This document shows, in pieces, positions 1 to 39,675 of a DNA stretch of 39,675 bases (position 1 is the stretch's first letter; each line of letters starts with the position of its first letter). The notes beneath the pieces were generated by a model that saw only the letters and a program-made list of their open reading frames with translations, was not told where the DNA came from and ran no database searches. This stretch comes from a virus, in the IMG/VR virus record IMGVR_UViG_3300049617_000064, positions 1 through 39,675 of that record; one strand, given 5' to 3'. The position numbers and the translations under genes were made by a program.

Positions 1-190
1 GCGGCAAAAGGCGGAAGCATTCCGATTTCGTCTTTCAATCCGGTTGGGATCATGCAGAGAGATGGCTTCATGAGAGCGCTTGAAGCCGCCAACCGCATCC
101 AGGACAAGATCACCGAGTTGACCAAGAAAAAACCCATGGAAATCATGGAGGCGTTTCTCAAGCCGGCAAAAGAAAGAATCGCACAGCTTG
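1..190. repeat. Terminal direct repeat, left copy
   Basis: Bases 1-190 match 39486-39675 at 189 of 190 positions. The single difference is T at 63 versus C at 39548. The repeat lies inside the large virion gene, and joining the two ends keeps that reading frame open. It therefore represents either overlap of a circular or circularly permuted assembly, or a short terminal redundancy. The mismatch is silent (GAT versus GAC, both Asp), which fits population variation between reads or strains. Confidence 0.95.
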
Positions 191-876
191 AGAAGGCGTT
201 TGGTGGCCGGTTGTCCGCAGACATGATGAAGTTTCTTCGCGATCCTGAATTGCTTGCCGAAAAAGCCGCGTCCAGGGTCCTGGATAGCGAAGAACTTCTT
301 GAAGAAGCCGCTCGACGGTTTCCCCAGGCAATGCCCGTTCTTCAAAAATATGCCCTTCAGAGGGTTTTGGCTCCTCTGTCCCGCGGTCAGGGATCGGGAA
401 CGCTTTTGACAACCCTTGGACGTTTGACGCCTAAGCAACAAGCAATTCTGTTTCCGGCCGGTATGGCGCAGGACTTGAAAAAACTTGCTGACGGACTGTC
501 TGTGATTCGAGGGCCTGCGACGCATTCGATGCCCGGATTCTCTGCCGGATCGGTGTTGGGTGCGGAGCCGGTTGGTCTTGAAGGACTGACGCCAGCCGGA
601 AAGCGGCAGTTCATCACCGAAGGAATTGCGAAACTTGTAACGTCTCCTATGTTCAATCGCGCCGTTCTGGCTGCTCTCGCCAAGGATGTGGCATCAGGAC
701 CGGCTGGCGTGACACGAGCCATGACCAAAATTCAGGCTTTGCTGTCGCTTGCGCCTCGATCAGTCATTCGCGGGGCTCAACCCGCCAAGACGCAAGGAAC
801 GCCAGAAGGCCAAGCGCAACTTCCGCAGCAAGAAAAGGCAAATCTGACCCAATCCTGGCGGAAATATCTCCAGTGA
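1..876 (+). CDS. C-terminal part of large putative ejection/internal virion protein (continues from window end)
   Basis: The frame is open from base 1, without a start, to TGA at 874-876. It is the continuation of the gene beginning with GTG at 37395. Joined across the terminal repeat the product is 988 residues, of which this piece supplies about residues 698-988. The segment is Ala/Leu/Lys-rich and looks mostly helical, and it ends in a Gln/Pro-rich tail. The family is not recognised by sequence. Its size, its helical character and its place downstream of other virion genes suggest an internal virion or DNA-ejection protein, which is an inference. The apparent ATG at 52 is internal and should not be taken as the start. 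The stop overlaps the GTG of the next small ORF (GTGA). Confidence 0.85.
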   Translation, partial: AAKGGSIPISSFNPVGIMQRDGFMRALEAANRIQDKITELTKKKPMEIMEAFLKPAKERIAQLEKAFGGRLSADMMKFLRDPELLAEKAASRVLDSEELLEEAARRFPQAMPVLQKYALQRVLAPLSRGQGSGTLLTTLGRLTPKQQAILFPAGMAQDLKKLADGLSVIRGPATHSMPGFSAGSVLGAEPVGLEGLTPAGKRQFITEGIAKLVTSPMFNRAVLAALAKDVASGPAGVTRAMTKIQALLSLAPRSVIRGAQPAKTQGTPEGQAQLPQQEKANLTQSWRKYLQ

Positions 877-1016
877 GCGGACCAGAAGACGACTTTGATC
901 CCGCCGTGAACGCGCCGGTTGACCCGCCGCCGATCCACGAGGAAGACGAGAGCGACGATCCGGTGGACGAGCCGGACGAGGCGCCCGACGTGGAAGACGA
1001 AGAATGCGAATCCTGA
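873..1016 (+). CDS. Small very acidic protein, 47 aa
   Basis: GTG at 873 overlaps the upstream stop (GTGA), and the ORF runs to TGA at 1014-1016, overlapping the start of the next gene at 1004. The product is dominated by Asp, Glu and Pro and has no hydrophobic stretch. Translational coupling on both sides and the otherwise empty gap between two clear genes argue that it is real. Function is unknown. Acidic low-complexity peptides of this size occur as virion accessory or DNA-mimic proteins, but nothing here decides that. Confidence 0.5.
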   Translation: MSGPEDDFDPAVNAPVDPPPIHEEDESDDPVDEPDEAPDVEDEECES

Positions 1017-2335
1017 TACTTGATGCGCAGGCGAACGCGCTGGATTGGGCGCTTCGCTGCATCGACGCGGGCCATCAGGTCAAATGGTATGTGCCGGACA
1101 GGCCAAGAACTGACCCGGTTGGCAAAGGTTTGGTGCCAAAGGTTCCGGAATGGCAGCCTTGGATGCGCTGGGCGGACATGGTCTTCGTCTCCGACAACAC
1201 GCGATATTTGCGCGACCTCGACGTGATCCGCCGCCAGCCGGATCATCCTGCCATCATTGCTGCGACCGAGGAGACCGCCGACTGGGAACTGGACCGCGAC
1301 CGCGGCATGGCGCTGTTCCGCAGCCATGGCATCGACGTGTCACCGTCCAAGAATTTCACTGATTATGACCAGGCGATCGCCTACGTCAAAAAACAGGACC
1401 GCGCCTTTGTCAGCAAGCCATCGGGAGACGCAGACAAGGCACTATCTTACGTCGGAAAAACGCCAGAAGACTTGATCTACATGCTGCAACGATGGAAAAA
1501 GCTTGGAAAACTCAAGGCGCCGTTCATTCTTCAGGAGAAGATTGAGGGCATAGAGATGGCTGTCGGCGGCTGGTTCGGGCCGGCGGGGTTCATGCGGGGC
1601 TGGTGCGAAAACTTCGAGTTCAAGAAACTATGCGACGGAGACCGCGGCCCCAACACGGGAGAGCAGGGTACGATCCTGCGCTACGTAGCAAAGTCGAAGC
1701 TAGCCGATCGCGTGCTCAAACCGTTTTCCCCGGACTTGGCGCGGGCGGGCTACGTCGGTTACATCGACGTGAACTGCATCGTGGATCAGCGTGGCGTGCC
1801 CTGGCCGCTCGAATTTACGATGCGGCCGGGCTGGCCAACGTTTAACATTCAACAGCCGGTGCACGAAGGAGACCCGGCAGAATGGTTGCTAAACCTGGCG
1901 CAAGGGGTCGCAAAGCAAAGCCCGGCGGTACTGGAAAAACTGGCGTGCGGGGTGGTGCTGTCAATCCCGGACTACCCCTTCAACAAACTGCCGATTCAGG
2001 ATGTGTCGGGGATACCGATCTACGGCCTGAAACCAAGCGTGCTGCCCCACGTCCACCCGTGCGAAATGGCGCTGGGAAAGGCGCCGCAGCGGATAGGGGA
2101 GTCGATCATCGATGCGCCGATCTGGGTGACGGCGGGGACGTATATCCTGGTGGCCTCGGGGACCGGGCAGACGGTGGAAGAGGCCCGCCGGCATGCATAC
2201 CAGGTGTTGGACAGGATATCGCTGCCGAACAGCCCGATGTATCGAACGGACATCGGACGACGGCTGAGCTGGCAGTTGTCGGACCTTCAGGCAAACGGAT
2301 ACGCCAGTGGGATGACGTACCGGGCGACCTCCTAG
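1004..2335 (+). CDS. PurD-like (GAR synthetase-related) ATP-grasp ligase
   Basis: The 443-residue product follows the order of phosphoribosylamine-glycine ligase. It has a Rossmann-like N-terminus (MRILILDA), an ATP-grasp core with a lysine-bearing strand near 137-140 (SKPSG) and an LQEKIEG strand near 177. The PurD signature DGDRGPNTG is at 211-219, a metal-site strand PLEFTMRPG lies around 268-276, and a C-terminal PurD-type domain follows (TVEEARRHAYQVLDRI, then MYRTDIGRRL). Known PurD enzymes join glycine to phosphoribosylamine using ATP. Here the usual N-terminal GGREHAL substrate loop is absent, and the EFN metal motif reads EFT. The substrate is therefore probably different, as an ATP-dependent carboxylate-amine ligase (inference). 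It sits among virion genes rather than metabolic ones. ATG at 1004 overlaps the preceding ORF. Confidence 0.8.
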   Translation: MRILILDAQANALDWALRCIDAGHQVKWYVPDRPRTDPVGKGLVPKVPEWQPWMRWADMVFVSDNTRYLRDLDVIRRQPDHPAIIAATEETADWELDRDRGMALFRSHGIDVSPSKNFTDYDQAIAYVKKQDRAFVSKPSGDADKALSYVGKTPEDLIYMLQRWKKLGKLKAPFILQEKIEGIEMAVGGWFGPAGFMRGWCENFEFKKLCDGDRGPNTGEQGTILRYVAKSKLADRVLKPFSPDLARAGYVGYIDVNCIVDQRGVPWPLEFTMRPGWPTFNIQQPVHEGDPAEWLLNLAQGVAKQSPAVLEKLACGVVLSIPDYPFNKLPIQDVSGIPIYGLKPSVLPHVHPCEMALGKAPQRIGESIIDAPIWVTAGTYILVASGTGQTVEEARRHAYQVLDRISLPNSPMYRTDIGRRLSWQLSDLQANGYASGMTYRATS

Positions 2336-2358
2336 CAAAACAGCAACTCCTCACCGAA

Positions 2359-2580
2359 ATGGCACTGGACAAGCAACGCCAGATTTTGAGCATTCCGCTT
2401 TTGGAGGGCACCGAAGGTTTCATGCAGCTTGCCAAGCTGCAAGCAACCACGGCTGCCAACGTGCTGACCACCACGACAAAGATCAGCGAGAATGGGTTCC
2501 GTGAGCGCGAGGCCGAGACGCTGACCAAACTGCTGGCATGCATCAAAGCCGGTCAGGCTGCCGATTTTTTGGACAATTAG
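2359..2580 (+). CDS. Small hypothetical protein, 73 aa
   Basis: ATG at 2359 begins 23 bases after the ATP-grasp gene ends, and the stop is TAG at 2578-2580. The product is helical-looking and polar, with a Thr-rich run near 37-40 and many Ala/Leu/Gln. No family is recognised. The frame stays open upstream through the ATP-grasp gene, but that part reads as an out-of-frame shadow rich in Arg/Gly/Pro, so the start at 2359 is preferred even though no good Shine-Dalgarno is visible. Its end overlaps the end of the portal gene on the opposite strand by four bases. Confidence 0.5.
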   Translation: MALDKQRQILSIPLLEGTEGFMQLAKLQATTAANVLTTTTKISENGFREREAETLTKLLACIKAGQAADFLDN

Positions 2581-4721
2581 GCCGTCTTGCGCGGCATTCC
2601 GGCCGGCATGTCATCGCTGTGCATCATGCCGGCCGGACCCTGCTGCCGCGGGCCTGACGACATGCCGCCAGACCTGGGCTGAGCGCCGCCGCCCGGTTGA
2701 CCGCCGCCCTGCTGCATCTGCTGGGCGTGCGCCTGGTTCTTCATCGCCATCTGCTGCTGATGCTTCCAGATGTGAGCCTTCAGAGCCTGCTGCGCCTGCG
2801 ACGAAGCGCCGCGCATCGCCTGTACGTGCGCCTGGATATGTTCGCGGTCATCGTCGGCCGCTGATACCGGAAGATCGAAACCTTGGAGGAGAAGCTGGTT
2901 CTCTTCCTGCGGCTGCATCCCGATCATGTCTTCGATGGGCGGGAAAATCTTTGGAGCAAGCCGCGGGCCGAACACGTTCTCGACAAAGCGTTCGATGATC
3001 GGCACCAGATTGACCTGGCGCCCGCCTAGGGCCTGCGGCGGGATTTCCTTGAGCACGTTCAGCCCGGCCATCTGCAACTGCATCTGCCGCTCCGAGCGGG
3101 CCTGCTCGACGCCCCACCATTTGAACCAGATGCGGTTGCCGCGCTGCTGAGGGGGAACCTCCTGCATCTGGCTTTTCTGGCCCTCGCGCCCAAACGCCTT
3201 GACCATGATTCCCTGCTTGCGGAACTGGGCGTCATATTCCATGAAACGCTGGATCATCGGCGTGAGGATCCCGGCCTCGAAGGGAATGATCGCGTCCGCC
3301 GTCGTCAGAATGTCGATTGCCTGTTCGGATGCGATCTCGGCTTGCGTCGGTTTCTTCGCACTAGACCTCTGGGCAATCATCGACGGGTTCACGCCCAGCG
3401 TGCGGAAAATCTGCTCCGTCAAGGATTGCACTAGCGCTAAGGCGTCGCGCCAGAGGGGCGGGAACTCGGCGAACTTTGTGGTCTGCGGGTTGACCTCCCA
3501 AACTGCTGCCAGGTCCAGCACCATGGACCCGGTTCGCGGATTGTCTAGCGGGTTGGTCATTATGATCGGCATCAGCGCATAATGCGCGCTGTCAGCGCCT
3601 TCGTTGAGGTAATCGTTCGCTGCGTATTGCAACTTCTCCACTGGCGCGACCTTCGAGATGCCCTTGAAGGAACCCCCGATCTTGTCCACCGGCGCGGAGA
3701 TCAGCGGGCACAAATCGCACCAGAAAGGGTTGAGCCGGCATCCCATCACCAGATCGTCGCCGCCGAAGAAGCTTTGGGTCAGCCGCATCACGTCATCAAC
3801 GCGTATCAGCTTCCAGGTCTCATAGACCAGTGCGTACTTGCCGCCGGATTTGGCGCCCGCCGCGTCAACGTGGTCTTTCATCGTATCCCGGCGAGGCATA
3901 TCCTGCACGGCTTTGCCGGACGCTTCCAATCGGTCCAGCAGGTCTTCCCCTGCCGATTTCAGGATTGCCCCTTCGTCAATTTTCTTTCGGATCATCGCCT
4001 TTGACCAGCGGCGCAAGATCGTCACGGAACCGCCATGCGTGTAGAGCGCGTCGTCTATCGAATCGGCAATCATCGGCACAATCATCAGGTCGTTGTCGGG
4101 AATGATCTCAACGTGCGGCCCGAAGTCATGCACGACCTCTTCGCGGATATCATCGACCCGGTCGTCCTCGTCCACGTCATCGGCGGACATCTGCAATCCT
4201 TCGACGCTAGGGCCTTGCACAACGCGCGTCGTCACGTAGCGCTTGCGTTCCCGCCAGTCGCAATAGATGCTGTATTGTCCCTCGATGTCTCCGGCGACAA
4301 AAAGCGCCGGTATGACCAGATCGCGAATGTGAGCGCGGTCGATGTAATGGTCGATGAGCGCCACGAGAGCGTGCGGCAATTCTTCGTCATCGGTCACCAC
4401 TTCTATATAGTTTCCGGATTGCGGAAATACCTGATTGGTAAATCTCGTCTTGCGGGCCTCTATCGCATCGTGCACGATCGGCACATACGCTTGGCTGGTT
4501 CCGTTGTAGTATTGCTCGCCGCCGAGTTCGCAGTTGAAACAGTCCCAGTAATCCATGTTCTTGTTGATTCGGTCGTCGCTTTCCTCGAAAGACTTGAGAA
4601 TCCCCCTGTAAGTCTTCAGAAGGTCTTCCCTTACCGACTTTATCTTCGAAAGTTCTGTTTTCCTGTCGATATCCTTTGCCACCTCAAGAAACCTGCAAAA
4701 AACCGAGTTGATACATTTCAC
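2577..4721 (-). CDS. Portal protein (head-tail connector)
   Basis: The roughly 714-residue product has the size and layout of P22-type portal proteins, the dodecameric ring through which DNA is packaged and ejected. It has an N-terminal helical region with a YYNGTSQAYVP-type segment and a long alpha/beta core, including RLNPFWCDLCP. The C-terminal barrel-like region is Gln/Met/Pro/Gly-rich. It is in one operon with the large terminase, as usual for packaging genes. Two starts are possible: GTG at 4721, or GTG at 4682, which follows the stop of the small upstream gene (TGAGGTG) and would remove 13 residues. Codon pattern cannot decide between them. Confidence 0.85.
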   Translation of the reverse strand: MKCINSVFCRFLEVAKDIDRKTELSKIKSVREDLLKTYRGILKSFEESDDRINKNMDYWDCFNCELGGEQYYNGTSQAYVPIVHDAIEARKTRFTNQVFPQSGNYIEVVTDDEELPHALVALIDHYIDRAHIRDLVIPALFVAGDIEGQYSIYCDWRERKRYVTTRVVQGPSVEGLQMSADDVDEDDRVDDIREEVVHDFGPHVEIIPDNDLMIVPMIADSIDDALYTHGGSVTILRRWSKAMIRKKIDEGAILKSAGEDLLDRLEASGKAVQDMPRRDTMKDHVDAAGAKSGGKYALVYETWKLIRVDDVMRLTQSFFGGDDLVMGCRLNPFWCDLCPLISAPVDKIGGSFKGISKVAPVEKLQYAANDYLNEGADSAHYALMPIIMTNPLDNPRTGSMVLDLAAVWEVNPQTTKFAEFPPLWRDALALVQSLTEQIFRTLGVNPSMIAQRSSAKKPTQAEIASEQAIDILTTADAIIPFEAGILTPMIQRFMEYDAQFRKQGIMVKAFGREGQKSQMQEVPPQQRGNRIWFKWWGVEQARSERQMQLQMAGLNVLKEIPPQALGGRQVNLVPIIERFVENVFGPRLAPKIFPPIEDMIGMQPQEENQLLLQGFDLPVSAADDDREHIQAHVQAMRGASSQAQQALKAHIWKHQQQMAMKNQAHAQQMQQGGGQPGGGAQPRSGGMSSGPRQQGPAGMMHSDDMPAGMPRKTA

Positions 4722-4893
4722 GCCTGTCGTGGGCGTTGTGGACCATCACGTAGTGGCCTTCAGGGTTTTTGTCGAAATAGGGCTTGCACCAGCAGTTCAT
4801 AGAAAACGTCTCATGACCACGGCTGTCACCGATCGGCACGCAGATGCGTTCGGTTTGATCCTTGCTGGTCAGCGCGGTCCAGTCATTCGACAT
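4684..4893 (-). CDS. Small phage protein with CWC motif, 69 aa
   Basis: ATG at 4893 lies just after the terminase stop (TAG at 4903-4901), and the ORF ends at 4684, overlapping the portal reading frame. The C-terminal half carries NCWCKP followed by a VHNAHDRRE segment. I associate this C-x-C plus His/Asp/Arg arrangement with small conserved proteins found near packaging genes in other phages, but I know of no function. The Cys pair and His residues could bind metal. An upstream in-frame ATG at 4962 would overlap terminase by 62 bases and seems less likely. Confidence 0.6.
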   Translation of the reverse strand: MSNDWTALTSKDQTERICVPIGDSRGHETFSMNCWCKPYFDKNPEGHYVMVHNAHDRREMYQLGFLQVS

Positions 4894-4900
4894 GACGAAA

Positions 4901-6871
4901 CTATCGCAGCGCAGAGCGGTAACGGCGGCCGTCTCGGCTATAGGCATAGCGAGCACCCTCATCGTCGTTTTCCTCCTGGACCTGACCGGCGAACGCTTCC
5001 AGACCCTCGCACAAACAGCGGTAGACGCCGCGAGAGGGTTCTGTCGCTACCACGTTACCTGGGAGAACCGGGTACGCATAACCGGAAGATAGGCCATTCA
5101 ATGCCCAACGCGCCCCGCCCCACACGATCAGGCCGGGTTCGCCGCGCACGCGGCGGCGGAGCGCCTCGCGTATCTCGGCCCGACCGCGCTCCGGCGGCGC
5201 GCCGGCCTGCGGGGTCTTTCCCAAAGCGAACAATGCTTGGGCGAGCCCGACGTTGCGCCATTTGTCGAAATGCAGCCTCGGAACCACAATCCGCAGGTCT
5301 CGCGCGCAACGCGCGAACTCGCGCACCATGTCCTCGACGGCATCGCCGGCACTACCCTCGGCCACAGCATCGCCCAGAACATAGGTGATTCCGCGATCCT
5401 CCTGGATCAGGAGCCCGGTCACCCATGCGCCATCGGCGTTCAAGGCGAGCCACACAGGCCGGTGCGGCAGCCGGGGCACGTCATCAGCCACGCATTCGGG
5501 CGAAAAATCCGGCCAGACGGGCTCACCAGGCCGCAAGAGAGACGCGAACGCCAGAGCATTCGGCGCATCGATCCTGCCGCGCGGAAAGCTCAAAAACTGC
5601 CCAACCGCGTTTGAAAACCGCGCCGCAGTGCCAGCGAACTCCACAGTCCGCGCAGCAAAATAGGATTGAAGTCCACGGATGAAGTCGATCTTGCCGCGTG
5701 GCGCCCGCATCGGACGAAGCGGAATCACCCCGCGGCGCACCTGCGCCTCCCGGATCGGCTGCAATATCCATTCGTTGAGACCATCCTCTTCCACGCCGAC
5801 GAGCACCGGGCGGTATTCCTCGTTCAGCCGAAACATCAGGTCGATGACCTCGGACGGCTGGAGGAACGCGCCATCGCATTCCCAGACCACCAGCTTGCCG
5901 CCAGGCGCCCAGGACCACACCGCCCATCCAGTCGTCGCAGAGCCCTTGTTCGTGGTTCGCGCCGGATCGACCATGACATACACCGCCTGCCAGGTGCGGA
6001 CGCGCATTTCTTCGTAGATGAACATGCCTGGCTTGAACATGCGGTCTGAATCTGCCTCGGACTCGCACATATATTCCTGCATGAACGAGCGGTGCTCGCC
6101 CATGGCCGCCGAAGCGGCTTCGATGCGGTCGATGTCCTCCAGCGTGTATTTGTCCGGCCAGGCGGTCTCCCACTTGCCTTCGTCGTCGATGTATTTGACA
6201 GGGTAACACCGTTCGACCCAACCTTCGGCCGCGGCCAACTGGTTCAAAAGACACCGCTCCGCCAACGGCGTGCCAAGCATCCGGATGGGCGTGCGAAGCG
6301 GATGTGCCAGCGCCGGCAGGAACTCGGACATGAACCAGCGCATGTTCTCCTGGACAGCGTCCGGGGACTTCACCCATTCGTCGTCTTCCAGATCGTCGAT
6401 GAGCACGAAATCCGGCCTGATCGTCTCCTTGGCGCCCCGCATGGACTGCCGGGCGCCGAAAACCTCGAAAATCACGTTGTTGGAGAGCTGGATCTTGCCC
6501 TCGTTCCAAACCGTGCCGCGCAAGTCGCCGAACGCGCCGTTCAGATAGGGGTTCTGGTCGATTTCCTGCTTGATCGAACCAAGGCGTTGTGCGGCGCGCG
6601 TGTAAGTATTGCCGAGGATCACGCAGTATTGGAACTCGCGCAGACCCGCCTTGATCAGCGCTGTTTCTTCAGCAAGCGTGCTTTTGGCAAATCCGCGAAA
6701 CGCCTTGAATACGATGCGCGGATGCGGTCCGTGCATGTCCCGAATGACTTCCTCATGCGCCGGCGCTGTCTTCAGAGAGTGACGCCGCTTGAACAGCAGA
6801 CGGTGCGCCGCCACCCGATCCGTGATGATCTGGCTGAGCAGCTCGCGCCGGGGGTCGGCCTCCTCAATCAA
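4901..6871 (-). CDS. terL: Terminase large subunit
   Basis: The 656-residue packaging motor has an N-terminal ATPase and a C-terminal RNase H-like nuclease. The Walker A-like loop FRGFAKST is at about residues 58-65, with Ala where GKS/GKT ATPases have Gly, a variation seen in many terminases. The Walker B segment FVLIDDLEDDE is at about 155-165. A coupling motif LGTP is near 199-202. The nuclease core begins with VMVDPARTTNKG (first acidic residue about D302), followed by VGVEEDGLNEW. It translocates DNA into the prohead through the portal and cuts concatemers. It overlaps the KTSC gene by four bases. No convincing small terminase gene was found nearby. Confidence 0.93.
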   Translation of the reverse strand: MIEEADPRRELLSQIITDRVAAHRLLFKRRHSLKTAPAHEEVIRDMHGPHPRIVFKAFRGFAKSTLAEETALIKAGLREFQYCVILGNTYTRAAQRLGSIKQEIDQNPYLNGAFGDLRGTVWNEGKIQLSNNVIFEVFGARQSMRGAKETIRPDFVLIDDLEDDEWVKSPDAVQENMRWFMSEFLPALAHPLRTPIRMLGTPLAERCLLNQLAAAEGWVERCYPVKYIDDEGKWETAWPDKYTLEDIDRIEAASAAMGEHRSFMQEYMCESEADSDRMFKPGMFIYEEMRVRTWQAVYVMVDPARTTNKGSATTGWAVWSWAPGGKLVVWECDGAFLQPSEVIDLMFRLNEEYRPVLVGVEEDGLNEWILQPIREAQVRRGVIPLRPMRAPRGKIDFIRGLQSYFAARTVEFAGTAARFSNAVGQFLSFPRGRIDAPNALAFASLLRPGEPVWPDFSPECVADDVPRLPHRPVWLALNADGAWVTGLLIQEDRGITYVLGDAVAEGSAGDAVEDMVREFARCARDLRIVVPRLHFDKWRNVGLAQALFALGKTPQAGAPPERGRAEIREALRRRVRGEPGLIVWGGARWALNGLSSGYAYPVLPGNVVATEPSRGVYRCLCEGLEAFAGQVQEENDDEGARYAYSRDGRRYRSALR

Positions 6872-7080
6872 ACCTCGACCCCGTCGTATCGGCCGCGGAT
6901 GTTGCTCGCGAAGTGCGATCCAGCGCTGTCCGCTCCCATCAGATCGGCGTGCTCGGCAGCCGAAACACCGCTGTAGCGGTAGATTTTGCCGTTCTTGAAC
7001 TGCACGAAAAGGTCCGCCTTGTCCGGGTCATACCGGACAGAGTGCAGGTTGCTCGACGAAACGCGGGTCCATTCTGCCAT
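6868..7080 (-). CDS. KTSC-domain protein, 70 aa
   Basis: This compact protein matches the KTSC pattern: VSSSNLHSVRYDP, then a FVQFKNGKIYRYSGV strand pair, then a GSHFASNIRGRY ending. KTSC domains are small folds found alone or fused to other proteins in bacteria and phages and are suspected to bind nucleic acid; their function is not settled. Here it is the first gene of the leftward packaging operon and overlaps terminase by four bases (ATGA), so it is probably co-translated with terL. Confidence 0.8.
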   Translation of the reverse strand: MAEWTRVSSSNLHSVRYDPDKADLFVQFKNGKIYRYSGVSAAEHADLMGADSAGSHFASNIRGRYDGVEV

Positions 7081-7088
7081 AAGCCTGA

Positions 7089-7122
7089 CGCTATTGCAGA
7101 AGTGCCCGCGTTCGCAATAGCG
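7089..7122. promoter_or_regulatory. Inverted repeat between divergent operons
   Basis: A perfect 9-bp inverted repeat (CGCTATTGC at 7089-7097, GCAATAGCG at 7114-7122) can be extended by GAA/TTC after one bulged base. It sits between the leftward packaging operon (first start at 7080) and the rightward replication operon (start at 7193). On each strand a TTGC element and an ATAG element are about 17 bases apart, as in a weak -35/-10 pair. It is therefore a candidate dual promoter or operator for divergent control. No T-run follows, so it does not look like a terminator. Confidence 0.45.
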
Positions 7123-7192
7123 TGATGGATCGGCCGGGGAGGCGTTCGACCGCCGTCACCCGGCCTGGACACAAACAAGGATGCCTCTTGCC

Positions 7193-7387
7193 ATGCCTTA
7201 CGCACCCTATAACGGCCGCGATTCCGCCAGCCAAGTCTGTCAACAGTGTCGGGGGCGAGGATACGTCATCTTATCCACATCCCCCCACGCTGAGGTTGAC
7301 GCTTGCCCGGAATGCTCCCTTCGGGCGACGATCGCATGGAATATTGAACTTGAAAGCCGCACGATGCAGCGTGGTTTTGACCTATGA
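7193..7387 (+). CDS. Small zinc-finger-like protein, 64 aa
   Basis: Two CxxC pairs (CQQCRGRGYV and CPEC, about 18 residues apart) resemble a DnaJ-type or zinc-ribbon metal site. ATG at 7193 has AAGGA about ten bases upstream. An in-frame ATG at 7181 has its AAGG directly adjacent and is less likely. The stop overlaps the start of the replication gene (ATGA), so the two are probably co-translated. It probably binds zinc and perhaps nucleic acid. The exact role is unknown. Confidence 0.65.
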   Translation: MPYAPYNGRDSASQVCQQCRGRGYVILSTSPHAEVDACPECSLRATIAWNIELESRTMQRGFDL

Positions 7388-8346
7388 GCGACGTTCCGGA
7401 ACCCATGACACCGCCGGATTGCGACCTCCGCGGCTTCGAGTTCATGCCCTATTTCGGCGACCGGCTGGCCAGCAGCACCTTCTACGAACTGGCGTTCTCG
7501 AACCCCAGGGCGTTCATGGCAGCGCACCGATTGTGGTGGCAAGCGTGGAAGCAATGCCCCGCCGCCAGCCTGCCAAATGACGACGTTGCCCTCGCAAGGC
7601 TCGCAGATTTCGGAGAAAACGTCCGGAATTTCAAAAAAAATCGGGAAATTTCCCTCCACGGATTTGTGCTTTGTTCAGACGGACGCCTGTATCACCCGAT
7701 GCTGGCGATCCTAGCAATCGAGGCATGGGAACGCCGAAAATACGAACGCCAGAAGAAACAGAAATACCGCCAAAAACAAAGGGATGACCAGAATCCAGAT
7801 CAGTCCGTCCCGGTCCTGTCCCCGCACCCGTCCCCGTCCCGTCCACCGGGACAGGGACCGGGACAACACCAGGGACAGGACCGGGACGTCCCCCCATCTG
7901 TCCCCGTACCTGTCCTGGGAGAAAGGAAAGGAGAGGACAGGAAAGAAGAAGAAAGAGTTCCGACTTCGTCGGCGCAAAGCGCAACAAAACAGGAACAGAT
8001 TTCCCCACCAGAACCCCAGCCGGAAAACGCCCGAGACACGCTATGGCGTGACGGCCTCGCCACCCTCCGAACTCTCACCGGCCAGGATGCCAACCGAGCC
8101 CGGTCCCTCCTCGGCCGGCTGCTCAAGCCCCTCGGCGACGACTGCGCCGCCCTGCTCGCCATCCTCGACCAGGCTCGAGACCTCCGGCCCATCGACCCGG
8201 TCCCCTGGCTCATCGCCGCCGCAGACGCACGGAAAACCACACCGGAACAGAAACACCAAGACAGTGTCAGGAAAATGTTCGAACTCCTCGAACAGGAAGA
8301 GCCAGGGCAGAACAAACCAAAACCGCAACTCAGGATCGCAAAATGA
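7384..8346 (+). CDS. DUF1376-type phage replication protein
   Basis: The 320-residue product has three parts. Residues about 18-95 resemble the DUF1376/YdaU domain (FMPYFGDRLAS, then WWQAWKQCP, LPNDDVALARLADFG). A Pro/Gln/charged low-complexity linker spans about 125-225. A C-terminal domain (LWRDGLATLRTLTG, then LGRLLKPLGDD and PWLIAAADAR) is of the kind seen at the end of phage replication proteins. DUF1376 proteins occur in prophage replication regions beside helicase loaders; the direct biochemical role is not established. The DNA encoding the linker is a dense inverted-repeat cluster, annotated separately. It overlaps both neighbours by ATGA. Confidence 0.7.
   Translation: MSDVPEPMTPPDCDLRGFEFMPYFGDRLASSTFYELAFSNPRAFMAAHRLWWQAWKQCPAASLPNDDVALARLADFGENVRNFKKNREISLHGFVLCSDGRLYHPMLAILAIEAWERRKYERQKKQKYRQKQRDDQNPDQSVPVLSPHPSPSRPPGQGPGQHQGQDRDVPPSVPVPVLGERKGEDRKEEERVPTSSAQSATKQEQISPPEPQPENARDTLWRDGLATLRTLTGQDANRARSLLGRLLKPLGDDCAALLAILDQARDLRPIDPVPWLIAAADARKTTPEQKHQDSVRKMFELLEQEEPGQNKPKPQLRIAK
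7806..7888. repeat. Nested inverted repeats inside the replication gene
   Basis: A perfect 17-bp inverted repeat (7806-7822 and 7872-7888, arms built of GTCCC/GGGAC blocks) encloses further GTCCC and GGGAC copies in its 49-base loop. More copies of the TGTCC/GGACA kind follow to about 7940. The region encodes the low-complexity linker of the replication protein, so protein function places little constraint on it. Phage lambda carries its origin iterons in the middle of its initiator gene O. By analogy this could be an origin or initiator-binding region, which is an inference. Confidence 0.6.
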
Positions 8347-8846
8347 CCGAAATCGATAAGTGGATCAGCACGTTAGCTGGATTGCTCAACCCAATGTATC
8401 CAGCATCCGTAATTCCAGCACTCAAAATCCTAAGACCGCATCTTCAAACGTTCAATCACGTGGCGTTTACTCCAGATACTGCCAGGCAAATAGCAGCAGC
8501 AGAAAGATTCGGGCCAATCCCAGACTGGAAGGTTATCTCGCCAATCCTGCAAAAAGCGGTCAAGGACGCCAGGCCGATCAATGCCGGATACCTCCCCGCA
8601 CCACGCATCCCGGATCGGGAAGAACCCAGTCCAGAGCAGCTTCAACACGTCGAGAGGTGCATGCAGAGAATCCGGGAGCACTACACCGAACAACCACAGC
8701 AGAAGCTCGCACCATATCCAACAAAGCCGTTGACAGATCAGCAACTCTCAGAAGTCAGAAAACGAGCAAACATCCCGAATCACCGCGAAATCCAGCCAAT
8801 GACACCAGGGGAGTTTCGGCGGAAACATGAGGCTGGGCTTGCCTAA
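8343..8846 (+). CDS. Hypothetical protein, 167 aa, in replication operon
   Basis: It starts with ATG at 8343 overlapping the replication gene stop (ATGA) and ends with TAA at 8844-8846. The protein is soluble-looking, with an N-terminal helical part, a Pro-rich middle and a basic C-terminus (VRKRANIPNHREI, then EFRRKHE). No Walker motif is visible, so it is not an obvious DnaC-like loader. Position and coupling suggest a replication accessory role, but the family is not recognised. Confidence 0.65.
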   Translation: MTEIDKWISTLAGLLNPMYPASVIPALKILRPHLQTFNHVAFTPDTARQIAAAERFGPIPDWKVISPILQKAVKDARPINAGYLPAPRIPDREEPSPEQLQHVERCMQRIREHYTEQPQQKLAPYPTKPLTDQQLSEVRKRANIPNHREIQPMTPGEFRRKHEAGLA

Positions 8847-9351
8847 AACCAAAATGGGGCGCAGTTTGTCGGGGGGTCGATCAAAATTTCGATCCCCCAC
8901 GCCGCCGGGCGAAAAAATCCCGAGTTAGGCCAGGGACCCCAAACCCCCATCGACCCGCCACATGCCCCGCCAGCGGGCGGAGAGGCACCGCCAGGCCGCG
9001 TAGTCCACTTGTCAGCAGGGGTAGGTGCGACCAGCGCGTTACGCCGCTGTAGGACACGTCAGCGACCTATCCTGTGCAAGCGCAACGAATCGGCGTGAGC
9101 CAGCCGGTCAGCAGGTCGGCCAACCGGCACCATCTCGACAGGGCGCTTGACAGCCGCCGCAGCCCATGACAACGATATCAACAGTTTAGCAAAGTAACGC
9201 GGAAGTGAGTTGGCATAATTGATCTTCTAAGACTTTGGAAACCCAGCGATATCAACGACTTGCCTAAGCGTAACGGATTAAATGCCTAGGCCAATACTGG
9301 CCGGATACTGGACGTAGGACACTGGTCCTGCACTGAACGAGGGGGCGAAGC
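8847..9351. other. 505-bp non-coding region with short repeats
   Basis: I see no convincing gene on either strand. The left part is GC-rich, with a stem-loop near 8872-8898 and a small CCCGC/GCGGG hairpin. The right part (about 9170-9290) is clearly more AT-rich. A 10-base direct repeat CGATATCAAC occurs at 9173-9182 and 9247-9256, 74 bases apart. GTAGGACAC occurs at 9049-9057 and 9314-9322, and ATACTGG/ACACTGG repeats lie near 9290-9325. It is placed between the replication genes and an HTH regulator, so it may hold promoters, operators or an origin. No clear -35/-10 pair was found. Confidence 0.5.
8872..8898. terminator. Stem-loop after replication operon (terminator-like)
   Basis: GGGGG (8872-8876) pairs with CCCCC (8894-8898). 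TCGA (8877-8880) pairs with TCGA (8889-8892), leaving one bulged T and an eight-base A/T-rich loop. It lies 25 bases after the stop of the gene ending at 8846. No run of T follows, so intrinsic termination is uncertain. A protein-binding site is an alternative. Confidence 0.35.
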
Positions 9352-9804
9352 ATGAGCGGCAGCGCAACGACAGCGTGGCAAGCGCCGTCGTCAAAGCACC
9401 TCCCTCGCAAGACCCCCCACAAAACCCCGTTACCTGCGCATTACGGCACTCGACCAGCGCGGGGCGAGAATTGGCTAACAATCTCAAATTTACGCCTATC
9501 TAAGGGGCTTACGGGCGCGCAGCTTGCACATGCGCTACAGATCAGCGACCAGCATCTTGAGGATTTGCGGCGCGGAACCCGTCAGCCCCACCGTCACACG
9601 GTCGTGCTCATATGGGCTCTTAGCCGTTACCCTGGCCTGATCGAGGACCTGTTGCACATCGCCGACGTGCGTGATCGTCACGGCAAGCGGCTGAGCAAGC
9701 GCGCTGAGGATGCTGTGATGCCTGGCTGGGATGATTGTCGCGCGCGGATCAAGCGGCCTGCGTCGCGGAAGAGGGGGCCGTCAGAACCCCCAGCGTCGCC
9801 TTAG
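9352..9804 (+). CDS. Putative helix-turn-helix regulator, 150 aa
   Basis: ATG at 9352 follows a GAGGGGG ribosome site seven to eight bases upstream. Residues about 45-105 look like a DNA-binding HTH (LTGAQLAHALQISDQHLEDLRRGTR, here cited by position 52-76, followed by a helix with WALSRYPGLIEDLL). The first 40 residues are basic and unstructured, and the tail is basic. It faces the two-HTH gene on the other strand, their 3' ends overlapping by 24 bases. A phage transcription regulator is likely. Target sites could be in the upstream non-coding region. Confidence 0.6.
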   Translation: MSGSATTAWQAPSSKHLPRKTPHKTPLPAHYGTRPARGENWLTISNLRLSKGLTGAQLAHALQISDQHLEDLRRGTRQPHRHTVVLIWALSRYPGLIEDLLHIADVRDRHGKRLSKRAEDAVMPGWDDCRARIKRPASRKRGPSEPPASP

Positions 9805-10152
9805 CTGCGCGACTGCCTGGCGCGTCACGCCCGACCACCGCGCCAAGTCGGCGTCTGTCAGCCGAGGATTGCGCGCAAGCTCGGCACGGATTTCCACCGC
9901 GCGCGGCGTCGGCGTATGATTGCGTGGCCTGCCTGCCTTGCCGCGCTGAGGCGACGGCGCGTCGTCTGGTGGCGGTGGCGTGTCGCCCCACTGGCGGATG
10001 AGGCTGGCCACGCGACCAGCGGCGAGGGTGCTGGGCGTGTGGCCGCGCTCAATCAGGTGAAGCGTGGAGCGGGACATGCCAAACCGGGCGGCAGCCTGGG
10101 CCTGCGTCCAGCCTTGGGCGAGGCGCCAGGCGCGGATTTGCGGGCCGGTCAT
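9781..10152 (-). CDS. Two-HTH regulator, XRE-like N-terminus
   Basis: The product is about 123 residues from ATG at 10152; a TTG start at 10194 would add 14. The N-terminus is a typical XRE/Cro-type HTH (IRAWRLAQGWTQAQAAARFG, then SRSTLHLIERG). A Pro/Arg linker follows. The C-terminus carries a second HTH-like unit (LTDADLARWSGVTRQAVAQL). Two DNA-binding units in one small protein suggest a repressor or activator of phage promoters. It is the last gene of the leftward regulatory operon. Confidence 0.75.
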   Translation of the reverse strand: MTGPQIRAWRLAQGWTQAQAAARFGMSRSTLHLIERGHTPSTLAAGRVASLIRQWGDTPPPPDDAPSPQRGKAGRPRNHTPTPRAVEIRAELARNPRLTDADLARWSGVTRQAVAQLRRRWGF

Positions 10153-10218
10153 GTCATGCGCTGAAAGTTTCTTGAAGCTGGCCGATCCGATCAAGCACCG
10201 CGGCGCGATCCGATGGGG

Positions 10219-10410
10219 CTAAAAATCTCTCCGTGGCGCCCACGGGCAGCAGGCCCAAGAGCACCAAGCGCGCGTCCGCTCACCCCGGGTCAGCGCGAAC
10301 ATATCACACGCATCGCCCTCGTCACCCGGCGAAATCGCCAGGGGCAGCGCCACTGTCCCGCAGGTCTCACACGGGCGCGGTTGCAGCGCGGGGAGATCGT
10401 CGTCGCTCAC
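10219..10410 (-). CDS. Small Cys-rich protein, 63 aa
   Basis: GTG at 10410 overlaps the RusA stop (GTGA). The protein carries CETCG near residue 14, an isolated CDMF, and CSWACCPW near the end, a spacing consistent with a zinc site. A longer version starting at 10521 would overlap RusA by over 100 bases and is not favoured. Function is unknown. Its link to RusA may mean a role in DNA processing, but that rests on gene order only. Confidence 0.5.
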   Translation of the reverse strand: MSDDDLPALQPRPCETCGTVALPLAISPGDEGDACDMFALTRGERTRAWCSWACCPWAPRRDF

Positions 10411-10844
10411 AGGCGCCAAACACACAACTCGGCCACGGGAGCCGCAGAATAGTATTTCCGAAACGAGCAAGCCACGATTTGCGAATCGTCCCTCCACAGT
10501 ATTCCGTTCAACGCATCGCAAACGAGCTTCGCAACGTTGTCAAAATCGGGCTTCCCGGTAGGGTGATCAAGTTGCATCAACGCGCGCTCTTTGCGTTTTT
10601 TGCTCCAACTATCAGCAACCGCAACTCCAACCGAAAGCTCAACACGCAGGGGGCCTGAAAGGAGCGCCATTCCAACTTGGTCAATCGCGCAGGCTTTAAT
10701 CCACGTCTCGGCATTAGCTGTTTTTTCGTCGGTGTGCACTTTGACAAATCCACCCCGACGCGAAAACCGTGGCCTCCCTTTGCCGCGCATTTCACCCGGT
10801 ATTGTCACGACTAGCGGCGAGTCGCCGGGGTAGCCGCGAGTCAT
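10407..10844 (-). CDS. rusA: RusA-family Holliday junction resolvase
   Basis: The 145-residue protein shows RusA hallmarks: TIPGEMRGKGRPRF near the N-terminus, then GKPDFDNVAKLVCDALNG, then WRDDSQIV. The acidic residues at about 100, 102, 119 and 120 are the expected catalytic and metal-binding positions. RusA enzymes are dimeric endonucleases that cut four-way junctions. In phages they resolve recombination or replication intermediates before packaging. It may work with the ERF/exonuclease pair encoded in the rightward operon. Confidence 0.92.
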   Translation of the reverse strand: MTRGYPGDSPLVVTIPGEMRGKGRPRFSRRGGFVKVHTDEKTANAETWIKACAIDQVGMALLSGPLRVELSVGVAVADSWSKKRKERALMQLDHPTGKPDFDNVAKLVCDALNGILWRDDSQIVACSFRKYYSAAPVAELCVWRL

Positions 10845-10858
10845 TCCAGAAGACCTCG

Positions 10859-11371
10859 TTATTCCGTATCGGATGTCATGATTGATGCGATTTCGGAAAT
10901 CGCATCAAACCCATGCGATCGGTGATCCACATCGACGCCGTGCGCAGTCTGCCGCGTCCAGATGTGCGCGCGGATACCAAGCTCATCCGCCGCCGCGTTG
11001 ACCTCGTGCCAGGTCGCGCCGACGATCGTCATCTCCGTGCCCTGCGGAATCATCGCCAGTGCGGCTTCCACGCTCATCGGCGGCGTCGGAACGGTGCCCA
11101 CTGGAACGGGCGCGGGCACCAGCTTCGGCCCGCTCGGCGCAGCCGATTTGCGAGGCACGCCCGCATCGGCGCGAGGCTTGCGGCCGCGCTTGGCGGGCGC
11201 CGGCGCGGGTCCGGGGGGCGGCGTGCCGCAAACAGCCGTAGCAGCATTCGCCGCATGCTCGTGCGCTTTGGTAATCGCCGCGGCTTCGATGTCGGTTTGC
11301 CGAGCATCGTCCACAATGCTGGATTCCACCGGCGCCTCAACTGCCTTTAGTGCTGCGCTATGTCGTGCCAT
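10859..11371 (-). CDS. Hypothetical protein with AT-hook-like motif, 170 aa
   Basis: ATG at 11371 has GGAG about ten bases upstream. The first 50 residues are Ala/Glu-rich and helical. The middle is Pro-rich and contains KRGRKPRADAG, close to an AT-hook core (RGRKP). The C-terminal 70 residues look like a small folded domain (ALAMIPQGTEMTIVGATWHE, then AHIWTRQT). It may be a minor-groove DNA-binding protein, an inference from the motif. The next gene, RusA, starts 15 bases after its stop. Confidence 0.65.
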   Translation of the reverse strand: MARHSAALKAVEAPVESSIVDDARQTDIEAAAITKAHEHAANAATAVCGTPPPGPAPAPAKRGRKPRADAGVPRKSAAPSGPKLVPAPVPVGTVPTPPMSVEAALAMIPQGTEMTIVGATWHEVNAAADELGIRAHIWTRQTAHGVDVDHRSHGFDAISEIASIMTSDTE

Positions 11372-11726
11372 CTGTCGTGTGCTCCAAAATGTTTAGCATC
11401 CACATTAACGCGCAATTCGCTTGCGTGCGCAAGCCCTCACGAAATAATATTTGCGGCCTGCGCCTCAAACTCACGCGCTTTGTCCGCCAGATGCCACTGT
11501 ATCGGCAAATCCGCACGATCCACGCTCGCGAAAAACGCGCGCCAGCAATCACGCGCTTCGCCGAGGAGTTCGGCGCGCAGGAATTCGCTTGCCACATGAC
11601 GCAGGGACCGCCAAAATACGTCCATTCGAAACATTTTGGATCGTCGGATGCCGTAATAACGACGCCACGGAATTCCTTGCGCAGAAACGCAGGCTCTTCG
11701 TGTGACGGTCTAACGCGATGCGTCAT
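11358..11726 (-). CDS. Small hypothetical protein, possibly frameshifted
   Basis: ATG at 11726 has an excellent AAGGAG ribosome site six bases upstream and overlaps the preceding stop (ATGA). The first half of the product looks well formed (FLRKEFRGVVITASDD, then FEWTYFGGPCVMWQ). The second half is Arg-rich and looks out of frame. Around 11590 the neighbouring frame (ORF 11437-11634) begins a much more protein-like sequence. Either there are two overlapping genes, or one gene of about 95 codons carries a frame change near codon 46. Function is unknown. Confidence 0.5.
   Translation of the reverse strand: MTHRVRPSHEEPAFLRKEFRGVVITASDDPKCFEWTYFGGPCVMWQANSCAPNSSAKRVIAGARFSRAWIVRICRYSGIWRTKRVSLRRRPQILFREGLRTQANCALMWMLNILEHTTDGTT
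11437..11634 (-). CDS. Overlapping ORF, 65 aa (likely true C-terminus of the preceding gene)
   Basis: This frame starts inside the gene at 11726 and reads SEFLRAELLGEARDCWRAFF, followed by LPIQWHLADKAREFEAQ, a convincing soluble helical sequence. Its own ATG at 11634 has no obvious ribosome site. It could be a separately translated overlapping gene, or the real C-terminal half of the 11726 gene reached by a frameshift (programmed, mutational or a sequencing error). Confidence 0.5.
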   Translation of the reverse strand: MFRMDVFWRSLRHVASEFLRAELLGEARDCWRAFFASVDRADLPIQWHLADKAREFEAQAANIIS

Positions 11727-12025
11727 GCCGATCTCCTTAAACACCGCTGCGCCAACATCCGGTCCGAATCCGCCACGAACCGCGCGGAAGCCTCGCGCAC
11801 ACGCTGCTCAAACTGCCGCTGCTCCTGCTGTCCCTCGCACGCATTACGCGGGTATTTTCCACGACCCAGACGCTTCGCGATTGCATATACGCTGCGCCCC
11901 TGCACCTGGGCGATATGCTCATCCGACCAGCCATCGGCGGACAGCTTTTCTATCAGCGTCAACTCCTCATCGGACCAGCGCGCAAACCGGCGCGGTGTGT
12001 CCGCCGTGGGTTTCTTTTGGGTCAT
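11723..12025 (-). CDS. Myb/homeodomain-like HTH protein, 100 aa
   Basis: ATG at 12025 overlaps the stop of the small membrane gene. Residues about 14-55 (RFARWSDEELTLIEKL, then GWSDEHIAQVQGRSVYAIAK) form a tri-helical Myb/SANT- or GcrA-like DNA-binding unit with conserved Trp spacing. The C-terminal 40 residues are Gln/Arg-rich and helical. It is probably a transcription regulator or DNA-binding accessory protein of the early leftward operon. An earlier in-frame ATG at 12097 would overlap the small gene and is not favoured. Confidence 0.65.
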   Translation of the reverse strand: MTQKKPTADTPRRFARWSDEELTLIEKLSADGWSDEHIAQVQGRSVYAIAKRLGRGKYPRNACEGQQEQRQFEQRVREASARFVADSDRMLAQRCLRRSA

Positions 12026-12162
12026 CCGCGGCCACCCCACCACCCGCACACGCAGTAGCCAAGCGCCGCACAGTAGATCGTCGGCCACACGAGCCACCAG
12101 GCGCCGCCGTTTGGCGGACCCGCAGGGCGATGGCGGTCAAACTCCGAACCGTCGAATGGCAT
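12022..12162 (-). CDS. Small Trp/Gly-rich membrane protein, 46 aa
   Basis: ATG at 12162-12160 shares one base with the stop of the HTH gene (TGATG), and its TGA overlaps the next ATG (ATGA). The product has a polar N-terminus and then a hydrophobic run of about 20 residues (WWLVWPTIYCAALGYCVCGW), long enough for one membrane segment. Perfect coupling on both sides supports it as a true gene. Its role is unknown. Short membrane proteins in early phage operons are often exclusion or host-takeover factors, which is a guess here. Confidence 0.6.
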   Translation of the reverse strand: MPFDGSEFDRHRPAGPPNGGAWWLVWPTIYCAALGYCVCGWWGGRG

Positions 12163-12359
12163 CACGCGCCGTCCTGCTCCAAGAAATCCACTGGCCCCAC
12201 CGCGCCATTTGTCGCCTCGATAATGCGCCGTAGCATCTTGCCCCGAGGCGTCCGCTCGCCGCTGAGATACCGATACACGGTCTGCGGCGTCACCTGGATG
12301 GCATCCGAGAAATCTGCCACGGCCACACCTCGGTCATCGATGTATTGTGAGAGCTTCAT
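12162..12359 (-). CDS. Cro-like HTH regulator, 65 aa
   Basis: This small single-domain DNA-binding protein has a Cro/XRE HTH pattern (VADFSDAIQVTPQTVYRYLS, then GERTPRGKMLRRII). ATG at 12359 is preferred over an ATG at 12425, because the upstream extension runs through the operator. A predicted promoter on the same strand (TTGACG at 12394-12389, GAATAT at 12371-12366) would start transcription at or next to the ATG, giving a leaderless mRNA like that of lambda cI from PRM. It is first in the leftward operon and probably binds the palindrome directly upstream. Confidence 0.75.
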   Translation of the reverse strand: MKLSQYIDDRGVAVADFSDAIQVTPQTVYRYLSGERTPRGKMLRRIIEATNGAVGPVDFLEQDGA

Positions 12360-12362
12360 GTT

Positions 12363-12381
12363 CCGATATTCGCCATATCGG
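12363..12381. promoter_or_regulatory. Palindromic operator next to Cro-like gene
   Basis: CCGATAT (12363-12369) and ATATCGG (12375-12381) form a perfect 7-bp inverted repeat with a five-base spacer, about nine bases from the Cro-like start codon. Related half sites follow: ATCGGTGACA (12378-12387) and, in the opposite orientation, TTCACCGATCCGG (12438-12450). This arrangement between divergent genes is what is expected of a phage repressor/Cro switch. Confidence 0.6.
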
Positions 12382-12429
12382 TGACATCCGTCAAGAGGGG
12401 GTGGCGCAAAAATAGTTCTGAGCACCCCC

Positions 12430-12457
12430 TTGCATAATTCACCGATCCGGTTAAACT
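12430..12457 (+). promoter_or_regulatory. Predicted promoter for rightward early operon
   Basis: TTGCAT at 12430-12435 and TAAACT at 12452-12457, spaced by 16 bases, resemble a sigma-70 promoter. A CACCGAT half site lies in the spacer, so a bound regulator would block it. The first gene downstream starts at 12484 with GGAG seven bases before the ATG. Confidence 0.45.
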
Positions 12458-12483
12458 GTGCGCATCAACACCGGAGCCGACCA

Positions 12484-13302
12484 ATGACAACATTCAGCAT
12501 CAAAAACCGCTGGACGGGCGCGGTCCAATACACGTGCGAATTGTCCGCAGAAGCGGCGGGATTGAGCGCAAGCCTGCAACTGGGATTTGCCGTAAAATCG
12601 GCTGTTGCCATTGGCGCGGACCTGGGTGGCGCGAACCTGCGTGGCTCGAACCTGCGTGACGCGAACCTGGGTGAAGCGAACCTGCGTGACGCGAACCTGG
12701 GTGGCGCGGACCTGGGTGGCGCGAACCTGTGTGGCGCGAACCTGCGTGGCTCGAACCTGCGTGACGCGGACCTGGGTGACGCGAACCTGGGTGAAGCGAA
12801 CCTGCGTGACGCGGACCTGCGTGGCGCGGACCTGTGTGGCGCGAACCTGCGTGGCTCGAACCTGCGTGGCGCGAACCTGCGTGGCTCGAACCTGCGTGGC
12901 GCGGACCTGGGTGACGCGAACCTGGGTGGCGTCAAGCAAGACTTTCTCGCGGAAGTCTTGCGCCTGCCCGACGAACTGGAATTTTTGCGTTCGGCTATTG
13001 TGGAGGGTCGCATCGACGGCTCGACATACAAGGGCGATTGCGCTTGTTTAGCGGGCACGCTTGCCAAATCCCGATATCCTGATCAAGAGTATAGCGGATA
13101 TTCGTTTGACGTTGCACCAGGCGTAATATTCCACGCGGCCAGTGGTAGCCCGCGTGAAATCTTTTTCACCGCGATCCGCCCCGGCGACACACCCAAAAAC
13201 AATAGCGCGGCAGCCATCGCGCTTTCCTGGACAGACGAAGCAATCGCCATCCGCGACATGATCCGCGCCACAGCGCCGTCTGTTGACAAAAGGCAACTAT
13301 AA
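12484..13302 (+). CDS. Pentapeptide-repeat protein, 272 aa
   Basis: Residues about 44-148 consist of 21 consecutive pentapeptides of the A(D/N)LxX type (for example GANLR, GSNLR, DANLG), which fold into a right-handed beta-helix. The helix has a short N-terminal lead. A C-terminal globular domain of about 120 residues follows (LRLPDELEFLRSAIVEGRID onward). Known relatives such as Qnr and MfpA mimic DNA and bind gyrase. Many others have no known role. As the first gene after the predicted early promoter it may be an early host-interaction protein, which is an inference. The start at 12484 is chosen over 12430 for its GGAG site and because the earlier one lies in the promoter. Confidence 0.9.
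   Translation: MTTFSIKNRWTGAVQYTCELSAEAAGLSASLQLGFAVKSAVAIGADLGGANLRGSNLRDANLGEANLRDANLGGADLGGANLCGANLRGSNLRDADLGDANLGEANLRDADLRGADLCGANLRGSNLRGANLRGSNLRGADLGDANLGGVKQDFLAEVLRLPDELEFLRSAIVEGRIDGSTYKGDCACLAGTLAKSRYPDQEYSGYSFDVAPGVIFHAASGSPREIFFTAIRPGDTPKNNSAAAIALSWTDEAIAIRDMIRATAPSVDKRQL
12613..12927 (+). repeat. 21 tandem 15-bp units encoding pentapeptides
   Basis: The coding DNA repeats every 15 bases (core GCGAACCTGCGTGGC and close variants) for 315 bases. Third codon positions are almost invariant: CTG for Leu, GCG for Ala, AAC/GAC for Asn/Asp. Conservation at silent positions points to recent expansion by slippage or recombination rather than protein-level selection alone. The number of units is likely to vary between relatives. 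Confidence 0.9.
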
Positions 13303-13304
13303 TC

Positions 13305-13517
13305 GTGCACATCCACAACGTCCCCGCGCTCCCGCACGACCTGCGCAGCGCCAGCCGCCGCATCCAAGCGTTGAGCGATTTGCAGGACGAATACCCCGAA
13401 GGCGATGCGCCCGCGTGGATCGCCGCAGAAATCAGGGCGTGCAGCGCTGTCGTTAGGGCGTGCTACGCAATGCTGACCGCAGAACGCACCGGAATCACCA
13501 GACTCAAAGGAATATAA
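13305..13517 (+). CDS. Hypothetical protein, 70 aa
   Basis: GTG at 13305 begins two bases after the pentapeptide stop, with AAAAGG about eleven bases upstream. The product is mostly helical (LRSASRRIQALSDLQDEY, then IAAEIRACSAVVRACYAML). No family is recognised. It sits in the rightward early operon among other short genes. Moderate confidence that it is expressed. Confidence 0.55.
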   Translation: MHIHNVPALPHDLRSASRRIQALSDLQDEYPEGDAPAWIAAEIRACSAVVRACYAMLTAERTGITRLKGI

Positions 13518-13519
13518 AT

Positions 13520-13714
13520 ATGTCATGCTATGTCTACGACACCGAGCTTGAGGGCATGCACGCGGTGCTCAAAGCGGTGGAGCACCTGTCCGACGAGGAG
13601 CGTGAGCGCGTGTTCGAGTGGGTGTCGCACCGCGTCGGATTCTTGGCCGAGAAAAACGCGGACGAGGCGCGCATTGCAAAAGCCTCTGCCGCGCTTGCCG
13701 AGGTGGCAGAATGA
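13520..13714 (+). CDS. Hypothetical protein, 64 aa
   Basis: ATG at 13520 has a good AAAGGA site eight bases upstream, and the stop overlaps the next start (ATGA). It is an acidic helical protein (HAVLKAVEHLSDEERERVFE, then WVSHRVGFLAEKNADEARIA). No family is recognised. Confidence 0.65.
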   Translation: MSCYVYDTELEGMHAVLKAVEHLSDEERERVFEWVSHRVGFLAEKNADEARIAKASAALAEVAE

Positions 13715-14004
13715 GCGGGCGCGACGCAGACATGACCGCTCCAATCGACCCAAACGAACTGCGCATCTGGGCCATCAACGTGGCGCGCGCACGCTTCACA
13801 TGGCTGCCCGAGCGTGAGCGATCAGACATTCTCGGTCGCGTCATTGCCGAGATGGTCAGCCGCGCGGATCAGGCCGAGGGCCGGGCGCAGTCTGCAGTGA
13901 TGGCGCTGCCCGCTGAGGTTATTCCGCTCGCCAGCCGGCGCCGCGCGACAATGGGCGACGTGCTGCGTGACGTAACAGGGCGCGGGCCGGACGGTGCGGC
14001 ATGA
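13711..14004 (+). CDS. Hypothetical protein, 97 aa
   Basis: The start is coupled to the previous gene by ATGA. The protein is helical in its first 60 residues (LRIWAINVARARFTWLPERE, then DILGRVIAEMVSRA) and basic near the end. No known domain is seen. It is encoded just upstream of the recombination genes and probably co-transcribed with them. Confidence 0.6.
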   Translation: MSGRDADMTAPIDPNELRIWAINVARARFTWLPERERSDILGRVIAEMVSRADQAEGRAQSAVMALPAEVIPLASRRRATMGDVLRDVTGRGPDGAA

Positions 14005-14069
14005 GCATGCGCGCGGTCGTGGTGGCTGTGGCGCGCGGGGATATTCCCGCCGTCGAAATCAAATACTGA
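14001..14069 (+). CDS. Possible 22-aa micro-ORF
   Basis: ATG at 14001 overlaps the preceding stop (ATGA), and the frame ends at TGA 14067-14069, eight bases before the ERF gene. It encodes a short hydrophobic/basic peptide with ARGDIPAVEIKY at its end. It may be a translated peptide or merely a coupling leader that brings ribosomes to the ERF start. Evidence is limited to its position. Confidence 0.25.
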   Translation: MSMRAVVVAVARGDIPAVEIKY

Positions 14070-14076
14070 GGCGCAA

Positions 14077-14865
14077 ATGGCAGATACACGCATCGCTGAC
14101 CTGGACCGGATTGCTCCGGCAACCGAGATTGCACTCGCACCGTCCACGGCACTAAGTCCCGCCGAAAGTATGCTTAATTTCGTCGCCGAGGCGCTGCACA
14201 ACAAGGACATTGACCACAACAAACTTGATGCCCTTTTGCGGATGCAGCGCGAGATTGTGGCTGACGATGCGAGGGGACAGTTCAACCGCGCTCTTCATGC
14301 CGCTCAGTCGGAAATGCCGCGCGTCAAAAAAAACAGCACCATCGAACTTGGTCAGGGAAAAGGCAGCATTCCCTTCGCAAATTGGGAAGACGTCGATGCG
14401 GTTGTGCGTCCGATTGCGCAGAAGCACGGATTTTCCTACACGTTCTCTTCGGAGGAGCGGATTAGAGACGGCGGTGGCGTGAACATGCACGGCACATTCC
14501 GCCACGTCGCCGGCCACTCTGACACGGTGTCAATGGTGTTGCCATTGGACAGCGGGCCGGGCCGAAACAACATCCAGTCCGCTGGCAGCACCAACAGCTA
14601 TGGCAAGAGATACCTTACTGAGAACTTTTTCAACGTGGTGCGCGAAGGCGCCGATGATGACGGGCGCGAAGGCGGAAAGAAGTATATCGACGCGGAGACC
14701 GTCGAGAAGATCGCCGCCGAACTAAAAAAGCGCAAAATCCCCGAGCATGAATTTGTCGTGGCGATGGAAGTTCGCTCCATAGAAGACATCCAGCAAAAGG
14801 ACTTGCCGAAAGCCCGCAACGCCATGACATCCTACAAGCCTCGTCCGCCGGAGAACGTCACATGA
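14077..14865 (+). CDS. ERF-family single-strand annealing protein
   Basis: The 262-residue protein has the ERF superfamily pattern: an N-terminal helical part, SIPFANWEDVDAVVRPIAQK at about 106-125, then HGFSYTF, STNSYGKRYL and the acidic end of the core (VREGADDDG). ERF proteins, first known from P22, coat single-stranded DNA and anneal complementary strands during phage recombination and circularisation. A helical C-terminus follows. GAGG lies six bases before ATG 14077, and the stop overlaps the exonuclease start (ATGA), making a classic annealase-exonuclease pair. Confidence 0.9.
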   Translation: MADTRIADLDRIAPATEIALAPSTALSPAESMLNFVAEALHNKDIDHNKLDALLRMQREIVADDARGQFNRALHAAQSEMPRVKKNSTIELGQGKGSIPFANWEDVDAVVRPIAQKHGFSYTFSSEERIRDGGGVNMHGTFRHVAGHSDTVSMVLPLDSGPGRNNIQSAGSTNSYGKRYLTENFFNVVREGADDDGREGGKKYIDAETVEKIAAELKKRKIPEHEFVVAMEVRSIEDIQQKDLPKARNAMTSYKPRPPENVT

Positions 14866-15566
14866 TCGAACACGAAGTCGTCCAGGGCTCGCCCGAGTGG
14901 CTGGCACTGCGCATGGGCATACCCACAGCCTCAGAATTTGATCAAATCATCACACCTGCCAAAGGTGAGCTGTCCAAGTCTGCGCGTTCATACATGATGA
15001 AGCTGCTGGCCGAATGGTGCCTCCGCGAATCCATGGACGATATCAGCAACCTTGAATGGGTAGAGCGCGGCAAGGAACTGGAACCTGAGGCCGTGCGGTT
15101 CTACGAATTCACGCAGGGTGTCAAGACTCGCGCGGTCGGATTTATTACTACCGACGACGGACGATGCGGCGCGTCACCAGACAGGCTCATCAACGGCGTT
15201 GCCGCTGGCGTTGAGATCAAGTGCCCGAAGGCCAACACGCACGCCGGCTATTACTTCGACGGCTTCGGCGACAAATACAAGGTTCAGGTCCAAGGCCAGA
15301 TGTATGTCGGACAACTGGAATACGTCGAACGCTACAGCTACTTTCCGCAGTTTACGCCCAAGATTGAGCGCACCTACCGCGACGGACCGTTCATTCGCAA
15401 GATGGGCGACGCGCTTACTCAATTCTGTGATGAGCTTGACGCGCTAAAAGTCAAAGCGCGCGAACTCGGGTGGTATCAGCACCGGGATGCGATCAAGACG
15501 GCGGTTGATGTGACGTATGGCGCGAACGAACGCGATTGGGGACCAGGCGGATACATGCAAGCATGA
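14862..15566 (+). CDS. YqaJ/lambda-type recombination exonuclease
   Basis: The 234-residue nuclease has the lambda exonuclease fold. The N-terminal GSPEWLALRMGIPTASEF matches the start of the family, E74 lies in GKELEPEAV, and D107 in GASPDRLI. The E-x-K pair is at 118-120 (GVEIKCPK), followed by the QVQGQMYV motif. These enzymes degrade one strand from double-strand ends and hand single strands to the annealing protein encoded directly upstream. Coupled by ATGA on both sides. Confidence 0.92.
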   Translation: MIEHEVVQGSPEWLALRMGIPTASEFDQIITPAKGELSKSARSYMMKLLAEWCLRESMDDISNLEWVERGKELEPEAVRFYEFTQGVKTRAVGFITTDDGRCGASPDRLINGVAAGVEIKCPKANTHAGYYFDGFGDKYKVQVQGQMYVGQLEYVERYSYFPQFTPKIERTYRDGPFIRKMGDALTQFCDELDALKVKARELGWYQHRDAIKTAVDVTYGANERDWGPGGYMQA

Positions 15567-15841
15567 CCCAAAAACTCCACGATCCCGCCTGCTACGACCT
15601 CGCCACGCATTTCCTCGGCGCGGCGTGCAGCGAGCACCTCCGGTCGGACTTAGCTCAGCACATCCAGGATGCGGTGGAGATACTGGCCTCGCAGGAGTCC
15701 GTGCTGCGGAGGCAGAAAGATGCAATGTTTGCCAAACGCATCGAGGCGAACAGCCGCTGGTTGCGCATCAAGGCGATCCGCGCACGGCTGGCGGAACTGG
15801 ACGCGACGCAAACTGATTGGAAGAACGAGCATGACCGCTGA
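15563..15841 (+). CDS. Hypothetical protein, 92 aa, next to exonuclease
   Basis: The start overlaps the exonuclease stop (ATGA). The protein is helical throughout (DLATHFLGAACSEHLRSDLA, then QHIQDAVEILASQE), with a charged C-terminus, and could form a helical bundle or coiled coil. Small proteins at this position occur in other phage recombination operons, but I do not recognise a function. Confidence 0.65.
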   Translation: MTQKLHDPACYDLATHFLGAACSEHLRSDLAQHIQDAVEILASQESVLRRQKDAMFAKRIEANSRWLRIKAIRARLAELDATQTDWKNEHDR

Positions 15842-16166
15842 CACCCCCCTCACGACTCCCGACCCGGCCAGCCTACGTGTGGAAAGCCCCGACCTGCACG
15901 CGCAGTTTCAAGCCCTTTGCCCGAGCGCGCCGCTGCCTTGGACATGCGAGGAAGGCTCAGAACGCTGGTGGCTTTGGGATGCTGACAACCGCGTTGTTTG
16001 TTACGTTGATGGCAACAGTGACAGAATTAGGCAAATTGTTTCCATGATCCTGTGCGCAGTGAACACGTGCGGCGGGTTTCGCGCGGAGGCGGGCTCGCGC
16101 GTGGGCGACAAGGCGCGCGAGGTATGGGAATGCCGGACATTCATGAATTGCAGCCAGGAGGCGTAG
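15831..16166 (+). CDS. Hypothetical protein, 111 aa
   Basis: ATG at 15831 overlaps the preceding gene by 11 bases. The product has a Pro-rich start, then a beta-rich stretch with WWLWDADNRVVCYVDGN near its middle and a short Cys-containing tail. The Trp-rich strand followed by D-G-N suggests a small beta-sheet domain. No family is recognised. A shadow frame upstream should be ignored. Confidence 0.55.
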   Translation: MTADTPLTTPDPASLRVESPDLHAQFQALCPSAPLPWTCEEGSERWWLWDADNRVVCYVDGNSDRIRQIVSMILCAVNTCGGFRAEAGSRVGDKAREVWECRTFMNCSQEA

Positions 16167-16170
16167 GGAC

Positions 16171-16917
16171 GTGGGGAGCGGTATCGAATGGACGGACGAA
16201 ACGTGGAATCCTACCCGAGGCTGCACCATCGTGTCGCCTGGCTGCACAAACTGCTATGCCATGAAAATGGCCGCGCGTATGGAGCGCATGGGTGTTCCAG
16301 GCTATGAAGGGCTGACCGATGGCAGCAAAGCCGGTCCGATATGGACTGGTGAAGTCCGGGAGTCTCCCGAGCACATTATTCGCAAGCCATACGGATGGCG
16401 CAAAGGGCGGCGGATTTTTGTCAACAGCATGTCGGACCTGTTTCATCCGGACGCCAGCGAGAAAGCGCGATGGGCGGTCGTGGTCGCCGCCTGCAAACTA
16501 CCGCAGCACACGTTTCAGGTGCTCACGAAGCGGTCGGAAGGGATGCGCGATTGGTTTGCAAAGAACTGCACTGATCCGCCACGCAATCTTTGGCTTGGCG
16601 TTTCCGTCGAGGACCGCCAGCGCAAAGACCGCATTGACGATCTTCGGCAGACGCCGGCCGCCGTGCGATTTGTCAGCTACGAGCCTGCCCTGTCGCACCT
16701 GGGCGACGTAGACCTGTCCGGCATCCACTGGCTGATTGCAGGCTGCGAGAGCGGGCCGCACGCACGCGAGACGCCGGCCACTGCGATGCGCCACATTCGC
16801 GATGCGTGCGCCGCGCAGGGCGTTGCGTTCTTTCTCAAGCAGGACATGCGCGACGGTCGGTTGGTATCGCTGCCGGAACTCGACGGCGTGCGCCACATGG
16901 CTTTCCCGGGGTCGTGA
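16171..16917 (+). CDS. Gp37/Gp68-family (DUF5131) three-Cys-motif protein
   Basis: GTG at 16171 follows TAGGGA. The 248-residue protein opens with IEWTDETWNPTRGC and a C18-x6-C25-x2-C28 motif (GCTIVSPGCTNCYA). It then has the conserved NSMSDLFHPD segment near 90-99, VLTKRSEGM, and LWLGVSVEDRQ. This is the phage Gp37/Gp68 (DUF5131) family. It resembles radical-SAM proteins because the three Cys could hold an iron-sulfur cluster, but the activity is not established. It is coupled to the next gene by GTGA, suggesting the two work together, possibly in base or nucleotide modification (inference). Confidence 0.85.
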   Translation: MGSGIEWTDETWNPTRGCTIVSPGCTNCYAMKMAARMERMGVPGYEGLTDGSKAGPIWTGEVRESPEHIIRKPYGWRKGRRIFVNSMSDLFHPDASEKARWAVVVAACKLPQHTFQVLTKRSEGMRDWFAKNCTDPPRNLWLGVSVEDRQRKDRIDDLRQTPAAVRFVSYEPALSHLGDVDLSGIHWLIAGCESGPHARETPATAMRHIRDACAAQGVAFFLKQDMRDGRLVSLPELDGVRHMAFPGS

Positions 16918-17366
16918 ATGACCCGCTTTGGTATCTCACCAAAGACGGCGACGCTTGCTGCCTTGCACTCTACGAGCGGCATTACTCGGCCTACCAATAC
17001 AAGGACGGCAGGCGGCGGCGGCTTTTTGCCGGACCTGGAGAAAAGATCGTCCTCAGAACCGGAGACGGCGACGCTTGCTTTGTATGGCGGAAGTTCAAAG
17101 ATAACAGCCTACAACAAGGCGTCAACTGTGCGGTGTTCAGGAACGAAAGTCCTCACCGATCGAGTGACCTTATCCGACAAGCTGACGCGATTGCTGATTT
17201 CTGCTGGCCTGGTGAAAGGCATTACACATACGTCAATCAGAAAAAGGTCAGGAGCAGCAATCCGGGATTCTGCTTTGTGGCCGCTGGATGGAGGAAGTCC
17301 GGAATGACGAAAGTGCGTCGGCTGTTGATTCTTGAGCGCGTGGCTTTTCCGGAGGTAGTGACGTGA
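16914..17366 (+). CDS. Small protein resembling Mom/GNAT fold, 150 aa
   Basis: GTG at 16914 overlaps the three-Cys gene stop. The order of motifs recalls the Mu Mom modification protein and other acetyltransferase-fold enzymes: YERHYSAY (18-25), LFAGPGEKIVL (37-47), a CFVWRKF strand, GVNCAVFRNES (69-79), then SSDLIRQADAI, HYTYVN and NPGFCFVAAGWRKSG (116-130). Mom converts adenine to a carbamoylmethyl derivative and blocks restriction. Equivalence here is a weak structural guess, not a sequence match. A plain GNAT acetyltransferase or an unknown phage family are alternatives. The gene lies between a three-Cys protein and a DNA methylase, which fits DNA modification. Confidence 0.55.
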   Translation: MNDPLWYLTKDGDACCLALYERHYSAYQYKDGRRRRLFAGPGEKIVLRTGDGDACFVWRKFKDNSLQQGVNCAVFRNESPHRSSDLIRQADAIADFCWPGERHYTYVNQKKVRSSNPGFCFVAAGWRKSGMTKVRRLLILERVAFPEVVT

Positions 17367-17422
17367 CCGAAACCACTCAGCCGTTCAAGCAGGGCGAGTT
17401 GTTAAAGGAGAAGTCTAAATGA
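17363..17422 (+). CDS. Possible 19-aa coupled micro-ORF
   Basis: GTG at 17363 overlaps the previous stop (GTGA), and its TGA at 17420-17422 overlaps the next ATG (ATGA). Its last codons contain the AAAGGAG ribosome site of the following gene. It encodes a polar peptide ending in LLKEKSK. It may only serve to carry ribosomes to the next start. Confidence 0.25.
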   Translation: MTETTQPFKQGELLKEKSK

Positions 17423-17613
17423 CAGATGACAACGAAATCCTGCCAACCTACCGCTTCCGCTGGTCAAATGTTGACAAGGCGGGGTTTGTATTAGAGCGCC
17501 GCGCAGTCGCCGATGGACTACGGCGTGATGCGCAAACGATGATGCGCCGGGCCGAGCAGATTGAGGAAGAAATTGCCGCTTGGTCGCGGGCTTTGGAGGA
17601 TGTGACACCATGA
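17419..17613 (+). CDS. Hypothetical protein, 64 aa
   Basis: ATG at 17419 has AAAGGAG about seven bases upstream. It has a short beta-like N-terminus (YRFRWSNVDKAGFVLERR), then a long helix (DGLRRDAQTMMRRAEQIEEE) likely to form a coiled coil. No family is recognised. It precedes the methyltransferase gene by about 20 bases. Confidence 0.6.
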   Translation: MTDDNEILPTYRFRWSNVDKAGFVLERRAVADGLRRDAQTMMRRAEQIEEEIAAWSRALEDVTP

Positions 17614-17633
17614 TTTTAATGGGAATTATATAG

Positions 17634-18704
17634 ATGACTCCCTTGCCTAAAACTGGGGCACTTTTGGCACCCTTTCCGTACTTCGGCGGGAAGCGGTCAG
17701 TTGCGGCCGACGTTTGGACTCGGCTCGGGTCGCCGTCTCAATACATCGAACCGTTCTGCGGGTCAGCTGCCGTGTTGCTTGCCGCGCCGCGCACTGCCGC
17801 GCTTGAGGTCGTATGCGACGCGAGCGGGTTCATTGCGAATTTCTGGCGGGCCGTGAAAAATCAACCGGCGGCCGTTGCCGAAGCTGCCGACTATCCCGTG
17901 TCGCATATCGACCTTGGCGGGCGGCACGGCTGGCTGATGGCGCAGCGGGAACGCGTCGGTGGCGCATTGCAGGACCCGGACTGGCCGGGCGACGCCAAGG
18001 TGGCGGGCTGGTGGCTGTGGGGACAATGCTGCTGGATTGGCTCCGGCTGGTGTGAATGGGATAGGGAAGGTTCCGCACGCGGGCAACGCCGGGAGGGGCG
18101 TACAGGCGATAGGGAAGGTGACGACGCCACCTCCGCCGGGATGGGCGTACAGGCGATAGGGCAGGTTCCGCACGCCAGTGACGCCGGGATGGGCGTACAG
18201 GCGATAGGGAAGGTTCCGCACGCCAGTGACGCCGGGAGGGGCGAAGGCGCGCTGCTGACCTCCGGTGGCCGAACGGCGTGGCGTTGGCTGCACAATCTCG
18301 CTGACCGATTGGAGCGCGTCCGCATTGTCCACGGCGACTGGTCGCGCTGCCTCAATAATCACTTTGGCGGGGATGACACGGCCGTTTTTCTTGACCCGCC
18401 TTACCGGTCTTACGAGCGGCTGTACGGCGGCGGTTCCCCCGTTGCCGATGAGGTCGAAAAGTGGGCGCGAGAGAACGGGCACCTTCGCATCGCGCTCTGC
18501 GGTCATCGCGGCGACTATGACCTTCCCGAGTGGGAAGCGGTCGAATGGGATCGCGGGCGGCTGACCTATTCCGGTGGCACTACGACCGACAAGGAATGCG
18601 TCTGGTATTCGCCGCCCTGTCTCAAAATCGCGCAGGCCCCAAAGCAGGAATCTTGGCACGAAATGTGGGCCAGACCATTGGTCGGAAGGATGGTGTTGCC
18701 ATGA
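17634..18704 (+). CDS. D12-class DNA adenine N6-methyltransferase with repeat insertion
   Basis: The 356-residue protein has the D12 (Dam-like) order: APFPYFGGKRSVA near residues 12-24, the S-adenosylmethionine site YIEPFCGSAAVLL near 37-49, and the catalytic DPPY at 254-257 (FLDPPYRSYERLY), followed by ALCGHRGDY. It transfers a methyl group to N6 of adenine in a specific DNA sequence and probably protects phage DNA from restriction. Between the two motif groups, about residues 140-202, lies an insertion of tandem 16-residue repeats (GMGVQAIGQVPHASDA type), partly read in another frame. The catalytic motifs are intact, so activity is plausible. The stop overlaps the next start (ATGA). Confidence 0.88.
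   Translation: MTPLPKTGALLAPFPYFGGKRSVAADVWTRLGSPSQYIEPFCGSAAVLLAAPRTAALEVVCDASGFIANFWRAVKNQPAAVAEAADYPVSHIDLGGRHGWLMAQRERVGGALQDPDWPGDAKVAGWWLWGQCCWIGSGWCEWDREGSARGQRREGRTGDREGDDATSAGMGVQAIGQVPHASDAGMGVQAIGKVPHASDAGRGEGALLTSGGRTAWRWLHNLADRLERVRIVHGDWSRCLNNHFGGDDTAVFLDPPYRSYERLYGGGSPVADEVEKWARENGHLRIALCGHRGDYDLPEWEAVEWDRGRLTYSGGTTTDKECVWYSPPCLKIAQAPKQESWHEMWARPLVGRMVLP
18091..18233 (+). repeat. 48-bp tandem repeats within methyltransferase gene
   Basis: Units begin GGG(A)GGGGCGTACAGGCGATAGG: 18091-18137 (47 bp), 18138-18185 (48 bp) and 18186-18233 (48 bp). A degenerate earlier unit ends at 18090, and a truncated one starts at 18234. The 47-bp unit shifts the frame, so the first two units are translated in a different frame from the last two. 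The start of the insertion therefore probably also carries a compensating length change. Confidence 0.85.
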
Positions 18705-18889
18705 GCCACGAATGCCCATCCTGCGGCCAGGAATGCTACTGCGACGGCGAGGATCACGGCCAGGAAGCGCCGGCGAATTGCACGCATGAGTGCGAGGGGG
18801 AGGGGGATGACGCGGATCAGTTCGCGTTCGAGTTTTGGCAAGTGCTGACCGACAAGCAACGCGAAGATGAGATACGGAGGGCGATGTAA
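18701..18889 (+). CDS. Small Cys-rich zinc-binding-like protein, 62 aa
   Basis: The start is coupled to the methylase stop (ATGA). The first 35 residues contain CPSC, CYC and a later C-x3-C (NCTHEC), a pattern of a small zinc site. The rest is acidic and helical, ending in LTDKQREDEIRRAM. No named family. Similar short Cys-rich proteins are common in phage early regions. Confidence 0.6.
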   Translation: MSHECPSCGQECYCDGEDHGQEAPANCTHECEGEGDDADQFAFEFWQVLTDKQREDEIRRAM

Positions 18890-19282
18890 GTGTGCACGAT
18901 TGATTACGATCCGCCTAGCATAACTTCCATCATAGAGCCCACTGCGCGCATATTGCATAGATGCGATGAATGTGGGCGCGGGATTTGCCCAGGCGAGAAA
19001 TATCGCCGAACGTTTGGCGTGTGGGAAGGCGTCCCACAGACTTTCCGCACATGCGCGCACTGCTGCGTCGGCCAGGACTGGTTGCGCGAAAACTGCAACG
19101 GCTACATGCACGCCGGTTTGCTGGATGAAATGGACGAGCATGCCGACGAATATCCCGCCGTCCGGTTTTCTATGAACAGGATCAGGATCGGCATACGCCG
19201 CAGATGGCAGAGATTCGACCGCTTGGGGTTGATGCCGGTGCCTAAATCGCCACCGGAAATCACGGAGCATACGCTGTCATGA
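18890..19282 (+). CDS. Zinc-finger-like phage protein, 130 aa
   Basis: GTG at 18890 follows the preceding TAA directly. Residues 23-64 hold CDECGRGICPGEKY, then FGVWEGVPQTFRTCAHCC, a CxxC...CxxC arrangement seen in small phage proteins of unknown role. A helical acidic region (HAGLLDEMDEHADEYP) and a basic stretch follow. The TGA stop at 19280-19282 lies exactly at the edge of the adjacent IS200/IS605 remnant, so the last codons may differ from the ancestral protein. Confidence 0.65.
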   Translation: MCTIDYDPPSITSIIEPTARILHRCDECGRGICPGEKYRRTFGVWEGVPQTFRTCAHCCVGQDWLRENCNGYMHAGLLDEMDEHADEYPAVRFSMNRIRIGIRRRWQRFDRLGLMPVPKSPPEITEHTLS

Positions 19283-19575
19283 ACCCCGCCCTGAAGGACG
19301 GGGCTTGCAAGTGCCGTAGGCTAGATGGCCCTGCGTGCGGCAGCATGACTGCTGCCCAACCGAGAGATGTTCTCGGCTGCTGTAGTATCGGCCGGGCCAG
19401 CATGCCCGCAAGAGATGCACCGAAATGTGTCGCGATCCGGGCGGTTGCGCTTATCGATGGTGCCGCAACACGGGCAAGTGCGGCTCGTGTTGCGCGGGTC
19501 GACGGCGACAAGCGGCACGCCTTCGTTCGCGGCCTTGTAGGTCAGAGGCGTTGACTGAGCGGGGCCTAGTGTTGA
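19280..19575 (-). mobile_element. IS200/IS605-type remnant, right end plus 3' part of tnpB
   Basis: Read on the minus strand this segment holds the last third of a tnpB gene. A G/C hairpin at 19303-19284 (CCCCGTCCTTCAGGGCGGGG) follows and then GTTCATGAC, the layout of the right end of IS200/IS605-family elements, where the hairpin also forms the end of the guide RNA. The left end and the 5' part of tnpB are missing. The upstream limit near 19575 is approximate, since it abuts the lipoprotein stop. Confidence 0.75.
19321..19575 (-). pseudogene. tnpB: Truncated tnpB (C-terminal zinc finger and RuvC-III end)
   Basis: The frame encodes a clear TnpB C-terminus: TYKAANEGVPLVAVDPRNTS, then a four-Cys zinc ribbon (RTCPCCG ... 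FRCISCG), then the RuvC-III-like acidic residue in GPADTTAAENI, and a short tail ending at TAG 19321. Intact TnpB proteins are RNA-guided nucleases of about 400 residues. Here about 80 remain with no start codon of their own, so it is a relic. A longer ORF in this frame reaches 19908 only by crossing the lipoprotein gene out of frame. Confidence 0.85.
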
Positions 19576-19580
19576 GTAAC

Positions 19581-19955
19581 CTATGACGCAGCAGGCGTCC
19601 CCGCAAGCGCCCCAGCGATCACCTGAGCGAGCGCCAGCGCAGCGGATAGCTCGGCCTGGTGCGCCGGAGACAACACATTCGCCGGCATGGCAGCGGCCAC
19701 GGCGCGGATGTCCGTCACCACAGCCGCAGCCGACGTGGGCGCCGGCGAGGCTTGGAGCGCGGCCAGGGCGGTGTTTAGGTTGCCCTCGGCCTTGGCGACG
19801 GCGGGCGTCACCAGCCCCGGATACGTGGCCAGCGCGGCCTCCAGGACCGGCACCCCGGCGGCGAGCGCGGTGAGTTGCGACTGGTAGCTGGTGGGCGTGT
19901 TGGCGCACCCTGTCAGGGCAAGGGCCGCGGCGAGGATGATGACGATGGGGTTCAT
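19581..19955 (-). CDS. Small lipoprotein of the lysis region, 124 aa
   Basis: ATG at 19955 has AGGAG eight bases upstream and overlaps the preceding stop (ATGA). The N-terminus is a lipoprotein signal: a short n-region, a hydrophobic run and the lipobox LTGC with Cys17 as the lipidated residue. The mature part is Ala-rich and helical. Lying beside endolysin and holin-like genes, it could be an outer-membrane spanin-type or other lysis accessory protein. Its Ala-rich composition is not diagnostic. Confidence 0.75.
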   Translation of the reverse strand: MNPIVIILAAALALTGCANTPTSYQSQLTALAAGVPVLEAALATYPGLVTPAVAKAEGNLNTALAALQASPAPTSAAAVVTDIRAVAAAMPANVLSPAHQAELSAALALAQVIAGALAGTPAAS

Positions 19956-20293
19956 GGTTTCTGCTCCTGCTGTGGGCTGGGCAACGTGGCGATCAGCGCC
20001 TGGCCGGTGACGGATGGTTGCTGCACCTCGTGCACTGGAACAATACCGCCCGCCGGCGCGCCGGCTAGGGTGACGGGCGCGTTGTTGTGGTAGTTGCCGG
20101 TCACACGCGCCAGCACGCCATACGCCACCCGATACCAACCGCTCGATACCGCCGTGGGAACCGATAGAAACGGCATGATCTGCGGCAAGATTGTGCCAGC
20201 CAGGGCCATCAGCGAGGCAATACCGGCGGCGTAATGGCCCAGTCCAAGACTGGTCAGGAGTGTGGTCAGAGACGGGTCGGGGGTCGGTGTCAT
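19952..20293 (-). CDS. Putative holin or lysis accessory, 113 aa, one membrane segment
   Basis: ATG at 20293. Residues about 20-43 form one hydrophobic segment (YAAGIASLMALAGTILPQIM). The rest is polar, with a Pro/Val-rich C-terminus that ends in QQEQKP. Position between endolysin and lipoprotein suggests a holin or similar lysis membrane protein, but a single segment and no known signature leave this open. It is coupled to the lipoprotein by ATGA. An IS200/IS605 mini-element now separates it from the endolysin. Confidence 0.55.
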   Translation of the reverse strand: MTPTPDPSLTTLLTSLGLGHYAAGIASLMALAGTILPQIMPFLSVPTAVSSGWYRVAYGVLARVTGNYHNNAPVTLAGAPAGGIVPVHEVQQPSVTGQALIATLPSPQQEQKP

Positions 20294-20312
20294 GTGACAC
20301 TCGCGCTGGAAA

Positions 20313-20531
20313 CCCTGGCGTTTAGGCCGGGGAGGAAAGCGCGCCTTTCTTGCTTTTTGGGGTTGAACGTGATATTTAACTTGATATGATTTTTAGAGGT
20401 TTCACCTTCGCGCTTAGCCCGACGCCAGAGCAGGCTGAAACTCCGGTCGTGGAGCCTGCTGTTAAGCAGGCGGTGAAGCGAGAACTTCCTTTGGTGGAAA
20501 TCCCCGTCCTTTAGGGAGGGGAAGATGTTAA
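20313..20531 (+). mobile_element. Non-autonomous IS200/IS605 mini-element (internally deleted)
   Basis: On the plus strand this segment has a left-end hairpin (20313-20319 with 20326-20332, loop GTTTAG). It is followed by the start of a tnpB frame at 20386, an abrupt jump to a tnpB-tail-like sequence, a stem-loop GCCTGCT/AGCAGGC and a right-end hairpin at 20502-20521, ending GATGTTAA. The right-end hairpin is 18/20 identical to that of the other remnant at 19284-19303 but in opposite orientation. It looks like a MITE-like derivative about 220 bp long. It ends within the stop codon of the endolysin gene. Confidence 0.7.
20386..20514 (+). pseudogene. tnpB: Internally deleted tnpB relic, 42 codons
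   Basis: ATG at 20386 begins MIFRGFTFALSPTPEQAE, matching the usual TnpB N-terminus (a YKFRLYPTPEQ-like start). Within about five residues the sequence passes to AVKQAVKRELPLVEIPVL, the sort of tail found at TnpB C-termini, and stops at TAG 20512-20514. Some 350 central residues are missing, including all nuclease motifs. It cannot act as a nuclease. Confidence 0.65.
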
Positions 20532-21124
20532 GTGCTTTCCTTTTGTTGGGCTGAGGCATATGCAGCCTCTATTGAGGACACCAAGCACCGCGCGTCCCGT
20601 TCCAGCCAGCCGTTGCCGAATTTCCGGTAGGCCGCTTGGCTTGCGTAATGCGCGGCCTGAAACGCTTCGAGAAGGCAGATCAGAAGCCCCAAAGGTTTTG
20701 TCTTTACCGCGTCGAGGGTGACGTGGCCGATCACGCCATCCTGAGAAACTCCCACGACCTGCTGAAGCAGCTTCGCGCTCTGCTGAACCCCAGCCAGAAC
20801 AGCAAAATCAAACACCATCTGATCCACGCCGACAGGCATTTCGTCCAGCCGCATCGGCATCCAGATCATTTGATAATAGATCGGCCGAGCGTCCGACTCT
20901 GTCTTCGGAAGATCGTCCGGCGTGGCATGCCGACCAAGGTAGTCCGACATGAAACCGAGCGTTACGCCGTAGCTGGTTTCGCCGCCTGAATCGCCTGGCG
21001 TGATGTGGAATGCCTGCCCGTCATCGCCAGGAAGCAGCGTGAAATCGGCAACCGCATCGAATCGAGCCTGGACATGCGGAAACTGGTTGTTGATCGAGCC
21101 TATGCCCGATGATGTCTCTGACAT
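20528..21124 (-). CDS. Endolysin, GH108-like muramidase fold with altered active site
   Basis: The 198-residue product has the family pattern of phage GH108 lysozymes: TPGDSGGETSYGVT at about 42-55, then IYYQMIW near 82-88, VFDFAVLAG near 104-112, and a PG-binding-like stretch LLQQVVGVSQDGVIGHVTL. It should cut peptidoglycan at the end of infection. The usual E-G-G at the start of the domain, with the catalytic Glu, reads LPGDDGQAF. A Glu (E49) instead appears in GGETSYG, where relatives have Ala. The TAA stop overlaps the end of the neighbouring mini-IS. ATG at 21124 directly follows the upstream gene. Confidence 0.8.
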   Translation of the reverse strand: MSETSSGIGSINNQFPHVQARFDAVADFTLLPGDDGQAFHITPGDSGGETSYGVTLGFMSDYLGRHATPDDLPKTESDARPIYYQMIWMPMRLDEMPVGVDQMVFDFAVLAGVQQSAKLLQQVVGVSQDGVIGHVTLDAVKTKPLGLLICLLEAFQAAHYASQAAYRKFGNGWLERDARCLVSSIEAAYASAQQKEST

Positions 21125-21125
21125 G

Positions 21126-21644
21126 CTATTGTGCTCCGTTTGGGGGGTTGCAGTGCACCTCGCCGTAGCGGCAGGGGGTGCCAGCCATACAGCAACTGAC
21201 GTAGGGTTGCACGTGCACTTTCGCCGCGAGCTTCTGGACGATCGCGCCGAGGCCCACGATGTTGTCCTCCATCGTCCGCATGCGCGCTTCGTCCGCCTGG
21301 GTTTTCGCGTCTAACTGCTTCATCAGGTCCACGATCAGCCCTGCGTTCCTGGTGGCCGCGTCCTTGGCTTCCCGCGCAGCCACAATCGCTTGCGCGTTGT
21401 TGTCGGCCTGTTCGCGATGATCCGCGCTCGCGTTCCACAGCAGCGTGCCCACCGGGATTGCGATGCCGAGCCATCCGCCGATCAGCGCCACCATGGCCTT
21501 GTCGGTCAACGAAGCCCGTTCGCCGTTTTTTTCCACCACGGCGAACCGTCCTTTTCTTTCGCGTCCAGACGCATCATACGCATGTAATGGCGCCGCCGTG
21601 TTTCGCGGTGTGTCGAGGGTAAAAATTTTCAGGCCCGCACTCAT
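21126..21644 (-). CDS. Membrane-anchored coiled-coil protein, 172 aa, lysis region
   Basis: ATG at 21644 is chosen; an earlier in-frame ATG at 21683 overlaps the next gene. A soluble N-terminus of about 50 residues is followed by one membrane segment (AMVALIGGWLGIAIPVGTLL) and then an Ala/Lys/Asp-rich coiled coil (AREAKDAATRNAGLIVDLMK onward). The Cys-rich C-terminus is VSCCMAGTPCRYGEVHC. Next to endolysin, such a layout could be an inner-membrane spanin or a pinholin-type protein. Known spanins lack the long cytoplasmic N-terminus, so this is uncertain. Confidence 0.6.
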   Translation of the reverse strand: MSAGLKIFTLDTPRNTAAPLHAYDASGRERKGRFAVVEKNGERASLTDKAMVALIGGWLGIAIPVGTLLWNASADHREQADNNAQAIVAAREAKDAATRNAGLIVDLMKQLDAKTQADEARMRTMEDNIVGLGAIVQKLAAKVHVQPYVSCCMAGTPCRYGEVHCNPPNGAQ

Positions 21645-21663
21645 TTCAGACTCCTGTAGCGCG

Positions 21664-21936
21664 TCACGGCTTTTTCGGCACAACCTTGATCTTCGCCAAT
21701 TCCGCCCGCGCCTCGTCCCGCTCGCGCGTCACCTGGGCAAGCTGCGCCTGGGCCTGCTGCACCTGCTGCCTGGCGTCCAGGAGTGTCGCTATGGCTTTCT
21801 CCTGGCCGTCGACCGCCTGCAAAAGCATCAGGTTGCCAGCAGCGGCCATTGCGCGGTCCGAGGGAGCCTGAGGGGCGGCGGGCTGCGCAAGTGCGGGTGT
21901 TGCTAGCAGCAAGGCGGCGATGGTTAGGCGCTTCAT
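21664..21936 (-). CDS. Exported coiled-coil protein, 90 aa
   Basis: ATG at 21936. A Sec signal peptide is evident (MKRLTIAALLLATPALAQ, cleavage after ALA). The mature part is mostly one coiled coil (KAIATLLDARQQVQQAQAQL, then AQVTRERDEARAELAKI) with a short basic Pro-Lys tail. A periplasmic coiled-coil protein in the lysis cluster could span the periplasm as part of a spanin system, or belong to the tail genes upstream. No family is recognised. Confidence 0.65.
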   Translation of the reverse strand: MKRLTIAALLLATPALAQPAAPQAPSDRAMAAAGNLMLLQAVDGQEKAIATLLDARQQVQQAQAQLAQVTRERDEARAELAKIKVVPKKP

Positions 21937-21944
21937 AGTGATCC

Positions 21945-24377
21945 TTACAAACATTGTCCGTTGACGATATCGGAGGTAGCGCTGGTGTTTGCCCAGGTGA
22001 TTGAGCCCACAGCGGAAACATAAGTCAGGCTGCCAGTGCTGGCGTTAGCAACGATCAATTCGCACACTGGGGCTACTGAATAAGCTCCCGCGAATGTCAG
22101 TGTGCAAGCTGTTGTTGCAGTTCCTTCTGTAACTGAAAAAGCCGCGTCCGATGAATTAGCTGCGAGCGCTGCCGTGCCTGTCCCGTTGCAAGCCAGTGTT
22201 GGCGCGGTGGTCTGCTTGAAATCCAGATGCGCGCCACCTGTGGGTGCGCCGATCGAGAGTATTTCGTCAGGTGCCGCATAGTCTATACCTACTTTAGACG
22301 ATATGACCGTGCCTGTGGTTGAAATTCCTGTAGCGAACAGCGTGCTGCCTATGTCAAGTTGAGCACTTGCGGTGGGCGAGGCAACACATACAGCTCTCCC
22401 TATTTCGATATTGCTGCCGCCTGTTGTGATGCAGGTGTCGTTCGACCCGTTAGTTCCTGTTCTCAAAACTATGTTGTTTTGTCCGCTTGTTAGGCCGTTG
22501 ATTCTGTCGCCGATGAGGACGTTGCTACTGCCACTAACGTCGGTGTCCTCGGCCTGAAAGCCTATAATTATCTCATGACTATTGGTGCTCAGGCTTTGGC
22601 ACGCGGAAGCGCCTATGCACACTTCATCGATAGGGCTGCCAGACGCATAAGACGCGGCTTGTGTTCCGATAATCACGTCCTGCGACGGAGAGATCATGTT
22701 GTATTGAGGCATAATGTAGTCGCCGATTGCGACAAGCTGAGACCCTTGAAACGGAGGGCCTATGCTCACGGTGCCTGTGCAGGAGCCCGTGCAGGAAATT
22801 GATGGAGTAAGAGCCCAACCCAAGGCGGTATTTGTCCCCGCGCCTGAAAGAGTCCCTGCTCCCGTAGCGGTAACCACATGATCGGTGGTGCCGGCACCTG
22901 GATAGTGCAACTGCACAAGGCCAGGGGTAAGGGTAGACGCCGCACCGAGAAGCTGGGTGTTGTTCTCCGCACTCAGGGGATTTAGGTCATAGGCACCGTT
23001 AAAATAATTGACAATATAGTTCGGTATCAGCGCGGTGCTGGCGGAAACGCTCGTGGTAGAGTTGCTTGTGTCAACCACCTGCAAGGTGCCGCTTCCTGAG
23101 CTTGTCATATAGACCGGAATTGGAGGAACCGCAGTTGCATTAGCCTGTGTGGACGCGATGTTGATCGCGTTGCTCACGCCGGTCAAAGTTCCGTTCGTGT
23201 TCGTATAAACCGGCTTTATTGCGTAGAAGGTGGTCGTGCCGGATATGCTGCTTGGGCCGGCCGATGGGCAGCTAACCGAGCAGGATAGCCGAACTGCATC
23301 GCCCGCTGTCAGGCTACCATAAAAGGTGCTGTCCACCTGGATTGCGCCGAGCGGATCGTAACCCGCAACGTAGGCATTGATGTTCGGAAGTTGCGCGGCG
23401 ACGGAGCTTGCGATAGTAGACAACGTATCGCTGCTTTTTATGGTATAATTCAGGGAAAAGCCGTTTCCAGAAAGCACTTGCGGGTTCGTGGTGGCAAAAG
23501 AGATCGTATAGATATCGCCAGTGTGAAAAGTCCCGACGAACTGTAGATATCCAGCGCTCCCGTGTAGGGTCTGATACCCTATCGCCACAACGCTGACGAG
23601 GTTTATTCCATCCTCTACCGTTTGCGCCCCTAGAGCTTCTACTTTTTGTGTCCCCATAGTATCACGCTCAGCGTCTTGGCCAAGCAGCGACAAGAATGAA
23701 CCGTCGTCAAATCCCATGACGTGTTCGCCAACGAGCGCGTTGGCGTTGCCTTGGCTCATAAATTGACCCGTGTAGGGGCCTATAGCCACTGTTTCGGCAT
23801 AAGCATTGACCAGAAAACGAAGACTGTCCGGGCCGGCGCCATACAAACCGTTTCCGCTTCCTGATGTGCCGATCAATGTTACGCCCGCCCGGGGGCCGAC
23901 GTAGTTTCCCTCCCGGTAAAGCGCGGTTGGCCCAAGATGCAGAAACGGCGATCCGTTGAACAAAATGCTGGTATTCTGGTTTGTGAGGTTTAAACCGGCA
24001 TTCGAAAATTCGACAAGTTGCGATCCATTGGCGGCCACGTCCATGAGGCCGACGCCAGCGGAGTAGAACCCGGTGGTCGGATCACCTGACACGTGTGGCG
24101 CGGCTGCTGTTGGCGATATGCCCACGTTTGCCGCAGTTCCGGCGCATACGAGAAGACCACTGCTGATCGTACAGGTATTGCCGTCTGGCTTGACTACGCC
24201 CAGCAAACTCGTCGTGGCCGCCGGCAGTTGCGCCGGCGGGACCGTGCCGCTGGCGCCGAGGCCGGCGACGCCATTCGGTGCGCCGATGTAGGAAAACGGA
24301 ATGGCAGGCCGCGAACTCTGTCCACGAGCCAGCTCCGGGAGTAGCGCCAGCGCCGCCGAAATACAAAGAACTCGCAT
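21945..24377 (-). CDS. Large tail fibre/spike-like protein with N-terminal signal-type peptide
   Basis: The protein is about 810 residues from ATG 24377, which lies just after the preceding stop. The N-terminus (MRVLCISAALALLPELARGQ) looks like a Sec signal. The rest is beta-rich and low in charge, with Ser/Thr/Gly/Asn-rich repeats. It includes a YadA-like head motif region (VVAIGYQTLHGSAG, VLIGDRINGLTSGQNNIVLR) and a C-terminal domain with paired Cys. This is typical of trimeric fibres or spikes binding the host surface. An upstream GTG at 24422 is possible. Confidence 0.7.
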   Translation of the reverse strand: MRVLCISAALALLPELARGQSSRPAIPFSYIGAPNGVAGLGASGTVPPAQLPAATTSLLGVVKPDGNTCTISSGLLVCAGTAANVGISPTAAAPHVSGDPTTGFYSAGVGLMDVAANGSQLVEFSNAGLNLTNQNTSILFNGSPFLHLGPTALYREGNYVGPRAGVTLIGTSGSGNGLYGAGPDSLRFLVNAYAETVAIGPYTGQFMSQGNANALVGEHVMGFDDGSFLSLLGQDAERDTMGTQKVEALGAQTVEDGINLVSVVAIGYQTLHGSAGYLQFVGTFHTGDIYTISFATTNPQVLSGNGFSLNYTIKSSDTLSTIASSVAAQLPNINAYVAGYDPLGAIQVDSTFYGSLTAGDAVRLSCSVSCPSAGPSSISGTTTFYAIKPVYTNTNGTLTGVSNAINIASTQANATAVPPIPVYMTSSGSGTLQVVDTSNSTTSVSASTALIPNYIVNYFNGAYDLNPLSAENNTQLLGAASTLTPGLVQLHYPGAGTTDHVVTATGAGTLSGAGTNTALGWALTPSISCTGSCTGTVSIGPPFQGSQLVAIGDYIMPQYNMISPSQDVIIGTQAASYASGSPIDEVCIGASACQSLSTNSHEIIIGFQAEDTDVSGSSNVLIGDRINGLTSGQNNIVLRTGTNGSNDTCITTGGSNIEIGRAVCVASPTASAQLDIGSTLFATGISTTGTVISSKVGIDYAAPDEILSIGAPTGGAHLDFKQTTAPTLACNGTGTAALAANSSDAAFSVTEGTATTACTLTFAGAYSVAPVCELIVANASTGSLTYVSAVGSITWANTSATSDIVNGQCL

Positions 24378-24381
24378 ACCC

Positions 24382-24996
24382 CTAACCCCCCGAAGCCAAA
24401 AGCGTCTGCGCGGCGACACCATCAGTGATCGCGGTCGCCGAGGCAGTGGGCATGGGCAACGCAGCAGTGCCGAAGTTCGCGCAGCCGCCGGCCGACGCGA
24501 TGTAGATGTTTTGTCCGACGACCGCGGTCCCGCCGGTCGGATTGACGTAGACGTTTGCCGTGCTGGTCAGCGACGTGCACAACTGCATGGTTTTGAAATT
24601 TGTGCTGTTGAAGGCGAGGGAATTGATGATGAGCGCGGCGGAGGTTGTGCTCACGCTGGCGTTGGGTGTGCTTTGGTACGTAAGCGTCGAGGGCGCTGTT
24701 GTGACCGGAAGTCCGACCGATGGCGTGACCAGCGCGGCCAAGCCGCTGCCATTGGTGAACGCGGTGACGCTGCCTGCGGTTGGGGCGGCGCCTGGGGCTA
24801 CGGCGGCGGAGTTGGAACCGCCGCCACTGCTGGAGCACGGCACCGGAGGCCCAGCAGAACTTCCGTTGCTCGGAGGACACAAGGTTACAACGGAAGGGAT
24901 CGGCCCATTCGCACCTTGATATTGCTGGTATGGTTGCGCGAGCGCGAATCCGCACATTATGCCGGTCCATGCGCCGACCAAAAACAACCGGACCAT
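24382..24996 (-). CDS. Secreted-type structural protein, 204 aa
   Basis: ATG at 24996 has GGGAGG five bases upstream. The N-terminus MVRLFLVGAWTGIMCGFALA resembles a signal peptide with cleavage after ALA. The mature sequence is Ser/Thr/Ala/Pro/Gly-rich, with Cys pairs at about 45-60 and 145-180, and a beta-rich C-terminal half (NVYVNPTGGTAVVGQNIYIA). Similar in style to the following fibre gene, it is probably a tail-tip or decoration protein. First gene of the leftward tail/lysis operon. Confidence 0.6.
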   Translation of the reverse strand: MVRLFLVGAWTGIMCGFALAQPYQQYQGANGPIPSVVTLCPPSNGSSAGPPVPCSSSGGGSNSAAVAPGAAPTAGSVTAFTNGSGLAALVTPSVGLPVTTAPSTLTYQSTPNASVSTTSAALIINSLAFNSTNFKTMQLCTSLTSTANVYVNPTGGTAVVGQNIYIASAGGCANFGTAALPMPTASATAITDGVAAQTLLASGG

Positions 24997-25136
24997 ACGG
25001 CCCTCCCGACAAAAATCTTGCCTAGCGTGCACAAAACGGGCTTGACACGCAACATCTTGTCTCGCAAGGCTGACGCCCTCGCCTGATCCCCGTCACGGAT
25101 CACCTCGATCCGGGTCACGTATCCCGTGGAGCGCCG
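24997..25136. promoter_or_regulatory. Divergent intergenic region between tail/lysis and capsid operons
   Basis: This 140-bp gap separates leftward genes starting at 24996 from rightward genes starting at 25137, so it should hold two promoters. TTGACA is present on the plus strand at 25042-25047, but no good -10 element follows at normal spacing. A GATCC-N7-GGATC palindrome lies near 25085-25101. Late phage promoters may depend on a phage activator, so absence of a sigma-70 consensus is not decisive. Confidence 0.35.
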
Positions 25137-25919
25137 ATGTCCGACACAACCGAAGACGACCTGTATTCCGACCCTGATTTGGAGGATTTACCCGGTGAAG
25201 AAGCCGAAGAAGGGCATGAAGAAGGCGTCGATGGCGATGAAGGGCAAGGAGCCGAAGGCCGAGAGGAAGATGCCCAAGGCGATGATGCGCGGGCGCAAGG
25301 GCAAGAAGGACGAAGAGTAAGCCAGCCGGGCCGGGCAGAACGCCGGGTCCAGGAAGCACTCAGGAAGGCGAAAGAGGCGGAAGAGAGCGCAGCCGCGCTT
25401 GAACGTCAGCTTTCCGTCAGGCCACGTCCGGCAGAGCCCACGGCCGCACAGCTTGCCGAGCAGCAGCGCCAGGAAGATGAGCGTCTATCGCTCATGGACC
25501 CGATCCAGGCCAGTCGATACCTGCTCGACAAGCAAGGGCGGCAGTTCGCGGACCAGATCGCGGCTCTCAGGCGTGAAACGGCAGACTCGGCGGATCGGGC
25601 GGCTTACCAAGCGATGCAGGCCAGCCAGCCTCTCGCAAAGAAATACGCCGAAGATGTGGAGCGTGTCGTCGCCGAGCAGGCTGCGAACGGTTACCAGGTC
25701 AAGCGGTCCGAGGCGCTGAAATGGGTGATCGGCAACGCTTTTCTGAACAAAGCGTCGTCAGAGACGAAAAAGCAAAAGGCCGCGGGTGCGGCAAGGGTGG
25801 CAGGTCAGACGGTGTCGGGACGCGGCGCCGGCGGTGACACCGCACCTGAGCCAAGAGGTCGGCGCAACGACGATAGTCTCGAGGCGCTTGAGCGGCGGTT
25901 GAAGGGCAAGTTTATCTGA
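25137..25919 (+). CDS. Putative scaffolding protein, 260 aa
   Basis: ATG at 25137 has GGAG five bases upstream. It has an extremely acidic N-terminus (Asp/Glu/Gly/Gln, residues 5-60), a long charged coiled coil (AERRVQEALRKAKEAEESAA onward) and a basic C-terminus ending in LEALERRLKGKFI. This profile, immediately upstream of the major capsid gene, is typical of phage scaffolding proteins that direct prohead assembly and bind the coat through a basic C-terminal helix. The assignment is by position and composition, not by homology. Confidence 0.75.
   Translation: MSDTTEDDLYSDPDLEDLPGEEAEEGHEEGVDGDEGQGAEGREEDAQGDDARAQGQEGRRVSQPGRAERRVQEALRKAKEAEESAAALERQLSVRPRPAEPTAAQLAEQQRQEDERLSLMDPIQASRYLLDKQGRQFADQIAALRRETADSADRAAYQAMQASQPLAKKYAEDVERVVAEQAANGYQVKRSEALKWVIGNAFLNKASSETKKQKAAGAARVAGQTVSGRGAGGDTAPEPRGRRNDDSLEALERRLKGKFI
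25195..25320 (+). CDS. Possible overprinted basic peptide, 41 aa
   Basis: In the +1 frame inside the scaffold gene, GTG at 25195 follows a strong GGAGGA site (25181-25186) by eight bases and the frame ends at TAA 25318-25320. The product is extremely Lys-rich (14 Lys and 3 Arg in 41), beginning MKKPKKGMKKASMAMKGK. It may be a by-product of the GAA/GAC-rich acidic frame, but the well-placed ribosome site makes translation possible. Confidence 0.3.
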   Translation: MKKPKKGMKKASMAMKGKEPKAERKMPKAMMRGRKGKKDEE

Positions 25920-25953
25920 CGCGGGGAACTCTCCGCGTCCAGCGGAGGGTTAA

Positions 25954-27315
25954 ATGGCCGTCACGAACACATCCAGCCAATTTCGCAGCGATGTTGTCAA
26001 CTATATCGAAAAGAAGACGCTGCCGCTGACGCGCCGGCAACTTGTCGCGTATCAGTTCGCCAACAAGGTGAATCTGCCCGACGGTTACGGCAACACCTGG
26101 ACCGCGACCCGCTACAACCGCCTCCCTCTGCCGAGCGCGCCGCTCGCCGAGGGCGTGCCTCCGAACGGCGAGACGATGACTGTTGGACAGGTCACCGGCG
26201 TCGCTCAGCAATGGGGTGATGCGGTCACGATCACCGATGTCGCGGAAATGCAGATTTTCCATCCGCTCTTCAAAGAGGCAACCAAGCTGCTTGCGTTGCA
26301 GATCGCAGAGACCGACGAGCGGCAGTCCTATCTCACGCTTGGCGGCGGCACCCAGGTCAATTTCGTCAACCAGCGTGGTTCTCGCGCGGCTCTGGTGGCC
26401 GGTGACGTTCTTGATCCCCACACGGTCAACCGCACGGTGGCCGCACTGGCAACCATCGGCGCGCCCCGTTTCAACGGGGACGAAGAAACCGACGAAATGG
26501 TGGACATCAAGTCCGGTGGCGCGCGCGCAAGCGAGAACCCGCGGACCCACAGCCACTACGTCGCCGTGTGCCATCCGCTCGTCGCCGCCGACTTTTCGGA
26601 AAGCCCGACTGTGCAGACGGCTTGGAGCTATTCCGACATCAACCGACTCTACAATTTCGAGGTCGGAGAGTGGCGCGGCGTCACTTTCTGCGAATCGAAC
26701 ATGGTGCCGTTCTGGACCGGCGTTGCTGCGGTCAACGGAGGAACCGCCACCACCGGCGGTGCTCTTGCCGTTTCCACGACCTACTACCTTCAGGTCACCG
26801 GGCAGAACAACACCAACCAGTACGAGTCCTATATCTGCCAAGTCGATTCGGCGGTGACGACCAGCGGCACGCAGAACGCCATCACCTACGTCCTGCCGAG
26901 CACTCCCGGATACATCTACAGCGTCTATATCGGCACTTCTGCCGCCGGTATCAGCAGCCTGGCGCTGACCAGCAGCACGGCGGCGCCGCAAAGCGGCCCG
27001 TATAACGGCGTCGCCACGCAGATTGCGCCCGGCACGACGATCTTGCTGACCGGCATCGGTCCGCAGCAGGTGCCGCCGCAAGCGCCGGCCACTGGCTTGT
27101 CGGTGTATCCGACGTTCGTTTTCGGCCGCGACTATTACAGCATGATCAGCCTGTCGGGCCTGGAAATGTTCTACCTGAGGAACGCCGACAAGGCCGATAT
27201 TCTCAACCAAAAGCGGGTCATCGGCTGGAAGAAGTTCTGGGGCATGGTCATCACCAACCAGCAGTTTGGCGCGCGTATCGAGGGCGTTTCCAACTTCACG
27301 GCCACGTTCGGCTGA
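25954..27315 (+). CDS. Major capsid protein, N4-gp56 family
   Basis: The 453-residue protein has GGAGGG five bases before ATG. It fits the N4-gp56 (HK97-fold) coat pattern: an N-terminal helix with RSDVVNYIEKKTLPLTRRQL, a basic E-loop region with WTATRYNRLPLP, then DAVTITDVAEMQIFHPLFKE and ATKLLALQIAETDERQ. Later segments are YVAVCHPLVAADF and TFCESNMVPF. Between about 255 and 380 lies a Thr/Ser/Gly-rich beta insertion (TYYLQVTGQNNTNQYESYIC onward) before the C-terminal VFGRDYYSMISL strand returns to the core. That insertion is probably a surface-exposed Ig- or FN3-like domain. Confidence 0.85.
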   Translation: MAVTNTSSQFRSDVVNYIEKKTLPLTRRQLVAYQFANKVNLPDGYGNTWTATRYNRLPLPSAPLAEGVPPNGETMTVGQVTGVAQQWGDAVTITDVAEMQIFHPLFKEATKLLALQIAETDERQSYLTLGGGTQVNFVNQRGSRAALVAGDVLDPHTVNRTVAALATIGAPRFNGDEETDEMVDIKSGGARASENPRTHSHYVAVCHPLVAADFSESPTVQTAWSYSDINRLYNFEVGEWRGVTFCESNMVPFWTGVAAVNGGTATTGGALAVSTTYYLQVTGQNNTNQYESYICQVDSAVTTSGTQNAITYVLPSTPGYIYSVYIGTSAAGISSLALTSSTAAPQSGPYNGVATQIAPGTTILLTGIGPQQVPPQAPATGLSVYPTFVFGRDYYSMISLSGLEMFYLRNADKADILNQKRVIGWKKFWGMVITNQQFGARIEGVSNFTATFG

Positions 27316-27330
27316 TCGGGAGCAAAGCGA

Positions 27331-27612
27331 ATGGCTTGGTTGATTTATGGGCAGGTCAATGCCGCATGGGTTCCAGAAGGTGCGGGACCGATGACGGTGC
27401 CGAGCATGCAGACCTTGCAACTCGACATCGGCCTTGGCGCAGTGCCGTCAGGGAACAATCCCACCGGCGTTCCTGTCATCGTCTCGACGGACGGCACGCT
27501 GACCGCCGCGCAGGTCAACACCGCCTGCTCGACGTTCGGGTCGCTGATGGCCGCGCAGTTCGGCACCGTGTCCCTTGCGACCCTGCAAGGCTGGGCGACG
27601 GGACAGCCCTGA
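27331..27612 (+). CDS. Hypothetical virion-region protein, 93 aa
   Basis: ATG at 27331 has GGGAG upstream, 16 bases after the coat gene. It begins MAWLIYGQVNAAWVPEGAG, and its second half carries STDGTLTAAQVNTACSTFG. It looks like a small folded, possibly beta-rich, protein. Position directly after the coat gene suggests decoration or head completion, unproven. It overlaps the next start by one base (TGATG). Confidence 0.65.
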   Translation: MAWLIYGQVNAAWVPEGAGPMTVPSMQTLQLDIGLGAVPSGNNPTGVPVIVSTDGTLTAAQVNTACSTFGSLMAAQFGTVSLATLQGWATGQP

Positions 27613-27920
27613 TGAGCACACGAACGCTGGTGACGAAAACCGCCACCACACTCACGGCGATCCAGCGCAACTCGGCGACGGTCACGGCCGCGCATTACAC
27701 GCCCGCCGACGTTGCGGCCTTCAACGCAGCGATCATCTACGACAACAACACCAATCTTCATGCCTACCAAAGCCTCCAACTTCTCGGGAATCTCATTATT
27801 CCAGGGCGCGGAGAGCTCAAGGTTCGTCCCGGCGACGTGCTCGCATGGGATTTGAATGGCTGGCCGATCCTGATTTCAGGCCAGAGCATCGCCGCAAACA
27901 ACAGTTGGACACTGACATGA
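27612..27920 (+). CDS. Hypothetical virion-region protein, 102 aa
   Basis: ATG at 27612 is coupled by TGATG. The sequence is Thr/Ala/Asn-rich with a beta-rich C-terminus (LKVRPGDVLAWDLNGWPILI). No family is recognised. It may be a head decoration or connector component given its place between coat and connector genes. A longer in-frame ORF starting at 27336 is a shadow of the preceding gene. Confidence 0.6.
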   Translation: MSTRTLVTKTATTLTAIQRNSATVTAAHYTPADVAAFNAAIIYDNNTNLHAYQSLQLLGNLIIPGRGELKVRPGDVLAWDLNGWPILISGQSIAANNSWTLT

Positions 27921-28396
27921 TCGAAAAAGCTTCGATTTCCGCACCCGAGGTTGCCGGCCTGAGCCCAGAAGAGTGGGATAAGGTTCGCGAGGCCGCGCGC
28001 GCCAAGGTTGCGAAGGAAATCCACGACAAACTCTTCGCCGACGCGCTGGAGGAAGCCGAGCGAGAGGAACGTATCGCGCGTGGGCTCACGCCCAAGACCG
28101 GGCCGACGAAGCAGGATGAGCCGCGTTACACCATCACGCTCAACCTGCCCGAAAGCGTGGCGCCCGTGCCCGCCCTTTCCATCGACGGCCGGCTTTGGTG
28201 GGATCAGCAGACCTACCAGAATGTTCCGGAATCCGTGGCCATGTGCATCCACGAAATGCAGGCAAGAGCCTGGGAGAACGATGACCGCATGAGCAGAGGC
28301 CGGGAAAAGGACCGGAAGAGACCAAAGCCGCAGATCATCAACGGCAAAACCGGCGCAGTCACCGGCGCATCCCTCGCAATGACGCTTGCCGCATGA
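27917..28396 (+). CDS. Hypothetical protein, 159 aa, charged
   Basis: ATGA coupling at 27917. The first 65 residues are a charged helix (EWDKVREAARAKVAKEIHDK, then EEAEREERIARG). The middle holds RYTITLNLPES and a DGRLWWDQQTY turn. The end is basic and Gly-rich. The helical charged start followed by a small beta region is not a known signature for me. It lies between head and tail connector genes. Confidence 0.6.
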   Translation: MIEKASISAPEVAGLSPEEWDKVREAARAKVAKEIHDKLFADALEEAEREERIARGLTPKTGPTKQDEPRYTITLNLPESVAPVPALSIDGRLWWDQQTYQNVPESVAMCIHEMQARAWENDDRMSRGREKDRKRPKPQIINGKTGAVTGASLAMTLAA

Positions 28397-28941
28397 GCAC
28401 GCGCGTTCTCGAAGCCGCCCCGGCGGTCGCCCTTGGGGTGTCCCTGGTCATCCAGGTCGCCGACAAGGCTCAGCTCACGCTGCAAACGCACTATGACCGC
28501 GATGCGTCGCCCGAAGACCGAGCGGTGGTGCTGGACGCTCTTTACGAGGGCGCCAAACGCGTCGCAGCGCGATATCGCATTGAGGAGCTTCGGCTGAAGA
28601 TTGCCGCGCGGCAGGAGACCGACGTGTGGACGGCCAGCCAGTTCACGCGCGCCGAAGACGATTTCCAGGCCAACACCAAGCGCCGCGCCAAGCTGATCGA
28701 CGAGGCTTCGACCGACGACGCCGCCGCCTGGGAGCGATCGGGAAAACGAGGCGATTACAAGCCGTCGCCACAAGCCATCGGTCGGGTGAAGGCGCTTCGG
28801 GACGAGCAAGCGAAGGCCGAAGAAGAGCGGGCCAGGGCGCGCGCCGACAACGACGTGACGGCCGCGAAGCTGCGCTCGGATGTCGCGGCGATGGAGTCGG
28901 AAATCCGCGACCTGGAGGCTTCACTTGCCGCTGACGGCTAG
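28393..28941 (+). CDS. Hypothetical coiled-coil protein, 182 aa
   Basis: Coupled to the preceding gene by ATGA. The N-terminal part has a beta-strand pair (GVSLVIQVADKAQLTLQTHY). The rest is mainly helical with a strong charged coiled coil in the last 50 residues (LRDEQAKAEEERARARADND onward). No family is recognised. Its 3' end encloses the ribosome site and TTG start of the adaptor gene. Confidence 0.6.
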   Translation: MSTRVLEAAPAVALGVSLVIQVADKAQLTLQTHYDRDASPEDRAVVLDALYEGAKRVAARYRIEELRLKIAARQETDVWTASQFTRAEDDFQANTKRRAKLIDEASTDDAAAWERSGKRGDYKPSPQAIGRVKALRDEQAKAEEERARARADNDVTAAKLRSDVAAMESEIRDLEASLAADG

Positions 28942-29641
28942 CGGCATCATCAGCCTCGCATTGCAATCTGCGAAAGCGCCGGGCTTCACCACCCAGGCGC
29001 AGCAGTTCATGAACATGATGCTCGCCGATCTTGCCGACACGGCTGACCTGGACCTTTGCCGCGGTCTCGCAACCGGCACGTTCAACGTCGATAACGGATC
29101 GGGCAACGGCAGTGGTCCCTACACGCTTCCGCTCGACTATAAGAGAGTAGAGCGCGACGGCGCATGGTATGTCTATAATGGCATATCCTATCCCATGATC
29201 AGCATTGACCTGATCGAATATCGCCAGCAGGTGCAGCAGTCTGGGCTTTCGTCCCTGCCCGAGCTTTTTGCCACGGATATTTCGCCGCAAGGCCAGGAGC
29301 CGCCGAGCAACGCGCTGATGTATGTGTGGCCGCCGGCCAACCTTGCGCTGACCTATTTCGTGCAATATCGGCGGATTTTGCCTGACATCACCAATTTTGC
29401 GACGACAATCCCGTGGTTTCCGAACCAGGGATATCTGCAATTCAAACTGACCGCGATGCTGATGCAGATCACCGACGACACCAGGATCACCACGTTTGAG
29501 GCGCTTGCAGCAAAGCAGATGGAGGCCTTCCTGAAGCTGACCAACGACGACGAAGGGAGGGCAAAAACCGTGTCCATGGACCGGAGGCGGTTTGGCAGAA
29601 ATTATAGCAGCCTGCGCGACACAAAGCAGATTTGGGGCTGA
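28925..29641 (+). CDS. Putative head-tail adaptor protein, 238 aa
   Basis: TTG at 28925 is chosen because GGAGG (28914-28918) lies six bases upstream. The product has a helical N-terminus (GIISLALQSAKAPGFTTQAQ), then a beta section with YTLPLDYKRVERDGAWYVYN. The second half resembles podovirus adaptor proteins (P22 gp4 or T7 gp11-like): YVWPPANLALTYFVQYRRIL, IPWFPNQGYLQFKLTAMLMQ, then a helical end with RRRFGRNYSSL. These proteins join the portal to the tail hub. The assignment rests on motif style and the following hub gene. Confidence 0.65.
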   Translation: MPLTASGIISLALQSAKAPGFTTQAQQFMNMMLADLADTADLDLCRGLATGTFNVDNGSGNGSGPYTLPLDYKRVERDGAWYVYNGISYPMISIDLIEYRQQVQQSGLSSLPELFATDISPQGQEPPSNALMYVWPPANLALTYFVQYRRILPDITNFATTIPWFPNQGYLQFKLTAMLMQITDDTRITTFEALAAKQMEAFLKLTNDDEGRAKTVSMDRRRFGRNYSSLRDTKQIWG

Positions 29642-29644
29642 TGC

Positions 29645-30805
29645 GTGCCGATCCGCGGCGCCAGAACGCTCACATGGAGGCCGCGCGGACTGGTTGACGC
29701 CATCGACGGCACCAACGCCCGGCCGGGCGACATGGCGTCTCTTGCCAATCTGATTCCTGACTCTAGCACCCGGGGGATTTTTGTCCCTCGGCCCGCCTCG
29801 ATCCAGTTTGCCAATTCCGCGCCAACAACCGGGGGCGTGACGGTATTCCTGATCCTGGGGTCGTGGCTTTACGGCATGTGCACCTCCGGCGCTTATGACG
29901 TGCCGTTTGCATACAATTTGGCAACCCAAGCTCTGGTTTATCCGGTGAGCGGAGCAAGGCCAGGCTTCAACTGCCCGCTGGCGCAGTCCACGGTTGGGGA
30001 CTGGACGCCGCCGCAGATGGCAACGTGCTCGACCTATGTCTTGCTGATACATCCGGGCTTTACCGGCCCCGGAAACGGCTACATCGGCTGGATGAACATC
30101 TCGAACCCTGCGGCGCCGGTATGGAGTTCAGGCACGATCGCGACGAACCCGCTTGCCGGCGTTCCGAGCGGCGTGGCGGTGTTCGGAGACCGCGCGTACT
30201 ACGCCGTTGGCAACGCCACAGAGGCGTCGGACGTCCTGTTTCCACTTCAGAGGACGAATGCGAACCAGGTTCTGACATTCGGAGACACCAATCCGATCAC
30301 GGCACTGGCCGGGCTGCCTCTGAACAACGTCAACGGCGGCATCATCCAGAGCCTGATGGTCTTCAAGGGCGTGTCCAACATTTGGCAGGTCACCGGCGAC
30401 TACAGCGGCACGCCGAGCGCGTGGGACACCAACACGCTTAACGTGGCTACCGGCACGCTGGCGCCCCGCACGTTGGTTCCAACACCCGCGGGCCTCGCTT
30501 TCGTGGCTCCCGATGGACTGCGGATCATCGACTTCAATGCGAACGTCGGCGATCCGATCGGCGCCTTCGGTGACGGGGTGTGCGTGCCGTTTCAGCAGGC
30601 GGTGGCGCCTTCGAGAATGGCCGCGGCCTACAATGTCGAAACACTGCGCATCGCCGTCCGGCAAAGCGCGGTCACAAGTGGCGCGACGGTGGAGTTCTGG
30701 TATAACTTCAGCCTGAAAGCCTGGACCGGACCACACAGCCTGCCGACTTCTTTCATGGCCGCCTACCTCAACACCTTCATCTGCGCGATGAACCCTACCG
30801 GATAG
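29645..30805 (+). CDS. Tail hub/nozzle-like protein, N-terminal part, 386 aa
   Basis: GTG at 29645. The sequence is a beta-propeller-like repeat of Gly-Asp/Trp strands (GVAVFGDRAYYAVGN, SLMVFKGVSNIWQVTGDYSG, GLAFVAPDGLRIID), like the P22 gp10 or T7 gp12 hub that plugs or extends the portal channel. It ends with FWYNFSLKAWTGPHSLPTSF and NTFICAMNPTG, where full-length relatives would continue into further strands. The missing continuation seems to lie about 1.8 kb downstream, in the C-terminal half of the gene at 31877. See the separate finding. Confidence 0.7.
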   Translation: MPIRGARTLTWRPRGLVDAIDGTNARPGDMASLANLIPDSSTRGIFVPRPASIQFANSAPTTGGVTVFLILGSWLYGMCTSGAYDVPFAYNLATQALVYPVSGARPGFNCPLAQSTVGDWTPPQMATCSTYVLLIHPGFTGPGNGYIGWMNISNPAAPVWSSGTIATNPLAGVPSGVAVFGDRAYYAVGNATEASDVLFPLQRTNANQVLTFGDTNPITALAGLPLNNVNGGIIQSLMVFKGVSNIWQVTGDYSGTPSAWDTNTLNVATGTLAPRTLVPTPAGLAFVAPDGLRIIDFNANVGDPIGAFGDGVCVPFQQAVAPSRMAAAYNVETLRIAVRQSAVTSGATVEFWYNFSLKAWTGPHSLPTSFMAAYLNTFICAMNPTG

Positions 30806-30815
30806 GAGGCCAGCC

Positions 30816-31880
30816 TTGCCAGCAATGTACGACGTGGCGGCGGAAGACGGCCAGTTCACCTATTACAACTGCGCGGTTTCTGGCGGGGTTACGCTGAGCA
30901 CCTCGGCCGGGAGATACCGCACCACCGCCAATGCGGGCGCGATTTATGCCAGGTATGGCATTTCGATCAGCGGTGCGATCTCAGGCGTCCCCTACATGCA
31001 GCGCCTTTGGAATGCGGGCGGTCAGAGCACGGCGTGGGCCTCCGCCCGCGTATATTTTGGCACCCCGATAACCGGAGCGACGGCAAACACTTTTTTCGGT
31101 TTGGTCGATTCATCAGGCGTCCTTCGGATCGGGTTCTCTCCGACGAACGGAGCGTCTGTCACATCGAACTTCACCGTCACAAAATACAATGCTGCTGGCA
31201 CCGCCACTGTGCTTGGAACGTCTTCGTCCAGTTTTTCTTTGACGCCAGCGTTACCAGACAAGCTCGACGTGAATTTCAACTATTCTACCTCCGGTTCACT
31301 CACCGTCTATATAAATGGTTCTCAGGTATTCACCTATGCAGGGGACATTACGACGGACGGGACGACTTCTTTGGGCGGTTATCGCTTTTCGGGGTGGGGC
31401 ATTGCTTCCGGTGGCGGCTCGATCTCGGAAGGCTCCTGGTCCGAGGTCATGTGCAGCCCCAGCAGCACCAAGAATTTCAGCCTTGTCACCACGGCAGCCA
31501 ATGCGGCCGGGACTTTAGACCAATGGACTGGCGCGTACACCAACGTCAACGGCTTCTCTCAAAACAGCGCCGTCTTTGATTACACCGCTTCTGCCAACCA
31601 AGTGCAGCGATACAAGATGAGCGGAATAACTGCGGGCGCGCACCAGATTGTCACCGTCGCCGACAGTTTGATTTGCACGTCGGGCGGCGGGACGTTGACA
31701 CACCTTGCTTCGGTAAAGTTCATTTCCGGGACACAGTTCTTCAGTTCCCAAAAGTCTTTACCTGCATCTTTCGCAGAGTTGATGTTTTTTTACGACACCT
31801 GTCCTTCTACAAGCGCGCAATGGACGGACGCAATCCTGAATTCTACCACGCTTGAGTCCGGCTACGAGTCGCTCGCGTGA
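30816..31880 (+). CDS. Lectin-like (LamG/concanavalin-style) structural protein, 354 aa
   Basis: TTG at 30816 has AGGAGG six bases upstream; an ATG at 30825 is an alternative. The first 215 residues look like a jelly-roll carbohydrate-binding domain (YMQRLWNAGGQSTAWASARV, GVLRIGFSPTNG, DKLDVNFNYSTSGSLTVYIN). The rest is a second beta domain with MSGITAGAHQIVTVADSLIC. It is probably a virion protein exposed on the tail and possibly binding host glycans. It sits inside the apparent break of the hub gene. It overlaps the next gene by GTGA. Confidence 0.6.
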   Translation: MPAMYDVAAEDGQFTYYNCAVSGGVTLSTSAGRYRTTANAGAIYARYGISISGAISGVPYMQRLWNAGGQSTAWASARVYFGTPITGATANTFFGLVDSSGVLRIGFSPTNGASVTSNFTVTKYNAAGTATVLGTSSSSFSLTPALPDKLDVNFNYSTSGSLTVYINGSQVFTYAGDITTDGTTSLGGYRFSGWGIASGGGSISEGSWSEVMCSPSSTKNFSLVTTAANAAGTLDQWTGAYTNVNGFSQNSAVFDYTASANQVQRYKMSGITAGAHQIVTVADSLICTSGGGTLTHLASVKFISGTQFFSSQKSLPASFAELMFFYDTCPSTSAQWTDAILNSTTLESGYESLA

Positions 31881-33055
31881 TTGAGTTCTCAGGTTCCGGA
31901 ACGCTCGACGCCGGAATAGGGACCACTACGCCTTATCAGAATGGCGTTTTTGCCCCCGTGCAGGTTCTGGTGTTCGAAACGCTGGACGAAACGGTCGCGA
32001 TCAACTCAGGAGGTGTGACGTTCGGCTTGGGTTCAATAGGGTTTTTTGGAGACCCGCAACCTGATGGCATCGGCACTCCGCCAGGCAGCACATATTTCGC
32101 CGCTCTTGCGCTGAATTTTTCGGGGAACTCTTCAGCCTTCACAATGAGTGCAGTCACAAGAGGCGGCACACTGACAGGAGGATCGAGCAGCAATGGCACC
32201 TATGTCTACCCTGGAACCTACACTGCCGGCAGCACTTTTACGACTCAATACCAGGGAACAATTACTGCGGAAACTCTTTCGGGCGGATTTGTCTTCGGGA
32301 CTGTCGTCCTCACTGACGGAAGCAACACGTCCACATGGACAAACGTTACGATAGGGGGAAACAGCACTCTCACAAGCCTCAACTGCATACAGTTTTATCA
32401 GGAACAGCAGGCTATCGCCAAAAGGGCGTTTGCATTTGCGGCGTTGGGCTACAACATTTCAAATATTCCAACCGAAACATCTTTGGCAAAGCAGATCGTG
32501 CTTGTTGTCGAGTCTCCGAGTTCCTCTCAAGTCAAGGTCGATAAACAGATCAGTCTGGTTGTCACTGAACCACTGTTTTACGGTGGGTTATTTCAGTCTA
32601 ACGCCATTCCGTCTTCGACCGACTCATATCTTGAGTTCGGCGCACCAATGGCTTGGTCGTACTCGACCGTGCTGCTGCCCGATAATCAAAACCTTGCCAA
32701 TAACGCTGTTATCGTAACCACTTTGGCTATGCAGTTCATTGGGAACTCGCCGGTTGTCGAAGTTGGGTTCTACGACACAGACGACAACGATATCGTGTCT
32801 TCATCCGTGACGGCTACTGGACTGGTATCAGAGTGGGATGGTCCTGCGTCCGTCTCGACTTGGGATGTCACGCCTTGGGATGGATCGCTTCTCGGAATAT
32901 CGCCGTGGTGGCTTTATTGGGAGACGCCTGCTGTTTTCAAGCAAGCAAGCTTTCAGGCGTCTGGCACGTCTGAAACAGGGTTCCGCGTCGGCAACCTCTA
33001 TGCTGAATATCAGATTTTGGGATATACTCAGCAAATCCAGTCGGGGCAAAACTGA
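31877..33055 (+). CDS. Structural protein with C-terminal half of tail hub, 392 aa
   Basis: GTG at 31877. Residues 1-230 are a Ser/Thr/Gly-rich beta region not resembling the hub. From about 235 the style changes to the C-terminal part of podovirus hub proteins: FYGGLFQSNAIPSSTDSYLE, then LPDNQNLANNAVIVTTLAMQ, a SVSTWDVTPWDGS strand and a WLYWETPAVFKQ strand, and RVGNLYAEYQILGY near the end. It may assemble with the 386-residue N-terminal part. Alternatively it is an independent tail protein that shares the end domain. Confidence 0.6.
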   Translation: MIEFSGSGTLDAGIGTTTPYQNGVFAPVQVLVFETLDETVAINSGGVTFGLGSIGFFGDPQPDGIGTPPGSTYFAALALNFSGNSSAFTMSAVTRGGTLTGGSSSNGTYVYPGTYTAGSTFTTQYQGTITAETLSGGFVFGTVVLTDGSNTSTWTNVTIGGNSTLTSLNCIQFYQEQQAIAKRAFAFAALGYNISNIPTETSLAKQIVLVVESPSSSQVKVDKQISLVVTEPLFYGGLFQSNAIPSSTDSYLEFGAPMAWSYSTVLLPDNQNLANNAVIVTTLAMQFIGNSPVVEVGFYDTDDNDIVSSSVTATGLVSEWDGPASVSTWDVTPWDGSLLGISPWWLYWETPAVFKQASFQASGTSETGFRVGNLYAEYQILGYTQQIQSGQN

Positions 33056-34170
33056 TGACGACTTTTGGAGTTCCAAATACCTTCTCGCCCGGACAAACGC
33101 CGATCTCTTCCGCGCAGGTCAACGCAAATTTTGCTGCGCTGGTCAACGCTCTGAATTCGCTGTCGATCCCCACAACTCCGGTCACGGTGGCCAACGGCGG
33201 CACCGGATCGACTACAGCGCAAGCTGCGATCACAGCCCTCGGCCTTGCGATCGGCACCATCATCCCGGCGACGTGCAGCTATGCTTCTGGCGTTTTCTCA
33301 ATCACCGGATTGTCTTCGTCGCCCACAGTTCAGTCGTACCAGCTTGGCACGACGTATCTGTTTGTCGCCCCAGCGGCCGAGAGCGCCACGAGCTTTAGCA
33401 TCAACGATGTGACGAGCTCGACCGGCGGCCTGGGCAACGCAACGCTCTATGACAGCTTCGGCAACCTGATCACGAGCGTTGCCGCGGGCCAGGTTATGAT
33501 TGTGACCTGGAACAACTCGACCACTGCGCCGGGTTTCTCTCTGGTCAATCTGCCGCCTCCATCCACGACCGTGACAGCCCGATTCGCGCAATTCACCTCG
33601 ACCGGGACGTGGACGGCTCCGTCCAATGTCACCCAGGCCTATTTCAGCGGATGCGGTGGCGGCGGAGCCGGCGGCGCGTGCTCGGCACCAGGAAACGCAG
33701 GTGGCGGCGGTGGCGGCGGCGCGGCGTGTGTCCAAAAGCAGTTGGTCAACGTCGTGCCTGGCCAAACATACTCCGTGACGATCGGCGCTGCCGGCGCGGG
33801 TGCCACCGGCGCCGCTGGCGGCGCGGGCGGGCTTACGCAAATGGAATCGGCCAGTTTCGTGGTTCTGGTCAGTTGCCCAGGTGGCGCAGGTGGATCGGAG
33901 GGCACAAATGCGTCGCCAACCCCTGGCGGCGCGGCAGGCGGGGCGGGCGGCGTTGACGGACAGTATGGGTATTACCAGACTGGCGCACCGATCACGATTC
34001 CGGGCTCCGGCGGCGGCAGCTTGTTTGGGAGCGGCGGTTCGAGGGGATCGGGGATAGATTCGGGTGACGCCGGCCAGGCGGGCGCTGGTTACGGCGCTGG
34101 CGGCGGCGGCGGGTCACCAACGGCTGCTGGAGGCAATGGATCGCCAGGCTATGGCCTGATAGAGTGGTAA
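33055..34170 (+). CDS. Tail fibre with Gly-rich tip domain, 371 aa
   Basis: It starts within the preceding stop (TGATG). The N-terminus has the common fibre attachment style (PISSAQVNANFAALVNALNS) and the repeat VANGGTGSTTAQAA found in many phage fibres. After a beta middle part, residues about 190-371 form FAQFTSTGTWTAPSNVTQAY followed by long polyglycine sandwiches (CGGGGAGG, GGGGGGAA, GGAGGSEG). Such Gly-rich tips form polyglycine-II-like bundles in T4-related gp38 adhesins and determine host receptor choice. It is likely the receptor-binding fibre. Confidence 0.8.
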   Translation: MTTFGVPNTFSPGQTPISSAQVNANFAALVNALNSLSIPTTPVTVANGGTGSTTAQAAITALGLAIGTIIPATCSYASGVFSITGLSSSPTVQSYQLGTTYLFVAPAAESATSFSINDVTSSTGGLGNATLYDSFGNLITSVAAGQVMIVTWNNSTTAPGFSLVNLPPPSTTVTARFAQFTSTGTWTAPSNVTQAYFSGCGGGGAGGACSAPGNAGGGGGGGAACVQKQLVNVVPGQTYSVTIGAAGAGATGAAGGAGGLTQMESASFVVLVSCPGGAGGSEGTNASPTPGGAAGGAGGVDGQYGYYQTGAPITIPGSGGGSLFGSGGSRGSGIDSGDAGQAGAGYGAGGGGGSPTAAGGNGSPGYGLIEW

Positions 34171-34189
34171 CACTTAAAGGAGAACTACC

Positions 34190-34330
34190 ATGAAAAAAGC
34201 GGGCCCGAACGGGCAGGTGTCGTCGTCGGACAAATCCACTTCGTGGATCCCAAAGACCACGAGCACCAAGCCCGCCACGCGCACCGGGACTCCGACGATG
34301 ATCAAGGCGCCCGGCCCGCGGAATGCCTAA
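34190..34330 (+). CDS. Small basic protein, 46 aa
   Basis: ATG at 34190 has AAAGGAG seven bases upstream, a strong site, and TAA at 34328-34330 overlaps the next start. The peptide is Lys/Thr/Pro/Ser-rich (SWIPKTTSTKPATRTGTPTM in its middle) and probably unstructured. Function is unknown. Similar short basic peptides occur among phage late genes. Confidence 0.65.
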   Translation: MKKAGPNGQVSSSDKSTSWIPKTTSTKPATRTGTPTMIKAPGPRNA

Positions 34331-34781
34331 CTTTCGGTGCCTTGGGTTCCTCGACACGTTCGATGCGGTGGCCCAGCTTCACCGGCTGCAATCCGGGCGC
34401 GCTGACACGTTCCTGCTGGACGAAAGCTGGCGCTCCGGGCGCTCTCTTGTCGCACGCGCTCGAAAGCTCATCCCGCGCGGCGACCAGTTGAGGATTACAG
34501 CCGAAGTTCAGCGCCGCGCGCCGGGCGGACCGTCCGCTTGGCGCATCGCCAACGGTGGGTTTTTTGAGTTCCGCATCCCGCTTGTCACGAACCCCGGAGT
34601 GGTGGAGCATCGCGGTCCGGAAAGCGTGTCGATGGGGGTCGGAAGCCTGTGGTGGTGCAACGGCGAGACTTGGCGCTGCGAGACAAACTGGGGTCAGCAC
34701 CCCTCCTACCACATGGTGATCCATGCCGAACCTCCCGCCGCTGACCTTCCAGTGGGAGCCATTGTCGATACTGTTGGATAA
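34323..34781 (+). CDS. Hypothetical protein, 152 aa
   Basis: ATG at 34323 overlaps the small basic gene's end. The N-terminus is helical with Arg pairs, then come beta segments (QLRITAEVQRRAPGGPSAWR, then GGFFEFRIPLVTNPGVV). Near the end a Trp/Cys cluster (LWWCNGETWRCETNW) is followed by HMVIHAEP. No family is recognised. Its last 59 bases overlap the next gene in another frame, which is unusual for this genome. Confidence 0.5.
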   Translation: MPNFRCLGFLDTFDAVAQLHRLQSGRADTFLLDESWRSGRSLVARARKLIPRGDQLRITAEVQRRAPGGPSAWRIANGGFFEFRIPLVTNPGVVEHRGPESVSMGVGSLWWCNGETWRCETNWGQHPSYHMVIHAEPPAADLPVGAIVDTVG

Positions 34782-35205
34782 CGACAATCTCGACCTGCTG
34801 GTGCGTCAGCATTGGCGGGAAATCGCGCTCGACCACGATACAGTGCCCCTTGATGTCGATTGGGAGGCGTATCTGGACCAAGAGCGGGAAGGGCGGTGGC
34901 GGGCATTCGTCGGCCGGCGGGCTGAAAAACTGGTGTCTTACATTCCCGCCCACTTTCATCGACCGGCGCGCTACCGATCCACGCTCTACATCCAGGAGGA
35001 TACGATTTGGGTGGTTCCAGATGAGCCAGATCGCGGATTGGTGTGGTGGAGGACGGTTTCCGCGTTCAAAGCTGCGGTGCCGCGACCGTGCAAACTTCAG
35101 ATTAAATCCAGGCTTCGAGACGGAAAAACGACCACGCCGAGCCGGATTTTGGAACGGCTTGGATTGCCGGCGGTGGAAGTGCTACATTCGGCGTATCTGG
35201 AGTAG
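34723..35205 (+). CDS. Phage GNAT-like acetyltransferase, 160 aa
   Basis: It has the pattern of the small GNAT-like proteins that occur beside tail and internal virion genes of T7-like and related phages: LLVRQHWREIALDHDTVPLD near 25-44, RAFVGRRAEKLVSYI, then RYRSTLYIQEDTIWVVPDE and KLQIKSRLRD. GNATs move an acetyl group from acetyl-CoA to an amine. The target in these phages is unknown. ATG at 34723 overlaps the preceding gene; no strong ribosome site is visible, so the start could be slightly downstream. Confidence 0.7.
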   Translation: MPNLPPLTFQWEPLSILLDNDNLDLLVRQHWREIALDHDTVPLDVDWEAYLDQEREGRWRAFVGRRAEKLVSYIPAHFHRPARYRSTLYIQEDTIWVVPDEPDRGLVWWRTVSAFKAAVPRPCKLQIKSRLRDGKTTTPSRILERLGLPAVEVLHSAYLE

Positions 35206-35217
35206 GAAACCCCGCCC

Positions 35218-36057
35218 TTGGGCAGCCCGTCCGTTCCGCATGCGCCGCAATACTCGAATTTCGGGCAGGCGAACAATGTCTACGGATCGTCTTTAGGGGC
35301 GATCCAAGGGCTCGCCGGGCAGGGTCAGGGCTACACGGAGAACATCCTGAGCAACCCATTCGCGGGTGGGTATCAGGGTGCTGCCGGGACGGCTGGCGGG
35401 CAATACACGGCCCTCGGCAGCAACGCGACAGGCGCTTCGAACGCGCTCTACGGCGCTGGCAACGCGGCGCTTCCTTACGCCTCGCAAATCCTGCAAGCGG
35501 GCTTTGATCCGCAGAACGCGCTCTATGCGCGAACGCAGAACCAGGTGCAGCAACAGACGCTGGCGGGTCTTGCCGCGACCGGCACGGCCTCGACGCCATA
35601 CGGCGCGGGCGTTCTGGGGCAGACAAACAGCAACTTCAACATCGACTGGCAGAACAACCAGCTTGCTCGGCAGAGCCAGGCTGCCAGCGGTTTCGGGTCA
35701 CTGCTGAGCGGCGCTGAGGGCGCTTACACGTCTGGCGCCGCGCAGGGGGGCTCTGGCGCCGCGGCGACGCTGGAAGGCGGTCAACTGCCCTACTCGACGG
35801 CCAACAGCATCAACCAGAACGATCTCAGCGCCCTCTCTAACCAGCAGGGGCTTTACGGCACAGCGGAGAGCGGCGCGCAGGGGTATTTGGGGCTGGCGAA
35901 CCAGGGGTATCAGAACGAGTTGTCCCAGTATCAAGACCAATACCAGCAGAATCAGGGTATTTGGAGCGGGCTTGGGTCAATCCTGGGCCTTGGAACCGGA
36001 GGAATGAATAGCACTCTGGGGGGGCAAGGCATTTCCTGGCTTGGAGGACTAATTTAG
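35218..36057 (+). CDS. Gly/Gln/Asn-rich internal virion-type protein, 279 aa
   Basis: TTG at 35218 is the apparent start, with AGGAAA about ten bases upstream. The sequence is low in charge and rich in Gly, Ala, Gln, Asn, Ser and Tyr (SNATGASNALYGAGNAALPY, QQTLAGLAATGTASTPYGAG). It ends with a hydrophobic Gly-rich tail (GIWSGLGSILGLGTGG, then GISWLGGLI) that could insert in a membrane. It is first of three consecutive genes of this kind. In podoviruses these encode ejected proteins that form the DNA channel. Assignment by composition and position. Confidence 0.6.
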   Translation: MGSPSVPHAPQYSNFGQANNVYGSSLGAIQGLAGQGQGYTENILSNPFAGGYQGAAGTAGGQYTALGSNATGASNALYGAGNAALPYASQILQAGFDPQNALYARTQNQVQQQTLAGLAATGTASTPYGAGVLGQTNSNFNIDWQNNQLARQSQAASGFGSLLSGAEGAYTSGAAQGGSGAAATLEGGQLPYSTANSINQNDLSALSNQQGLYGTAESGAQGYLGLANQGYQNELSQYQDQYQQNQGIWSGLGSILGLGTGGMNSTLGGQGISWLGGLI

Positions 36058-37398
36058 ATGCCCGCGCTTTCCTTCCTGGCGGGCATCGGAACCGCGCTCG
36101 ACGCCTATGCCAAGCAGCAGGAGCGGCAGCAGAAGCTTCAGCTTTCGGCGATGGAGCTAAAATTCCAGCAGCAGCAGATGCAGTTGCAGAACCAGAAAGA
36201 CGCGGTTTGGGCGCACTACGACATGGCCGAGGCCGCGCAGAAGGACGCGCCCCCGCCGCAGGACCCCGCGACAGCGCCGTATCAGGTGAGCCAGCAGCCG
36301 GGCGGACCCCAAGGGGGCGGATCATCGCCGCAGCAAGGCTCGCCGATACCCGGCGCCCGGCCGATGCCTGGTGCCCAACCACCGGGCGGGATGCCGGGCG
36401 CCATGCCCATGGGTGGCGGGCAGCCGCCGATGCAACCGGGGATGCAGCCTCAGCAACGACCGCAGGGCGCGGGCGATCCACTGTCTGCGTTGCTTGCCCA
36501 AGCGCCGACAATTCAAACCATCGCGCGAGCAATGGCGAAAAACGCGCCTCCTGGAACACCTCCGCAAGCCATTATGGCGGCCGCCCGAGAGGCGCTTCCG
36601 CAGGCGCAGAAAGCGTGGTCGGACAAGCTTGACGTTGTCAAAGCGCAGCTTGCCGAGCAGGACAGGGTGCGCGCGGCAAAAGATCGCGAGCAGACACACG
36701 CAGATAACATGCTCAATGTGCAATCTAATTTTGCTTTGAGGTCGCAAGAGCACGCAGACAATCTGGCGTTCAGAAAGCTTGCATTAGCGCAAACCGACGA
36801 ACAGAGGCAAGACGCCCTTCTCGAACGGCGCACGCAATTTGACATTGAGCAAAGGCGCCTTCACGACGAATTCACGCAGCGCGAGCAGGACAAGATTTAT
36901 CAGGAGAAGAACCGTCCTCCGAATGCTGAGGAATTGAAAGAGATAAACACCGCAAGCGACATAAACGGCCTCCTGGATGACATAGATTCTCTCAAGACCA
37001 GAATGCAAACCGGAGCGGCAAGCGTAGGTTTGGTGGGCATGGCAAAGCGAGGCTACGAAACATTGACTGGACCTCTCGGCGGAGACCAGTCGAACAGAAT
37101 TTTTGCCGATGATCTTGTCGAGGTCAGGCGCCGCCTCCTTGGCGCTGTAGGGCGCAGCGGATATCTGACAAAAGCAGACAGGTCAGAAGCCGAAAAGCTG
37201 CTTCTTGGCTTGCAACCAGGGGATAACCCGAGCAGAACCCTGAACAGTCTGAACAATGCGCAAAAATGGATGGCTCAGAAATTTGGTCACATCCTAAAGA
37301 AATACCCTTCTGGCGAAGCGGCGGGATCATCGGACCAAACGCAGCCAATGTCTTCTCCGCAGTTCAAATATGACGCGCAGGGTAACAGGCTGCCGTGA
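36058..37398 (+). CDS. Putative internal/ejection protein, Gln-rich coiled coil, 446 aa
   Basis: ATG at 36058 follows the preceding TAG directly. It has a hydrophobic start (PALSFLAGIGTALDAYAKQQ), a Gln-rich helix, a Pro/Gly/Gln-rich linker at about 65-145, a long charged coiled coil at about 150-300 and a C-terminal helical domain with LTGPLGGDQSNRIFADDLVE. This three-part form fits podovirus internal proteins that unfold to pass through the tail. The stop overlaps the GTG of the next gene (GTGA). Confidence 0.6.
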   Translation: MPALSFLAGIGTALDAYAKQQERQQKLQLSAMELKFQQQQMQLQNQKDAVWAHYDMAEAAQKDAPPPQDPATAPYQVSQQPGGPQGGGSSPQQGSPIPGARPMPGAQPPGGMPGAMPMGGGQPPMQPGMQPQQRPQGAGDPLSALLAQAPTIQTIARAMAKNAPPGTPPQAIMAAAREALPQAQKAWSDKLDVVKAQLAEQDRVRAAKDREQTHADNMLNVQSNFALRSQEHADNLAFRKLALAQTDEQRQDALLERRTQFDIEQRRLHDEFTQREQDKIYQEKNRPPNAEELKEINTASDINGLLDDIDSLKTRMQTGAASVGLVGMAKRGYETLTGPLGGDQSNRIFADDLVEVRRRLLGAVGRSGYLTKADRSEAEKLLLGLQPGDNPSRTLNSLNNAQKWMAQKFGHILKKYPSGEAAGSSDQTQPMSSPQFKYDAQGNRLP

Positions 37399-39675
37399 CC
37401 ATACAGGCGCAAGCGGCAGACGGCAGCATTCATCAATTTCCGGACGGGACCAATCCTTCGGTAATCGACCGAGTGATGAAAGCGTATGCGACCAGTAAAA
37501 GCCCGCAACAAAGCGCACCTTCGCAACCGCTTGATCCGGCTCTTCGCTCGCAAGCCGAGGACTTCCTGAAAAACCCGGATTTACCAGCCCAATCCACGAC
37601 ACCCCAGGAGGCCGCGGCGCGCGCGCAATCTGGTCCTGCTGATGACCAGCAGCGCGCACGCGATTTGCGGTCGGGGTCTCATGACGCCCCCGCCTATCAG
37701 AAGCAAGGCCAGTCGCTTCCTGGATGGCGTCAAACTCTGTACGACATGGCGACCAATGACGTAGAGCGGTTTAAAATCTTGTCCCGCTACTACGGAAAAG
37801 ACAACGTAGGTAGAGATCAGTATGGTCTCTATATCAAATCCAAGGACGGCAGGCAGGTTTATCCCAGAAGCAACCTCGGTTCTGGATTGGCAGCTAATGC
37901 CGCCCCGGTCATTGGCGGCGCTGCGGGAGCCTTGGCCGGGTCGGCAGCCGGCGGTCCAGCAGGAGCCGTTGGTGGCTCTGCTGGAGGGGCGGTTGTTGGT
38001 CAGGGGGTCAACGACGCAGTTCTCGGCATCATGGGGTTTTATGATCGAACTATGGGCAGCGAGGCCGCCAACCTGGCTACGCAGGGTTTGGAAAGCGGCG
38101 CTTTGGAAGGCGCCGGAAAACTTGTAGGCGCTGGCGCAAAAGCCGCTGGAACATCGGCGAAGGATTTGGCGACCAAGCCGTTACGAAGCGCTCTGGGATA
38201 CGATCCGGAGAAGGCTTCTGTCGCGAGAGACCTTGTTTCAAAGGGCTACAGCATAAATCCGGCTTCGTACGCTCCGGACGCGAAGAGAATTGCAAGGGTT
38301 GTAGAGTCATCCAGGTTATACGGCGCCGATTACACGGCGAAATCGGAAGAGAAGTTCGCGCGAGACCAAGCGATTGCGACGATGAAAAAGCAAGGCATGA
38401 CAGATGAGCAGGCTGCCGCAGAATACGAACGCATGAAAACACCTTCTGCGGTTTCTTCGCAACCCGCAGGACAAGCGTTGAAGACGGCGGCAGCAGATGA
38501 AGCGGAATCCGGTAGAGGTGCGACCGATCGAGCAAGATCGTCCATTTTGTCCGAGGCGGAGCAGCAGGGCAAAAACGCTATCGCGCAGCGGGACGCAACC
38601 GTTCGACAGTTGAAAACCAGATACTCCGACCTGCAATCTCGCTTACAGACTTCATTGGATCAAGGAAAGCGCACGCTCGACCAACTCGCCACGCAAGTCA
38701 AGAAAGGCCCACTCGCCGAGGACTACGCAAAACGCATCATAGAATATCGCAACGGGATACAGAGAGACGCCACAGAACTCTACAACTATGCAGACGAGAT
38801 CGCGGGGGACTCGCGAGTCAACGCAGAGCCCGCCAGAGAAGCCGCGACGCAGTTCATGCAAAATCTGCCGAAAGATTTGAGAGAGCAATTTCCGGTTTTG
38901 GTAAAGCGTATCGCTGGTATGGCGGGAGGGGAGGAAGGCGGGTCAGAAATGACTTTCGGCGAAGCGCATTATTTGCGTTCTCAGCTTCGGGACTTGGCAT
39001 ATTCCGACAAACTTTCTCCTGAATTCAAAAAGGGTGCTTACAAACACCTTTCTTCTCAGGTTGATAAAATACTGCACGATTCGGAAGCTTCTCCTTCCCT
39101 AAAGGAAGCCGCAAAGACTCTTGATTTTGCAGACGAGTTTTATGCCAAAAACATGAGGCAGTTCAACAACGCTACAATGGAGAATCTGGTCAAGCAGATC
39201 AAAGACGGCCTTCCTCCAGACCCGGTGAAAATCGCTCGCATGGTTGCTCAAAACGGAGAGATGGCAACTTTGGACCGCGTTCTTCGCATCGGTGGGGAGC
39301 CTCTGCGCAAGCGGGTCGCGGCTGCCGACCTCCAAGACGTGTTGGCGCAATCGAGAAAACTTGGAAGCCAGAACATTGATCCAAAGGAATTGTTGAATGC
39401 GTTGACGGAACGCCAGAACAACCGGACTTTGACCAGGCTATACGGTTCACAGGGCAACGCCCTGATGCTTTACGCCACCCGTTTGGCGGCAAAAGGCGGA
39501 AGCATTCCGATTTCGTCTTTCAATCCGGTTGGGATCATGCAGAGAGACGGCTTCATGAGAGCGCTTGAAGCCGCCAACCGCATCCAGGACAAGATCACCG
39601 AGTTGACCAAGAAAAAACCCATGGAAATCATGGAGGCGTTTCTCAAGCCGGCAAAAGAAAGAATCGCACAGCTTG
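37395..39675 (+). CDS. Large putative ejection/internal virion protein, N-terminal part (runs off window end)
   Basis: GTG at 37395 is coupled to the previous stop. The frame is open to the window end and continues at base 1 to 876, for 988 residues. The N-terminus has a DGSIHQFPDGTNPSVIDRV segment, like the lead motif of other phage internal proteins. At about 165-212 comes a Gly/Ala membrane-active-looking stretch (VIGGAAGALAGSAAGGPAGA onward). The remainder is mostly helical and charged (MKKQGMTDEQAAAEYERMKT; RYSDLQSRLQTSLDQGKRTL). It is probably ejected into the cell with the DNA. No lysozyme or protease motif was seen. Confidence 0.7.
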   Translation, partial: MTIQAQAADGSIHQFPDGTNPSVIDRVMKAYATSKSPQQSAPSQPLDPALRSQAEDFLKNPDLPAQSTTPQEAAARAQSGPADDQQRARDLRSGSHDAPAYQKQGQSLPGWRQTLYDMATNDVERFKILSRYYGKDNVGRDQYGLYIKSKDGRQVYPRSNLGSGLAANAAPVIGGAAGALAGSAAGGPAGAVGGSAGGAVVGQGVNDAVLGIMGFYDRTMGSEAANLATQGLESGALEGAGKLVGAGAKAAGTSAKDLATKPLRSALGYDPEKASVARDLVSKGYSINPASYAPDAKRIARVVESSRLYGADYTAKSEEKFARDQAIATMKKQGMTDEQAAAEYERMKTPSAVSSQPAGQALKTAAADEAESGRGATDRARSSILSEAEQQGKNAIAQRDATVRQLKTRYSDLQSRLQTSLDQGKRTLDQLATQVKKGPLAEDYAKRIIEYRNGIQRDATELYNYADEIAGDSRVNAEPAREAATQFMQNLPKDLREQFPVLVKRIAGMAGGEEGGSEMTFGEAHYLRSQLRDLAYSDKLSPEFKKGAYKHLSSQVDKILHDSEASPSLKEAAKTLDFADEFYAKNMRQFNNATMENLVKQIKDGLPPDPVKIARMVAQNGEMATLDRVLRIGGEPLRKRVAAADLQDVLAQSRKLGSQNIDPKELLNALTERQNNRTLTRLYGSQGNALMLYATRLAAKGGSIPISSFNPVGIMQRDGFMRALEAANRIQDKITELTKKKPMEIMEAFLKPAKERIAQL
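39486..39675. repeat. Terminal direct repeat, right copy
   Basis: Matches bases 1-190 with one substitution (C at 39548, T at 63). Removing one copy gives a 39,485-bp unit in which the large ejection-protein gene is uninterrupted. Confidence 0.95.

Follow-up and report, generated by a model that had tools for sequence, protein, structure and literature searches.

The described enzyme nearest to the phage ligase that we report here, by both sequence and structure, is PurD. In A. aeolicus numbering, PurD contacts ATP through Lys103, Lys143, Glu185, Glu192 and Lys214, glycine through Asp212, Arg287 and Glu292, and Mg through Glu100 and Lys214 (PMC8880213). Viral purD and GART genes have been reported as auxiliary metabolic genes or as viral protein clusters (PMC11360552, PMC11097641, PMC12043954). 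Phage ATP-grasp enzymes of other kinds have also been described. LUZ24-like phages carry ATP-grasp cassettes with an amidoligase and an amidotransferase (PMC3890496), and the phiEco32 cassette has been suggested, as cited in PMC10580990, to alter the cell wall against superinfection. The R2K (CDC123-like) phage ATP-grasp peptide ligases are predicted to modify proteins, and some of their families are linked to GNAT genes (PMC4431377). A full PurD fold in late genes is not described in PMC3890496, PMC10580990 or PMC4431377, and no description of the family presented here was found in the literature searched, which excluded most subscription journals and preprints.

The window, a stretch of 39,675 nucleotides, corresponds to positions 1 to 39,675 of IMG/VR virus record IMGVR_UViG_3300049617_000064. 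It encodes a PurD-fold ATP-grasp ligase at 1004-2335 (plus strand), in a frame that opens with ATG, contains no internal stops and specifies 443 amino acids. Pfam GARS_A matched the protein (2.1e-9, 37.9 bits, above the cut-off of 27), GARS_C scored slightly under its cut-off (2e-7, 31.7 bits; cut-off 34.8), and the NCBIfam purD model (TIGR00877) gave 3e-19 and 69 bits, below the equivalog cut-off of 288. When the ligase was searched against the PDB with phmmer, PurD enzymes were the only matches, and a profile built from 51 phage relatives likewise found PurD only (best 1.3e-25). The AlphaFold model has a pLDDT of 92 and a pTM of 0.91. Its 15 best Foldseek matches in the PDB were all PurD (1.1e-28, TM 0.75), with the whole chain aligned; the weakest of these stood at 7e-24, whereas the next family, PurK, stood at 2e-17. 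The protein has a complete PurD fold by this comparison, including the C-terminal domain, in which R414, D416 and I417 are common to PurD. On these scores, the homology of the ligase to PurD is well past chance level. The first-pass annotation, which was made from the sequence letters, had placed here a PurD-like ATP-grasp ligase that keeps the PurD C-terminal domain, and both statements hold. PHROGs and PADLOC contained no match for the ligase, and none of the BFVD viral models exceeded a TM of 0.43 by query length.

Compared with PurD (TIGR00877; PDB 2yw2, 1gso, 2ys6), the ligase is alike in fold, domain order, ATP-grasp residues and C-terminal domain. It differs in overall identity (about 20%, under the equivalog cut-off) and at the phosphoribosylamine (PRA) loop, the Glu of the GPE motif, the glycine-site Asp and Glu, the metal Asn, one ATP Lys and the adenine-side Glu. 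The LUZ24-like and phiEco32 cassettes resemble the window ligase insofar as they contain phage ATP-grasp amide ligases. However, their ATP-grasp proteins are about 290 amino acids long and are encoded in an early module with partner genes, whereas the window ligase has a full PurD fold, is a late gene and lacks such partners: no amidoligase or glutamine amidotransferase gene was found in the scanned window ORFs or in the scanned conserved neighbour clusters of relatives. The R2K ligases belong to a different ATP-grasp clade; the window ligase has no Pfam R2K match, and its nearest fold is that of PurD.

The PurD contacts given above were transferred onto the ligase through sequence alignments, and residues were compared across 125 distinct near-full-length phage proteins. 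The ATP contacts correspond, in the order listed, to R98, K138, Q177, E184 and K207, the glycine contacts to E205, R274 and T279, and the Mg contacts to E95 and K207. All of these are invariant in 125 of 125 proteins except T279, which is Leu or Ile in other members. The key positions of the ligase are K138, E184, E205, K207, E270, T272 and R274. The fold, the ATP Lys and the acidic metal ligand that define the ATP-grasp superfamily are all present, with K138, K207, E184 and E270 found in every protein. The second metal ligand, which is Asn or Glu in ATP-grasp enzymes, is neither: the Asn of EFN is T272, and Thr occupies this position in 125 of 125. One ATP Lys is replaced by Arg (R98) and the adenine-side Glu by Gln (Q177) in all 125 proteins. 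The glycine site is not that of PurD: its Asp has become Glu throughout the set and its second acidic residue, Glu in PurD, is Thr, Leu or Ile in the members shown, although its Arg (R274) has been kept throughout. Both parts of the PurD phosphoribosylamine motif are missing. The GGREHA loop is lost throughout the family, with a replacement segment that carries conserved D7, R18 and H24, and the Glu of GPE is N65, an Asn in 125 of 125. Additionally, the second Gly of the PurD GGMG motif is E220, a Glu in all 125. The absence of the GGREHAL loop and the change of EFN to EFT had both been read correctly in the first-pass annotation. The sequence DGDRGPNTG, which it took for a kept PurD signature, is confined to the window protein and a small number of relatives, whereas the consensus of the family reads NGDxGVATGEQGT.

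These results strongly support the idea that the acyl and amine sites of the ligase have been rebuilt while its ATP and catalytic residues were kept. An ATP machinery that stays fixed, with both substrate sites altered and then fixed again, is the pattern expected if the enzyme had changed its substrate and had then come under strong selection. Strong purifying selection on the family is itself strongly supported by a dN/dS of about 0.07 (median of 28 independent pairs). E205, together with the absence of the second acidic contact, speaks against plain glycine as a substrate, and the missing GGREHA and GPE motifs speak against phosphoribosylamine. Retention of R274 points to a carboxylate that is still bound in the manner of PurD.

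Could the gene nonetheless be an ordinary auxiliary purD that raises GAR synthesis for phage replication? The full-length PurD homology and fold would fit, as would the retention of R274 and K138. However, the purD model score lies well below the equivalog cut-off, and the PRA loop, GPE Glu, glycine-site residues and metal Asn are altered in every member. The gene also occupies a late-operon position, and no other purine gene was found among the window ORFs scanned with Pfam and PHROGs (some small ORFs lay outside the scan), in agreement with the first-pass annotation. We therefore regard this explanation as very improbable. Of the checks that had been proposed, structure prediction returned a PurD fold, and inspection of the active-site residues showed an altered PRA loop and altered glycine-site residues. 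On this evidence the window ligase is a real gene and is not a PurD orthologue. Its product very probably differs from that of PurD, and for this reason it should not carry a purine-gene annotation.

Relatives of the ligase were collected in several ways. A scan of IMG/VR with the window protein found 104 stretches that encode relatives, of which 80 were kept (52-98% identical). A second scan, with the MW202796.1 protein as query, gave 49 loci, and neighbourhood-based scanning led to a third subfamily that is about 47% identical to the window protein. When INPHARED was searched by tblastn, MW202796.1 (Myoviridae sp. ct2os315) was the only clear relative among the 50,697 phage records, and it is an environmental genome, not an isolate. 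Other tblastn matches stood at about 20-26%, and some of them were annotated bacterial purD genes in records of bacterial origin. The MW202796.1 gene (42140-43453) is a full-length member of the family that is unannotated in the GenBank record. It and the IMG/VR relatives match the window ligase at 45% identity over near full length and likewise sit at the late-gene end.

When 84,980 species genomes were scanned for a sequence pattern, the family turned up four times, each time on a MAG contig of 40-55 kb. These contigs (L085, L086, L087 and L088) were binned in Acetobacteraceae, Elusimicrobia, Methylococcaceae and Sphingomonas MAGs; they look like phage genomes, and the bins are a host hint at most. 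The phage copies scored 71-83 bits against the purD model, whereas the separate true purD genes of the same MAGs scored 471-557 bits. No further copy was present in 300 genomes from the family of one MAG and 369 from the class of another (667 besides those MAGs). Because the copies lie on phage contigs and are absent from the other bacteria sampled, we infer that this is a phage family and not a host gene acquired on one occasion. The IMG/VR identifiers of L224-L226, L228, L234, L237 and L238 resemble those of isolate genomes, which suggests that these are prophages of cultured bacteria. Over 341 bases, one such isolate-like prophage record matches Burkholderia Vgr genes at 73%, which is no more than a weak lead.

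The genes around the ligase can be followed across the ends of the record. Positions 1-190 and 39486-39675 form a terminal direct repeat that is identical except for one base, so that the nominally linear record is circular or circularly permuted, with a closed length of about 39,485 bases. A frame that is still open at the record end (37395-39674, plus strand) continues at 1-876 (plus strand) across this junction. The joined frame, from 37395 to 876, has 989 codons with a single, terminal stop, encodes a 988-residue ejection-type protein and ends 127 bases upstream of the ligase. The late order in the window is a GNAT-like acetyltransferase family gene (34723-35205), a gene for a conserved 279-residue late protein (35218-36057) identified by gene clustering and alignment, a gene for a 446-residue late protein (36058-37398), the 988-residue gene, the ligase, and a small final gene of about 73 codons (2359-2580; start uncertain), which was recognized by an iterated HMM match of 102 bits. 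All lie on the plus strand. The nearest contig (L002) matches window positions 871-4533 at 98.7%, which backs the local arrangement. The 446-residue protein has no family match in Pfam or PHROGs. The GNAT-like gene, which belongs to the same operon, lies four genes ahead of the ligase and is conserved there; its profile matched acetyltransferases in the PDB (7.5e-6), and one relative's copy matches the acetyltransferase family phrog_1249.

Relatives show the same late order as the window. Their constant ligase neighbours are the upstream ejection-type genes, including a large gene of about 1000 codons, and the downstream side is usually occupied by replication genes, not by terminase or portal genes. 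In the window, a probable portal or head-tail connector gene (2577-4721, minus strand; phrog_332, E 0.0012, a weak match in a frame that codon-position G+C favours) and the terminase large subunit gene (4901-6871, minus strand; phrog_38, 2.4e-54) are convergent with the ligase. Thus, of the ejection, portal and terminase neighbours named in the first-pass annotation, the ejection-type genes are constant, whereas the other two lie on the opposite strand and are unusual in relatives. In MW202796.1, the terminase and portal genes share a strand with the late genes. An ejection role for the large upstream proteins is likely, judging from their position, their size and weak SLT, M15 peptidase or LPD38 matches among positional counterparts of the 988-residue protein. 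The window protein itself did not match a profile of the large protein of other phages, and its equivalence to them is one of position and size, together with one BLAST match of 25% over 777 columns. Neither the large upstream proteins nor the 279-residue protein had an informative PDB match.

Linkage was measured by entering loci through the 279-residue protein family and counting those with at least 7 kb downstream (n=43). The ligase was present in 40 of the 43, a proportion that is likely too high for the wider group because the entry profile was built beside ligase genes. L171, L205 and L206 lack it; in these three loci and in L183 the large ORF is followed by the small gene, with 36-114 bases between them, so that the slot is empty in at least four relatives. 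The ligase is absent from the entire 45,971-base record behind L206. The small gene lies at 14194-14622 in L171, 13745-14227 in L205 and 11876-12391 in L206. In 92 of 169 relatives it comes directly after the ligase, and in phages that lack the ligase it comes directly after the large gene. Gene order therefore strongly supports a slot that is fixed but optional, holding a gene that is common yet dispensable. The search for orthologues and their neighbourhoods that had been recommended has in this way provided 125 phage relatives and a fixed slot after an ejection-type gene.

Mean column identity is 61% for the ligase and 28-30% for the adjacent virion proteins. This bears on whether the protein might be a dead ATP-grasp fold that serves as a structural virion component. 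The replacement of the metal Asn by Thr in all members and the virion genes all around the ligase could be read in that way. But no protein of the comparison set departs from the ATP and catalytic Lys, Glu and Arg residues, the ligase evolves far more slowly than the adjacent virion genes, and its slot is empty in some phages. We consider a dead fold highly unlikely. An active ligase with changed substrates, taken as a claim in itself, is in our judgement highly probable. The suggestion that a ligase had been repurposed is well supported, as the catalytic residues are intact, the protein is not an ordinary PurD and its setting is among late virion genes.

The first-pass annotation favoured modification of the virion or of packaged DNA as the task of this ligase. 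Formation of a hypermodified base carrying an amide in packaged DNA would suit the phage context and the terminase nearby in the window. However, no conserved base-synthesis or DNA-modification gene accompanies the ligase, replication modules differ among relatives, and terminase is not a usual neighbour in them. These observations make DNA a scarcely credible target. Modification of proteins deserves more weight. An active ligase might modify a host protein or a late protein of the phage, for example one of the ejection proteins, by attaching an amino acid or acyl group, and it might itself be packaged and ejected. Its constant place beside the large ejection-type gene, in one operon with the GNAT-like gene, would fit such a role, as would the weak LPD38 match of a positional counterpart, LPD38 being a domain of phage polyvalent proteins (PMC5512222). 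Against this, the ligase is much more conserved than the candidate virion targets, and it is missing in some phages that retain the same late genes. We regard protein modification as possible but rather unlikely.

A small-molecule target is favoured by the same comparison, because a ligase that acts on proteins might drift along with them and its identity greatly exceeds that of its virion neighbours. The remodelled N-terminal domain, which in PurD is of a small-molecule-binding type and which is kept here, and the fact that the ligase can be absent, lean in the same direction. These features speak against the modification of virion proteins. The full statement, that this is a neofunctionalized, phage-specific PurD-fold ligase that is active and has a conserved small-molecule target, seems to us evenly balanced between true and false. 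Some points count against it. Every member has Thr where PurD has the metal Asn, and normal two-metal ATP-grasp chemistry is therefore not guaranteed; the position beside ejection genes also suits a protein target; and rapid drift is common in virion proteins, one of which could still be the substrate.

By analogy with the ATP-grasp superfamily, we propose that the ligase would bind Mg-ATP, that R274 would grip the carboxylate of the substrate, that an acyl phosphate would then be made, and that the acyl group would be passed to an amine held in the altered N-terminal domain to give an amide. Conserved small molecules, namely an amino acid or another carboxylate together with an amine, are likelier substrates than virion proteins of the phage. 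The place of the gene among the late genes suggests a product with an effect late in infection; it might, for example, work on the host envelope or counter competing phages, although this is a guess. More broadly, we lean slightly towards the view that the family makes a new phage-specific amide or conjugate, which would be either a metabolite or a tag joined covalently to components that are ejected or belong to the host envelope. If so, this would be a new, late-acting phage biochemical system that surveys perhaps count as purine metabolism.

The family is a new form, specific to phages, of a familiar type of enzyme. It seems to be a purine enzyme that became a ligase confined to phages, and its active-site changes are fixed across more than 100 related phages. 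Published reports of viral 'purD' may include it, and virome surveys that infer boosted purine synthesis from 'purD' may be counting it. The markers that part the family from PurD are E[FW]T in place of EFN, GE[QM]GT in place of GGMG, and the lack of a GGREHA loop.

Elsewhere in the window, the major head protein is encoded at 25954-27315 (plus strand; phrog_1357, 1.1e-32), and the portal and terminase genes (2577-6871, minus strand) are opposite in strand to the capsid and other late genes. The early region encodes a pentapeptide-repeat protein at 12430-13302 (plus strand; Pfam 5.5e-32).
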